Source: Bacteroidales bacterium
GTDB lineage: Bacteria; Bacteroidota; Bacteroidia; Bacteroidales; UBA3824
Direction: 5' to 3'
NCBI GenBank assembly: GCA_017535325.1
Contig: JAFXUC010000052.1
Span: forward strand, 1-47,028
Length of the DNA: 47,028 bases
Shown: positions 1 through 47,028 of the stretch, piece after piece
How the letters are laid out: each line of letters begins with the position of its first letter
How positions within the stretch are numbered: the stretch's first letter is position 1
Translations under genes and position numbers: made by a program
Notes under the pieces: generated by a model
The model's input: the letters and a program-made list of their open reading frames with translations, nothing else
The model's database searches: none
What the model was told of the DNA's origin: nothing

Positions 1-63
1 GTCATATCTTTTTAATTTTCAACAAGATACGTATTTTTGATAAGTTTTCCAAATTATTTTGAT

Positions 64-109
64 AAAAAAACAGGAAAATTCACACAAAAGCGAATTTTCC
101 TGTTTTTTT
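64..109. terminator. Strong bidirectional terminator hairpin after the GH95 gene
   Basis: Arms 64-81 and 92-109 are perfect 18-bp complements with a 10-base loop, and carry A and T runs at their outer ends, so the hairpin can stop transcription from either side. It lies about 80 bases beyond the stop of the minus-strand fucosidase gene. Positions 1-63 are AT-rich with no recognisable gene. Confidence 0.8.
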
Positions 110-140
110 ATTTGGACGAGGAACTTTTTAGACAGCCCCC

Positions 141-215
141 CAATGCTTGCGGCTCCAATGCTTGCGGCTCCAATCATTGCGGCTCCAATCATTGGAGCCG
201 CAAGCATTGCGGCTC
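141..215. repeat. 15-bp tandem repeats plus an inverted copy at the GH95 3' end
   Basis: Three 15-base units start at 141, 156 and 171 (the first two identical, the third with two changes), followed by a partial unit at 186. An inverted copy at 191-209 is a perfect 19-bp complement of 156-174. The GH95 stop codon (189-191) lies inside the array, so the last eight or so residues of that protein are repeat-encoded. The block is more GC-rich than its surroundings. It may be a minisatellite or a mobile repeat that has run into the gene; only one locus is visible here. Confidence 0.75.
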
Positions 216-2489
216 TACTATTTCGATTTTTTCGTTCAGAGGATTGTCCACTTTCAAATCCGTGATTTTTCCGTCTTTCCAAGAACAGTCCACCGTGATT
301 CCGCCGCGTGCTTTCAGACCTTTGAAATGTCCGCTCTGCCAGCAGTCGGGAATTGCCGGAAGCACTTTTATAATACGTGTGCCGTCAGCCTTGACTTCGT
401 GGCTCTGCAAAAGCATTTCCATCAAACCAGCACTGCCGCCGAAATTGCCGTCAATCTGAAAAGGCGGATGCGAACAAAACATATTTTTAAACGTTCCTGC
501 ACCTGACCCAGAATACGAAACGGTATTTCCCCATTTGTCAGGCTGTTTGCGTGAGGTTATTACTGGTGTTAAAAGGTTTTTGAAAAGTTTGTAAGCGTGG
601 TTGCCGTCGCAAAGACGCGCCCAAAAATTGATTTTCCAAGCCCTTGACCAGCCTGTGCCTTCGTCGCCGCGGCGTTCAAGAGTTTTTTTGGCAGCCTCAA
701 ACAATTCCGGCGTGTTGATTGTTGTCCCCGGATAAAGCCCGAACAAATGGCTGACGTGTCTATGTGTCGGCTCAATTTCTTCGTAATCTTCAAGCCACTC
801 TTGCAAATAACCTTTCGGCGAAATCTTCATCGGCGGAAGTTTTGCAGTGGTCTCTTTCAAAAGTGCTGAATAATCCGCGTCAACTCCCAAAACTTCTGCG
901 GCTTTTTCAACCGCCGAAAATATTTCCATGCAAATTTGAGTGTCCATGACAGGTCCGGCGCAGACACAGCAACGTTTGCCGTCTTTTAAAAATGCGTTTT
1001 CCGGCGACGAACTCGGTCCTGTAACCAAAAAGCCGTCTTTCTCAAAAAGGTTTGCACGTAAAAACTCAGCAGCACCTTTCAAGATGGGATAAACACGGTT
1101 CAAATATGTAGTATCCTTAGTGAAAAGATAATGTTCCCAAAGTTGAAGCGAAATCCACGCGCCGCCGGTGAAAGTTGCTCCCCAGCGCGGGTCTTCGCTC
1201 GGCGAGGTGAAATGCCATGCGTTTGCCAAAACGTGTCCCGTCCAGCCGCCTGTGCCGTAAAAATCACGCGCCGTTTTTTCACCGGAAGGCACAAGACCTT
1301 CAACATAGCGGGTTATCGGCTCTGAAAGGTCAGAAAGGTTGCCGACCTCCATCGGCCAATGATTCATCTGAACGTTGATGTTAAGATGATAGTCGCAATT
1401 CCAAGCCGTGTGAATTGCGTCAGCCCAAATACCTTGCAAATTAGGCGGCAAGGTTGCGTTAACGCTTGAAGTGATAAACAAATAACGTCCGAACTGCAAA
1501 TACAGCGCGGCAGAGTCAACAGGAAGAATTTCACCGTTTTCGCCGGTTTTGCCCATCTCAACGTCCACGCGGTTGAAATATTTTTGAAACTCTTTTATAT
1601 GTTCGTTTTTCAGAAGGTCGTAGTTTTTGGGACTTTCGTTCAAGAGACACTCAACGTTGCGGCGTATATGCGCAAAGTCGGTGTGGACTTCGTTTTTGAG
1701 AATTTTTTTGTAGTCGGTTGACGCGGCAACAAGGATAACAGCCTCGTTTTCAGTGCGTTTCATAACCTGTGCTTTTGCAAGAAACTTTACGCCCTCTTTG
1801 GTTTCGTCGCCGCTAAAAAGCGAGCCGCGCATGACCATTTCTCCGCCGTGTTTAATAAATTCCGCACGTTCGGGGCGCGTAAAATTAAAAGCAAATTTCA
1901 ACGGTGCGTCCTCGGTTTTTAGTTTTATAACGATGATGTTTTGAGGAATCGAAACAAAATACTCGCGGTAAAACTTTGCCGGTCTGCCTTCGTAATTAAA
2001 TGAAAACGAAGTGCTTGCGACAGAAGTGTTGAGACAGAGCCTGCGCTCGTAGTCAGAAAAAGTTGTGTCAGAAAACATTTCTGAAAAGTCTATGACAAAA
2101 TTTCCGAGAGTCTGATAACAGCCGTATTTCGGATTTTCGCCGCCGCCCCCTAAGCACGTAAAATGCTCCTGCATAAGACGTTCGGCGGTAAGGTTGTCGC
2201 CTTCGAGAAGTTTTTTGCGGATTTCGGGCAGCCATTCTTTTGCTTCGGGATTTGAAGCGTCCCATTCAGAGCCTGACCACATTGTTTCTTCGTTTAAGAC
2301 GATGGTTTCTTTTGTGATACCGCCGTCAGGCATTGCGCCGACTTGTCCGTTGCCAAGCGGCAGGGTCTCTTCCCACATCATGGCTGGTGAAGAAAACGTA
2401 ATGTTCAGAGTCTCTTTTATTTCCGGCTCTGAGCACCCTGCAAAAAACGCCGCAGCGGATATAAGTGTCAAAATTTTTTTTATGTTCAT
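189..2489 (-). CDS. GH95 family alpha-L-fucosidase/galactosidase, lipoprotein
   Basis: Cleaves terminal alpha-L-fucose (some members alpha-L-galactose) from glycans by an inverting mechanism. The start chosen is the ATG giving MNIKKILTL, followed by a hydrophobic stretch and the lipobox FAGC, so the enzyme is probably anchored in the periplasm or on the outer membrane; an ATG four codons upstream (2501) is possible. Family landmarks are the N-terminal LPLGNGQVGAM and LNEETMWSG, the WNCDYHLNINVQMNHWP block with its catalytic Asn pair, GWSRAWKINFWARLCDGNHAY, and FQIDGNFGGSAGLMEML carrying the general-base-region Asp. About 766 residues is normal length. The gene begins three bases after the stop of the sensor kinase, so the two are probably co-transcribed. 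The last residues (VEPQCLRLQ) come from a 15-bp repeat and are unlikely to be original. The family is certain; the exact sugar is not. Confidence 0.93.
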   Translation of the reverse strand: MNIKKILTLISAAAFFAGCSEPEIKETLNITFSSPAMMWEETLPLGNGQVGAMPDGGITKETIVLNEETMWSGSEWDASNPEAKEWLPEIRKKLLEGDNLTAERLMQEHFTCLGGGGENPKYGCYQTLGNFVIDFSEMFSDTTFSDYERRLCLNTSVASTSFSFNYEGRPAKFYREYFVSIPQNIIVIKLKTEDAPLKFAFNFTRPERAEFIKHGGEMVMRGSLFSGDETKEGVKFLAKAQVMKRTENEAVILVAASTDYKKILKNEVHTDFAHIRRNVECLLNESPKNYDLLKNEHIKEFQKYFNRVDVEMGKTGENGEILPVDSAALYLQFGRYLFITSSVNATLPPNLQGIWADAIHTAWNCDYHLNINVQMNHWPMEVGNLSDLSEPITRYVEGLVPSGEKTARDFYGTGGWTGHVLANAWHFTSPSEDPRWGATFTGGAWISLQLWEHYLFTKDTTYLNRVYPILKGAAEFLRANLFEKDGFLVTGPSSSPENAFLKDGKRCCVCAGPVMDTQICMEIFSAVEKAAEVLGVDADYSALLKETTAKLPPMKISPKGYLQEWLEDYEEIEPTHRHVSHLFGLYPGTTINTPELFEAAKKTLERRGDEGTGWSRAWKINFWARLCDGNHAYKLFKNLLTPVITSRKQPDKWGNTVSYSGSGAGTFKNMFCSHPPFQIDGNFGGSAGLMEMLLQSHEVKADGTRIIKVLPAIPDCWQSGHFKGLKARGGITVDCSWKDGKITDLKVDNPLNEKIEIVEPQCLRLQ

Positions 2490-2503
2490 ATTTTTAATCA
2501 TTT

Positions 2504-5287
2504 TTATTCTATACCGTACCGGCTCAAAATTGATTTCAGTTTTTCAATGTTGATCGGTTTTGAAAGCGATTCGTTGCAGCCCGCTTTCAGGGCGGTTTGC
2601 ATGTCGTAATGATAACCAGCCTCCATGATTGCAGCAATCGGCGTTAAGTTGCCCGCCTTGCGTATCTTTTGAGCGGCTTCAAGTCCGCTGAAACACGGAA
2701 GTTCAACGCCCGTAATTATCAAATCAAATTTCTCTGACAAGGCTTTTTCCACGAGTGTCTCGCCGTCAAAAGCATGTTCCGTGGTGTAAGCCCCAAGCGC
2801 GTTTTCAAGCAGCGAATAACTGTTGAGGTCGCTTTCGGCAATGAGGATTTTGTATTTTTTGCTGCAAGAGACGGTTTCTGCCGGTATCGTAGACTCGTAA
2901 TTTACGGGCGGAAGGGTGAAGATGTTGACCTCTGTCGGCAGCCACGCCCAAAACAGCGAGCCTTTTTTTACCTGCGATTCAAAACCTATCTTACCGCCTG
3001 CGCTGTCAACTATCGTTTTGCAAATCGGAAGTCCGAGACCTATGCCGCGTTTTTCTTCGTTGATTTTTTCAAACGGTAAGAAAACCCTCTCCCTGTCAGC
3101 GGGCGAAATGCCGCAGCCCGTATCCTCGACGAAAAGAAAAATACCGTCGTCCTGATATTTGTATCCCATTTTTACGTAACCCCTTACCGTGTATTTCAAC
3201 GCGTTGGAAACGTAAATGTCAACAATCCTTCTGACGTATTTTTTGTCGCTGTTGACTATGCAGAAAGGATACGGACTGTCGAGAACGAGTTTGACGTTTT
3301 TGATTTCGACCTCCTGCTTAAAACTTTGATAAATCTCTTTAAAAAGTCTGCTGACATCAAATTTTGAATACGTGAGTTGCGCAAAACCCGAAATCATTTT
3401 TGAGGAGTCCAACAAATTCTCAACCTGACGGATAAGTTCGTGGCAGCCTGTTGTAATATTTCTATAAGCCTCTTCGGAGTTGAAATCTTTTTTGCCAACG
3501 TTTTTTATCAGCAAGGCTGAAAATCCTGTAATGTAATTCATCGGTGTACGGATTTCGTGGCTGACATTTTTAAGGAACGTGGTTTTAAGATTGTCAGACT
3601 TTTCTGCAAGCATTTTTGCCGCTTGAAGTCTTTCTATCATAGATTTGTATTCCGAAATATTTTGTGCGCAACAAATTACGTAACGTTGTTTGTTGTTGCC
3701 GATGTAAAGCGTTTTGTTATAGCGCATTGAAAATTTTGTGCCGTCATATTCAAATTCCACTTCAAATTCTGCACTACCCTCCGCAATGGTTTTCATATCC
3801 GCCTCGTGCCCCATTAACGTTACCCTCGAATGTCCAAAAACTTCATAATCTGTATGCTTGATTATCATCTCGGAATTCAGATTAAATGCATCGCAGTATT
3901 GTTTATTGGCTAAAATGTAGCGGAAATCGTCATCAGCGTCTTTGATTGCAAGCATACAGGGCACAGCGTTGATTAGCGATTTCAAGAAATGTTCACCGTC
4001 TTTTACAGAAGAAATCAAATCGTCCCATTTTTGATTGGTTGTTACCACACCCGTAAAAACCGTAACTTTGCCGTTTTCGTCCGTTTTGGAAGGCGTTATA
4101 AAAAGTTGAACGGTGTGCCAAGCGTTGTTTGACTTAAAACGATAACTTATTGTGGTAAAAATCTGTTTGCCTGCTTTGATTTCCGAAATTATTTTTTCGT
4201 GAGTTTTCAGGTCTTCGGGGTGTACGCTTTTGAGGTAACTTTCAAACGAAATGGCGTTTTGTCTGCCTTGCATTAAGAGTTGACCAGTGTTTACCTCAAA
4301 AGCAAATTTTGTTGTGATAACAGAACTACTATCTCTGAAATCATTGATTTTGAGTTTTTTAAGCAGTGTTTGATACGTAATTTTGTAACACAGACCTTCT
4401 ATTTTGGTAACCCGTCCGTTTTCGTAAACAGCCTCCGTAAGAGTGTTCCAATAAGAATAGCCGCCCTGAATTGAATCGTCAGCCATTCGCATAACGATTT
4501 TTTTGTCGTAGGTTTTGCCTTGAATCATCTTCTCAAAACTGTTCATAAGCACTACAACGTCCTGAGGTTCAAACTGAGCAAAAAACTCTGTTGAATCCTC
4601 CCTACTTATAACACCGCCTTCGTTGAAATATTCCGTTTCGCCGTAATCAACATAATATCTCCAAACTTTGATAATTTTTAAGGGGTAAATTTTTTGAGCG
4701 AGACGCGTTAGTTTTCTATCCTTTTTTCTTGCTTGTTCGAGTTCGGTAATGTCGTTGCAGACAAAAACGATAAAAGGCTTGGGAATATCGGGCATAAAAA
4801 ATTTCTGAACATACAAATCAAAGTATTTCGGCTCGGTATATCCGGTTGCAAACCATTTTCTTACTTCCGGGTCGGCAAAATTGATTTCTATTTTCGTGGA
4901 GAAATTATCTTCGGTTCTTATCCGCTCTTTTAAATTTTCGGTGATGACCGGCGTATTCCAAAGTCCGTTCATAAGGTCGCCTTGAACACTAAACAGCGTT
5001 AAAAAATGCTTGTTGACAAAATATCTTTTGCCGTCATAACAGAAAACCGAGGCGGCAAGGGGTATGGAATTTAACAAATGTGTAAAAGCCGTCCGCCAAA
5101 AACTTTTTTTGTCTTCTATTTGTGCGCGAAGTTCTTCTTGAACTGCCTCTTTTTTTTGATTTTTCAGGTCGTTTAATTGTGCTTCATATCCTTTTTTAAC
5201 GACAAACTCTATGTAAACGGCTGCGATTACGGCTGTTACGATTACTGTGATTATGATTGTTATTGATATAGCGAACATGTTGTCCAT
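2504..5287 (-). CDS. Hybrid sensor histidine kinase with PAS domains and a degenerate receiver
   Basis: A 927-residue membrane sensor kinase. One N-terminal transmembrane helix (about residues 5-28) is followed by a short coiled region and several PAS-like domains (about residues 65-560), then the HisKA dimerisation helix with phosphoacceptor His577 in FLKNVSHEIRTPMN, and an HATPase domain with an N-box Asn (SNALKYT), DTGCGI and GIGLGLPICK. The C-terminal 115 residues have receiver spacing and the conserved Lys of LSKPI. However, the acidic pair reads AESD, the phosphoacceptor position is Gly860 (LIITGVELP), and the beta-4 Thr/Ser is Met, so it probably cannot be phosphorylated. The first gene of a pair with GH95; the stop and the GH95 start almost touch. 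No large extracellular domain is seen, so the signal is probably cytoplasmic or within the membrane. Confidence 0.9.
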   Translation of the reverse strand: MDNMFAISITIIITVIVTAVIAAVYIEFVVKKGYEAQLNDLKNQKKEAVQEELRAQIEDKKSFWRTAFTHLLNSIPLAASVFCYDGKRYFVNKHFLTLFSVQGDLMNGLWNTPVITENLKERIRTEDNFSTKIEINFADPEVRKWFATGYTEPKYFDLYVQKFFMPDIPKPFIVFVCNDITELEQARKKDRKLTRLAQKIYPLKIIKVWRYYVDYGETEYFNEGGVISREDSTEFFAQFEPQDVVVLMNSFEKMIQGKTYDKKIVMRMADDSIQGGYSYWNTLTEAVYENGRVTKIEGLCYKITYQTLLKKLKINDFRDSSSVITTKFAFEVNTGQLLMQGRQNAISFESYLKSVHPEDLKTHEKIISEIKAGKQIFTTISYRFKSNNAWHTVQLFITPSKTDENGKVTVFTGVVTTNQKWDDLISSVKDGEHFLKSLINAVPCMLAIKDADDDFRYILANKQYCDAFNLNSEMIIKHTDYEVFGHSRVTLMGHEADMKTIAEGSAEFEVEFEYDGTKFSMRYNKTLYIGNNKQRYVICCAQNISEYKSMIERLQAAKMLAEKSDNLKTTFLKNVSHEIRTPMNYITGFSALLIKNVGKKDFNSEEAYRNITTGCHELIRQVENLLDSSKMISGFAQLTYSKFDVSRLFKEIYQSFKQEVEIKNVKLVLDSPYPFCIVNSDKKYVRRIVDIYVSNALKYTVRGYVKMGYKYQDDGIFLFVEDTGCGISPADRERVFLPFEKINEEKRGIGLGLPICKTIVDSAGGKIGFESQVKKGSLFWAWLPTEVNIFTLPPVNYESTIPAETVSCSKKYKILIAESDLNSYSLLENALGAYTTEHAFDGETLVEKALSEKFDLIITGVELPCFSGLEAAQKIRKAGNLTPIAAIMEAGYHYDMQTALKAGCNESLSKPINIEKLKSILSRYGIE

Positions 5288-5438
5288 TTATTTTACCGTT
5301 TTTTCAAACGCCAAAATAAATGTTTTTTTTTGAAAAAAAAAGTTTTTTTGAAAAAAATTTTAAAAACTTCCGCCGCAGGTTTTCAAAGAAAGCAATTTAT
5401 TTTTTCTGATAATAAATCATTCACAGGGGGGAAAACCT

Positions 5439-5531
5439 CGTATATACTGAGGAAATGTGTCTTTTTTTTACACATTTCCTCAGTGTATACGGATATATAA
5501 ACTCAGTCAAACAACTGATTAACAGTTATTT
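5439..5531. repeat. Direct repeat copy 1: 53-bp palindrome plus ATPase 3' tail
   Basis: Arms 5439-5460 and 5470-5491 are complementary at 21 of 22 positions around a T-rich 9-base loop. The palindrome sits 11 bases after the stop of the ATPase gene. The palindrome and the last codons of that gene (to about 5531) recur without gaps 1525 bases further on (6964-7056), with about 78 of 93 positions identical by hand alignment. No T run follows the hairpin on the minus strand, so it is not a typical terminator. The stretch 5288-5438 holds only A/T homopolymer runs and presumably the sensor kinase promoter region; no gene is seen there. Confidence 0.85.
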
Positions 5532-6918
5532 GATTTTGAATTTCATCGGCAAAACCACCCTCAAAAATTCCATCAACCGTAATCATAGTAAGAAGAACTG
5601 ATTTTTGAGTTTTTGAATGTTCGATAAAAGTTTGACGGCAGTGTTCCAATCGCAGATATTCTTCTTCCGTAACCTTGAATTTTGTTTTGTAATATTTTAT
5701 TTCACAGAGGTTTATAACATTGTCATCGCGGTCAATAAGCAAATCTATCTGAACGCCTTTGCTGCCGTCTTGCGGACGGTAAAACCAAGAATGTGCCGAA
5801 CTGATTACAGCATTAAAACCCAATGCTTTCTTAATCTGTTCCAAATGTTGCATACAAACTTTCTCGAAAGCAAGCCCCGCCCATGTATTATACAGCGGTT
5901 TGCCAAAGTTAGCCGACCAAAAATGCGGATTGGAATCGCCATTTTGTACCATAAATGAATAATAGAAAAGCGTAAAATTATCAATCAACTGAAAAACAGC
6001 GTTTTTGGATTTGTTGCCGATAAAATTAAATTTGCGTACAAAATCCGATTGTTCAAGTTCGTTCAATGCTTTTGAAAATGTAGCGTTATCGTCAAGACCG
6101 GTTTTCGATAAAATTATTTCACGTGTAAGACCTGATTTACAGCCGCTTAACGCTTTTATAATCGCCAAATGCGGTTCTGGATTTTTAAACAGCGACCTGT
6201 AAAGAGCATTAAACTCGTTAGAAAGTTCGCCTTTTGGGGTAAAAAACATTCTGTCGATGTTTTCGCTGAGACTTTTTCCTTTTTCAAAATATGACCAATA
6301 AAACGGTATTCCGCCCATAATCATATAAGCCTCAATCACTTGCAGACGTGTAAAACCAAATTTTCCTGCTTTTACATACTCTTCACATTCTTTAAGGTTA
6401 AACGGTCTTAAATAAATATGCTTGGTGATTCTGTTGTGAAGTCCGCCGTAATTATTGATAATCTTGTTCAAAATCCATGATGTCGCACTGCCGCAAACAA
6501 TCAAAATAATATCTTTACGCGCTGATGCCCAAGAGTTCCAAAAATGGTCTAACGCTCTGATAAAATTGGATTTAGGCGTGTCAAGCCACGGCATTTCGTC
6601 AATGAAAACTATTTTCTTTTTTTCGGGTGATGCCGATAAAAGTTTTTCCAGAAGATGAAACGCATCATACCAAGTTCTTGGTTCGGGACAACGTTCAAGA
6701 CCCTGACTTTTAAGCGATTCCTTAAACTCTTTCAACTGTTCAGGCAATCCTGCATCAAGAATCCCCGTGTGTTGAAAAGTAATTTTACGGTTAAAAGTTT
6801 CACGAATTAGAAACGTTTTTCCAACCCTTCGTCTGCCATAAACAGCCACAAATTCTGACTGATTTGATTTTAGAAGGTCTTTAAGCCGCTTTTGTTCCGT
6901 TTTTCTACCGATTATCAT
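5503..6918 (-). CDS. AAA ATPase with DUF234-type nuclease-like C-terminus
   Basis: A 471-residue protein of the archaeal-type ATPase/DUF234 group common in Bacteroidota and archaea. The N-terminal half is a STAND/AAA-like ATPase with Walker A GRRRVGKT (about residues 28-35), Walker B IVFIDEMPWLD, and the sensor-like CGSATSWI. A winged-helix-like middle follows (about 250-320: ALSGCKSGLTREIILSKTGLD). The C-terminus has QIDLLID followed by LCEIKYYK, the D...ExK pattern of PD-(D/E)xK nucleases. The cellular role of the family is not established. The gene stands alone: a palindromic repeat begins 11 bases after its stop and a second copy ends 45 bases before its start. That, with the leftover tail beyond, suggests a duplicated or mobile cassette. 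Confidence 0.85.
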   Translation of the reverse strand: MIIGRKTEQKRLKDLLKSNQSEFVAVYGRRRVGKTFLIRETFNRKITFQHTGILDAGLPEQLKEFKESLKSQGLERCPEPRTWYDAFHLLEKLLSASPEKKKIVFIDEMPWLDTPKSNFIRALDHFWNSWASARKDIILIVCGSATSWILNKIINNYGGLHNRITKHIYLRPFNLKECEEYVKAGKFGFTRLQVIEAYMIMGGIPFYWSYFEKGKSLSENIDRMFFTPKGELSNEFNALYRSLFKNPEPHLAIIKALSGCKSGLTREIILSKTGLDDNATFSKALNELEQSDFVRKFNFIGNKSKNAVFQLIDNFTLFYYSFMVQNGDSNPHFWSANFGKPLYNTWAGLAFEKVCMQHLEQIKKALGFNAVISSAHSWFYRPQDGSKGVQIDLLIDRDDNVINLCEIKYYKTKFKVTEEEYLRLEHCRQTFIEHSKTQKSVLLTMITVDGIFEGGFADEIQNQITVNQLFD

Positions 6919-6963
6919 AGCGAATTGATTTTAATTTTACGCTGCAAATATATAAAAAAACTC

Positions 6964-7056
6964 CGTATATACTGAGGAAATGTGTCTGTTTTTTATACAT
7001 TTCCTCAGTATATACGGACATGTAATTTTAATTAAATAATTGATTATAAGTGATTT
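6964..7056. repeat. Direct repeat copy 2: palindrome plus leftover ATPase tail
   Basis: Arms 6963-6985 and 6995-7017 pair at 22 of 23 positions around a 9-base loop. The palindrome differs from copy 1 at about three of 54 positions. The similarity continues without gaps through the following 39 bases (27 identical), which correspond to the last eight codons and stop of the ATPase gene, at exactly the same 11-base distance from the palindrome. It lies upstream of the intact ATPase gene, so its palindrome would be in or near that gene's promoter or 5' untranslated region. Confidence 0.83.
7028..7054 (-). pseudogene. 3' remnant of a second DUF234-type ATPase gene
   Basis: On the minus strand these 27 bases read ITYNQLFN and stop, against ITVNQLFD and stop in the intact neighbour. 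The codon just before is a stop, and nothing further upstream matches. Two of the differences between the copies are silent third-position changes (CAG/CAA and TTG/TTA), which fits divergence as coding sequence before the rest was lost. Very short, so the call rests on the shared palindrome at the same distance. Positions 7058-7137 show nothing else recognisable. Confidence 0.5.
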
Positions 7057-7137
7057 ATGTTTTATTTTTATTCCGAATTTATCCTTGATTTTGCGTTATA
7101 ATACGATGTTGCTTCAAACGACATGGAAGAGAATAAT

Positions 7138-8346
7138 TTACACATCCAACTTCAAATCCCTGAATTGTTTAAGAAGTGTTTTTGCCTCGCTCCCAAGCGG
7201 CTGAATGTTTCGTGCCATTAACAATTCAACAGCCTGACTTTCTACTGTTTTTTTCTTAAAATAACTTTCGTGCGAAAAATTCAAGAACTTCAAAAGCCTG
7301 AAAGCGTCGAACCAGACAAAAAAACGTTTTAAAAAAGTTTTTTCAGTGGCAGAATTTTCTTTCATCTCTTTTAACGCCTCAAAATAGCCGTTTTTCTCCA
7401 AAAATTTCTGCATAACCGTCTGAATTTCACCGCGTAAGAAAAAACTTTTTAAAACTAAAAAACTTTCAAAACAATAAACGTTGTAATCGGAGTTTGCCGT
7501 TTGCTTTATCGAAACGCCCGTCCCGAAAGGCACGCGCAAAGACTGCCTTATTGAGGGAAAAACTTTTGCAGTGTTCAACGAAAAAAACTTTCCCCTCGGA
7601 ATAATTTTTTGTAAAAAATAAAAATCCTCGCCTGCCTGACGGCGGTTCATTCCGCCTTCCAGACAATACGGCTTAACCCTTACCGCAAACGCCGAACCGA
7701 CGGTTTGAAAAGCATACGGGAAACCCGCAAACCTCTGAGCCGCAATGTAATACCGCATATAAAGTTCGTATTTTGCGATTGCCTCTCGGTTTTCTTCCGG
7801 AAAATTTTCGTCAAAAACGTCGTGCTCAAAACTTATTGAAACGCCTTCCGCTTTTTGGTTTTTGAGAAAAAAATTTTCGATTTCTTTCAGGTAGTTTTCA
7901 TGGCAGGTGCAGTCAGCGTCAAAGTTTACGATAACGCCGTCCCCGTTGTCTATGCTGCAAAAACGCCTTACAGCCTCGTCCATGCCGATTTTCCGCGCAA
8001 AACCTACGCCGGCGTGTTTTTTTGGCAGATTGTTTTCTTCAAAACAGAAAAATTTCTTTTCCCTTGTCGAAAAATGTTTGGAAAATTCGTTTATTTCATT
8101 GACAGAAAGACGGTTTTGCGCTAAAACTTCTTCGCTGCTGTTTTCTTTGGCGTTGACAACGACAATAATTTCGACAGGATATTTCGTCGGAGAACATTTT
8201 AAAAGTGATTTCAGCGGTTTTAAAATATCCGGCTCATTGTAGCATGGAATCACCACAACAGTTTTTAAATCCTTGTCGGGCTTTTCCGCAATGTGCGGCT
8301 CTAAAACGTTGTAACGGGAAAAATATGTGTCGAAAAAATTGTGCAT
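7138..8346 (-). CDS. Family 2 glycosyltransferase
   Basis: A 402-residue GT-A glycosyltransferase without an obvious membrane segment. TVVVIPCYNE opens the nucleotide-sugar domain, EIIVVVNAKEN follows, and VNFDADCTCHENYL carries the DxD-type metal site; GEDFYFLQKI looks like the acceptor-side ED motif. The donor and acceptor cannot be told. The C-terminal 120 residues are not recognised. The ATG directly abuts the T tract of a hairpin at 8359-8379, so transcription from the ompH-like gene would have to pass that terminator to reach it. No polysaccharide partner genes adjoin it. Confidence 0.82.
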   Translation of the reverse strand: MHNFFDTYFSRYNVLEPHIAEKPDKDLKTVVVIPCYNEPDILKPLKSLLKCSPTKYPVEIIVVVNAKENSSEEVLAQNRLSVNEINEFSKHFSTREKKFFCFEENNLPKKHAGVGFARKIGMDEAVRRFCSIDNGDGVIVNFDADCTCHENYLKEIENFFLKNQKAEGVSISFEHDVFDENFPEENREAIAKYELYMRYYIAAQRFAGFPYAFQTVGSAFAVRVKPYCLEGGMNRRQAGEDFYFLQKIIPRGKFFSLNTAKVFPSIRQSLRVPFGTGVSIKQTANSDYNVYCFESFLVLKSFFLRGEIQTVMQKFLEKNGYFEALKEMKENSATEKTFLKRFFVWFDAFRLLKFLNFSHESYFKKKTVESQAVELLMARNIQPLGSEAKTLLKQFRDLKLDV

Positions 8347-8358
8347 AAAAAAAATTAC

Positions 8359-8379
8359 GGGGCGAAAAAATCCCGCCCC
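8359..8379 (-). terminator. Rho-independent terminator after the OmpH-like gene
   Basis: Read on the minus strand, a 6-bp GC stem (GGGGCG/CGCCCC, 8359-8364 with 8374-8379) is followed by GTAA and eight T (8347-8354). It lies 12 bases beyond the ompH-like stop. The next gene's ATG (8344-8346) follows the T run with no gap, an unusually tight arrangement. Confidence 0.65.
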
Positions 8380-8391
8380 TAAGAAAAAAAA

Positions 8392-8991
8392 TTATTTTGC
8401 GGTAGAATCGGCTGCGCCTTTTCTGTAACGATCGTTTAATGCTTTGAGGATTTCCTGAGTAACGTCCATATTCGGGTCAGCGTACAAAAGCGTAGAACTG
8501 CCCTGAGTACTCATAATCATTTTGAAACCTTTTGTTTTGTTGAACTCTTTGATGTAGTTTTTGATTGAGTCGCCTACGCGGTTCATGATTTGAGCCTGGT
8601 CGTCAGAGAGTTCCATTGCCTGTTTTTCTCTGAGTTCGAGAAGTTTCTGCTGTTCGAGTTGAAGATTCTGCTGAATTTCCTGAGCGCGTGTCGGGGTTAC
8701 GAGTTTTTTCTCGAAGTTCGATTGAAGTTCCATGAAACGTCTTTCGATGGATTTTCCCTTTGATTGGAGTTCCTGCTCGTACTGGTTAGTTTTTGCCATG
8801 AGTTTTGTAGCCTCGTCGTTGTAAAGGTCGTAACCGTTTACAAGACTGTCGATGTAAACGAATGCTATTTCGTTAGAAACACTTGCGCCGTTTGACGAAG
8901 ATACGTTAACGGGTTTGCCGTTCTGATTGCAACTTGCAAAAGCGGCGAGGGCGGTTGAAAAAAATAACGCCTTAATAATACATTTTTTCAT
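8392..8991 (-). CDS. OmpH/Skp-family periplasmic chaperone-like lipoprotein
   Basis: A 199-residue member of the OmpH (Skp) family, which holds unfolded outer membrane proteins in the periplasm. The N-terminus is a lipoprotein signal with AFASC; IAFVYIDSLVNGYDL is the usual start of the mature domain. A long charged, Gln-rich coiled-coil region (about residues 60-145) matches the tentacle helices of Skp, and ADPNMDVTQEILKALNDRY is a typical end. Skp itself is soluble; the Cys after the signal suggests this copy is lipid-anchored. It is not next to a bamA gene. Monocistronic by the look of its own promoter and terminator. Confidence 0.85.
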   Translation of the reverse strand: MKKCIIKALFFSTALAAFASCNQNGKPVNVSSSNGASVSNEIAFVYIDSLVNGYDLYNDEATKLMAKTNQYEQELQSKGKSIERRFMELQSNFEKKLVTPTRAQEIQQNLQLEQQKLLELREKQAMELSDDQAQIMNRVGDSIKNYIKEFNKTKGFKMIMSTQGSSTLLYADPNMDVTQEILKALNDRYRKGAADSTAK

Positions 8992-9027
8992 TGTTAGATA
9001 CTAAATTTTACTTTTTAAATTTTGGTG

Positions 9028-9035
9028 CAAAGATA
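9028..9035 (-). promoter_or_regulatory. Bacteroidota -7 element for the OmpH-like gene
   Basis: TATCTTTG on the minus strand fits TAnnTTTG and lies about 37 bases before the ATG. No clear TTG/TTTG at the -33 distance was found. Confidence 0.45.
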
Positions 9036-9085
9036 ACAATTAAATTTTAGTTGAAAGTTTTTTTTTAAGGCAAAGAAATTTTTTT

Positions 9086-9093
9086 TACATTTG
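9086..9093 (+). promoter_or_regulatory. Bacteroidota -7 element for the DUF5606 gene
   Basis: TACATTTG, 35 bases before the ATG at 9129, fits TAnnTTTG. The region before it is T-rich without a clean -33 element. Confidence 0.5.
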
Positions 9094-9128
9094 CAGTCTG
9101 AAAACTTTATGAAAAACATAATTTAAAA

Positions 9129-9671
9129 ATGAATTTAAAAGGAATTTTATCGGTAGCCACTTATCCGGGCTTGTACAAGCATGTGGCTCAGGCTAAAAAC
9201 GGTCTTATCATAGAAAACGTTTCGGACGGCAAAAAATGTTTGGCGTACGCCACCTCGCGTATCAGCGCATTGGAAGACATTTCGATTTACACCACTGACG
9301 GCGACATTAAACTGTCGGAGGTTTATGCGAGCCTTTATAAGGTTCTTGACGGCAAAGCAACGCCTTTCAACCCCAAAAAAGCCTCTAACGAGGAGTTGAC
9401 GGATTTGTTTACCAAAGCCCTCAAAAACTGGGACAAAGACCGCGTTTACGCCTCTGACATCAAACGCGCTTACCTTTGGTACAACCTTCTTTTGGAAAAC
9501 GGCCTTTTGAAACCCGAAGAAAAAGAAGAAGAAGAAAAACCTGCTGCTGAAAAAGCCGCAAAAGCAGAAAAAACTGCAAAAGCAAAAGAAACCAAAGCGG
9601 AAAAAACCGCAGAGGAAGACGGCGCAATCACCGTTAAGAAAAGAACAAGAAAGAAAAAAACAGAGGAATAA
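9129..9671 (+). CDS. DUF5606 family protein with a Lys/Ala/Glu-rich tail
   Basis: A 180-residue cytosolic protein conserved in Bacteroidota, recognised by ILSVATYPGLYKHVAQAKNG, ATSRISALEDISIYTT and AYLWYNLLLENGLL. Its function is not known; the family is small, widespread and usually a single copy. Residues 1-130 form the folded domain; the last 50 are a low-complexity tail of Glu, Lys and Ala ending in a basic cluster (KKRTRKKKTEE), which could bind nucleic acid or ribosomes, though that is only inference. It has its own promoter and converges on an unknown gene, the two stops being six bases apart inside a hairpin. Confidence 0.8.
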   Translation: MNLKGILSVATYPGLYKHVAQAKNGLIIENVSDGKKCLAYATSRISALEDISIYTTDGDIKLSEVYASLYKVLDGKATPFNPKKASNEELTDLFTKALKNWDKDRVYASDIKRAYLWYNLLLENGLLKPEEKEEEEKPAAEKAAKAEKTAKAKETKAEKTAEEDGAITVKKRTRKKKTEE

Positions 9672-9688
9672 AATTTTTTATTCCCCTG
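9661..9688. terminator. AT-rich hairpin spanning two convergent stop codons
   Basis: Arms 9661-9673 and 9676-9688 pair at 12 of 13 positions with a two-base spacer. The palindrome contains the stop codons of both convergent genes, so it may serve both. Low GC makes this a tentative call. Confidence 0.45.
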
Positions 9689-10715
9689 TTGGGAAATGTT
9701 TTGACTGAATATGGTGTTTTGCCAAATCGTCTTTGTAACTGCTGATTTTTTTGAGGATTTTGTTTCCCCGCGAATCTCCGAGTGCAATAGTTTTTTCGGC
9801 ATAACTGCTGCTGACGTCAAAGATTTCAAGAGCGTAATAAATTTCCGCCAAAGCGCATAACAAATCCGTTTTGGCGGATTTTTGTTTTTTATCGTTTTCG
9901 TTGAGGGATTCAGCCTCTTCGATAATAAGGTCGATATACGGTTTTATGTCGCGGATTGCCTCAGCAAGTCCGCCGTTGCAGTCAAGACGCGAAAAAATGT
10001 TTTTGATTTCTTCTTTTGCGTACTTGTATTTCGGGTAGAAACTGCTTTTTTTGCTGTCCAACAGCCAGATATGAGCCGTTTCCTGTATCGGCGTGTAGAC
10101 GTATGACTGGTTGATTACCGGAATAAAACTTTCGTAAAGTTCAAAAATTCTGTGGCGGATTTCGCCTTCTACGATTATTTCTTTGTTGTCAACCATAAAA
10201 TCATGGGCGTGGGCGGGACTGCGGAATTTTTCCGGAACAACTATTGTGTAAACAACCGGCACTCTCGGCACGTCTCTCGTAAAATTGTCCGTAATAAGTC
10301 TGCCTTGCGGCGAGGTTGCCGTAATGTTTATCGGAATGTGATAGTCCATCGCGGGACGGAAAAATTTTACTTCCCTTTCGCCTTCACGGTCTCTGACTTT
10401 TTCTATTTCCTCCACTTCATAAATTTTGTCAATTATCAGATAATCTGACGATATGACGATTTGCAGGTACGGGTTTTCCCTGTCCAATTTCCAGCCGGCG
10501 GGAGTGTAAAACCTCTCCAACTCCTCCTGAGATTCAAAAGCGCGTTTTACCTGACGGGGCAGGTCAAGAGTCAGCGAAAACACCCTGTCATTTTCCGGCA
10601 CATAATACAGCGGCATTCTTCTTACCGAATAATATGCCCCGAATTTGTCGGTCGAATACTGCGGATAAGCCGCTAAAAAAGAAAATAAAAAAATAATCAG
10701 AAACCTGAATTTCAT
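9678..10715 (-). CDS. Unknown exported protein
   Basis: A 345-residue protein with an N-terminal signal (MKFRFLIIFLFSFLAAYPQ) and no lipobox, so probably periplasmic. No family is recognised with confidence. The mature part begins with predicted beta structure (YYSVRRMPLYYVPENDRVFSLTLDLP) and has regions with alternating hydrophobics; the last 110 residues (about 235-345) look helical and repeat-like (DLLCALAEIYYALEIFDVSSSYAEKTIAL), resembling tetratricopeptide helices. It ends two bases before accD's stop on the same strand order (accD lies just upstream, its stop at 10718), so the two are likely co-transcribed. No functional link is evident. Confidence 0.6.
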   Translation of the reverse strand: MKFRFLIIFLFSFLAAYPQYSTDKFGAYYSVRRMPLYYVPENDRVFSLTLDLPRQVKRAFESQEELERFYTPAGWKLDRENPYLQIVISSDYLIIDKIYEVEEIEKVRDREGEREVKFFRPAMDYHIPINITATSPQGRLITDNFTRDVPRVPVVYTIVVPEKFRSPAHAHDFMVDNKEIIVEGEIRHRIFELYESFIPVINQSYVYTPIQETAHIWLLDSKKSSFYPKYKYAKEEIKNIFSRLDCNGGLAEAIRDIKPYIDLIIEEAESLNENDKKQKSAKTDLLCALAEIYYALEIFDVSSSYAEKTIALGDSRGNKILKKISSYKDDLAKHHIQSKHFPTGE

Positions 10716-10717
10716 AT

Positions 10718-11560
10718 TTACATCATCATTTTAAACAGTTTTATGAGCGTGTCCTTTATGTTTTTTCTTTCGACGATGGTGTCCAAAAATCCGTGTTCGA
10801 GCAAAAATTCCGACGACTGGAAACCTTCGGGCAGGTCTTTTCCTGTAAACTCCCTTATAACCCTCGGACCGGCAAAGCCGATAAGAGCCTGAGGTTCAGC
10901 CATGTTAATATCGCCCAACATTGCAAACGAAGCCGAAACGCCGCCCGTAGTAGGATTTGTCATCAAAGAAATATACGGCAACTTAGCCTCGCTCAGTTGT
11001 GTGAGTTTCGCGGAAGTTTTAGCCATCTGCATAAGCGAAAACGCGCCTTCCATCATTCTCGCACCGCCAGAGCGGCTGATAATGACAAGAGGCTGATGTT
11101 TTTCGATGCAGAAGTCGATACTACGTGCTATTTTTTCACCGACAACAGAGCCCATAGAGCCGCCGACAAACTCAAAATTCATACAGTCAACGGTTACGCC
11201 CCTGCCACCTATTTCGCCGGTTGCTACCGAAATAGCGTCTTTGAGGTTTGTCTGTTTTTCTACCGCAGCAATTCTGTCCGTGTACTTTTTCCTATCGGTA
11301 AAGTTAAGCGGATCGGCACTGTGAAGGTTTGCAAACAATTCTTCGTAACGACCTGAATCAAACAAAATTTCAAAATAATCTTTCGTTGAAATTCTTTCAT
11401 GGTAATTGCATTTCGGACATACGCACAAATTTTTTCTGTGATCGTCTGTCGAAACTATTTCCTTGCATTGAGGACATTTGTACCAAAGTCCTTCGGGAAT
11501 TTCCTTTTTGTCTTTTGTTTCGGTATTAATACCTTGTTGTGATCTGTTAAACCAACCCAT
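10718..11560 (-). CDS. accD: Acetyl-CoA carboxylase carboxyltransferase subunit beta
   Basis: Beta subunit of the carboxyltransferase that moves CO2 from biotin to acetyl-CoA in the first step of fatty acid synthesis; it needs AccA, which is not in the window. At 280 residues it is full length. The N-terminal four-Cys zinc ribbon is intact ([10 protein letters not shown] and [10 protein letters not shown]). The crotonase-fold core shows [40 protein letters not shown] and [21 protein letters not shown]. Upstream is a clean TAnnTTTG element. The following gene starts three bases after the accD stop. Confidence 0.97.
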
Positions 11561-11576
11561 TATTCTATATTTTTTG

Positions 11577-11584
11577 CAAAGGTA
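11577..11584 (-). promoter_or_regulatory. Bacteroidota -7 element for accD
   Basis: TACCTTTG on the minus strand, 16 bases before the accD ATG, fits TAnnTTTG. The short distance implies a very short leader. Confidence 0.5.
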
Positions 11585-11611
11585 AAAATAATTTTCTTTA
11601 TAAAAAAATTT

Positions 11612-12817
11612 TTAATCATACGCCATAGTTTTAACATAATACGAGTAAACTGTTTTCCCTTCGGGATTTGCAGCACTCAACGCTCCGAGAATCGAAGGTG
11701 TAAGACTATACGCATTTATATTTTCGTCATCAACGCTAACATCTTTTAAAACGAAGTCAATTCTAAAAAAATTATCACCAGTGGCAGACAAAGAGCCGGA
11801 AAAATTTTTAGAAAGCCTTATATTAAGTTCGTTATAAGGATTATCACCGTCCAAAACAAAAAGGTTTTCTATTTCGTTAAGACGTTTTGCAGGTACAAAA
11901 ACCGTATCCGTAGCCTCGGAAAGCGTGCTTTTATACCTAAAAAAGTCATCGCTGATATTATAAGTTTTTAAAACGATTTTTCCGATTTTGTAACAAGCAG
12001 ACTGCGGGAGGTCAAGTTTTATGCCGTTAAGAAGCGGTATTCCATTGTTTTCTGAAAATTTTTGAAATAAGGTCTTCCAATTTTCAGAAAGACTAAGATA
12101 ACCGTAACCCATATCCGGACTGCTGCTATAAAAATAGAAATAATTGTATTTCATATTCTTAGCCGTCCCCGAAATGCTCAAATAAGACTTAAAATCGCTA
12201 ACAGCGGTGCTTGAAGAATTTTTCGGCACAAAACACATATAAAAAAGGTGTTTTTCTTTTCCGCCGTCAATATAGTCAGTGATAAAAAATTCTATACTGT
12301 TGCCTTTTTTGAGCCATTTTGCAAAATCGTCCTTCGCCCAAGCCCTATCTGCTCCGCCCTTTGCATAAAGTTCGCCGTCGGTGATAAAAACAGCCGCAGA
12401 ATTTCCGTCAACAATTTGTTTTACGGCTGTGCCAAGCATTGAATTTTCGCCCTTAAACTTGCCTGAATCTTTTATTTTTTTCAAAAGTTCTGAGGTTTTT
12501 AGACCGACAGTTTTTTCAATGCCGGAATTACTGACCTGAAAAAAATCAACCGCCTGAATTTTAAAACTATTGATAAAAAGTTGATAAAAATTCTGCGTGT
12601 TAAAGTCCTTGAATGCAGTTTTCACACCGGAAGAATAATCGAGATAAACAGAAAAATTTTGTTCTTGAACTTGATCTTCGGGGAAATATATGCCGTGATA
12701 ATTTCCGAGTATTTCTTCTACGGGAAATTTTTCAGTGTTTTGGTTACCACACGAAAAAGCAAAACAAGCCGCAAAGAGCGGTAATAAAAATGTTATTTTA
12801 TTGAATCTCAAATACAT
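11612..12817 (-). CDS. Lipoprotein with a possible von Willebrand A-like fold
   Basis: A 401-residue lipoprotein: MYLRFNKITFLLPLF then the lipobox AFSC. No named family is recognised. Part of the mature protein is arranged like a von Willebrand A domain: FSVYLDYSSGV resembles the DxSxS metal site after the first strand, a helix with EKTVGLKTSELLKKI follows, NSMLGTAVKQIV could hold the middle Thr/Ser, and AAVFITDGEL matches the TDG end of the fourth strand. The last 170 residues look beta-rich. It is transcribed away from the siaB-like gene. The fold assignment is inference from motif order only. Confidence 0.55.
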   Translation of the reverse strand: MYLRFNKITFLLPLFAACFAFSCGNQNTEKFPVEEILGNYHGIYFPEDQVQEQNFSVYLDYSSGVKTAFKDFNTQNFYQLFINSFKIQAVDFFQVSNSGIEKTVGLKTSELLKKIKDSGKFKGENSMLGTAVKQIVDGNSAAVFITDGELYAKGGADRAWAKDDFAKWLKKGNSIEFFITDYIDGGKEKHLFYMCFVPKNSSSTAVSDFKSYLSISGTAKNMKYNYFYFYSSSPDMGYGYLSLSENWKTLFQKFSENNGIPLLNGIKLDLPQSACYKIGKIVLKTYNISDDFFRYKSTLSEATDTVFVPAKRLNEIENLFVLDGDNPYNELNIRLSKNFSGSLSATGDNFFRIDFVLKDVSVDDENINAYSLTPSILGALSAANPEGKTVYSYYVKTMAYD

Positions 12818-12906
12818 AATTACTCATAATTAACACTGCGAATGTAAACAAAAAAAACGGTAGAATAAAATTTTTTTTGTTGACATAAATAATTTTCTTG
12901 AAAATC

Positions 12907-12937
12907 TTGAAAAATAGTCCGATTTTTGTTATTTTTG
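12907..12937 (+). promoter_or_regulatory. Bacteroidota promoter for the siaB-siaC-yciO genes
   Basis: TTG at 12907-12909, a 20-base spacer and TATTTTTG at 12930-12937 match the TTG-N19/20-TAnnTTTG form. The ATG is 20 bases further on. Confidence 0.65.
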
Positions 12938-12957
12938 CCTTGTAAACTTTTTTAAAT

Positions 12958-14076
12958 ATGGAGCAGTCTTTGGATTTTATTTACGGGCATTTCAGCGACA
13001 TCGAGAAAGACGATATGGAATACATTTACAGGGGCGAAATCACCCCCGTTATCGTTATGGACATTCTTGATTTTGCTAAAAGCAACCTCGCAAAGGCGGA
13101 GGACACAAAAAAACTCAAAACGAGAATTTATTACATTATGGGCGAGGGTTTGCAAAACATTACCCGTCATCAAGCCGATAATGTAGACGAAAATGTTGAT
13201 AAAGAGGCAATTATCGCCATTATCAAAAAACGTCATAAATATATCATTGCCACAGGCAATCTTATGTTCAAGGCTGAGGAAGACGCTTTGAGAAAAAAAC
13301 TCGAAAAAATCAACCACATGGACAGCGACGGTTTGAGAGAGTTTTCCAAAGAAATCCGTAACAATATGCAACTGAGCGCAAAAGGCGGCGCAAGTCTCGG
13401 ACTTATAGAGATGGCTAAGCGTTCTGGCAACAAACTTGATTACCTTATCAAGCCCGTTGACGACAAACTTTCGTATTTTTATCTGACGACCGAGATAAAA
13501 ACCTCCGAAGAGCCGGAGCCGGAAAACGCCCCTGAGGTGTACTCTGTAAAGCAGTTGATTGACAATCACGAAAATTTTAACAAAAATAATTACATAATTT
13601 CTTTCAAAGGTGATTTTAATCAGGAAAATTTATTATCTTTGTTGGCGATTTTAAAATCCGGAATGAGCGAAACGCCTACGCGCATAAAACTCTATTCCGT
13701 GATGGTGGAACTTTTGCAAAACATTGTAAAACACGCAGATAACCTCGACCATGCGGACGACTGGAAGGCCGGTGTGTTTTTCATTAAGGAGTTGGAGGAC
13801 AGTTTTTCGCTTTTGGCGGGCAACTATATCCGGAAAGTAAATTCCGCCGCTTTGAAAGAGCGTATAGACCGGCTCAACAACATGAGTTACAAGGAGTTGA
13901 CAAAGGAATACAATTCGATTTTGCTTAATACCGAAATCAATGATTCCGTGTCTACGGGTTTGGGCTTTATTGACATCCGCCGCAAGACGGGCAACCAAAT
14001 CGAATATTCGCTCAAAGAAGTTAACAACGAAATTGACTTTTTTATTGTAAAAACTATTGTAAATAAAAAGAACTAA
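12958..14076 (+). CDS. SiaB-family (DUF6272) protein kinase, two tandem domains
   Basis: A GHKL-fold protein related to SiaB, the serine/threonine kinase that phosphorylates SiaC in the Pseudomonas SiaABCD switch. Known SiaB proteins are about 180 residues; this one is 372 and holds the domain twice. Repeat 1 (about 1-180) has YYIMGEGLQNITRHQ and GGASLGLIEMAKRSGNKLDY. Repeat 2 (about 195-372) has YSVMVELLQNIVKHAD and VSTGLGFIDIRRKTGNQIEY. The N-box Glu/Asn/His and the glycine loop appear in both. The SiaC-like gene starts 17 bases after its stop, supporting kinase and substrate. No SiaA phosphatase or SiaD cyclase is in the window. Confidence 0.85.
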   Translation: MEQSLDFIYGHFSDIEKDDMEYIYRGEITPVIVMDILDFAKSNLAKAEDTKKLKTRIYYIMGEGLQNITRHQADNVDENVDKEAIIAIIKKRHKYIIATGNLMFKAEEDALRKKLEKINHMDSDGLREFSKEIRNNMQLSAKGGASLGLIEMAKRSGNKLDYLIKPVDDKLSYFYLTTEIKTSEEPEPENAPEVYSVKQLIDNHENFNKNNYIISFKGDFNQENLLSLLAILKSGMSETPTRIKLYSVMVELLQNIVKHADNLDHADDWKAGVFFIKELEDSFSLLAGNYIRKVNSAALKERIDRLNNMSYKELTKEYNSILLNTEINDSVSTGLGFIDIRRKTGNQIEYSLKEVNNEIDFFIVKTIVNKKN

Positions 14077-14093
14077 AAAAACTGGTGGAAAAA

Positions 14094-14480
14094 ATGGAAC
14101 CTTTTATCAAAGAACCGACGATTGACACGCCGAGAGTTGTATTAGATGCTGAAAGCGGGGTGTTTGAGATTTCTCAAATGTCTCTGCCTGAGGACGCTGT
14201 GGATTTTTATGCGCCGATTATCAACTGGCTCATGGAATATTCAGAGAATCCCCAAAAAGAGACAGTCTTTAATATGAAACTTGAATATTTCAATACGGCT
14301 TCGAGCAAACAACTTATACAAATTCTTTTGCTTTTGGGCAATCTCAAAGGCAAAACCGACATTAAGGTCAACTGGTATTACAAGGAAATTGACGAGGATA
14401 TGCAGGCTTTGGGCGAGGAATACAGTCAGATTATCAACCTGCCTTTCAACCTTATATCCGTTCCGAAACAGTCAAACTGA
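14094..14480 (+). CDS. SiaC-family (DUF1987) regulatory phosphoprotein
   Basis: A 128-residue SiaC-like protein, a partner-switch regulator that binds an effector (a diguanylate cyclase in Pseudomonas) in its unphosphorylated state and is modified by SiaB. The ATG at 14094 is preferred over an in-frame GTG at 14085 because it has a GGTGG-like sequence upstream and places the Thr of YFNTASSKQL at residue 68, the number of the Thr phosphorylated in Pseudomonas SiaC as I recall it. Other landmarks are PRVVLDAESGVFEISQMSLPEDA and WYYKEIDEDMQALGEEY. The effector here is unknown. Confidence 0.87.
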   Translation: MEPFIKEPTIDTPRVVLDAESGVFEISQMSLPEDAVDFYAPIINWLMEYSENPQKETVFNMKLEYFNTASSKQLIQILLLLGNLKGKTDIKVNWYYKEIDEDMQALGEEYSQIINLPFNLISVPKQSN

Positions 14481-14489
14481 TAAGTAAAA

Positions 14490-15110
14490 ATGGGAACGCT
14501 TTTGAAAATACACCCTCAGACTCCGCAGCCGCGATTTATAGAAGAGGCGGTGGAGATTTTGAGACATGACGGGGTAATAATTTATCCGACCGACAGCGTT
14601 TACGCCTTGGGTTGCAGCATGACGAGCAAAAAGGCGTTGGAGCGTTTGGCGCGGTTCAAGCACCTTGACCTTTCAAGAGCGCGTTTTTCGTTTATTTGTA
14701 AGGACTTGCAAGACATATCCCAGTATACTTTGACATTAAGTACGCCGGTTTTTAAGATTTTGAAAAAGAATACGCCGGGACCTTTTACGTTTATACTTCC
14801 GGCAAGTAAAAAAATTCCGCGTATGTTCGACAACTCGCGCAAGACCGTCGGTCTTAGAGTGCCGGACAGCAGAATTTTGTACGACATAGTGGATGCTCTT
14901 GGCAATCCGCTTGTTACTACTTCTGTTATTGACGAAGACGAAATTATCGAATATTCCACCGATCCGGAACTCATTTGGGAAAGATATAAAAATCAGGTAG
15001 ACCTTGTCATTGACGGTGGTTACGGAAACAATATCCCGACCGCAGTCGTAGACTGCACACAAACAGAAATTCAAATAATAAGAGAAGGTTCGGTTGATTT
15101 GATTTATTAA
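14490..15110 (+). CDS. YciO/TsaC-family (Sua5/YrdC) L-threonylcarbamoyladenylate synthase-like protein
   Basis: A 206-residue Sua5/YrdC-fold protein. TsaC makes threonylcarbamoyl-AMP from Thr, bicarbonate and ATP for the t6A modification of tRNA position 37. The order IHPQTPQPRFIEEAVEILRH, IIYPTDSVYALGCSM, RFSFICKDL, KNTPGPFTFILPA, GLRVPDSRI, VDLVIDGGYG and QIIREGSVDLIY is closer to E. coli YciO, a paralogue with weak or uncertain TsaC activity, than to TsaC itself. It begins 9 bases after siaC and probably shares its transcript. The last codons form the 5' arm of a terminator. Confidence 0.88.
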   Translation: MGTLLKIHPQTPQPRFIEEAVEILRHDGVIIYPTDSVYALGCSMTSKKALERLARFKHLDLSRARFSFICKDLQDISQYTLTLSTPVFKILKKNTPGPFTFILPASKKIPRMFDNSRKTVGLRVPDSRILYDIVDALGNPLVTTSVIDEDEIIEYSTDPELIWERYKNQVDLVIDGGYGNNIPTAVVDCTQTEIQIIREGSVDLIY

Positions 15111-15133
15111 TCAAAAAATCAACCGAACCTTCT
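15083..15133. terminator. 18-bp perfect hairpin overlapping the yciO/tsaC 3' end
   Basis: Arms 15083-15100 and 15116-15133 are perfect complements around a 15-base loop holding the stop codon. The 5' arm encodes the residues EGSVDL, so the terminator is partly coding. It separates two convergent genes and may stop both; the T content after the right arm is modest. Confidence 0.75.
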
Positions 15134-15156
15134 TTCTCTATTGCTTTTATCGTTTT

Positions 15157-17646
15157 TTATTCTTCAAACGCTTCTTTTTCGCTGCCATAGCCATAACCGT
15201 AGCCATAACCATAACCGTAGCCATAACCGTATCCGTAGCCATAACCATAGCCGTATCCATAGCCATAACGACCGTTTGCGGTTTTAGACCCGTTGAGAAG
15301 CATACAGATATTAGGCAGTTTATGACCCGTATAGAACTTCTCAATTATCGGCAACATTGAACGGTCAAGAAGTCCTACTCTGACGATAAACAACGTCATA
15401 TCAGCTTGTTGCGCTATAATACTCGTATCAGCGACAATGTCAATCGGCGGACAGTCAAGTACCACCAAATCGTATTCCTCTCTCATATCCTTAACCATTT
15501 TTTCAAATGCAGGAGTGTAAAGCAATTCCGCAGGGTTAGGCGGCAAAACTCCGGCCGGAAGTATCGTAAGGTTATCGTCAAGTTTCATCGTAAGTTTGCG
15601 CCAATCTTCGTCATAACCGGCCAAATAAGTTGAAACGCCTTTTTTGGGTCTCTGAACGATTTCACTGGCGTTAGCCTTTCTAAGGTCAAGGTCAACAATT
15701 ATTACCTTTCGGTCTTTTAAGGCAAACGATTCACTGAGGTTAAGCGAGATAAACGACTTACCGCTGTGCTGAATCAGCGAAGTTACAAGCATAACCTTTT
15801 TGTCCTTGGTAACGTGTACAAATTCCAAATTACTTCTTACCACGCGGAACGCCTCGTTTGTAAGGTTTTTGGAATTTTTCTTGACCACGAGTTTTGACAA
15901 ATCGGCGTTGGTAGAATCCTTGCGTTTTAAGAATTTCAAAATGCCTTTTCTGTGGATTCTTGTATGCTGGGGAATTTCGCCTACAAACGGTATTGTCATA
16001 CCGTCCAAATCCTTGCGTGTGCGGATTTTTGTGTTGTTTATTTCTATCAGCGCGATTATGCCGAGCGGGATAATCAGCGACAAAATAAACGCAATACCAA
16101 GAATTTTAATTTTCTGCGGTTTGGTTGCCGCCATCGAACCCATAGGCGGAGTAATCAGTCTTGTGTTTGTTGCCGAAAACGCCTGAGAAAGTTCGTTTTC
16201 CTCGCGTTTTTGGAGAAGAAACAAGTAAAGCGACTCTTTTACTTTCTGCTGACGTTCTATTGATAAGAGTTGTTTTGCCTTGTCAGGGTTGGCTGAAATG
16301 TGCGAAACGCTCTTGTCAAGATTTTTTTGCAAAGACTTTATCTGCGAATTGAGATATTTTATCTGGTTGTCAATAGAGCCTACGAGTGCAACCCTGAGTT
16401 CCGCTATTTTTTTGTTGAGGTCTATGACAAGCGGGTTTTTCTCCGAAGAAGCCGCAATCAAAGTGTTTCTTTGGAGTATGCAGGCGTTGTATTCGGTGAT
16501 TTGCTTTTCAGCCGTAGTGTTGTTGCTGCCTGAATATACCGGCAGAAGTTCGTTGCTTTTTGTAGTGTCAGATATGTATTCTTTGACGTTTTCCGCCATG
16601 GCAACCTGAGTGCTTAACATTACGATTTCGTTTTCAAGACTGTTGGCCTGAGAGTAAAACAAATCGCTTGACTTTTCGACGTTGGGCAACAGGTTGTGGC
16701 TTTTGAACGATGACACGTCGCCGTCCACGATACCGAGTTCCCTTTCGATGATTTCGAGCCTGTTGGTGATAAAAGCAGAGGTACCAATAGCAGCCTGATT
16801 TTTGTCCTCAATCCATTTTTCGTTATAAACCTTGAAAAGAGTGTTCAAAAAGTCTTCCGCCCTCTGAATATTCTCGTCTTCCACAGTAAGAGAAATCACG
16901 GAAGATTGTTTGCCATTAAAGTTTGCTTTATATTTAGCAGTATAAATCTGCATCGCAGTTCTAAGCGGCAAACGCCTTATATAAATAGTTTTAGGCTCTT
17001 TACATTCCGACAAGTTAGGTGTTGCGCTTATAAAAACTTTTCCAAGCGGAGTTGACACTTCATCACCGATAACACCTTCCACAATATCCGACAGTTTTGC
17101 AGTCAGTGCCGGAGTAGAAAAGTCTGTCATCTTAAAACTGCCGTCGGGTGAAATTATAAGCGTAAAACTTCCGGTAGTAAATTCATCTGCATCCACCAAC
17201 AATGCCTGAACGGGCAAATTGTCGCCGTAAATTGCTTCTTTGCGGTATTTCCCCTGAACAAAATAATCATATTCAAGGTGAAGACGTTTTACGGTTTCGA
17301 GGATTATAGTAGGTGATTGAATGATAGTCAATTCGTTATTTACAGAAGTAGAATTCTCGAATACGCCCATTTCGGCAAAAGAATTCAACTGCGAGTTGAA
17401 AGACGATGTTCTGCCTCCTGATTCTTTTATCAAAAAAGTTAATTCTCGTGTATAAATTTTCGGGGTGGTAAGCAGGTAAAACATTGTTCCCGAAATTACT
17501 ATTACAACTGACAGTACAAACCACCACCAACGGGCAAAACAAGCCCCGATAATCGCCTGAATGTCAAGTACGTTTTCCGTATTGTTTTCTATTGTCTGCG
17601 AGTTATGACCTGAAAATTCCTGTGTGTTATTGTTGTTTTGTTCCAT
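15157..17646 (-). CDS. Wzc-type polysaccharide biosynthesis tyrosine autokinase
   Basis: An 829-residue BY-kinase controlling polymerisation and export of an exopolysaccharide. The N-terminal Wzz domain begins with the membrane segment WWWFVLSVVIVISGTMFYLL (about residues 40-60), followed by a long periplasmic coiled coil, PPMGSMAATKPQKIK and a second segment (about 520-540). The cytoplasmic kinase has a Walker A variant SLIQHSGKS, Walker A-prime VIIVDLDLRK and Walker B LVVLDCPP. The tail before SEKEAFEE is fourteen consecutive Tyr-Gly pairs, far more regular than the usual C-terminal Tyr cluster, which is the autophosphorylation site of the family. Its gene starts four bases after the wza-like stop. 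No glycosyltransferase or flippase genes adjoin. Confidence 0.93.
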   Translation of the reverse strand: MEQNNNNTQEFSGHNSQTIENNTENVLDIQAIIGACFARWWWFVLSVVIVISGTMFYLLTTPKIYTRELTFLIKESGGRTSSFNSQLNSFAEMGVFENSTSVNNELTIIQSPTIILETVKRLHLEYDYFVQGKYRKEAIYGDNLPVQALLVDADEFTTGSFTLIISPDGSFKMTDFSTPALTAKLSDIVEGVIGDEVSTPLGKVFISATPNLSECKEPKTIYIRRLPLRTAMQIYTAKYKANFNGKQSSVISLTVEDENIQRAEDFLNTLFKVYNEKWIEDKNQAAIGTSAFITNRLEIIERELGIVDGDVSSFKSHNLLPNVEKSSDLFYSQANSLENEIVMLSTQVAMAENVKEYISDTTKSNELLPVYSGSNNTTAEKQITEYNACILQRNTLIAASSEKNPLVIDLNKKIAELRVALVGSIDNQIKYLNSQIKSLQKNLDKSVSHISANPDKAKQLLSIERQQKVKESLYLFLLQKREENELSQAFSATNTRLITPPMGSMAATKPQKIKILGIAFILSLIIPLGIIALIEINNTKIRTRKDLDGMTIPFVGEIPQHTRIHRKGILKFLKRKDSTNADLSKLVVKKNSKNLTNEAFRVVRSNLEFVHVTKDKKVMLVTSLIQHSGKSFISLNLSESFALKDRKVIIVDLDLRKANASEIVQRPKKGVSTYLAGYDEDWRKLTMKLDDNLTILPAGVLPPNPAELLYTPAFEKMVKDMREEYDLVVLDCPPIDIVADTSIIAQQADMTLFIVRVGLLDRSMLPIIEKFYTGHKLPNICMLLNGSKTANGRYGYGYGYGYGYGYGYGYGYGYGYGYGYGSEKEAFEE
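15184..15267 (-). repeat. Hexanucleotide array encoding fourteen Tyr-Gly pairs
   Basis: Eighty-four bases made of 14 six-base units (TAY GGN on the coding strand) with synonymous variation in both codons: Tyr is TAT or TAC, Gly is GGC, GGT or GGA. The mixed codon use shows selection or age rather than a fresh slippage event, but the array still allows length change in whole codon pairs without frameshift. Confidence 0.9.
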
Positions 17647-17650
17647 GATT

Positions 17651-18439
17651 TTATTTTACCCAAATGAAATACATTGAAGTCAGGAAAGAAATTACTGACA
17701 TCCAGAATGCCGGTGTCATCACCGTATTACCGGCAACGATTGACTGACGCTTTCTGTAAGCGTTGCCCTCTACGTAAAGCACGTCGTTTTGTTGAAGATA
17801 AAAAGCGGGCGAGTTCAATACGCTTTCGCCTTTTGTCATGTCAACCATATATACACGCTTTCCGCCGTCTTCCTGTCTTATGATTTTTACGTTGCACCTC
17901 TGACCCAAAATAGAAAGGTCTCCCGCCATACCGAGTGCGTCAAGAAGTGTTATTTTGTCCTTGTCGATTGTATAACGTCCGGGTCTTGCGATTTCGCCAA
18001 GTATGTCAAAATACATACTGATAAACTCAACCGTTACCACCGGATCTTGAATCATCTCGCTTGAAATGAGTTTTTCTTTTACGATGTCAACTACTTCTGT
18101 TCTTGTAAGACCTTTAACCAAAATTTTTCCGATAACAGGAAAGTCGATTTCTCCATTGCTGTCTACAGTATAATAGGACACGCGGTTTGAATACGAGTTT
18201 CCTATGCTCTGAGTTACGGTGAGCAGATTGAACATTTTTGCCACGTGTTCGTCTCTGCAAGATACATAAATAGAAACTTTGTCGCCTGTCTGCAACTTTA
18301 TTTCAACATTTTCAGAGTTGAATCTTATCAAAGTATCCTCTTTCAAATCCTGAAAATATGTGATATTCTTAGGCGTTCTGCACCCGGAGACTGTGGCTAA
18401 ACAAGCCAGCAAAAAAAACAACTTTAAAATTCTGACCAT
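17651..18439 (-). CDS. Wza-like polysaccharide export outer membrane lipoprotein
   Basis: Outer membrane export protein of the Poly_export/SLBB family that works with the Wzc-type kinase next to it. The start at 18439 (MVRILKLFFLLACL) gives a standard lipoprotein signal with VSGC; an ATG 14 codons upstream would lengthen it without purpose. The mature protein has LQTGDKVSIYVSCRD (Poly_export start), GEIDFPVIGKILVKGLTRTEV, an SLBB-like part with FDILGEIARPGRY and a second with NDVLYVEGNAYRKRQS. A C-terminal hydrophobic segment (AFWMSVISFLTSMYFIWV) matches the family's membrane anchor. 262 residues is short for Wza but usual in Bacteroidota. Confidence 0.9.
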   Translation of the reverse strand: MVRILKLFFLLACLATVSGCRTPKNITYFQDLKEDTLIRFNSENVEIKLQTGDKVSIYVSCRDEHVAKMFNLLTVTQSIGNSYSNRVSYYTVDSNGEIDFPVIGKILVKGLTRTEVVDIVKEKLISSEMIQDPVVTVEFISMYFDILGEIARPGRYTIDKDKITLLDALGMAGDLSILGQRCNVKIIRQEDGGKRVYMVDMTKGESVLNSPAFYLQQNDVLYVEGNAYRKRQSIVAGNTVMTPAFWMSVISFLTSMYFIWVK

Positions 18440-18646
18440 TATTTTAATGCAATTTTGCCGCAAAATTATAAAAAAAAACAATTCAATTGTTAAAAAAATG
18501 AAAGTTTACTTTTTTTTAACATTAAAATACTACGAAAAAAATATCACCCGGAGGCTGTTTCTAAAAATTGTGGTACGCCGTTTGCTTTTTCCAAAGCAGG
18601 AACACAGTAAAACTAACTCTATGGTTGAATAAGAATACTTAAAATT

Positions 18647-19120
18647 ATGAAAATTAAATTTGTCGTAGTCGGAAAGACCGTAGAAAAATATTTAATTGAT
18701 TCGTGCAGCGAATACGAAAAAAGGCTTAAAAAGTACGTCAATTTCGAATTTGTTGTTTTGAAAGATTTAAAAAATTTGTCTTCGCTTTCCTTTCCGCAGG
18801 TAAAAGCCGCAGAAGCGGTGCTTTTGGAGCCGTATTTCAAGGGCGGAAGTTTCAATATTCTGCTCGACGAACACGGAAAAGAATTTTCTTCAAAAGAATT
18901 TGCGGATTTTTTGGAAAAAAAGATGGTTAATTCGTCAAAAGATATTACTTTTGTGGTCGGCGGACCGTACGGTTTTGACGAGAAAATCTCTGCGGCGGCT
19001 GATTTTAAAATTTCGCTTTCAAAAATGACTTTTTCGCACCAGATGGTAAGATTAATCTTTTTGGAACAGTTGTACCGTGCCTTTACCATAATGCACGGCG
19101 AACCGTATCATCACGAATAA
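18647..19120 (+). CDS. rlmH: 23S rRNA (pseudouridine1915-N3)-methyltransferase RlmH
   Basis: SPOUT-class methyltransferase that methylates pseudouridine 1915 in helix 69 of 23S rRNA on assembled 70S ribosomes. Full length at 157 residues. MKIKFVVVGKT opens the protein, LLDEHGKEFSS is the central motif, FVVGGPYGFDEKI is the SAM-binding knot loop, and MTFSHQMVRLIFLEQLYRAF with the ending GEPYHHE is diagnostic. A 132-base AT-rich gap with no gene follows. Upstream 18440-18646 is AT-rich and holds the divergent promoters, which I could not place exactly. Confidence 0.97.
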   Translation: MKIKFVVVGKTVEKYLIDSCSEYEKRLKKYVNFEFVVLKDLKNLSSLSFPQVKAAEAVLLEPYFKGGSFNILLDEHGKEFSSKEFADFLEKKMVNSSKDITFVVGGPYGFDEKISAAADFKISLSKMTFSHQMVRLIFLEQLYRAFTIMHGEPYHHE

Positions 19121-19252
19121 GGAAAAAAGAAGTGAAAATTGAATTTGGGAATTATTTTTAAGTTTTAAGGAAAAACTACTCAGGGAAAAAACTTTTTTAA
19201 GAGATTCGTAATTTGTAAATTTTAAGAACCTTTTAAAAACAAGGAACGACAA

Positions 19253-22200
19253 GTGAAAGAGAAGTTAAAAAATGCGCGGTTTCTGATATGTGCGGTATTG
19301 CTGTTTGTTGCCGCTTTAATATCCGAAAGTTATCTGTCCGCCTCCGGGCCTATGGATATTGACACTTCGGAAGTGGAGACCGTTTTGCATAAACTGGAAG
19401 AAAAACTTGACAGCACCCTTTTGTCCGTCAAGGAGCGGATAGAAGCGGCGGAGGCTTTGCAGAAGGAAAGTCCCGTCACGGTACTGGATTGTGATTTTGA
19501 ATATCTTAACAGACAAGGTCTTACGGTGCTCGTTTACAAAGACGACACTTTGAGGTTTTGGACTGACAATATTGCCGCTGCCGATAAGACGTTTATCGGT
19601 TCGGCTCTTAACAACCGTATTGCAAATTCAAGCAACGGCTGGTATGAGGTACGCACTCTTGATGCCGGCAGATATAAGTATGTCGGTCTTATCTTCTTGA
19701 AACACAAATACAATATCACCAACAAATACCTTCAAAACGACTGCCGCAAAGAGTTTAATCTTTCGCCGACGGTATTGATTTCGATGATTCCGCTCAGTTA
19801 CAGTTTTGAAGTAAGAGACAAGGAGGGAAAATATATCTTTTCGCTTGTGCCTTCAAGTGCGGCGGATTCGGAAGGAAGTTATGTAAACGCGGCTGGAATT
19901 TTGTTTTTTATGTCGCTGTTTTTCCTGCTGTTGTATTTTATGACCGTAATAGACTCTCTCACAAAAGAAGAAGGCAACTCAGGAAAAATCATCGGACTTA
20001 TCTCCGGCTCAATAGTGCTGTGGGCTCTGATGCTGCTTTTCAGGTTTCCGTCCACGATATATTCTCTGGATTTTTTTGACCCTGTTTATTTTTCGGGACC
20101 GGCGTTTTTCAGAACAATCGGAGACTTTATAATAAGTGTTACGTTTGTTCTTGCGGAAGCGGTTTATCTTTTCAAATTTGCAGAATATGCCGGCGTTGCT
20201 GAAAAAATAAAAAAATACCCGCCTTACGCGGTTTGGACGGCTGTCCTGATTGTATATTTTGCGGTCTTCGGATATTTGTATTATGCGGCGGAGCAGTTGG
20301 TGGGCGAGAGTAAAATTTCTTTCCGCTTAACTGACATAATTTCGCTTGACATTTTCAGTTATTCCGGACTGCTGATAATGATAATCCTTGTCGGGACTGT
20401 TATTTTTACCTCGATGCGTCTGACGCGGTATTTTGATTATTCGGTTATAACCGACTTGAAAAAGTTTGCCGCCGTCTATTTGGCTGTATCGGCGGTTTTG
20501 TTTCTGACGGTTTCTTTTGCGCTGGATTTTCAGAAAGGCGCGGCTGTTTTGTATCTGGTTTTGATTCCGGGCGCGTCCATGCTGACTCATTACAGAAAGG
20601 CGGAAGGCGTGGTTTACAGATATATTTTTATGGTGTTTTTGAGCGCGGTTTTCTCCTGCGTGCTTATAACCGGTACTACCGAGAAAAAACTGTCGTCGGA
20701 ATGCAGACATCTTGCAGCCTCGCCCGAACAGGAAAGAGACATGATTGCGGAACTTTTGTTGGAGGATATTTCAAACAAACTGTCAAAAGACGGCGTTGTG
20801 GCGGATTTTCTTGTAAAGCCAGACTCTCAGTCCCGCAACAAAAAACTGCACGAATACATTCAAAGACAGTATTTTAACGGTTATTGGAGCAAATACCAAC
20901 TCGGCATTTCGGTTGAAGAGTTGCCCTCCGGCGGACAGTTCAGCGAGATAGAAGGCGATTTTGCCAAAACCGTCAACACGCTTGCCGTAGAAATCAACGG
21001 AACGGGCTTTTATTATGCTGACAAGTCTGACGGTACGGCTAATTATCTCGCGCCTTTCAGATATACTCTCAACGGCAAAACGTATTTTGTCTGCATAACG
21101 CTTGAACAGAAATCCGTGCCTCAGGAGTTGGGCTATCCCGAACTTTTGGTGGAAGACGGTCTTAAAAAGTCTGCAATGAGCGGTTTTGACCATGCGAAAT
21201 ACCGTCACGGCAGACGCATATCCCAAGACGGCGGTTTCCCGTACGACTTTTCTGACGAGGTATTTTTGTCTGCGTTCAAAAACGAAGCCGACACAACAGC
21301 CGTTACGGAATTTTCGGACTATATCCACACCGTTTACAGAAACGGCGATGTTACGACCGTGGTGTCAAGAAAGCAACTCTCGTTTCTTGAAGCGGCGACA
21401 CAGTTTGCATATCTCTTTATAATTTATATTTTTGTGATGTTAGCGGTTGTAGTTATCAGGCTTTTTGTCAACCACAACACAGATTACCGTTATCAGATAA
21501 AAACAAGGCTGATAGTCTCTGTAACTTTTATTCTGATGCTTTCGCTTGCCTTTATCTGCGCGGGAACGGTTTATATGAACATTCACCGTTTCAGGGAAAA
21601 CAACACGCAGAGCATTGACGAAAAGGTCAAAAGCGTATACATGGAGATTCAGCGCAGTTGTGCCGACACTACGGCTTTTTCAACGGACTGGGATCCTAAC
21701 TTCAATTCTGCGATGGACGAATATCTGATAACGCTTTCGCACATATTTTTTATTGACATCAACCTTTACGGCGACGACGGTTTGCTTGTTGCAAGTTCGA
21801 GACCCGAAATTTTCAAACAGGGGCTTATCAGTTCGCGTATGAACGCCAAAGCCTTGCAGGAATTTGTGATTCAGAGCAAGTCCAATTACATTCAGCAGGA
21901 AAAAATCGGAAAGATGAATTATGCCTCGGCGTATATTCCGTTTTATAACTCGTCTGACAAACTGACCGCGTACATCAACCTTCCGTACTTTACAAAGCCG
22001 GAAGTTTTGCAGAAGGAACTCGGTACTTTGATAGTCTCGATTGTGAATTTTTATGTTCTTTTGCTGATGATTTTAGTGGTTCTGGCGGTGATTATTTCCG
22101 AAAGGATTGTCCAGCCGATAAAGATGATTCAGAACAAGTTTGAGAAAATAGAACTCGGCAAACAGCACGAAAAGATAGAATACAACCGCAAAGACGAGTT

Positions 22201-22951
22201 GGGACAACTTGTCAGCGAGTACAACAACATGGCGCAGAAGTTGGAAGAAAGCGCGAAACTTCTGGCTCAGGGCGAAAGAGAAAGCGCATGGCGCGAGATG
22301 GCAAAACAAATTGCCCACGAGATTAAAAATCCGCTTACGCCGATGAAACTGTCCATTCAGTTTCTTATGCGCAGCAAAGAAAACAACGATGCCGACTTTG
22401 ACAAAAAACTTGAAAAAGTTTCAGGAACGCTTATTCAGCAGATTGACACTTTGTCGTCCATTGCGACGGGATTCAGCAATTTTGCCAAAATGCCAAAACC
22501 CGACGAACACCCGTTCAACGTTGTGGAAACGCTCGGCAATGTGATTCAACTGTTCAACAACATTGAGAACATCGACATCACCTCCGACCTCGGCGACGAG
22601 TCAGAAATCATTATCGTCGCCGACAAGGAACAGATTTCGAGAGTGTTTATCAATTTGATAAAAAATGCGACTCAGGCTATTCCTGAGGGCGTAAGGGGCA
22701 AAATCCACGTCAGCCTTACGTGCAAGGAAAAACTCGAAATCAGAATCTCTGACAACGGCTGCGGTATTCCCGACGAAATCCGGGGCAAACTTTTTACGCC
22801 GAGTTTTACCACAAAATCAAGCGGTTCGGGACTCGGTTTAGCGATGGTCAAAAACATAATTATCAACGCAAAAGGCGACATAACTTTTGAGTCGGAAGTC
22901 GGAAAAGGCACGACATTTATCGTAACTTTGCCGCTGAGACAGATTTTTTGA
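19253..22951 (+). CDS. Large NtrY-like membrane sensor histidine kinase
   Basis: A 1232-residue kinase. GTG is taken as the start because AAGGA lies seven bases before it and the frame opens with a signal-anchor (ARFLICAVLLFVAAL). A first extracytoplasmic domain (about 30-205) is followed by about seven transmembrane segments between 210 and 470, a second domain, a segment near 715-735 and another near 755-775, a third extracytoplasmic domain, a segment near 920-945, and then HAMP (VQPIKMIQNKFEKIELGK). The kinase core has His1022 in AKQIAHEIKNPLTPMK, the N-box LIKNATQAIPEG, ISDNGCGIP, and SGSGLGLAMVKNI. No receiver domain and no adjacent regulator gene are seen. The ligand is unknown. Confidence 0.88.
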   Translation: MKEKLKNARFLICAVLLFVAALISESYLSASGPMDIDTSEVETVLHKLEEKLDSTLLSVKERIEAAEALQKESPVTVLDCDFEYLNRQGLTVLVYKDDTLRFWTDNIAAADKTFIGSALNNRIANSSNGWYEVRTLDAGRYKYVGLIFLKHKYNITNKYLQNDCRKEFNLSPTVLISMIPLSYSFEVRDKEGKYIFSLVPSSAADSEGSYVNAAGILFFMSLFFLLLYFMTVIDSLTKEEGNSGKIIGLISGSIVLWALMLLFRFPSTIYSLDFFDPVYFSGPAFFRTIGDFIISVTFVLAEAVYLFKFAEYAGVAEKIKKYPPYAVWTAVLIVYFAVFGYLYYAAEQLVGESKISFRLTDIISLDIFSYSGLLIMIILVGTVIFTSMRLTRYFDYSVITDLKKFAAVYLAVSAVLFLTVSFALDFQKGAAVLYLVLIPGASMLTHYRKAEGVVYRYIFMVFLSAVFSCVLITGTTEKKLSSECRHLAASPEQERDMIAELLLEDISNKLSKDGVVADFLVKPDSQSRNKKLHEYIQRQYFNGYWSKYQLGISVEELPSGGQFSEIEGDFAKTVNTLAVEINGTGFYYADKSDGTANYLAPFRYTLNGKTYFVCITLEQKSVPQELGYPELLVEDGLKKSAMSGFDHAKYRHGRRISQDGGFPYDFSDEVFLSAFKNEADTTAVTEFSDYIHTVYRNGDVTTVVSRKQLSFLEAATQFAYLFIIYIFVMLAVVVIRLFVNHNTDYRYQIKTRLIVSVTFILMLSLAFICAGTVYMNIHRFRENNTQSIDEKVKSVYMEIQRSCADTTAFSTDWDPNFNSAMDEYLITLSHIFFIDINLYGDDGLLVASSRPEIFKQGLISSRMNAKALQEFVIQSKSNYIQQEKIGKMNYASAYIPFYNSSDKLTAYINLPYFTKPEVLQKELGTLIVSIVNFYVLLLMILVVLAVIISERIVQPIKMIQNKFEKIELGKQHEKIEYNRKDELGQLVSEYNNMAQKLEESAKLLAQGERESAWREMAKQIAHEIKNPLTPMKLSIQFLMRSKENNDADFDKKLEKVSGTLIQQIDTLSSIATGFSNFAKMPKPDEHPFNVVETLGNVIQLFNNIENIDITSDLGDESEIIIVADKEQISRVFINLIKNATQAIPEGVRGKIHVSLTCKEKLEIRISDNGCGIPDEIRGKLFTPSFTTKSSGSGLGLAMVKNIIINAKGDITFESEVGKGTTFIVTLPLRQIF

Positions 22952-22961
22952 AAAAAAATTT

Positions 22962-22990
22962 TTTGTTTTGAAAATTAGTTTTTATATTTG
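22962..22990 (+). promoter_or_regulatory. Promoter of the histidine operon
   Basis: TTTG at 22962-22965 (or 22967-22970) and TATATTTG at 22983-22990 fit the Bacteroidota -33/-7 form with a 17-base (or shorter) spacer. It is 21 bases ahead of the leader peptide ATG. Confidence 0.55.
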
Positions 22991-23011
22991 CCGCAAATAT
23001 TTGTTAAGACT

Positions 23012-23092
23012 ATGGAATTGTTTTTTACGCATATCATTGTTCATCATTTTCACCGTCATTTTCACGGTGCGGCTGTTTTGTGCGATTTATAG
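23012..23092 (+). CDS. hisL: Histidine operon leader peptide
   Basis: A 26-codon open frame, ATG to TAG, with His at residues 7, 11, 12, 14, 16 and 18, i.e. six His codons within twelve positions. It lies between a promoter and a terminator just before hisG, as in histidine attenuators of other bacteria, though the peptide is not similar to enteric HisL in sequence. A ribosome stalled on the His codons when charged tRNA-His is scarce would leave the last codons free to pair downstream (next entry). The small hairpin CACCGT/ACGGTG at 23051-23069 within the His run could serve as the pause hairpin. Too short for ordinary gene finders. Confidence 0.88.
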   Translation: MELFFTHIIVHHFHRHFHGAAVLCDL

Positions 23093-23175
23093 TTCCGGTT
23101 GTTTTAGTTGATAATGATTTTCTTTCATAATAACAAGGTCAAATCGCACAAGAAAAAAGCGGTTTGACCTTTTTT
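23078..23175 (+). promoter_or_regulatory. Histidine attenuator: terminator and competing antiterminator
   Basis: Terminator: 23135-23147 pairs with 23159-23171 (13 bp, one G-U) and runs into TTTTTT (23170-23175). Antiterminator: the leader's last codons 23078-23088 (TTGTGCGATTT) are perfectly complementary over 11 bases to 23141-23151, which includes most of the terminator's 5' arm. The two structures cannot form together. Translation to the stop codon would cover 23078-23088 and allow termination; stalling at the His codons would free it. The layout is therefore classic ribosome-mediated attenuation. Confidence 0.87.
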
Positions 23176-23210
23176 GTTAACAGTAAATAATTAAAAAATA
23201 CACATAAAAA

Positions 23211-24071
23211 ATGGAAAGATTAAAAATAGCAATTCAAAAATCGGGTCGTTTGAGCGACAAGTCGATAGAACTTTTTGAAAAGGCTGGAATCAGCGCGTCC
23301 AACAACTCTTCGAGGCTTCTGTTTGCCTCTGCGTCGGATTTTCCGATTGACATTCTTTATTTAAGGGACGACGACATTCCTCAGTGCGTTGCCGACGGGG
23401 TTGCCGACGCGGGCATTGTCGGCGAAAACGTTATCTGGGAAACGGGTCAGAAAGTCGTTACCGCCGAAAAACTCGGTTTCGGAAAATGCAGACTTTCGCT
23501 CGCAATTCCCCGCGATGCACAGTACACCGGCTTGGAGTGGTTCAACGGCAAAAAAATCGCGACCACTTATCCCAACATCTTGAAAAAAGTGCTTCAAGAC
23601 AACAACTTAAACGCTGACATTCACGTAATTAACGGCTCGGTTGAAATCTGTCCCGTCATCGGTTTGGCGGACGCTATTTTTGACATCGTTTCGACGGGCA
23701 GCACGCTTTTGTCAAACGGCCTTGTTGAAAAGGAAAAAATGGTTTATTCCGAGGCTGTTTTAATCAAAAACGAAAAACTGAGCGCGGAAAAAGAAGAAAT
23801 TTTGGAAAAACTTTTGTTCCGTATTCACGCCATAAAAGCCGCAAAATCAAACAAATACATTCTTCTCAACGCTCCCAAGGACAAACTTGACGACATCATC
23901 AAACTGTTGCCGGGTATGAAATCACCGTCAGTTCTTCCGCTTGCTGACAGCGGCTGGGTTTCGGTTCATTCGGTTGTTGAAGAGAGCAAGTTTTGGGACA
24001 TTATCGACCAACTCAGAGCCGCCGGCGCACAAGGCATTTTGGTTGTCCCGATTGAGAAGATGATTTTATAA
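23211..24071 (+). CDS. hisG: ATP phosphoribosyltransferase, long form
   Basis: First, feedback-regulated step of histidine synthesis: ATP plus PRPP gives phosphoribosyl-ATP. 286 residues is the long hexameric form with a C-terminal ACT-like domain (about 210-286, LLNAPKDKLDDIIKLLPGMKSPSVLPL) that binds histidine, so no HisZ is needed. RLKIAIQKSGRLSDKS starts the protein; GVADAGIVGENV and the PRPP loop DIVSTGSTLLSNGL are intact. It is the first structural gene after the attenuator and 11 bases before hisD. Confidence 0.97.
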   Translation: MERLKIAIQKSGRLSDKSIELFEKAGISASNNSSRLLFASASDFPIDILYLRDDDIPQCVADGVADAGIVGENVIWETGQKVVTAEKLGFGKCRLSLAIPRDAQYTGLEWFNGKKIATTYPNILKKVLQDNNLNADIHVINGSVEICPVIGLADAIFDIVSTGSTLLSNGLVEKEKMVYSEAVLIKNEKLSAEKEEILEKLLFRIHAIKAAKSNKYILLNAPKDKLDDIIKLLPGMKSPSVLPLADSGWVSVHSVVEESKFWDIIDQLRAAGAQGILVVPIEKMIL

Positions 24072-24082
24072 AACTTGACAAT

Positions 24083-25381
24083 ATGTTTATAATTAACTAT
24101 ACAGACGAGAATGATTTTTTGAAAAAATCGTCTCGTCCCGCTTCAAAAACTTCTGAAATAGAGCCTGTTGTCAAAGACGTTTTAGACAAAGTCAAAACTC
24201 AGGGCGACAAGGCTTTACGAGAACTGTCCGAAAAATTTGACGGCTCTTGTCCCGAAAGTTTTTTGGTTTCGGAAAAGGAATTTGAAGCGGCTGAAAAAGA
24301 AGTTCCCGAAGACCTCAAAGCCGCAATCAACATTGCGAAAGACAATATTGAAAAATTTCACAAATCGCAGTTACAGAACGGAATAAAAAAGGTTGAGACT
24401 TCAAAAGGCGTTGTTTGTTGGCAAAAGGCGGTCGGAATCGAAAAGGTAGGAATTTATATTCCGGGCGGAAACGCGCCGCTGTTTTCAACGGTTTTGATGC
24501 TCGCAATTCCTGCAAAATTAGCGGGTTGCAAAGAAATCGTGCTTTGTTCTCCTCCAAGGAGCGGCGGAAATATCAACAGTGTCGTGCTTTATTGTGCAAA
24601 ACTTTTGGGCGTTACAAAAGTTTTCAAAATCGGCGGAGCGCAGGCAATCGCGGCGATGGCTTACGGCACGGAATCAGTACCGAAAGTTTTCAAAATTTTC
24701 GGACCGGGAAACCGTTTTGTAACGGTCGCAAAACAACTTGTCAGTTCGTCAGAAACGGCAATTGACATGCCTGCCGGACCGAGCGAGTTGGCTGTTATCG
24801 CAGACGAAAACACAAACGCAGTCTACGCGGCGGCAGATTTGCTGAGTCAATGCGAACATGGCAGCGATTCTCAGGTTGGACTTTTTGTCAGTTCAAAAGA
24901 CAAAATGACAGAAATTATCGCCGAGGCTGAACGTCAGTTGGAACTTCTGCCGAGAAAAGACGCTGCGAAAAAAAGTTTTGAAAACAGTTTTGCGGTTTTG
25001 ACCAAAGACGGTTTTGAGTCGGTAAAACTGACGAACCTCTGGGCTCCCGAACATTTGGTCATCAACACTGACAACGCTTTGCAACTCTCTGAAAACGTAG
25101 TAAATGCGGGCAGTGTCTTTATCGGGAAATATGCCTGTGAGAGTGCCGGTGACTATGCCTCCGGAACAAACCACACTCTTCCGACGTGCCGCGCTGCAAA
25201 CGCTTATTCGGGCTTGAACATGGATTCGTTTACAAAGAAAATCACGTTTCAGACCATCGACGAAGAAGGTATAAAAAATATCGGCAAAGCAATTGAAACA
25301 ATGGCAGCCGCCGAAGACCTTTTCGCTCACAAAAACGCGGTTACAGTGAGGTTAAAAAAATTGCCCACCGAAACGCCATAA
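24083..25381 (+). CDS. hisD: Histidinol dehydrogenase
   Basis: Zinc enzyme that oxidises L-histidinol to histidine in two NAD-dependent steps, the last of the pathway. 432 residues is full length. VGIYIPGGNAPLFSTVLMLAIPA, IGGAQAIAAMAYGTESVPKV, FGPGNRFV and DMPAGPSELAVIAD are family signatures, LLSQCEHGSDSQ carries zinc ligands, and LWAPEHLVI holds the catalytic Glu-His pair. Transcribed with hisG from the attenuated promoter. The pathway genes are then interrupted by a two-gene module before hisC. Confidence 0.97.
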   Translation: MFIINYTDENDFLKKSSRPASKTSEIEPVVKDVLDKVKTQGDKALRELSEKFDGSCPESFLVSEKEFEAAEKEVPEDLKAAINIAKDNIEKFHKSQLQNGIKKVETSKGVVCWQKAVGIEKVGIYIPGGNAPLFSTVLMLAIPAKLAGCKEIVLCSPPRSGGNINSVVLYCAKLLGVTKVFKIGGAQAIAAMAYGTESVPKVFKIFGPGNRFVTVAKQLVSSSETAIDMPAGPSELAVIADENTNAVYAAADLLSQCEHGSDSQVGLFVSSKDKMTEIIAEAERQLELLPRKDAAKKSFENSFAVLTKDGFESVKLTNLWAPEHLVINTDNALQLSENVVNAGSVFIGKYACESAGDYASGTNHTLPTCRAANAYSGLNMDSFTKKITFQTIDEEGIKNIGKAIETMAAAEDLFAHKNAVTVRLKKLPTETP

Positions 25382-25416
25382 TGGAAAAGTAAAAAAAACA
25401 ATTAAATTAAATAATT

Positions 25417-25725
25417 ATGTACACCGTCAATTTAGATTTGGACAAGGAAACGGAAGAAAACATAAAAATGTCGTATAATATAACAATTCCGTTTCAGATA
25501 TGGCTTCAACAACAGATTATGCTTTTGTTGCAGGAAAAATTCTGTCCGCAAAAACGGCGCAGAAAGTATCATTCACGCGGTTTAACGGATGAGGAGTTGG
25601 AAAAGGAACTTTCAGACTATAAGCCTCTTACTGATGATGACATACCCGATTTGAGCAGGAAAGATTATTTAAAACTTTGTTCACGCAAACCCATAATGAG
25701 TAACGATTTAAAGAAATGGTTTTAA
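25417..25725 (+). CDS. Putative antitoxin of a PemK-like module
   Basis: A 102-residue protein with no family I can name. An N-terminal amphipathic part is followed by a basic patch (CPQKRRRKYHSR) and an acidic, flexible C-terminus (DEELEKELSDYKPLTDDDIPDL, then NDLKKWF), the usual make-up of an antitoxin whose tail wraps the toxin. Its end overlaps the start of the PemK-like gene by ten bases, the normal antitoxin-first order. It lies between hisD and hisC on the same strand, 35 bases after the hisD stop. The antitoxin role is inferred from neighbour and size only. Confidence 0.5.
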   Translation: MYTVNLDLDKETEENIKMSYNITIPFQIWLQQQIMLLLQEKFCPQKRRRKYHSRGLTDEELEKELSDYKPLTDDDIPDLSRKDYLKLCSRKPIMSNDLKKWF

Positions 25726-26078
25726 AAGTACAACAAAGGGAAATTATTGAAGTTCCTTTCTCTTTTCCCGACGGAGAAATCCTCGTTCATCCCGCGCTTG
25801 TAATTTCGTGCAACGAACTGCAAGACGTGGAAGAGGGAATGTTTTATGCGGTTTTGATTTCGTCGAAAAATCACAACCCTGAACTTACCGTTCCGATACA
25901 AAACGAATGGCTGTCAAAACCGCTGTCAAAAAAATCGTTTTTTGTAACGCATTTGATTGACCGGTTCAATACGAAAGAAGTAATTACGAGATACAACTGT
26001 TTTTTGCGTCAGCCGTATTTTGACGATGTTGTTGACAGAGTAATTTCAAACATAATTGACGGAGAATTTACAGAATAA
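25716..26078 (+). CDS. PemK/MazF-like growth inhibitor
   Basis: A 120-residue protein resembling the PemK/MazF toxin family, ribosome-dependent or free mRNA interferases. VQQREIIEVPFSFPDGEILVHPALVIS matches the family N-terminus (basic residue, Ile-Val strand, PF, then the RPALV strand), though the usual Arg before PALV is His here. The later motif in SFFVTHLIDRFNTKEVI resembles the second conserved strand, and no catalytic site can be confirmed by eye. The start overlaps the preceding gene by ten bases and hisC starts six bases after its stop, so hisC translation probably depends on reading through this module. Confidence 0.65.
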   Translation: MVLKVQQREIIEVPFSFPDGEILVHPALVISCNELQDVEEGMFYAVLISSKNHNPELTVPIQNEWLSKPLSKKSFFVTHLIDRFNTKEVITRYNCFLRQPYFDDVVDRVISNIIDGEFTE

Positions 26079-26083
26079 AAATC

Positions 26084-27115
26084 ATGAATTTAGAAAAATT
26101 TGTAAGAAAAAATATTTGGGATATGGAGGCGTATTCGGCGGCGAGGGATTTAGTTGCAAAAGGCGACTATATTTTTCTTGACGCAAACGAAAACCCTTAC
26201 GGTAACTGGAACCGTTATCCCGACCCGTTGCAAATAGACCCGAAAACGCTTTTGTCAAAAATTAAAGGCGTAAAAATAGAAAATATGGTTATGGGCAACG
26301 GTAGCGACGAGGTTTTAGACCTTTTGTACAGAGTAAGTTGCAACCCTAAGAAAGACAACGTGTTATCACTTGCGCCGAGTTACGGTATGTATTACACTTT
26401 GGCGTGTTTGAACGACGTTGAGTTCAGGGAAGTTTTGCTTGATGATGATTTCGATTTTGACCCGCAGCGGCTTTTGGACAAGGCGGACGAAAATTCAAAA
26501 ATGATAATTATATGTTCGCCTAACAATCCGACAGGAAAGGCTTTCAAAACGGATAAAATTTTGACGCTGCTGAAAAATTTCAGCGGTGTGGTGATTGTTG
26601 ACGAGGCTTACAACGATTTTGCGGACGAAGAATCCTGCATAAAATATTTGAAGGATTTTGACAATTTGGTTGTCATTCAGACGTTTTCAAAGGCTTGGGG
26701 CTTGGCTTCGCTGCGTGCGGGCGTGGGTTACATGTCAAAAGAGTTGGCAGCGATTATCAACAAAGTAAAAATGCCGTACAACATGGACGGTTTTACGCAA
26801 AAGTCCCTGAACGAGAAGATGTTGGATTTGGACGGTTTTGAAAAAACGGTTAAACTTCTTGTATCGGAACGCGAAAGGCTCATAAAAAACTTGTCAACAC
26901 TTTCTTACATCGAGAAAATTTATTCCTCGGACGCGAATTTCTTTATGATTAAAACCGCTAAACACAAAGAGTTACAGGATTTTGTGTTGAAAAACGGCAT
27001 AATACTGCGGTCGAGACATTCGATGCCGAAATGTCAAAACTGCATAAGGATAACTGTCGGCACACCCGAACAAAACGATTTGCTGTTTGAGGTGATGAAA
27101 AAATTTAGCGCATAA
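26084..27115 (+). CDS. hisC: Histidinol-phosphate aminotransferase
   Basis: PLP enzyme that transfers an amino group from glutamate to imidazole-acetol phosphate. 343 residues, full length. FLDANENPYGNWNRYPDP opens the fold, GNGSDEVLDLLYR follows, CSPNNPTGKAF is the Asn-Pro turn, VVDEAYNDF holds the PLP-ring Asp and Tyr, and QTFSKAWGLASLRAGVGY contains the PLP Lys. The C-terminal RITVGTPEQND is typical. It ends 11 bases inside the convergent porQ gene, and no hisB follows it directly. Confidence 0.96.
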   Translation: MNLEKFVRKNIWDMEAYSAARDLVAKGDYIFLDANENPYGNWNRYPDPLQIDPKTLLSKIKGVKIENMVMGNGSDEVLDLLYRVSCNPKKDNVLSLAPSYGMYYTLACLNDVEFREVLLDDDFDFDPQRLLDKADENSKMIIICSPNNPTGKAFKTDKILTLLKNFSGVVIVDEAYNDFADEESCIKYLKDFDNLVVIQTFSKAWGLASLRAGVGYMSKELAAIINKVKMPYNMDGFTQKSLNEKMLDLDGFEKTVKLLVSERERLIKNLSTLSYIEKIYSSDANFFMIKTAKHKELQDFVLKNGIILRSRHSMPKCQNCIRITVGTPEQNDLLFEVMKKFSA

Positions 27116-28064
27116 AAATTTCCGCAGAAATCATATTCGAGGCGGCACCGAAAGCGATGCACTGCCTCGAATATTGAATCGAAAATCTTTTTATCCTGAC
27201 ATCTATTCCAAAAGAAAATCCTGGAAACGGCGACATTTCCGATATATATAAATCGTTGTGCGCCAAAAAGTTAAAGCCGCCTTTAAAAGAAACAGCCTTT
27301 TCGGGAAGAATCTCCGCCGAAATTATAAAATGGTCGGCAAACGAGGTCAAAAAATTGTCGTCAAGTTTCGGCTTTTGAAGATTGTGTGCCGAAAGCGAAA
27401 ACCTGAAAGGCGCGTGTTCCAACATTTTTGTAATTGAAAAACGCAAATCCGCAGGTAATTTTTCGCGGGTGTTTTCAGTGTAGGTTTTTATCTGAAAGCC
27501 GAGATTCATTGCCGTTAAAGCAAATGAAATTTTCTGATTTTCAAGAATGTACAACAGTCCGAAGTCAAAACACAAACCGTTCGATTTATAAGTTTCCATT
27601 TTTGAAAAAACAGATTTCATTGTTGCCCCCGCCCTGAAATTCTTAAAAATTTCGCGGCTCGAAGACACTGCGAAAACGTGGTCTTTGCAGGTAAAATTTC
27701 CGAGTTCGTTTGCGGCTTCGTCCGTCAGAAGAAAATCTCCGTAATCAAAAAATTCAACATAACCCGACAGCATTGTTTTTGGGCATATTTTTCCGCTGTA
27801 AAGTATTGAACCGTACTTTATGTCGCTGACGTAAGAAGTATAGTTAAGCGCGGCAGACATATTGTCAAGCGAGTCAATCAGAGCGGGATTGGAGGTTAAA
27901 GAGTTTACGCCTTTAATATCTACTGACGGAACAAAACCTCCCAAAGCCGCGTAATTGCTTGACATATTGAGGCTTAAAAACGGGAAAACACTTTCGCCGC
28001 CGAGTTGTGCAAAGGAGTTTTCGAGCGAAAACAATAATATTAATAGGGTGTAAAAAAGTTTCAT
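27105..28064 (-). CDS. porQ: PorQ-family type IX secretion protein
   Basis: A 319-residue outer membrane beta-barrel of the PorQ family, part of the type IX secretion attachment complex with PorU, PorV and PorZ, needed for linking cargo to surface lipopolysaccharide. Signal peptide MKLFYTLLILLFSLENSFAQ, then LGGESVFPFLSLNMSSNYAALGGFVPS, SNPALIDSLDNMSAALNYTSYVSDIKYGSI and the terminal IQYSRQCIAFGAASNMISAEIFMR. The 3' end overlaps the end of hisC on the other strand by 11 bases. The esterase-nucleotidase fusion gene lies 11 bases upstream, so they probably share a transcript. Cargo genes are not seen in the window. Confidence 0.82.
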   Translation of the reverse strand: MKLFYTLLILLFSLENSFAQLGGESVFPFLSLNMSSNYAALGGFVPSVDIKGVNSLTSNPALIDSLDNMSAALNYTSYVSDIKYGSILYSGKICPKTMLSGYVEFFDYGDFLLTDEAANELGNFTCKDHVFAVSSSREIFKNFRAGATMKSVFSKMETYKSNGLCFDFGLLYILENQKISFALTAMNLGFQIKTYTENTREKLPADLRFSITKMLEHAPFRFSLSAHNLQKPKLDDNFLTSFADHFIISAEILPEKAVSFKGGFNFLAHNDLYISEMSPFPGFSFGIDVRIKRFSIQYSRQCIAFGAASNMISAEIFMR

Positions 28065-28075
28065 ATATTACATTT

Positions 28076-29161
28076 TTACCCTCCGATATGCTCAAAAAAC
28101 TCCAAAATGTCGTCCCAGGTTTTGTATGGTGCCTCGCCGAATTTCAAAAACGCGCCCATAAAATCTTCCGCGCCGTTGTGAATGCGGTCGTCAATCAGAT
28201 AATCGCCGTAACTGAGGTTTTTGTGATGCGAGAGAATCAGACGGCGGAAAGCGGGTACGCCGATACGTTTTTTCACCCATTCCAACTTGTCTGACCACGC
28301 TGACGGATTGCCGTAAGGCGCACTTGACAGAATGTAGGTGTCATATTTCAGCGACAAAATACGGAACGCTTTCACCGCGCTCGGCATCGGTTCAAGTTGC
28401 GAAAAATATCCCGGAATGTCCCAGATATGCCCTTCGTACTGTTTTAAAGTTTTTTCGTCGAATTTATAAACGCCCTTCTCAAAATCCGCAAGCACGCCGT
28501 CAAGGTCGATGTACAGAATCTGACGCTGACGGTTGTTCAATTTGTCGTCAATCCAGTGAATCACCGGCACGACAGAATTGTGTAAAACTGTGTCGTTGAG
28601 ACGGTGTTCGCCGTCAAAAGGAATTGCGTTCATGTATTTTGCGGCAAACATGTCGTAAGTGTGGACAAGAGGGTCTTTGTCGCCGAAAAGTCCGTAAACG
28701 AGGTTGCGGTGTTCGTTTTCGTCAATTTTTGAGAAACTTTCCGTCATCACCTGCTTGAACCCGTCAACAATGTCCTGAGTTATCCAGAACTCGGTTTCGC
28801 CGTCCTGTCGCGGGTTGAGCCATTTTTGTCTGCCCATGCCGTGAAGCGTTTTGAGCGTTTCGCCCATTTGAAAAGCGGGATTGACCAGGATGCGGTGAAA
28901 TCCGTACAACTGCTCCGTATAGAGTCCGCCCATCGAAGTCCCGATAATCAAGTCGGGCTTTTGTGTATCACATATTTTGTGCAAAAGTTCCATTGCTTTC
29001 AGCGGACTGACGGGCAAGTCAGGGGAAATAACCTCGGCTTCGGGCATTAAAATGCGGAGACTTTTAGCCGTACCGCTTGCGCCGGAAGAGGCAAAACCGT
29101 GAACGTAAAGAATTTTTCTGCCCGCCATCATTTCGGGATATTGTGTAAAAGTTTCTGCCAT
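28076..29161 (-). CDS. Fusion of a YqiA-like esterase and a 5'(3')-deoxyribonucleotidase
   Basis: A 361-residue two-domain protein; the ATG at 29161 is preferred over a TTG extension. Residues about 1-205 form a YqiA/UPF0227-type alpha/beta hydrolase: KILYVHGFASSGASG (oxyanion loop), LIIGTSMGGLY (nucleophile elbow with Ser), YGLFGDKDPLVHTYDMF and GEHRLNDTVLHNS with Asp and His of the triad. Residues about 210-361 are an NT5C-type HAD phosphatase: DLDGVLADFE (motif I), TYILSSAP (motif II), HHKNLSYGDYLIDDR (motif III Lys and acidic motif IV). All catalytic residues appear present. Each half is known alone; whether the fusion has a joint substrate is unknown. Confidence 0.83.
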   Translation of the reverse strand: MAETFTQYPEMMAGRKILYVHGFASSGASGTAKSLRILMPEAEVISPDLPVSPLKAMELLHKICDTQKPDLIIGTSMGGLYTEQLYGFHRILVNPAFQMGETLKTLHGMGRQKWLNPRQDGETEFWITQDIVDGFKQVMTESFSKIDENEHRNLVYGLFGDKDPLVHTYDMFAAKYMNAIPFDGEHRLNDTVLHNSVVPVIHWIDDKLNNRQRQILYIDLDGVLADFEKGVYKFDEKTLKQYEGHIWDIPGYFSQLEPMPSAVKAFRILSLKYDTYILSSAPYGNPSAWSDKLEWVKKRIGVPAFRRLILSHHKNLSYGDYLIDDRIHNGAEDFMGAFLKFGEAPYKTWDDILEFFEHIGG

Positions 29162-29242
29162 GATTCGTCTTTTTTGGAAAAGCAAAATTAGGAAAATAAT
29201 TGGATTTTTTATCTTTTATTTGTAAAAAAAATCCGGCGGGAA

Positions 29243-29273
29243 TTGTATTTTCCGACAAAAAAACGTATTTTTG
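29243..29273 (+). promoter_or_regulatory. Bacteroidota promoter for the lipoprotein-hisB operon
   Basis: TTG at 29243-29245, a 20-base spacer and TATTTTTG at 29266-29273 fit the consensus. The same stretch contains a small inverted pair, GACAAAAA/TTTTTGTC (29254-29275), overlapping the -7 element, a possible operator or chance. Confidence 0.6.
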
Positions 29274-29329
29274 TCAAAAAATTTTGCTGCATTGTAATGC
29301 CAGAGATTGGAAAAGAAAAAACGTTTAAA

Positions 29330-30793
29330 ATGAAAAAACTGACAATATTATTTTTTGCGGCGTTGATTTTATCCGCCTGCAACAGAGTTCAAAACGGCGG
29401 CGACAACGGTGTCGAAGTTATCGAATACCCAGCCGAAGACATTGTAAATCAGGACGAAATAAAACAGTCTGATGATTTTTATTTGAATCAGACCGACCAA
29501 AGCAACGCCAACGACCTTGCGCGTTTTCTCGCAGGCAAACCCGTTGACAAATATGCCGATTTGCAAAACACACCTTTTTATAAGGAATATTCTTTGAAAA
29601 CTGCCCAGCAATGGGAAGACCTCACAACCAGAACGTTGGAGCCGATAAAAAAATGGTGCAAAGAAAACATCAACGATTTTTCGTCTGACACTTCGTGCCT
29701 TATTTATCCCTTCGGCGGTCCCGACTTGATTTTTGCGATGACATTTTTCCCGAATGCGGGCGATTATATTTTGCAGGGACTTGAAAATCCGGGCAAACTC
29801 GCCGAACCCGACAAAATTTCTCAGCCGAAAATTCAAGCCTATTTGGATTCGCTTTTGTATTCGTTCAGGTATTTGACGAGGTTCGGTTTCTTTGTCGCCG
29901 GACAGATGCAGCAGGATTTCAGAAACGAGCATCTTGACGGAACTCTGCATCTCGCACTTTACACTTTGGCAATGGAAAATTGCATAATTACAAACTACCG
30001 CGACATTTATCTCGACAACCGTGGCAACATCACGGAGGCTGACGGAAACGAAACAAAGCACCCTTACGGTTGGGAAATCGTTTTCAAAAAAGACGGCGAT
30101 AAAAAACCGAGAACCGTAAAATATTTCAGAATGGATACTTCCGACCCGCCGCTGATGGGAAAAATGGAATTTCCGTTTTTCGTAAATTCTTTCAAGGAAA
30201 AAATCTGTTACCTGAAATCCGCGTCGTACCTTTTGCAAAGCGTGGAGTTCAAAATTATGCAGAAACTTGTTGTAGACCAGTGCGATAAGATACTTCAAGA
30301 CGAGAGCGGTTTGGCTTACGGAAAACTCATAAAGGATTATGACGTAAAACTTTTCGGCACTTACACGCGTCCGTTGAAAGTTTTTTCGATTTTTAAGCAG
30401 GAGGATTTGAAAGAGGCTCTGGCGGCAAAAAAATCCCAGCCGCTGCCTTTTAAAATCGGTTACGCCTCGCAACTCAACGAGTCTGTTTTGATGGCTTGCA
30501 CGAGAAAAACCGCCGACAGTCCCGTTGAAGAGGCAAAACCCTCAAAACCTGTCGTTTACACAAAAGACACCGTTTATAAAGTGCAGTTCAGAGTTTCATG
30601 GAAAAAACTCCCAGAAAGCGACTTTGCCGGTTTGAAAGAAGTTGATTATTACTTAGACAACAGCGCGTACAAATACACTTCCGGCAACTTCAAAACGGAA
30701 CAGGAATGTAAAGAATATTTGCCGCAAGTCAGAGCGAAAGGCTTTTCGGACGCTTTTATTGTTAAATTTTACTCAGGAAAACGCATAAAATAA
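29330..30793 (+). CDS. Lipoprotein of unknown function with SPOR-like C-terminus
   Basis: A 487-residue lipoprotein; the ATG at 29330 gives MKKLTILFFAALILSAC with a clear lipobox, whereas the longer frame would begin at a TTG in the promoter. The central part (about 70-390) has FYKEYSLKTAQQWEDL, IYPFGGPDLIFAMTFFPNAGDYIL and HLALYTLAMENCIITNYRDIYL, resembling Bacteroidota lipoproteins of unknown function. The last 75 residues (YKVQFRVSWKKLPESDFAGLKEVDYYLDN, TSGNFKTEQECKEYLPQVRAKGF) look like a SPOR peptidoglycan-binding fold. Its stop overlaps the hisB start by one base (TAATG), so it is translationally coupled to hisB. Confidence 0.65.
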   Translation: MKKLTILFFAALILSACNRVQNGGDNGVEVIEYPAEDIVNQDEIKQSDDFYLNQTDQSNANDLARFLAGKPVDKYADLQNTPFYKEYSLKTAQQWEDLTTRTLEPIKKWCKENINDFSSDTSCLIYPFGGPDLIFAMTFFPNAGDYILQGLENPGKLAEPDKISQPKIQAYLDSLLYSFRYLTRFGFFVAGQMQQDFRNEHLDGTLHLALYTLAMENCIITNYRDIYLDNRGNITEADGNETKHPYGWEIVFKKDGDKKPRTVKYFRMDTSDPPLMGKMEFPFFVNSFKEKICYLKSASYLLQSVEFKIMQKLVVDQCDKILQDESGLAYGKLIKDYDVKLFGTYTRPLKVFSIFKQEDLKEALAAKKSQPLPFKIGYASQLNESVLMACTRKTADSPVEEAKPSKPVVYTKDTVYKVQFRVSWKKLPESDFAGLKEVDYYLDNSAYKYTSGNFKTEQECKEYLPQVRAKGFSDAFIVKFYSGKRIK

Positions 30794-31914
30794 TGAAAAC
30801 CAGACTTTTATTCATAGACAGAGACGGCACAATCATTGACGAGCCGCCGGTTGATTATCAAGTAGACAAGTTGGAAAAATTCAGGTTTAAGGACGGGGCG
30901 ATAATCTCGCTTGAAAAAATCCGCCGTTATACAAACTTTAAGTTTGTGATGGCTACAAATCAGGACGGTTTGGGAACCGACAGTTTCCCCGAAGAGACTT
31001 TCTGGCCTTATCAAAACCTTATGTTACAGACACTTGAAAGCGTCGGAGTAAAGTTTGACGATATTTTAATCGACAGAAGTTTTGAAAGCGATCCTCTTCC
31101 TACCCGCAAACCCGGTGTGGCGATGATGCAAAAATATATTGACGACAAAGATAATTTTTCGTTGGAAGAATCGTTAGTTATAGGAGACAGGGAGACGGAC
31201 GTAATACTCGCGAAAAATCTCGGCTGCAAAGCGGTTTTTTTAGGCGAGAAACTTTCAGAAGACCTTGAAAAATATTGTCTGATAAAAGCAAAAAACTGGA
31301 CGGAGGCTGAGCGTGCGATAATTTCTTATAACAACGTTATTAAAATAAAACGCGACACCAAGGAAACTAAAATCGACTTAAAACTTTATCCGGGCAATCC
31401 TGAAATCAAGAGGGTTGACACGGGCGTTAAGTTTTTCGACCACATGCTGTTACAGTTGCCGGTTCACGGTTGTTTCGGTTTGGATTTGGTTTGCAAAGGC
31501 GACCTCGAAGTTGACGAGCACCACACGATAGAAGACGTTGCAATAGCCTTGGGTTCAGCGGTTTATGAGTTGTGGAAAGAGAGAAAACTTATCGGTCGTT
31601 ACGGCTTTGAATTTAATTTGACGATGGACGACTGTCTGGCATCTGTTGCAACGGATTTGGGCGGCAGACCGTGGCTTGTTTTTGAGGCGGATTTCAGGCG
31701 CGAAAAAATCGGCGATTTTCCCACGGAAATGATTTATCACTTTTTTAAATCGTTTGCCGACAACGCAAAATGCAACCTCAACATCAGGGCGACCGGTCAG
31801 AATGAACACCACAAACTCGAAGGCATTTTCAAGGCACTCGCCAAATGCTTGAAACAGGCTGTAAATTATGACTTTACGTTACAAACAATTCCGTCATCAA
31901 AGGGGGTTTTATAA
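30793..31914 (+). CDS. hisB: Bifunctional histidinol-phosphatase / imidazoleglycerol-phosphate dehydratase
   Basis: Two-step enzyme of the histidine pathway. Residues about 1-165 are the HAD phosphatase (RLLFIDRDGTIIDEPP with the two nucleophile Asp, then MATNQDGLGT and VIGDRETDVILAKNLG). Residues about 175-373 are the dehydratase (TGVKFFDHMLLQLPVHGCF, VDEHHTIEDVAIALG, MDDCLASVATDLGGR, and the end NEHHKLEGIFKALAKCLKQAV with metal-binding His). Its start overlaps the stop of a lipoprotein gene and its stop overlaps the start of a glycosyltransferase (both TAATG). It is thus detached from hisGDC by about 3.7 kb and transcribed from a different, non-attenuated promoter. Confidence 0.97.
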   Translation: MKTRLLFIDRDGTIIDEPPVDYQVDKLEKFRFKDGAIISLEKIRRYTNFKFVMATNQDGLGTDSFPEETFWPYQNLMLQTLESVGVKFDDILIDRSFESDPLPTRKPGVAMMQKYIDDKDNFSLEESLVIGDRETDVILAKNLGCKAVFLGEKLSEDLEKYCLIKAKNWTEAERAIISYNNVIKIKRDTKETKIDLKLYPGNPEIKRVDTGVKFFDHMLLQLPVHGCFGLDLVCKGDLEVDEHHTIEDVAIALGSAVYELWKERKLIGRYGFEFNLTMDDCLASVATDLGGRPWLVFEADFRREKIGDFPTEMIYHFFKSFADNAKCNLNIRATGQNEHHKLEGIFKALAKCLKQAVNYDFTLQTIPSSKGVL

Positions 31915-32663
31915 TGATTAACGGCAAAAAAATAGGCGTCGTTTTACCGGCGTATAACGCGGAAAAAACTTTGGAGCAGACTTACGCCGAAATCCCTTTC
32001 GACATCGTTGACGAGGTGATTTTGACGGACGACTGTTCGCATGACGATACGGTAAAAGTAGCAAGAAAACTTGGCATAAAGCATATTATAATTCACGAGA
32101 AAAACCGCGGTTACGGCGGCAATCAGAAATCGTGTTACAAAAAGGCTTTGGAACTCGGCTGCGACATTGTTGTAATGTTACACCCTGATTATCAGTACAC
32201 TCCGAAACTGTTAAGGCCGATGTGTTACACGATTGCGGACGGCGTTTATCCGGTTATCATCGCGTCAAGAATTTTAGGCAAAGGCGCGAGAAAAGGCGGA
32301 ATGCCGCTTTACAAATATGTGTCAAACCGTTTTCTGACGTTGTTCCAAAACCTTATGATGCGGCAGAAACTCTCTGAGTATCATACAGGTTACAGGGCTT
32401 TTTCAAAGGAAGTTATCGAAAAACTCAACTTGGAGGAAGACAGCGACGATTTTGTTTTTGACAATCAGATGTTGGCGCAGATATTTTTTGCGGGTTACGA
32501 AATCGCGGAAATCACCTGTCCGACAAAATATTTTAAAGAGGCGTCAAGCATTAATTTTAAAAGGAGCGTAAAATACGGCCTCGGTGTTATGGCAACGGCA
32601 ATGAAGTATTTTTTTAACAAAATAGGACTTTTACATTCTAAAATTTTTGTTATAAAAAAATGA
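31914..32663 (+). CDS. Family 2 glycosyltransferase, DPM1-like
   Basis: A 249-residue GT2 enzyme of the polyprenyl-phosphate or surface-glycan type, without the C-terminal membrane segments of many relatives. KIGVVLPAYNAEKTLEQTYAEIP opens the domain, EVILTDDCSHDDT carries the DD metal-binding pair, KNRGYGGNQKSCYKKALE is the subfamily signature, and HPDYQYTPKLL replaces the more usual D-D-P-E-metal loop. SEYHTGYRAFSKEVIE is the conserved acceptor-side block. Overlaps hisB at TAATG and the next gene at ATGA, so translation is coupled along the operon. Confidence 0.87.
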   Translation: MINGKKIGVVLPAYNAEKTLEQTYAEIPFDIVDEVILTDDCSHDDTVKVARKLGIKHIIIHEKNRGYGGNQKSCYKKALELGCDIVVMLHPDYQYTPKLLRPMCYTIADGVYPVIIASRILGKGARKGGMPLYKYVSNRFLTLFQNLMMRQKLSEYHTGYRAFSKEVIEKLNLEEDSDDFVFDNQMLAQIFFAGYEIAEITCPTKYFKEASSINFKRSVKYGLGVMATAMKYFFNKIGLLHSKIFVIKK

Positions 32664-34117
32664 AAATGAAACCGAAAATTAACCGTTTTATCGTGTTGCT
32701 TTTTTTGCTGATTGGTTTTGAATTGGATGCTCAAACCTCTGATTCTTTGACCAATAAGTCGATATTCGACACAGTCAGACAAGGCAGCGACAGTATTTTT
32801 ATTGTCTCCGGCATCGCAATTTACGGCAACAAAAAAACCAAAGAAAAAATTATTTTGAGGGAACTTGAATTTCAACTCGGAGATACAATTGACAAGTCAA
32901 AAATTCAACAATTATTAGAAAAAAGTAAACATAATTTGGATAAAACATCACTTTTCAATTATGTTACCATTACTTATCAGCCCAAGGAAGATTATAATTC
33001 GTTTTTGGTTAACATTGCCGTAGAAGAGCGGTGGTATATCTGGCCGCAAATAGACGTTGCCCCTCACAACGGAAACCTCAACGAGTGGCTCAGAGACCCG
33101 GATTTCGGTAAAATTGATTATTCTTTCGGTATCAGGAGATATAATTTCAGAGGGTGCAAAGAATCTGTGTTTTTTAACATCAGGCGCGGTTTCAACAATA
33201 TAACTCAAATCGGTTACAACGACATTGCAATCGAAAAATCGAGAAAAAATCTTTTGAGTTTTATGGTTCAGATGCACAAGCGCAAGTCAGGCGTTCTGAA
33301 AATTTACGACAACAAGGCGAAATACATTGATTTTGAGGGTGTTGATAAAGCCTTCAAAGAATACAAATACGAACTTATTTACACTTACCGTCCTAAAATC
33401 AACGTAAAAAACAACATTTCGGTCAGTTATACCGATGCCACGATTCATGATTCGGTTGCTTTTTATAATCCTGATTATTTCGGCGGCGGAAAAACGCAGA
33501 TTAAGTCGGTTAATTTGTCGTATACTTTTCAGTTTGACGACCGTAATTCAAGTTATTATCCTTTGGACGGCGAGTATTTGCGGGTTTCGATGTGGAAAGG
33601 CGGTTTGTTTTCTGACGATATTGACATATATAAAGGAGCGTTTGACATGCGTATTTATCGGGAACTTTGTCCGAGAATGTATTTTGCTTCGCAGGTTTAC
33701 GGCTCGTTCAGCAACGGTTTAACGCCCTTTCATTTCCGCGAGACTATCGGAGCAAATCCCAATGTTGTGCCTGGTTACGAAAAGCGTCAGATTTCAGCGA
33801 CACGTCTTGGCTACATTCAGACTTCTTACAAGTTTGAGGTTTTGAAAACACACATTTGGGAAATAAAATGGCTTAACATTCCGAAGTTCAACAAGATACA
33901 TTACGCTTTGTACTTTAACTTCTTTGCCAACTGCGGCTTTGCAAGTGCTGATGCCTCAGACGCGGATGACTTGAATAAAATGAACGGAGCGTTTTTAGGT
34001 GCGATAGGTGCGGGCGTGGATTTGGTAACATATTATGACAGAGTGTTTTCTGTTTACTATGCCAAAAACATTCAAGGCGACGGATATGTTGGAATCGGAG
34101 TAAAAGCCGCGTTTTAA
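32660..34117 (+). CDS. BamA/TamA-like outer membrane barrel protein with POTRA domain
   Basis: A 485-residue Omp85-superfamily protein: a signal peptide (about residues 1-24), one POTRA-like domain (GIAIYGNKKTKEKIILRELEFQLGDTID, about 50-130), and a surface-antigen (D15) barrel ending in FSVYYAKNIQGDGYVGIGVKAAF with a terminal Phe. Full BamA has five POTRA domains and about 800 residues, so this is a smaller relative of unknown substrate. A D15 barrel gene near nadK and porG is a common Bacteroidota arrangement. Start overlaps the glycosyltransferase stop (ATGA). Confidence 0.83.
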   Translation: MKMKPKINRFIVLLFLLIGFELDAQTSDSLTNKSIFDTVRQGSDSIFIVSGIAIYGNKKTKEKIILRELEFQLGDTIDKSKIQQLLEKSKHNLDKTSLFNYVTITYQPKEDYNSFLVNIAVEERWYIWPQIDVAPHNGNLNEWLRDPDFGKIDYSFGIRRYNFRGCKESVFFNIRRGFNNITQIGYNDIAIEKSRKNLLSFMVQMHKRKSGVLKIYDNKAKYIDFEGVDKAFKEYKYELIYTYRPKINVKNNISVSYTDATIHDSVAFYNPDYFGGGKTQIKSVNLSYTFQFDDRNSSYYPLDGEYLRVSMWKGGLFSDDIDIYKGAFDMRIYRELCPRMYFASQVYGSFSNGLTPFHFRETIGANPNVVPGYEKRQISATRLGYIQTSYKFEVLKTHIWEIKWLNIPKFNKIHYALYFNFFANCGFASADASDADDLNKMNGAFLGAIGAGVDLVTYYDRVFSVYYAKNIQGDGYVGIGVKAAF

Positions 34118-34125
34118 CAGTTGAC

Positions 34126-34158
34126 AATTCATAATTCACAATTCATAATTCATAATTA
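34126..34158 (+). repeat. Seven-base tandem repeat before nadK
   Basis: About four and a half units of AATTCAT (one with a C) fill the space between the barrel gene and nadK. They leave only two bases before the nadK ATG at 34161, so the ribosome-binding region is made of repeat. Such stretches occur between genes in many Bacteroidota and can vary in length. Confidence 0.6.
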
Positions 34159-34160
34159 GT

Positions 34161-35042
34161 ATGAGAGTAGCAATATTCGGACGGAAATTTTCGGAAGGTT
34201 TCAACAAAAACATTTACAAAATTTTTGAAACCTTAAACCGTAACAAGTGTGAAATTTTCGTTTTTGAGGAATATCTTAGTTATATAGTTGAAAATTTGTA
34301 TTTTACGCCCAAAATTGCGGGTACTTTCAACAACAGTTTTACCATGCCGGAAAATCTTGACCTCTTGATGAGTATCGGCGGTGACGGAACGATGTTGGAA
34401 AGCGTTATTTATGCGGTTGCCGCAGACATTCCTGTTGTCGGGATTAACAGCGGACGGCTCGGCTTTTTGGCGCAGGTTTCCGACGATACGCTTCAAGACG
34501 CGCTTACGGAAATTCTTGCAAACGATTACATTGTTGAAAACCGTGCTTTAATAGAAGTTACTTCGTCAAGCGGGCGGTTCGGCAATCTTAACACTGCTCT
34601 CAACGAGGTTACGATTATGCGTGTCAACACGAGTTCGATGATTTCGGTCAACGTTTATATAAACGACGAGTTTTTCAACACGTATTGGGCTGACGGACTG
34701 ATAATTGCGACTCCGACAGGCAGTACGGCGTATTCTCTTAGCGCGGGCGGTCCGATAATAATTCCGGGCAGCGGCAATTTTGTGATGACACCGGTTTCTC
34801 CACACACGCTTTCGGTAAGACCGATAGTTATCAGCGATGATTATGTTTTGAGAATCAAGGCGCAGGGCAGAGAAAACAATTACCTTGCAAGTCTTGATTA
34901 CAGACAGGCATGCGTGCCATTTGAAGAGGAATTGGTGTTAAAAAAATCAACAAAAAAGTTAAAACTTATTAAATTACACAATACAAACTTTTATAATACG
35001 TTAAGAAATAAACTGCTTTGGGGTTTGGACAAGAGAAATTAA
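34161..35042 (+). CDS. nadK: NAD kinase
   Basis: Phosphorylates NAD to NADP with ATP or polyphosphate. 293 residues, normal length. MSIGGDGTMLESVIYA carries the GGDGT motif with the catalytic Asp, IPVVGINSGRLGFLAQVS is the second core motif, ALNEVTIMRVNTSSMISVNVY and YWADGLIIATPTGSTAYSLSAGGPI follow, and MTPVSPHTLSVRPIV is the glycine-rich end. Followed 16 bases later by a PorG-like gene, a linkage common in this phylum. Confidence 0.97.
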   Translation: MRVAIFGRKFSEGFNKNIYKIFETLNRNKCEIFVFEEYLSYIVENLYFTPKIAGTFNNSFTMPENLDLLMSIGGDGTMLESVIYAVAADIPVVGINSGRLGFLAQVSDDTLQDALTEILANDYIVENRALIEVTSSSGRFGNLNTALNEVTIMRVNTSSMISVNVYINDEFFNTYWADGLIIATPTGSTAYSLSAGGPIIIPGSGNFVMTPVSPHTLSVRPIVISDDYVLRIKAQGRENNYLASLDYRQACVPFEEELVLKKSTKKLKLIKLHNTNFYNTLRNKLLWGLDKRN

Positions 35043-35057
35043 ACATTTTATAAAAAT

Positions 35058-35972
35058 ATGAAGAATTATATGAAATCAACTGCGATGCTTTTAGCGTTTG
35101 TTCTGTTTGCAGGTTTTGCATACGGACAAAGAGGTATGGCGAAACATGTAGTTTATGGCGGAGTTGGCGGCAATATGTTTTTTGGCGACCTTGGCGGCTC
35201 TGAAAATGCCGGACATGCGTTCAGCGATTTTGACATGAAATCTTTAAGACCGTCTTTTACTCTTGGTTATGAGTACCGTTTTTACAAAAATCTTTCTGTA
35301 AGGCTTGGAACTGAGATTTCGAAAGTTGCCGGAGACGATGCCAACTCAAAAAATGCGTCCCGCAAGGCAAGAAACTTGAATTTCAGAAGCAATATTATTT
35401 CATTCGGTTTCAATGTGGATTATTACCTTGTTCCAGAAGGCGGTTATCACAACAATATGACACCGGGGGAGCGTTTTTCGATGTATTTTACGACGGGTTT
35501 GAGTATGTTCAGATTCAATCCGCAGGGTTCTTTGGACGGAGAGTGGATTGATTTGCAGCCGTTATGCACCGAAGGACAGGGCTCTAATTACAGTTACAAG
35601 AAAATATCTGACAGCGGTATTCCGTACGTTTATACGACAGAAAGCAAACCGTACAGCCTTACCGCTTTTGAAATACCCGTCGGTCTGGGTTTCAACTTTA
35701 TTGTTGACAAACAGATTACCGTCGGTCTGGAACTTGGCGTACATTTCACGACAACAGATTATATTGACGACTGCTCGTCATTTTATTTCAATTGGGCAGA
35801 CGCAGGTTTGGAGCCTCCGAGTGATATGACGAACACTATGGCAAACCGACGTGAAAAAAAGAATATTACAACCGGTGAAAAACGCGGAAATTCCGGTTAC
35901 AACGACGCATACGTAACCGCTTTGGTAATTTTGCGTTACAAATTGCCGGTATTCAGTTCAGGCAGAAGATAG
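35058..35972 (+). CDS. PorG-like (DUF6089) outer membrane beta-barrel protein
   Basis: A 304-residue outer membrane barrel with signal peptide ending FAYGQ. The family (DUF6089, which includes type IX secretion protein PorG) is recognised by VVYGGVGGNMFFGDLGG, SLRPSFTLGYEYRFYKNLSVRLGTEISKVAGDDANSKN and the block LQPLCTEGQGSNYSYKK. Linkage to nadK matches porG loci elsewhere. PorG is proposed to link the periplasmic PorK-PorN rings to the outer membrane. A paralogue follows after a terminator, so which copy is functional for secretion cannot be told. Confidence 0.75.
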   Translation: MKNYMKSTAMLLAFVLFAGFAYGQRGMAKHVVYGGVGGNMFFGDLGGSENAGHAFSDFDMKSLRPSFTLGYEYRFYKNLSVRLGTEISKVAGDDANSKNASRKARNLNFRSNIISFGFNVDYYLVPEGGYHNNMTPGERFSMYFTTGLSMFRFNPQGSLDGEWIDLQPLCTEGQGSNYSYKKISDSGIPYVYTTESKPYSLTAFEIPVGLGFNFIVDKQITVGLELGVHFTTTDYIDDCSSFYFNWADAGLEPPSDMTNTMANRREKKNITTGEKRGNSGYNDAYVTALVILRYKLPVFSSGRR

Positions 35973-35995
35973 TTTTTTGTAAAATATAGTTCGAA

Positions 35996-36026
35996 AATAA
36001 CACACTATTAAGCATAGTGTGTTATT
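35996..36026 (+). terminator. Terminator between the two PorG-like genes
   Basis: A 13-bp perfect stem (35996-36008 with 36014-36026), a five-base loop and a T run to 36032. It ends the lipoprotein-hisB-porG transcription unit. Confidence 0.75.
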
Positions 36027-36106
36027 TTTTTTATGATACTGATAAAAAAACAAAAAAGATACAAAAAAAAGTTATTTAAAAAGATACGTATTAAAGAAAA
36101 ATATAT

Positions 36107-36114
36107 TACATTTG
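36107..36114 (+). promoter_or_regulatory. Bacteroidota -7 element for the second PorG-like gene
   Basis: TACATTTG, 46 bases before the ATG. With the terminator just upstream, it shows that the second barrel gene is separately expressed. The -33 element is unclear. Confidence 0.45.
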
Positions 36115-36160
36115 CAGCCGAAAAGTTTGAAATATGAAATAAAAAAAATATAAAATTATT

Positions 36161-37012
36161 ATGAAAAAAACGATTGTTTTATTATTTGTTGCCATACTTT
36201 CCGTCGGTGCGGCAAGTGCTCAGAGAAGTAAGAGTTGGAAAGATTCGAGACACAGTATTTATTTGGGCGCGGGACTCAACTGGTTTCAAGGAGACATTGA
36301 CCCGACTAATGGAGGAGAAGACGGTCCTTCATTCAAGTTGCTGAAAGACGGAAGTTGTTCGTTTACAGCAGGTTATAAATACAAATTGACAGAGCGATTC
36401 TCGTTCAGGCTCTCAGGTTTGTATTCAAAACTTACGGGTGATGATACCCAAAGTAAGAATTTGAGTCAGCAAAAAAGAGGTGTTAATTTTGTAAGCCACT
36501 CTTTTGAATTTGCTGCCAACATTGATTTTTATTTCATCAAAGAGAAAGAGAAAAAACGATATTACTTTTTTGACAGATGGTCTGCTTATCTCTTTGCTGG
36601 TGCGGGACTTCTTACCTACAATCCCAAATGGAACGGCAATACTGTCGGCAGCGTTAGAAAAGGCGACAAACTTCGTGATTTGAAAACTGAAACCATCGGT
36701 TATCACAAAGTAACCTTGTCAGTTCCTGCTGGTTTGGGTTTGAAATTTTTGATTACGAAAAAAATCAGTCTTGGTGCGGAGTTAGCATTGCGTTACACGA
36801 CTTCCGACCATATTGACGACCTTCACGGTAATTATAATTTGGAAACGCAAGGCGCAAAAGATATTAACTTTGCGGGTGCTGCGCAAGGTTCAAAAAGAGG
36901 CGGTGATGAACACAACGACTGGTATTCAACACTTCTTTTTAACCTTGGTATCAAATTTGGCGGTTCTCAGTCTTTTATTATGCGTTATTATCGTATGCCT
37001 AAATATTATTAA
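36161..37012 (+). CDS. PorG-like (DUF6089) outer membrane protein, second copy
   Basis: A 283-residue paralogue of the preceding barrel. Signal peptide MKKTIVLLFVAILSVGAASAQ. Shared blocks are YLGAGLNWFQGDIDP, LTERFSFRLSGLYSKLTGDDTQSKN, a FVSHSFEFAANIDFYFI strand and VPAGLGLKFLITKKISLGAELALRYTTSDHIDDL; the copies diverge mainly in the loops, and the family's LQPL-GTEGQG block is missing here. It is better described as a divergent barrel than as PorG itself. Has its own promoter and a strong terminator. Confidence 0.7.
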   Translation: MKKTIVLLFVAILSVGAASAQRSKSWKDSRHSIYLGAGLNWFQGDIDPTNGGEDGPSFKLLKDGSCSFTAGYKYKLTERFSFRLSGLYSKLTGDDTQSKNLSQQKRGVNFVSHSFEFAANIDFYFIKEKEKKRYYFFDRWSAYLFAGAGLLTYNPKWNGNTVGSVRKGDKLRDLKTETIGYHKVTLSVPAGLGLKFLITKKISLGAELALRYTTSDHIDDLHGNYNLETQGAKDINFAGAAQGSKRGGDEHNDWYSTLLFNLGIKFGGSQSFIMRYYRMPKYY

Positions 37013-37031
37013 TGATATTATAAATACACAT

Positions 37032-37064
37032 AAAAAAAGACCGGCAATTTGCCGGTCTTTTTTT
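37032..37064. terminator. Bidirectional terminator between convergent genes
   Basis: Stem GACCGGC/GCCGGTC (37039-37045 with 37051-37057) with outer A and T runs reaching 37032 and 37065, and loop AATTT. It lies between the second PorG-like gene and the downstream esterase homologue. Confidence 0.85.
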
Positions 37065-37068
37065 TGTG

Positions 37069-39093
37069 TCAGTGTTGCAGTTTCTTTTCCGTTGTAAAAC
37101 TTGACGCCGGAAGTCCGGCACTGTTATAAAGCGACGGCTCTTTGTAATAATTTTTCCAACAGTATCTTACGTTTTTGGGAGTCAGAACTTTCGGTGAATA
37201 AACGATGATTTTGTTTTTGTCAACGATTTCAGCCTCAGCCTGATAATAAACGCCTTTGAGGTCAGAAATCTCAAACTCTGAAAGTTTTGCGCCCCTTACT
37301 ATAAGACCTGAGGCAACATTGTTGAAAGTAAGCGTTACGGTGTCTTTTGTAATGCTCATGTTGTTGTAAATCGGGCCCATAGTAACACGCGGTTTGTTGT
37401 ACAAATCGTTTAACGCCAAAGCCGCAAGCCTTTCGCCAGCCTCTTTCTTGAAGGCGGGACGGATTGACTCCTTTCTGCCCAAATCCATAAGACAAGCCAT
37501 TCCGGAGTTTGAAATTGACGACAACGCCCTGCGCTGAGCCTCCCTTATCTCGGCTGAATAAACGTCTTTGCCGTAATCGTAAGGCGCGATTTGAGCATAA
37601 TAAAACTTCATGTCCGAGGCCTTAAAAGCGTCCCTCAGACAATGCGCCAACTGAGGCAGAATCTTTACATATTCGCCCGCTTTGCCGATATTGCCCTCGC
37701 CCTGATACCAAATCGTTCCGGCAATTTTGTACGGCGCAATCGGGTTTATCATAGCGTTGTATACGCCTTCGATTGTTTTGTTGTCGGTGTTGATGTCAAT
37801 TTTCGGACGGGAAAAAAAGTCGTTGTTTTTGTGGTCGTAAAGATAAACGTAACCGTTGTAATATTCACCCGTCGGCATGTATTTCCAGTTGCCGGCAATG
37901 TAAATCGCGTTTTCTTCGTCGTCTTCGGGATAAATTTTCATCTCGCTTGCGCGTCCGTAAATACCGCCTTTGAAGTTGGAATCCACAACTCTTATCGCCA
38001 AAAGCATTTCGCCGCTTTTTACAAGGCTTCCGTCAACGGTATAAATACGGTTGACAGTCCATTTGTATTCGCCCCAGGTTTCTCCTACTTTTACGCCGTT
38101 GACAAAGACCTCGTCCATGTCGTCAATATATCCGAGCCTGAGAATGAGTTTTTTGCCGTCCCATTCCTTGGGAATCTCAATCCAGCGGCGGAACCAAATC
38201 GCACCGTCAAAGTTTTTCAGTCCCGGCACTTCGTCAATGTAACATGGAAGCCTCATAACGCCCCAATTGGAGTCGTCGCAAAAAAGTTTGGAGCAGTCAG
38301 CGTCGTGCAAATCCCTTTCCTTTCCTGCCACGAGGTCGCTGATCGGAACTTTTTTGTGCATTGCTATCCATGCGTGGTAACTGTCCCTTAACGGCACAAG
38401 CATTTCGTACTGCGCAACTCTCTGGTGAAATTCGGGGATTTTTTTCAAAAAATCCTTTGAAACCCAACTCTCGCACGCGCTTTCGATGCTGCACGCGCTT
38501 ATAATGCCTATCGGAATACCGGTTTCAGCGTTGATTTTGTGCGCAAAACAATATGCCACCGCGCTTACCTGGGAAGCGTTTGACTTGTCAACCTGAGCCC
38601 AAGAGCCTTCAAAGTCGGTTTCCTGATAAAAAGATTCACGCTGCGGAACGTTTATGAACCTGATGTCTTCGTTGCCGAGATTTTGAATTATCTTGTAACC
38701 GCCCAAAACCGTGTCCTGCAATCCGCTTCCTGTCAGCGGCATTTCCATGTTTTCACCGCCGGCGGCAAGCCAGACTTCGCCGATAAGGACGTTTTGGATT
38801 ACAATTTTGTTGTTGCCTTGAATTTCAACGGTATACGGACCGCCGTGTTCCGGTGTCTGAATATGCGCTATCCATCTGCCGAGACTGTTTGCGGTTGCGG
38901 TAGCCGTTCTGCCCCATGAGGCTGTGATTTCGATTTTTTCACCGGCAGCCGCAGAACCGAAAATCGGACATTTGCTGTTTTGCTGCAAAACCATGTTGTC
39001 CCCGAAAATATGCGGAAGACTGACATCCGCCTTAGTCTTGTACGCCGTCAACGAGAGCAGCAGTGTCAACAGCCAAAAAACTCTTTTCTTCAT
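37069..39093 (-). CDS. Sialate O-acetylesterase homologue, probably inactive (copy A)
   Basis: A 674-residue exported homologue of sialate O-acetylesterases, which remove acetyl groups from sialic acids. Signal peptide MKKRVFWLLTLLLSLTAYKTKA, the N-terminal domain, an inserted jelly-roll sugar-binding domain (about 270-400, IWFRRWIEIPKEWDGKKLILRLGYIDDMDEVFVNG) and the SGNH-type core in the usual order. Three motifs are altered against the family: GEVWLCSGQSNM reads GEVWLAAGGENM, putting Glu114 in the nucleophile Ser position; WYQGESN reads WYQGEGN; and the DIHP-type block reads SIRP, with Arg for His (codon at 37459-37461). Hydrolysis is therefore unlikely; it may bind glycans instead. Second gene of a tandem pair behind GHL10. 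Confidence 0.85.
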   Translation of the reverse strand: MKKRVFWLLTLLLSLTAYKTKADVSLPHIFGDNMVLQQNSKCPIFGSAAAGEKIEITASWGRTATATANSLGRWIAHIQTPEHGGPYTVEIQGNNKIVIQNVLIGEVWLAAGGENMEMPLTGSGLQDTVLGGYKIIQNLGNEDIRFINVPQRESFYQETDFEGSWAQVDKSNASQVSAVAYCFAHKINAETGIPIGIISACSIESACESWVSKDFLKKIPEFHQRVAQYEMLVPLRDSYHAWIAMHKKVPISDLVAGKERDLHDADCSKLFCDDSNWGVMRLPCYIDEVPGLKNFDGAIWFRRWIEIPKEWDGKKLILRLGYIDDMDEVFVNGVKVGETWGEYKWTVNRIYTVDGSLVKSGEMLLAIRVVDSNFKGGIYGRASEMKIYPEDDEENAIYIAGNWKYMPTGEYYNGYVYLYDHKNNDFFSRPKIDINTDNKTIEGVYNAMINPIAPYKIAGTIWYQGEGNIGKAGEYVKILPQLAHCLRDAFKASDMKFYYAQIAPYDYGKDVYSAEIREAQRRALSSISNSGMACLMDLGRKESIRPAFKKEAGERLAALALNDLYNKPRVTMGPIYNNMSITKDTVTLTFNNVASGLIVRGAKLSEFEISDLKGVYYQAEAEIVDKNKIIVYSPKVLTPKNVRYCWKNYYKEPSLYNSAGLPASSFTTEKKLQH

Positions 39094-39124
39094 TTCTTTT
39101 TCAGGTAAATTGTATTAAATAAAA

Positions 39125-41146
39125 CTATTTTTCCGTAAACTTCTTTTCAGTGCTGAAAGAAGACGCCGGGAAACCATCCTTGTTGAAAAGCGACGGTTTT
39201 TCAACCCAGCTTTTGTAAGCATAACGCACGTTTTTAGGCGTTTTACATTCCGCCGGTGCGGTTACAACAATTTTGTCGCCCACGATTTCAGCCTCAGCGT
39301 CGTAAACCGAGCCTTTTGAGTCCATGACTTCAAAGCCGGTAAGTTTGCCGCCCTTGCATACAAGTCCGCCTCCGGTGTGCGAAAAAGAAAGTTGTATCTG
39401 GTTTTTCATAATTGTCATCGAAACAAATTCCGGTCCCATGGTCTCCTGAGGCTTGTTGTACAAGTCGTTCAAAGCCCATGCCGCAAATCTTGCCGCAACC
39501 GCCTTTTTGTCAAGAGCATTGTAACTTGAAAACGACCCCAAATCCATAAGCGGCACCATTCCTGAATTGGGAATCAAAGCCTGACAGCGGCGTTGTGCCT
39601 CGCGCATAAACTGAGAGTCGTCTTGAAGTCCGTTGGGCGGCATCTGGCTGTAATAGAATTTCAAATCGGGATTTTCCGCCGTTTCGCGCCAGTTGGCAAC
39701 CATTGCGGGGAAAAGTTTCATGTATTCCTCAGCCCTTCCGACGTTGGTCTCGCCCTGAGAGAAAATAATACCAGCCGTGGTATATTTAAAAACGGGATAA
39801 ATCATGCTGTTGTACAGAGCCGAAATCGTTTTCATGTTCAGCGACACCGACACGTTGGGACGGTTGTAAAATTCAAGTTTTTTGTAGTCGTAACTGTAAT
39901 ACGTCTCTTTGTAAAACTCTGCCGTCGGTAGGTATTTCCAGTCACCGGCAATGCTGACAGCCTTATCCTGCTCGCCATCGGGATATATGCACATCGACTC
40001 TTTTACGCCGCAGATTCCGCCGCCGTTGCCGCCGTCAATCACCCTGACGGCTATCAAAAGGTCGCTGCCTCGGAGTACGCTGCTCGGTATTTCGTATTTT
40101 CTTTCAAAATTCCACTTTCCGTCTTCAAGTGTCTCGCCGATTTTTTCGCCGTTGACATAAGTAACGTCCATATCGTCAACAGGGCCTAAGGAGAGAATGA
40201 TTTTTTTGTCAAGCCAGTCCGATGGTATGCTGACCCATTTTCTGAACCAGACAACACCGTCAAAAGGTCCTAAACCGTCGGAATTGTCCATATAACTCGG
40301 TAATTTCATGGTTTTCCAACGGCTGTCGTCAAAAGAGAGACGGCAGACCTCTTTGTCAAAAAAGTCAACGCCGTTGAAAGGTTGCTGACCGGGCGCAAGA
40401 TTTATTTTTTTGTGGCTTCTAATCCAGTCGGTGAGATGGTTTTGAAGCGGCAGACAGCGTTCAAAATCCGCGATTTGGTTTTTGAGACTCGGAATCATTT
40501 TCAGAGCCTCAATGTCAGCCCAACATTCGGTGTAACTTCCCGTCCAGCAGATTTGGATTATGCCGATGGGAATTTTGAGTTCTTCGTGCAGTTTTTTTGC
40601 AAACAGATACGCCTGTGCGCTGATGTTGTTCGCTCCCTGCGGGGCACAGGGATACCACCAGCAGTTGTTGTCGTCTTCTTTGTTGAAAGAGGCTTTTTGC
40701 TGGATAATCGTGATTCTGATGTCGTCTTCGGTACAGCCGTCAATAATTTCGCGGCTGTCTTTGATAACATCGTGAGGCGGCCAGCCTGCAAGCGGAATTT
40801 CCATGTTGGTAGTTCCTGAGGCTATCCACACTTCGCCGATTAAAATGTTGCTCAACCGGATATGGTTTTTACCGATAAAATCAATAAAATACGGACCGCC
40901 TGCTATCGGGGTCTGGATTTTGACAGACCAGTTGCCCGAATTGTCGGCTGTGGTTTTTTCCTCAACGTCCCATGAGGCTTTTACGGTAACCTCCTCCATC
41001 GGGTCTGCCGTTCCCCAAAGCGTGCATAACGTCTTCTGCTGCAAAACCATTCTGCTTGCCATAATGTGCGGCAGCGTTATGTTGGCATCAGCGTATAATG
41101 CCGTCAACAACGCAGTTATTACTATAAAAATTTTTTTCAAATTCAT
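39125..41146 (-). CDS. Sialate O-acetylesterase homologue, probably inactive (copy B)
   Basis: A 673-residue paralogue of the next gene with the same domain order. The ATG at 41146 (MNLKKIFIVITALLTALYADA) gives a signal peptide; the longer frame adds a non-signal N-terminus. GEVWIASGTTNM has Thr113 where the family has the nucleophile Ser; IFSQGETN replaces WYQGESN; and the C-terminal His block reads SSYNALDKK, with Asn in place of His (39518-39520). The jelly-roll insert is present (VWFRKWVSIPSDWLDKKIILSLGPVDDMDVTYVNG). Two neighbouring copies losing the same residues in different ways is not easily explained by drift in one. Lies 52 bases after GHL10 and 31 bases before copy A. Confidence 0.85.
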   Translation of the reverse strand: MNLKKIFIVITALLTALYADANITLPHIMASRMVLQQKTLCTLWGTADPMEEVTVKASWDVEEKTTADNSGNWSVKIQTPIAGGPYFIDFIGKNHIRLSNILIGEVWIASGTTNMEIPLAGWPPHDVIKDSREIIDGCTEDDIRITIIQQKASFNKEDDNNCWWYPCAPQGANNISAQAYLFAKKLHEELKIPIGIIQICWTGSYTECWADIEALKMIPSLKNQIADFERCLPLQNHLTDWIRSHKKINLAPGQQPFNGVDFFDKEVCRLSFDDSRWKTMKLPSYMDNSDGLGPFDGVVWFRKWVSIPSDWLDKKIILSLGPVDDMDVTYVNGEKIGETLEDGKWNFERKYEIPSSVLRGSDLLIAVRVIDGGNGGGICGVKESMCIYPDGEQDKAVSIAGDWKYLPTAEFYKETYYSYDYKKLEFYNRPNVSVSLNMKTISALYNSMIYPVFKYTTAGIIFSQGETNVGRAEEYMKLFPAMVANWRETAENPDLKFYYSQMPPNGLQDDSQFMREAQRRCQALIPNSGMVPLMDLGSFSSYNALDKKAVAARFAAWALNDLYNKPQETMGPEFVSMTIMKNQIQLSFSHTGGGLVCKGGKLTGFEVMDSKGSVYDAEAEIVGDKIVVTAPAECKTPKNVRYAYKSWVEKPSLFNKDGFPASSFSTEKKFTEK

Positions 41147-41198
41147 GTTCCAACAGTTTTTATGTTTAAATGTATAAATATGTATGCTACAACAAATT

Positions 41199-42761
41199 TT
41201 ATTCCACCCTGTCTTTTTTACCATATTTTATGATTATCGCCTTTGACGGCTCACTTTCAACATGGTAACGGTTGAAAGAGGTGATTTTGTAAGTGTAATA
41301 TTTTTTTCTGCCGAACAGCGATTTGCCTTTGGTGAAAAGCCTTAAATCACAGTTGTCCGTAAATTTCAGGAAATTTTTCGGCGAAGGCTTGAAATTCGGA
41401 TTTTTGCCTTTTACGCGGTAAATTGAGTAAAATACGGCTGTGTCGGCGGCGGGAAGTCTGCCTTTGTTTTTCTGCCAGTAGATTAAGTACTGACGGTTTG
41501 ACTTTATCATATTTGCGTCGGGTGCGGGCGGACGGTTTTCAATCCACGCCATAAGCGGCTGCATGACATCGTTTTTAAAGCATTTGTTCTTGACGTTCTG
41601 AACCATCGCCATCGGATTTTTTACAATCGTAGTGCTGCGGTAGACAATAACGCCCTGAACGTTTGGATATTTTCTTGTGATGAGAATCTGGTTCGGGATT
41701 TCGTTTGCGTCGTCCCAGCCGACGGCGTTTGTTTCCTGATTGTACGCGCCCAAGCCGATGTAAATGTTTCGTCCGTATGCATGGTCGTTCCACCATTTTA
41801 CCACCTCTTCAAACTTGTTGTACTGATGGTTGATGTTCCAGTAAATCTGCGGCGCGGCGTAGTCAACCCAGCCGTTTTTGAGCCACGTCAAAACGTCGGC
41901 GTAGAGATAGTCGTATGCCGACAGCGAATTTGTCGGGCTGCCGTCCGGGTCTTCTCGCTTGTTGCGCCAGACGCCAGCCGGTCCTACGCCGAATTTTATC
42001 CAAGGCTTTACCTCTTTAATCGCTTTGTAGGCATCGCGCATAAAAACGTTGATGTTGTTTCTGCGCCAGTCGGCTTTGTTTGTAAAGTTTCCTTTGTATT
42101 TCTGATAAGTCGCGTTGTCGTTGATATCGATGATTTTTTTGTCGCCGCCGAAGACGGGATAAGGATAAAAATAATCGTCAAAATGCACTCCGTCAATGTC
42201 ATAACGGGTTACAACGTCAACCAAGATTTTTATCAGATAGTCCCTTACTTCGGGAATTCCGGGGTCAAAATATTTGCTGCCGCCGTAAGTGAAAAACCAT
42301 TCGGGGCGTTTTTTGGAAATATGGTCGGCGCATACGTCGGCATATTGAATCGTCGCAACGGCTCTGAAAGGATTGAACCATGCGTGAAATTCCATGTTTT
42401 TGGCGTGGGTTCTTTCCACCATGAAAGAAAGCGGGTCAAATTCGGGCGAAGGTGCGCGCCCCTGCTTTCCTGTCAGCCATTCCGACCACGGCTCGTATTT
42501 GGATTTGTAAAAAGCGTCGGCTGCGGGTCTTACCTGAAAAATTACGGCATTGTAACCGGCGTTTTTGTATTTTTCCAAAAGACTGAGATATTCTTCTTTG
42601 AGAAATTTGGCATCGGTTGTGGCTTTTGACGGGTAGTCAATGCGCTTTGTAGTGGCAACCCAAACGCCGCGGAACTCGCGTATAGTGTCGGGAAAATGCT
42701 GAGCCGAAACGGAAAAAATTCCGGCAAACAAAAAACTTAAAAGCAAAAAATATTTTTTCAT
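41199..42761 (-). CDS. GHL10-type (DUF187) family glycoside hydrolase-like protein
   Basis: A 520-residue exported protein of the glycosyl hydrolase-like 10 family. Signal peptide MKKYFLLLSFLFAGIFSVSAQ. The TIM-barrel features are EFRGVWVATTKRIDYP, YNAVIFQVRPAADAFY, EFHAWFNPFRA, RYDIDGVHFDDYFYPYP and KFGVGPAGVWRNKREDP; VDYAAPQIYWNINHQYN and IYIGLGAYN follow. The final 120 residues look like a fibronectin-type beta domain. Substrates of the family are poorly known, with peptidoglycan or glycosaminoglycan-like glycans suggested. The gene heads an array of three exported carbohydrate proteins and lies after rpsP-rimM-GNAT on the same strand. Confidence 0.88.
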   Translation of the reverse strand: MKKYFLLLSFLFAGIFSVSAQHFPDTIREFRGVWVATTKRIDYPSKATTDAKFLKEEYLSLLEKYKNAGYNAVIFQVRPAADAFYKSKYEPWSEWLTGKQGRAPSPEFDPLSFMVERTHAKNMEFHAWFNPFRAVATIQYADVCADHISKKRPEWFFTYGGSKYFDPGIPEVRDYLIKILVDVVTRYDIDGVHFDDYFYPYPVFGGDKKIIDINDNATYQKYKGNFTNKADWRRNNINVFMRDAYKAIKEVKPWIKFGVGPAGVWRNKREDPDGSPTNSLSAYDYLYADVLTWLKNGWVDYAAPQIYWNINHQYNKFEEVVKWWNDHAYGRNIYIGLGAYNQETNAVGWDDANEIPNQILITRKYPNVQGVIVYRSTTIVKNPMAMVQNVKNKCFKNDVMQPLMAWIENRPPAPDANMIKSNRQYLIYWQKNKGRLPAADTAVFYSIYRVKGKNPNFKPSPKNFLKFTDNCDLRLFTKGKSLFGRKKYYTYKITSFNRYHVESEPSKAIIIKYGKKDRVE

Positions 42762-42812
42762 GGAATTTAACTGTTAAAAAAAACTTTTTGCAAATGTAAG
42801 TTTTTTTTCGGA

Positions 42813-43340
42813 TTATTCCAATATTTTTTGAAATTCGGTTTGGTCGTTCCAGCCGTCTTCGTTTCTGTGCCAGTCTTTCAGCAAGCCGCACTCTGAGTAG
42901 CCGCAACTTTTGAAAAATTCCACGCTCGCTAAGTTTCCTGAGTCGGTGCGTGCGTAAAGTTGGTGAAGATTGATGATTTTTTTGCAGTATTCTTCCAAAA
43001 GGGAAAGAGCGTTTTTGGCGAAACCTTTTTTTCTGTCGTTTTCTCTGTTAATCATTATGCCCAACGAGGCGCGTGAGTCAACAGGCTCAAAATCAAACAA
43101 ATCAATAAGTCCGACGGGTCTTTCGGTTTTGGTTTCCGCGATGACGAGCCTCAACTGTCTTGCCTCAAAAATATCTTTCTGACCCTCTTCCATAACGTAA
43201 TTTGTCAGAGTAAATTTTGAGAGGGGCGCAATAGTGGAACTTACTTTCCAGATTTCTGTATTGTTTTCCCAATAGTACAGTAAGTCAACGTCTTCCGGCT
43301 CCAACGCCCGGAGATAAACTATGTCGTTTTTCAGCAGCAT
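42813..43340 (-). CDS. RimJ/RimL-type GNAT N-acetyltransferase
   Basis: A 175-residue acetyltransferase. The GNAT core is VYLRALEPEDVDLLYYWEN, then PVGLIDLFDFEPVDSRASLGIMI (motif A strand), RKKGFAKNALSLLEEYC, the acetyl-CoA loop without the standard Q-x-x-G-x-G form, and NLASVEFFKSCGYSECG. Substrate unknown. Its ATG lies inside the rimM gene (ten-base overlap), so it is coupled to rpsP and rimM; a ribosomal target would suit the context but is not shown. Confidence 0.85.
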   Translation of the reverse strand: MLLKNDIVYLRALEPEDVDLLYYWENNTEIWKVSSTIAPLSKFTLTNYVMEEGQKDIFEARQLRLVIAETKTERPVGLIDLFDFEPVDSRASLGIMINRENDRKKGFAKNALSLLEEYCKKIINLHQLYARTDSGNLASVEFFKSCGYSECGLLKDWHRNEDGWNDQTEFQKILE

Positions 43341-43894
43341 GTTTCTAAAAGTCCTTCGGGAACGGTGATTTTGACGGTTTGAATGATGTCGTTTTCGTCC
43401 AAAATTTCGGCGGCATTGACAGGTACTAAAATTTCCTTGCCGAAAGAATCGTGAATGATTAAAAGCGGATTTCCGGGAATGTCGTCAACGTCAACGATTT
43501 TGCCCAAAAGCGTGTCGTTTTGGTCGTAACAGTTGTAATTCAGATATTTGAAGTCCGAGTCGTAACCGTCGTCGTCAAAGTCTTCTTTGATAAGGTCTTC
43601 GGTTAAGACGTAGACTTTTTTGCCGGTTAATTCAAAGGCTTCCGAATTGGAGTTTACGGTGTCGAATTTTAATGACACTTCGCCGTTTTTGTTGTAATTG
43701 ACGGAGTCTTCTTCAATAAAAAAAGGAACCAGACACCCGTCGGTTTCAACGAGCATCGGTTCCGTAGAATTAACCTCATAATCAGGGTCATTGAGCCTCA
43801 GCACAATATCCCCTTCCGTGCCTTTCAATGCAACGCAAAGCCCGAACTCGGTGAGCAGGGCCTTATCGAAGTATTTATTCGGCTTTTGCTTCAT
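43331..43894 (-). CDS. rimM: Ribosome maturation factor RimM
   Basis: Binds S19 and helps the 30S head domain mature. The C-terminal PRC-barrel is clear ([41 protein letters not shown] and the end [13 protein letters not shown]) and the N-terminal domain keeps LVPFFIEED. The usual N-terminal motif (K-P/T-H-G-x-x-G-E) is degenerate here, reading ALKGTEGD with Lys in the His position. Overlaps rpsP by 20 bases, as in many rpsP-rimM operons. Confidence 0.9.
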
Positions 43895-44423
43895 CAGTTG
43901 TGGTCTCTTCTGAGTTTTCAGCTGCCTTAGCCTCTTCTGCTTGTGCTTTTGCAGCAGCCTCTGCTTCGGCTTTCTTTTTGTTCAAAGCCTCTTGTTTAGC
44001 CTCTTTTACTTTTGTTTCAGCAGCGAGGTTTTTAGCGGCTTTGTCTTTTTTCTCGTTCTCTTTTGCGGTTTTCTGAGCGTTGAGTTTGCTTTCTTTGTCA
44101 GAAAGCCAAGCGTTGAATTTTACTTCAACCTGCTCTGCGGTCAACGCGCCTTTTTTAACACCGCGCAAGAGGTGGTCTTTCAACAATACTCCCTTCATTG
44201 AGAGCAAGTTTCTGCAAGTATCGGTAGGCTGGGCACCTGTCTGAACCCAATATAAAGCACGGTCGAATTTGATGTCAACCTGCTGCGGAACCGTATTGGG
44301 ATTGTAAGTTCCGATTTTTTCGATGAATCGGCCGTCACGCGGCGCTCTTGAGTCGGCAATCACTATTGCATAGTGTGCGTAGCCCTTTTTACCTTGTCTT
44401 GCTAATCTAATTTTAACAGGCAT
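43875..44423 (-). CDS. rpsP: 30S ribosomal protein S16 with extended Ala/Lys/Glu tail
   Basis: Core residues 1-85 are S16 ([42 protein letters not shown], then [20 protein letters not shown]). The remaining 95 residues are a low-complexity charged tail ([20 protein letters not shown]), a known feature of Bacteroidota S16, which are about twice the length of E. coli S16. The gene opens the rpsP-rimM-GNAT operon with a TAnnTTTG element 44 bases upstream of its ATG. Confidence 0.97.
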
Positions 44424-44466
44424 TTTTTTAATTTTTAAAAATTTATAAGTATGAAAAATTTCGGTG

Positions 44467-44474
44467 CAAAGTTA
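44467..44474 (-). promoter_or_regulatory. Bacteroidota -7 element for rpsP
   Basis: TAACTTTG on the minus strand fits TAnnTTTG. It is back to back with the ilvC promoter about 70 bases away. Confidence 0.55.
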
Positions 44475-44544
44475 ACAAAAAAAAAATACCTTACAAAATA
44501 AAAATGCCATTTTTTTAAAAAACTTATTCTAAAAGAATTTTTTT

Positions 44545-44575
44545 TTTGTTATTAAAAATAAAACTCTTATTTTTG
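44545..44575 (+). promoter_or_regulatory. Bacteroidota promoter for ilvC
   Basis: TTTG at 44545-44548, a 19-base spacer and TATTTTTG at 44568-44575. The ilvC ATG is at 44617. No leader peptide rich in branched-chain residues is seen in the gap. Confidence 0.7.
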
Positions 44576-44616
44576 CGGTGTTTTATTGTACAATACATTA
44601 AAAAATTACATAAAAA

Positions 44617-45660
44617 ATGGCAAAAATGAATTTTGGCGGTGTCGAGGAAAACGTAATGACCCGCGAAGAATTTCCGTTGGAAAAAGCACGTGAAATTTTA
44701 AAAGACGAAACCATCGCCGTTATAGGTTACGGCGTTCAGGGTCCCGGTCAGTCTTTGAACCTCAGGGACAACGGTTTTAACGTAATCGTAGGACAAAGGG
44801 AAGGCAAAACTTTTGAAAAAGCAAAAGCAGACGGTTGGATTCCCGGCAAAACGTTGTTCTCAATTGACGAGGCTTGTCAGAAGGCTTCTATTATAATGTG
44901 TTTGCTTTCCGACGCTGCCGTTATGTCGGTTTGGCCTAAAATCAAACAATATTTGACCGCCGGCAAAGCGTTGTATTTCTCACACGGTTTTGCAATTACT
45001 TGGAACGACCGCACCGGTTGCGTTCCCCCCGCAGACATTGACGTTATCATGGTTGCTCCCAAAGGTTCGGGTACATCGCTCAGAACTATGTTTTTGGAAG
45101 GCCGCGGCTTGAACTCTTCATACGCCGTTTATCAGGACTACACCGGAAAGGCTATGGACAGAACCCTCGCTTTGGGTATCGGTATCGGCTCAGGTTATAT
45201 GTTTGAGACGACATTCCAGAGAGAGGCTACATCGGATTTGACCGGTGAAAGAGGCTCTTTGATGGGTGCAATCCAAGGTTTGCTGCTTGCTCAGTACGAA
45301 GTTTTGAGAGAGCACGGACACTCACCTTCTGAGGCTTTCAACGAAACGGTTGAAGAGTTGACACAGTCTTTGATGCCGCTCTTTGCTAAAAACGGTATGG
45401 ATTGGATGTACGCTAACTGCTCAACAACGGCTCAACGCGGTGCTTTGGACTGGTTCCCGAGATTCCACGACGCTGTTAAACCCGTTCTTGAATGGCTTTA
45501 TCTCTCGGTTAAGACAGGTAACGAGGCACAGATTTCTATTGACTCCAACTCCAAACCTGACTACCGCGACGGTCTTGAAAAAGAACTCAAAGCATTGAGA
45601 GAAAGTGAAATGTGGCAGACGGCAGTTACAGTTAGAAAACTCCGTCCCGAAAACAATTAA
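44617..45660 (+). CDS. ilvC: Ketol-acid reductoisomerase
   Basis: NADPH- and magnesium-dependent enzyme of valine, leucine and isoleucine synthesis that isomerises and reduces acetolactate. 347 residues. The Rossmann fold shows AVIGYGVQGPGQSLNLRDNG, then VAPKGSGTSLRTMF; the C-terminal knotted domain has SDLTGERGSLMGAIQGLL (metal-binding Asp and Glu), EAFNETVEELTQSLMPL and YANCSTTAQRGALDWFPRF. No ilvBN, ilvD or ilvE gene is in the window, so here it is a single-gene unit with its own promoter and terminator. Confidence 0.97.
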   Translation: MAKMNFGGVEENVMTREEFPLEKAREILKDETIAVIGYGVQGPGQSLNLRDNGFNVIVGQREGKTFEKAKADGWIPGKTLFSIDEACQKASIIMCLLSDAAVMSVWPKIKQYLTAGKALYFSHGFAITWNDRTGCVPPADIDVIMVAPKGSGTSLRTMFLEGRGLNSSYAVYQDYTGKAMDRTLALGIGIGSGYMFETTFQREATSDLTGERGSLMGAIQGLLLAQYEVLREHGHSPSEAFNETVEELTQSLMPLFAKNGMDWMYANCSTTAQRGALDWFPRFHDAVKPVLEWLYLSVKTGNEAQISIDSNSKPDYRDGLEKELKALRESEMWQTAVTVRKLRPENN

Positions 45661-45694
45661 TAAAAAAGTTTTCTATAAGTTGTCATAATGTTTG

Positions 45695-45727
45695 AGCCGC
45701 AGTACGGATTTATTTCCGGCTGCGGCT
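45695..45727 (+). terminator. Terminator after ilvC
   Basis: AGCCGCAG (45695-45702) pairs with CTGCGGCT (45720-45727), with additional inner pairing of CGG/CCG, followed by a short T run. It lies 35 bases after the ilvC stop. Confidence 0.7.
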
Positions 45728-45770
45728 TTTAATTTTTTCTCTGCTGTCGGTGAATGAACAAAAAAAAACA

Positions 45771-46181
45771 TTATTCCATAGAAGACAGATATTCCGCCGC
45801 CGTCATAACTGGAAGTTTAGCAGCAGAAAAATCCTTGCCATTTCGTGTGATTATAACATCTGCGCCGGCTTTTAATGCAGTATAATATTGCATCGCGTCT
45901 TCAAAATCCTTAAATTGTGATGCCAGCGAATCATCAACAGTATCTTCATCAGCAGTGGCAATGCTACATAATTGACGCAAATTTGCCAGCAGATTCCGCA
46001 CACCCTCCGAGCCGTGTTTGCGGAGGAGAAATGAGGCAGTAGAAAAGTCATGGGAGAAACAATCAGACGGACTTGTTTGTTATATGCCATAGTAAAAATC
46101 TGCACGGCATCTTGACAAAACGGCTCACGCTTTTCCAACAAATCAACTACAATATTAGTATCCAAAAAACAACGTTTTCAT
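45771..46181 (-). pseudogene. PIN-domain toxin gene broken by two frameshifts
   Basis: A VapC-like PIN ribonuclease that would pair with the DUF6364 antitoxin gene just upstream. The ATG at 46179-46181 overlaps the antitoxin stop (ATGA). From it the frame reads MKTLFFGY and stops; removing one T from the six-T run at 46164-46169 gives MKTLFLDTNIVVDLL, the PIN start with its first Asp. The frame breaks again at a four-T run (46043-46046): adding one T joins IVSPMTF to STASFLLRKHGSEGVRNLL and on through DFEDAMQYYTA, VIITRNGKDFSAA and AEYLSS to the stop at 45771. The two changes cancel. Either the gene is inactivated or the assembly has homopolymer errors. Confidence 0.8.
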
Positions 46182-46426
46182 TTGTATTTTTCCTCCAAAT
46201 ATTGATAATAAGCCTCACGTGCATTCAAGTCGTTTTCGTCAACAGAAGATGTACCTGCTCCCAACAAACTGAGTACAATATCGGGGACAGGTTGTTTTTT
46301 TGCGGCTTTTCTCTTCCCTATAAAATGCACTAAAAAATCTTCAATGATGGCTGTCAGGCTTTGTCCCTGCTCTTGTGCATAGTAAAAAGCCTGTTGATAC
46401 ACTGTATTATTAATTGCAATTTCCAT
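46178..46426 (-). CDS. DUF6364-type antitoxin
   Basis: An 82-residue protein of the DUF6364 antitoxin group, normally paired with PIN toxins in Bacteroidota. MEIAINNTVYQQAFYYAQEQGQSLTAIIEDFLVHFI is a ribbon-helix-helix-like N-terminus likely to bind the operon's own promoter; the C-terminal part (SVDENDLNAREAYYQYLEEKYK) would neutralise the toxin. Intact while its partner is broken. The 100-base gap to the terminator of fusA holds its promoter region, not located exactly. Confidence 0.75.
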   Translation of the reverse strand: MEIAINNTVYQQAFYYAQEQGQSLTAIIEDFLVHFIGKRKAAKKQPVPDIVLSLLGAGTSSVDENDLNAREAYYQYLEEKYK

Positions 46427-46485
46427 AGTTCAATCTTTTTTATAAAATTATGTCCGCAAATCTAAATACTTTTATCGAAATTAAC

Positions 46486-46522
46486 AAAAAACGCCGGTGA
46501 AAAAAAAATCACCGGCGTTTTT
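46486..46522. terminator. Bidirectional terminator next to the EF-G gene
   Basis: AACGCCGGTGA (46490-46500) pairs with TCACCGGCGTT (46509-46519), A and T runs extend the stem to 46486 and 46522, and an eight-A loop separates the arms. It ends the fusA transcript 22 bases after its stop codon. Confidence 0.85.
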
Positions 46523-46544
46523 AATAAGTATATTTCAACAAAAA

Positions 46545-47028
46545 TTATTTTGCTGCTTCTTCTGCTGCACGTTTAGCGGCGAGTTTCTTCAAAACTTCTT
46601 CCTGAGTAGCAGCGTTGAGTTGTTCGTATTGAGCAAATTCCATTGAGAAACTTGCACGGCCCGAAGAAATGTTTCTCAAATCGTTAGCATAACCGAACAT
46701 ACCTGCCAAAGGAACAAAACCTTTGATTTCGGTCAAACCTTTGCGGTGCGGGTGCGGACCCTGCTGTTCGATTCTGCCGCGGCGTTTGTTGAGGTTACCG
46801 ATGATGTCGCCCATGTACTCGTCGGGAGTGATAACTTCCAATTTCATAACGGGTTCGAGCAATACGGGGTGAGCCTTCATGAACGCTTCCTTGAAACAGA
46901 TTGACGCACAAGTCCGGAATGCGAAGTCTGAAGAGTCAACCGGGTGGAAACTACCGTCGTAAAGGTTGATTTTAACGTCAACAACGGGGAATCCTGCCAA
47001 AACGCCTTTCTCCAAAGTCTTCTGGATA
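46545..47028 (-). CDS. fusA: Elongation factor G, C-terminal part
   Basis: Only the last 160 or so residues are in the window; the frame runs off the edge at 47028. The visible part is domains IV-V of the translocase: GFPVVDVKINLYDGSFHPVDSS, AFRTCASICFKEAFMKAHPVLLEPVMKLEV, DEYMGDIIGNLNKRRGRI, and the terminal GRASFSMEFAQYEQL. Ends in a short Ala/Lys/Glu tail (EEVLKKLAAKRAAEEAAK). Whether it is the rpsL-rpsG-linked copy or a second EF-G cannot be seen. Confidence 0.93.
   Translation of the reverse strand, partial: IQKTLEKGVLAGFPVVDVKINLYDGSFHPVDSSDFAFRTCASICFKEAFMKAHPVLLEPVMKLEVITPDEYMGDIIGNLNKRRGRIEQQGPHPHRKGLTEIKGFVPLAGMFGYANDLRNISSGRASFSMEFAQYEQLNAATQEEVLKKLAAKRAAEEAAK

Follow-up and report, generated by a model that had tools for sequence, protein, structure and literature searches.

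Palindromes private to each gene accompany DUF234 ATPase-nuclease genes of a Bacteroidales genus and are likely handles for gene movement

The palindromes, the gene and its protein in the window

A gene for an ATPase with a nuclease-like end lies between two nearly identical palindromes in a Bacteroidales genome, which raises the question whether these palindromes belong to the regulation of the gene, are left over from a lost gene copy or form the ends of a unit that moves. In the window, the whole stretch of 47,028 nucleotides that was analysed, the unit of palindrome, gene and palindrome was located at 5432..7041 on the reverse strand, delimited by blastn against an unrelated site in a Salinivirgaceae genome (L158). 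The upstream palindrome (6963..7017) lay 43 nt 5' of the start codon. It comprised 22-nt arms around a 13-nt A/T loop and showed the half-site geometry common to 34 aligned family members. Between this palindrome and the ATG, a TANNTTTG box, a Bacteroidota-type -7 motif, was read from the sequence at 6945..6952 (reverse strand). The gene itself (5503..6918, reverse strand) codes for a 471-aa protein of the ATPase_2/winged-helix/DUF234 (PD-(D/E)XK-like) type, and the downstream palindrome (5439..5491) followed 11 nt 3' of its stop codon, with arms identical to the upstream copy at 31/32 positions. Both neighbours were assigned by Pfam and are encoded on the reverse strand. The left one is a family 2 glycosyltransferase (7138..8346), which adjoins the kinase gene where the cassette is absent (L083 in G006 and L086 in G016), and the right one is a hybrid sensor histidine kinase (2504..5287). 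Elsewhere in the window, at 37069-41224, two related genes with SASA esterase and GH2-like sugar-binding domains stood in tandem beside a GHL10 glycosyl hydrolase gene.

The preliminary description had reported that the two flanking palindromes are near-identical and exactly 1525 bases apart. This was reproduced for 5439-5491 and 6964-7016, with 3 mismatches in 53 positions and arms that were 95% and 100% complementary, respectively. The description had also extended the repeat by 39 bases into the end of the gene. That extension is indeed free of gaps, but it is weak, with 27/39 identical positions (69%), then 37/55 and finally 16/40; the chance of a 27/39 match is 5.5e-5 per position. On the other side of the palindromes the match ended at once (7/19). 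The tail copy (7017..7055, reverse strand) adjoins the upstream palindrome, corresponds to 5492-5530 and reads ITYNQLFN followed by a stop, as had been described, with a further stop codon in front. It scored 18, where the highest control reached 12, a modest value that still exceeds chance. Among 106 homologs of the genus, tail copies scoring at least 16 were present at L115 (28), L038 (19), L136 (18), the window (18) and L111 (16), and the matches at L038, L136 and L111 consisted mostly of the last bases before the palindrome. Since only about five of the 106 loci carried a tail copy, the gene-tail repeat was dropped as a general feature, and the defining repeat was taken to be the palindrome alone, without the 3' end of the gene. 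A search of the whole genome, as had been proposed, returned the window arm at its own locus and nowhere else when up to 3 mismatches were allowed.

PADLOC assigned the protein to PDC-S27, with 652.5 bits over residues 2-470. Pfam families PF01637 (56.4 bits) and PF03008 (27 bits) were both over the cut-off, and the one match in NCBIfam was far below it. A sequence search for the nearest PDB entry gave nothing convincing (best E 0.28). The AlphaFold2 model had a pLDDT of 93.1. Its best solved match in Foldseek was 2qen, the Walker-type ATPase PAB2304 of Pyrococcus abyssi (E 2.4e-12, TM 0.50/0.64, 350 residues, 18% identity), followed by CED-4 and ORC/Cdc6 proteins including 2qby and 1w5t. From these matches and the secondary structure of the model, it was read as an AAA domain plus winged helix, together with a predicted nuclease fold of the PD-(D/E)XK type, whose D392, E406 and K408 lie on model strands 389-397 and 401-408. 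These three residues, E352 and the Walker residues were invariant in 40/40 aligned relatives, in agreement with the D...ExK nuclease-like end noted earlier. The single gene of the unit holds ATPase and DUF234 families only, and no HUH (Y1) domain was detected. According to the available part of PMC12988326, PDC-S27 and PDC-S01 are abundant ATPase plus PD-(D/E)XK defence candidates, and most PDCs await validation; the window protein is an unproven defence candidate. ATPase-nuclease families are also counted in the defence censuses of PMC12988326 and PMC13356809, as far as the available text of each goes. PMC4858521 was rejected as a source on DUF234; in the part available, its 'DUF234' is DUF2341.

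A palindrome tied to the gene family

Homologs were collected from 18 genomes of the genus, which held 3-46 matches to the window protein each. The loci represent the best among the matches listed, a set that is complete or nearly so only for the window genome (G000), G006 and G001; one locus, L040, is a fragment, and most genomes compared are draft assemblies. A palindrome scoring at least 12 was present within 260 nt upstream of 103/106 homologs, compared with 1/530 dinucleotide shuffles and 3/60 other ORFs. At a score of at least 14, the counts were 90/106, 0/530 and 0/60. The window genome contained 11 further near full-length paralogs and three fragments. Most of these paralogs had a palindrome just upstream, each of different sequence, with the half-site and the spacing shared.

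The association extended beyond the genus. A set of 80 loci from Bacteroidales, Kiritimatiellae, Victivallales, Lentisphaeria and Verrucomicrobia included 78 whose upstream region was long enough to be scored, and an upstream palindrome was present at 51 of them (2/390 shuffles, 11/213 other ORFs). The palindrome also occurred in Segatella copri strain iA622 (L166) and on a complete Segatella hominis plasmid (L325), which rules out metagenome binning as its source. At a score of 11, four of the ten viral-contig loci that were read had a palindrome, and none was detected in the distant relatives, which come from three haloarchaeal plasmids, Wolbachia phage WO and a Desulfosarcina plasmid. The Wolbachia phage WO gene (L329, 1489-2952), a DUF234 ATPase without a palindrome, is annotated as an archaeal ATPase, and the haloarchaeal relatives L330 and L332 are located near ParA genes.

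A related family showed the same arrangement. DUF4143 genes gave 2-53 matches per genome of the genus, and PADLOC called them PDC-S01 in all six that were scanned. In a set of 30 loci (L251-L280), scored on the gene holding the match, three were too short and 22 of the 27 usable loci had an upstream palindrome; the figure for comparison, 3/60, stems from other ORFs of the DUF234 loci. Many of these palindromes had 5-nt loops, for example CAAATTGAAAG-ttgaa-CTTTCAATTTG, and were placed 6-20 nt before the start codon. No literature linking DUF4143 with palindromes was found in a search of publications other than preprints.

For a comparison of palindrome design, 39 centred palindromes were made and 34 were aligned; the second L037 site, L114, L118, L206 and L226 were dropped by eye, and owing to this selection the consensus and model R1 lean towards the common form of the palindrome. 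When registered by their centres, the 34 chosen palindromes showed a common half-site to the left and right of a 13-nt loop that contained an A- or T-run. A set of 124 less-alike members gave a half-site close to TAAYCNGC[GC][AG]AA[TA]CT. All 15 pairs of the chosen palindromes changed on both sides and 94.9% of the cells were paired, compared with 56.9% after shuffling, i.e. the arms remain complementary while their sequence diverges. The loop carried an A-run in 58 cases, a T-run in 38 and neither in 7. A TANNTTTG promoter box was found between palindrome and start codon in 87/103 loci, with 4.6 expected, and in all but one it was positioned 24-41 nt before the ATG. As the loops face either way and the promoter box lies between the palindrome and the ATG, these data point to a double-stranded DNA site beside the promoter, not to an RNA hairpin. 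A role at the RNA level was rejected on the same grounds of loops facing both ways and a promoter box 3' of the palindrome, and G-U pairs were few in this set, which had been selected for Watson-Crick pairs. Mean half-site similarity was 0.48 at a protein identity of 40-50% and grew to 0.77 at 70-90%. Identity of the nuclease core did not track the palindrome, and correlations between single domains and the palindrome, which could indicate the domain that reads it, were weak.

With a covariance model built from the 34 palindromes, 53 matches at E ≤1 were obtained on both strands of the window genome, in about 19 places, one of them weak (C69:141099). Ten of these places were at DUF234 genes or their remnants and two at DUF4143 genes, one of which was confirmed by Pfam. 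Six places lacked a family gene in the ORFs up to 1.5 kb away, the ORFs beside five of the six having been scanned. One of these solo sites is a relic, where G003 holds the whole gene and the window genome shows a deletion whose ends meet at a microhomology of 5 nt. Another is a stretch of about 215 nt with three palindromes, absent in G003 and G006, and adjoins about 1.2 kb that is present in both and absent in the window genome. The solo palindrome G000:C133:56943 (L281) has arms as in elements of G002, G006, G016 and G017; only half of its counterpart remains in G003, near a DUF4143 gene.

With the structural model at E 0.001, at least 3-64 matches were obtained on both strands in each of the 18 genomes of the genus. 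In 19/21 other genomes of the order there were none, and the other two had 3 each; no more than 150 candidates were scored per genome, and the counts are lower bounds. Match counts correlated with ATPase counts (Spearman 0.81). Among the 24 best listed places in G006, 15 had a family gene or fragment no more than 400 nt away, compared with 2% expected, and nine did not.

Units with two ends and sites with and without the gene

The same palindrome was also present 3' of the stop codon at 30 of 103 loci, three of the 106 having been left out for a downstream region that was too short; at 73/103 loci a matching downstream palindrome was absent. Two similar palindromes stood upstream at 37 loci. 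Between the two copies of the 30 two-ended loci, the arms were identical at 461/480 positions on each side (96%) and the loops at 320/403 (79%), whereas the flanks matched at 273/540 and 269/540 (about 50%), near the chance level of 7.6/18. These loci were chosen for arm similarity, and the contrast of the arms with loops and flanks therefore weighs more than the arm figure itself. At four of the 30 (L010, L015, L016 and L051), the downstream loop better matched the reverse complement of the upstream loop, as if the palindrome had been flipped.

The unit recurred at unrelated sites. Positions 7041-5432 of the window were found again in the Salinivirgaceae genome RGIG5159 (L158), with 72.6% identity by blastn over 1623 columns, a protein 75.5% identical to that of the window and different flanking genes. 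L006 of the window genome and L138 of G011 shared 93.6% DNA identity from the outer edge of the palindrome to 8 nt before the stop codon, between unrelated flanks; the best glycosyltransferase match between these two genomes was only 52% identical. Several other locus pairs ended in a similar way, with the shared unit stopping at the palindromes or close to them and, where the downstream copy was gone, at the stop codon or close to it. From these alignments we conclude that gene and palindrome move together from one genome or site to another. With dN/dS values of 0.03-0.16 in 15 pairs tested, dS being saturated in the most distant ones, the genes are under purifying selection. Among the loci sampled, pairs at least 80% alike made up 0/746 within genomes and 50/4714 between genomes, although drafts can merge identical copies. 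This suggests one copy per specificity per genome, unlike a replicative insertion sequence.

Sites were compared by flank queries for 11 elements, six solo sites and 18 elements, which were followed where both flanks were on one contig. The window site between the glycosyltransferase and histidine kinase genes held neither the gene nor such a palindrome in G006 and G016. The proposal of the preliminary description that the cassette inserts at the 3' end of an existing relative, and so restores it, found no support in this comparison. In the close genome G003 (L082, 2485-6063), a BrxC/BrxD ATPase gene (PF10923) and a DEAD helicase gene followed the same glycosyltransferase gene, and the site may for this reason be an insertion hot spot. 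Three more sites of the window genome were empty and free of a palindrome in relatives, namely L007 in G005 and G009, L010 in G006 and L016 in G006. The L007 site of G006 held a degraded copy, and at least 1 kb of other sequence was present at the L010 site in G005, G009 and G016 and at the L015 site in G005.

Within the closest species group (G002, G004, G011, G012 and G013), four sites showed a single palindrome, or part of one, in some genomes and palindrome-gene-palindrome elsewhere. The L145 site had a single palindrome in G004 and G013. At the L050 site there was a single palindrome in G011, a one-arm scar in G002 and nothing in G012, and at the L149 site a single palindrome in G013 and one half-site in G012. 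The L041 site retained one imperfect palindrome in G002 and G004, with two at each end in G011. The step at these four sites comprises exactly the gene and one repeat, and the last event could in each case have been either gain or loss. At the L138 site, three genomes (L344, L345 and L346) kept two palindromes and the promoter, with unrelated sequence replacing the ATPase gene, and at the L143 site G011 had something else. Where the junctions were read by eye for target-site duplication, the flanks were too diverged or the palindrome was retained. Cassette behaviour, which had been offered as one of two options from the window alone, was supported by related genomes with and without the gene and by several clean junctions. 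Two outcomes had been named as speaking against it, i.e. palindromes mostly unconnected with DUF234-type genes and identical flanks in relatives without any sign of gain or loss. Neither was found, as the palindrome was upstream in 103/106 homologs and relatives both with and without the gene exist.

Explanations and meaning for the family

The genes likely use the palindromes as handles for their movement. On balance, we favour a mobile single-gene cassette with two private palindromes, whose protein would bind its palindrome and probably cut or unpair it, letting the gene and one palindrome join or leave a site. The mobility of the cassette is read directly from the compared sequences; binding, cutting and self-mobilisation are what we infer from the protein and its site. 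In this mechanism, the AAA and winged-helix parts of a dimer or oligomer would recognise the dyad, and the nuclease would act at the palindrome by opening or cutting it, upon which the gene and one palindrome would leave or join. Since the promoter directly adjoins the upstream palindrome, the protein may also repress itself. Several observations speak against the cassette: the 73/103 loci with no matching palindrome downstream, the palindromes away from family genes in G006 (9/24) and in the window genome (six of about 19 places), the nuclease core whose identity does not track the palindrome, the distant relatives in which none was detected, and the lack of near-copies within a genome, which is unlike an active replicative transposon.

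The main rival keeps the operator and assigns the movement to the host. The palindrome would be the operator of an autoregulated, horizontally spread PDC-S27 gene, travelling with it only as its promoter region, and host recombination between repeats would make the single-palindrome sites; such sites could indeed be plain losses by recombination between repeats of 50-145 nt. The promoter box between palindrome and ATG in 87/103 loci fits this explanation, as do the PDC-S27 match of 652 bits, the predicted STAND/ORC-like ATPase fold, the diverse repertoire without near-copies in one genome and the relic in which a gene was lost and its palindromes were kept. An operator does not account well for the palindrome 3' of the stop codon in 30/103 loci, where it has no promoter of its own, for arms that stay alike while loops and flanks drift, or for the three relatives that keep two palindromes and the promoter before unrelated sequence at the L138 site. 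We consider this explanation possible, but rather unlikely. The collapse of a tandem gene pair, proposed earlier, would make the repeats the tail and spacer of a lost copy. It may apply to the remnant in the window (27/39), and a tail-like remnant precedes the upstream palindrome at L115 as well. As a general account it is improbable, given the rarity of such remnants, only four family remnants at E <1e-4 in the masked flanks of the genus loci, and the lack of both gene and palindromes at the window site in G006 and G016. That ordinary terminators or REP-like repeats came to lie near the genes by chance would agree with the stem-loop form and with some solo copies. This is the least credible explanation in view of the upstream position, a sequence private to each paralog, the low frequency at other ORFs (3/60), the absence from 19/21 other genomes of the order and a window arm restricted to its own locus.

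The favoured cassette resembles several known systems in part. In REP/RAYT (TnpA-REP) systems, high-copy palindromes are cognate to a usually single-copy gene and flank it. The window palindromes also flank their gene, but the protein has no HUH/Y1 domain as in REP/RAYT or IS200/IS605, and the palindrome is found at the gene itself, with few solo sites and no other arm copy in the genome, instead of in high copy. A classical replicative IS would differ by near-identical copies within one genome, of which there were none among the loci sampled. Integron attC cassettes are gained or lost as a unit of gene and palindromic site; the present unit, in contrast, has its own promoter box, encodes an ATPase-nuclease, contains no integrase and carries a palindrome private to each gene. 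Archaeal Orc1/Cdc6 proteins combine AAA and winged-helix domains and have inverted-repeat sites beside their own gene, whereas the window protein has an extra PD-(D/E)XK domain. PDC-S27 and PDC-S01 in PMC12988326 are likewise ATPases fused to a PD-(D/E)XK nuclease; they are treated there as defence candidates, and palindromes or cassette ends are unmentioned in the part of that paper that was available.

ATPase-nucleases are numerous and unexplained in this genus, and a private DNA site per protein provides a predicted substrate for a gene family of unclear function. More tentatively, the elements could represent a new class of mobile element, in which an AAA-winged-helix-PD-(D/E)XK protein mobilises its own gene with a private palindrome as attachment site and one specificity per genome. 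If this were true, many PDC-S27/PDC-S01 genes counted as abundant defence systems would be such elements. If the palindromes are attachment sites, the high counts of these families in defence censuses would owe as much to mobility as to defence.
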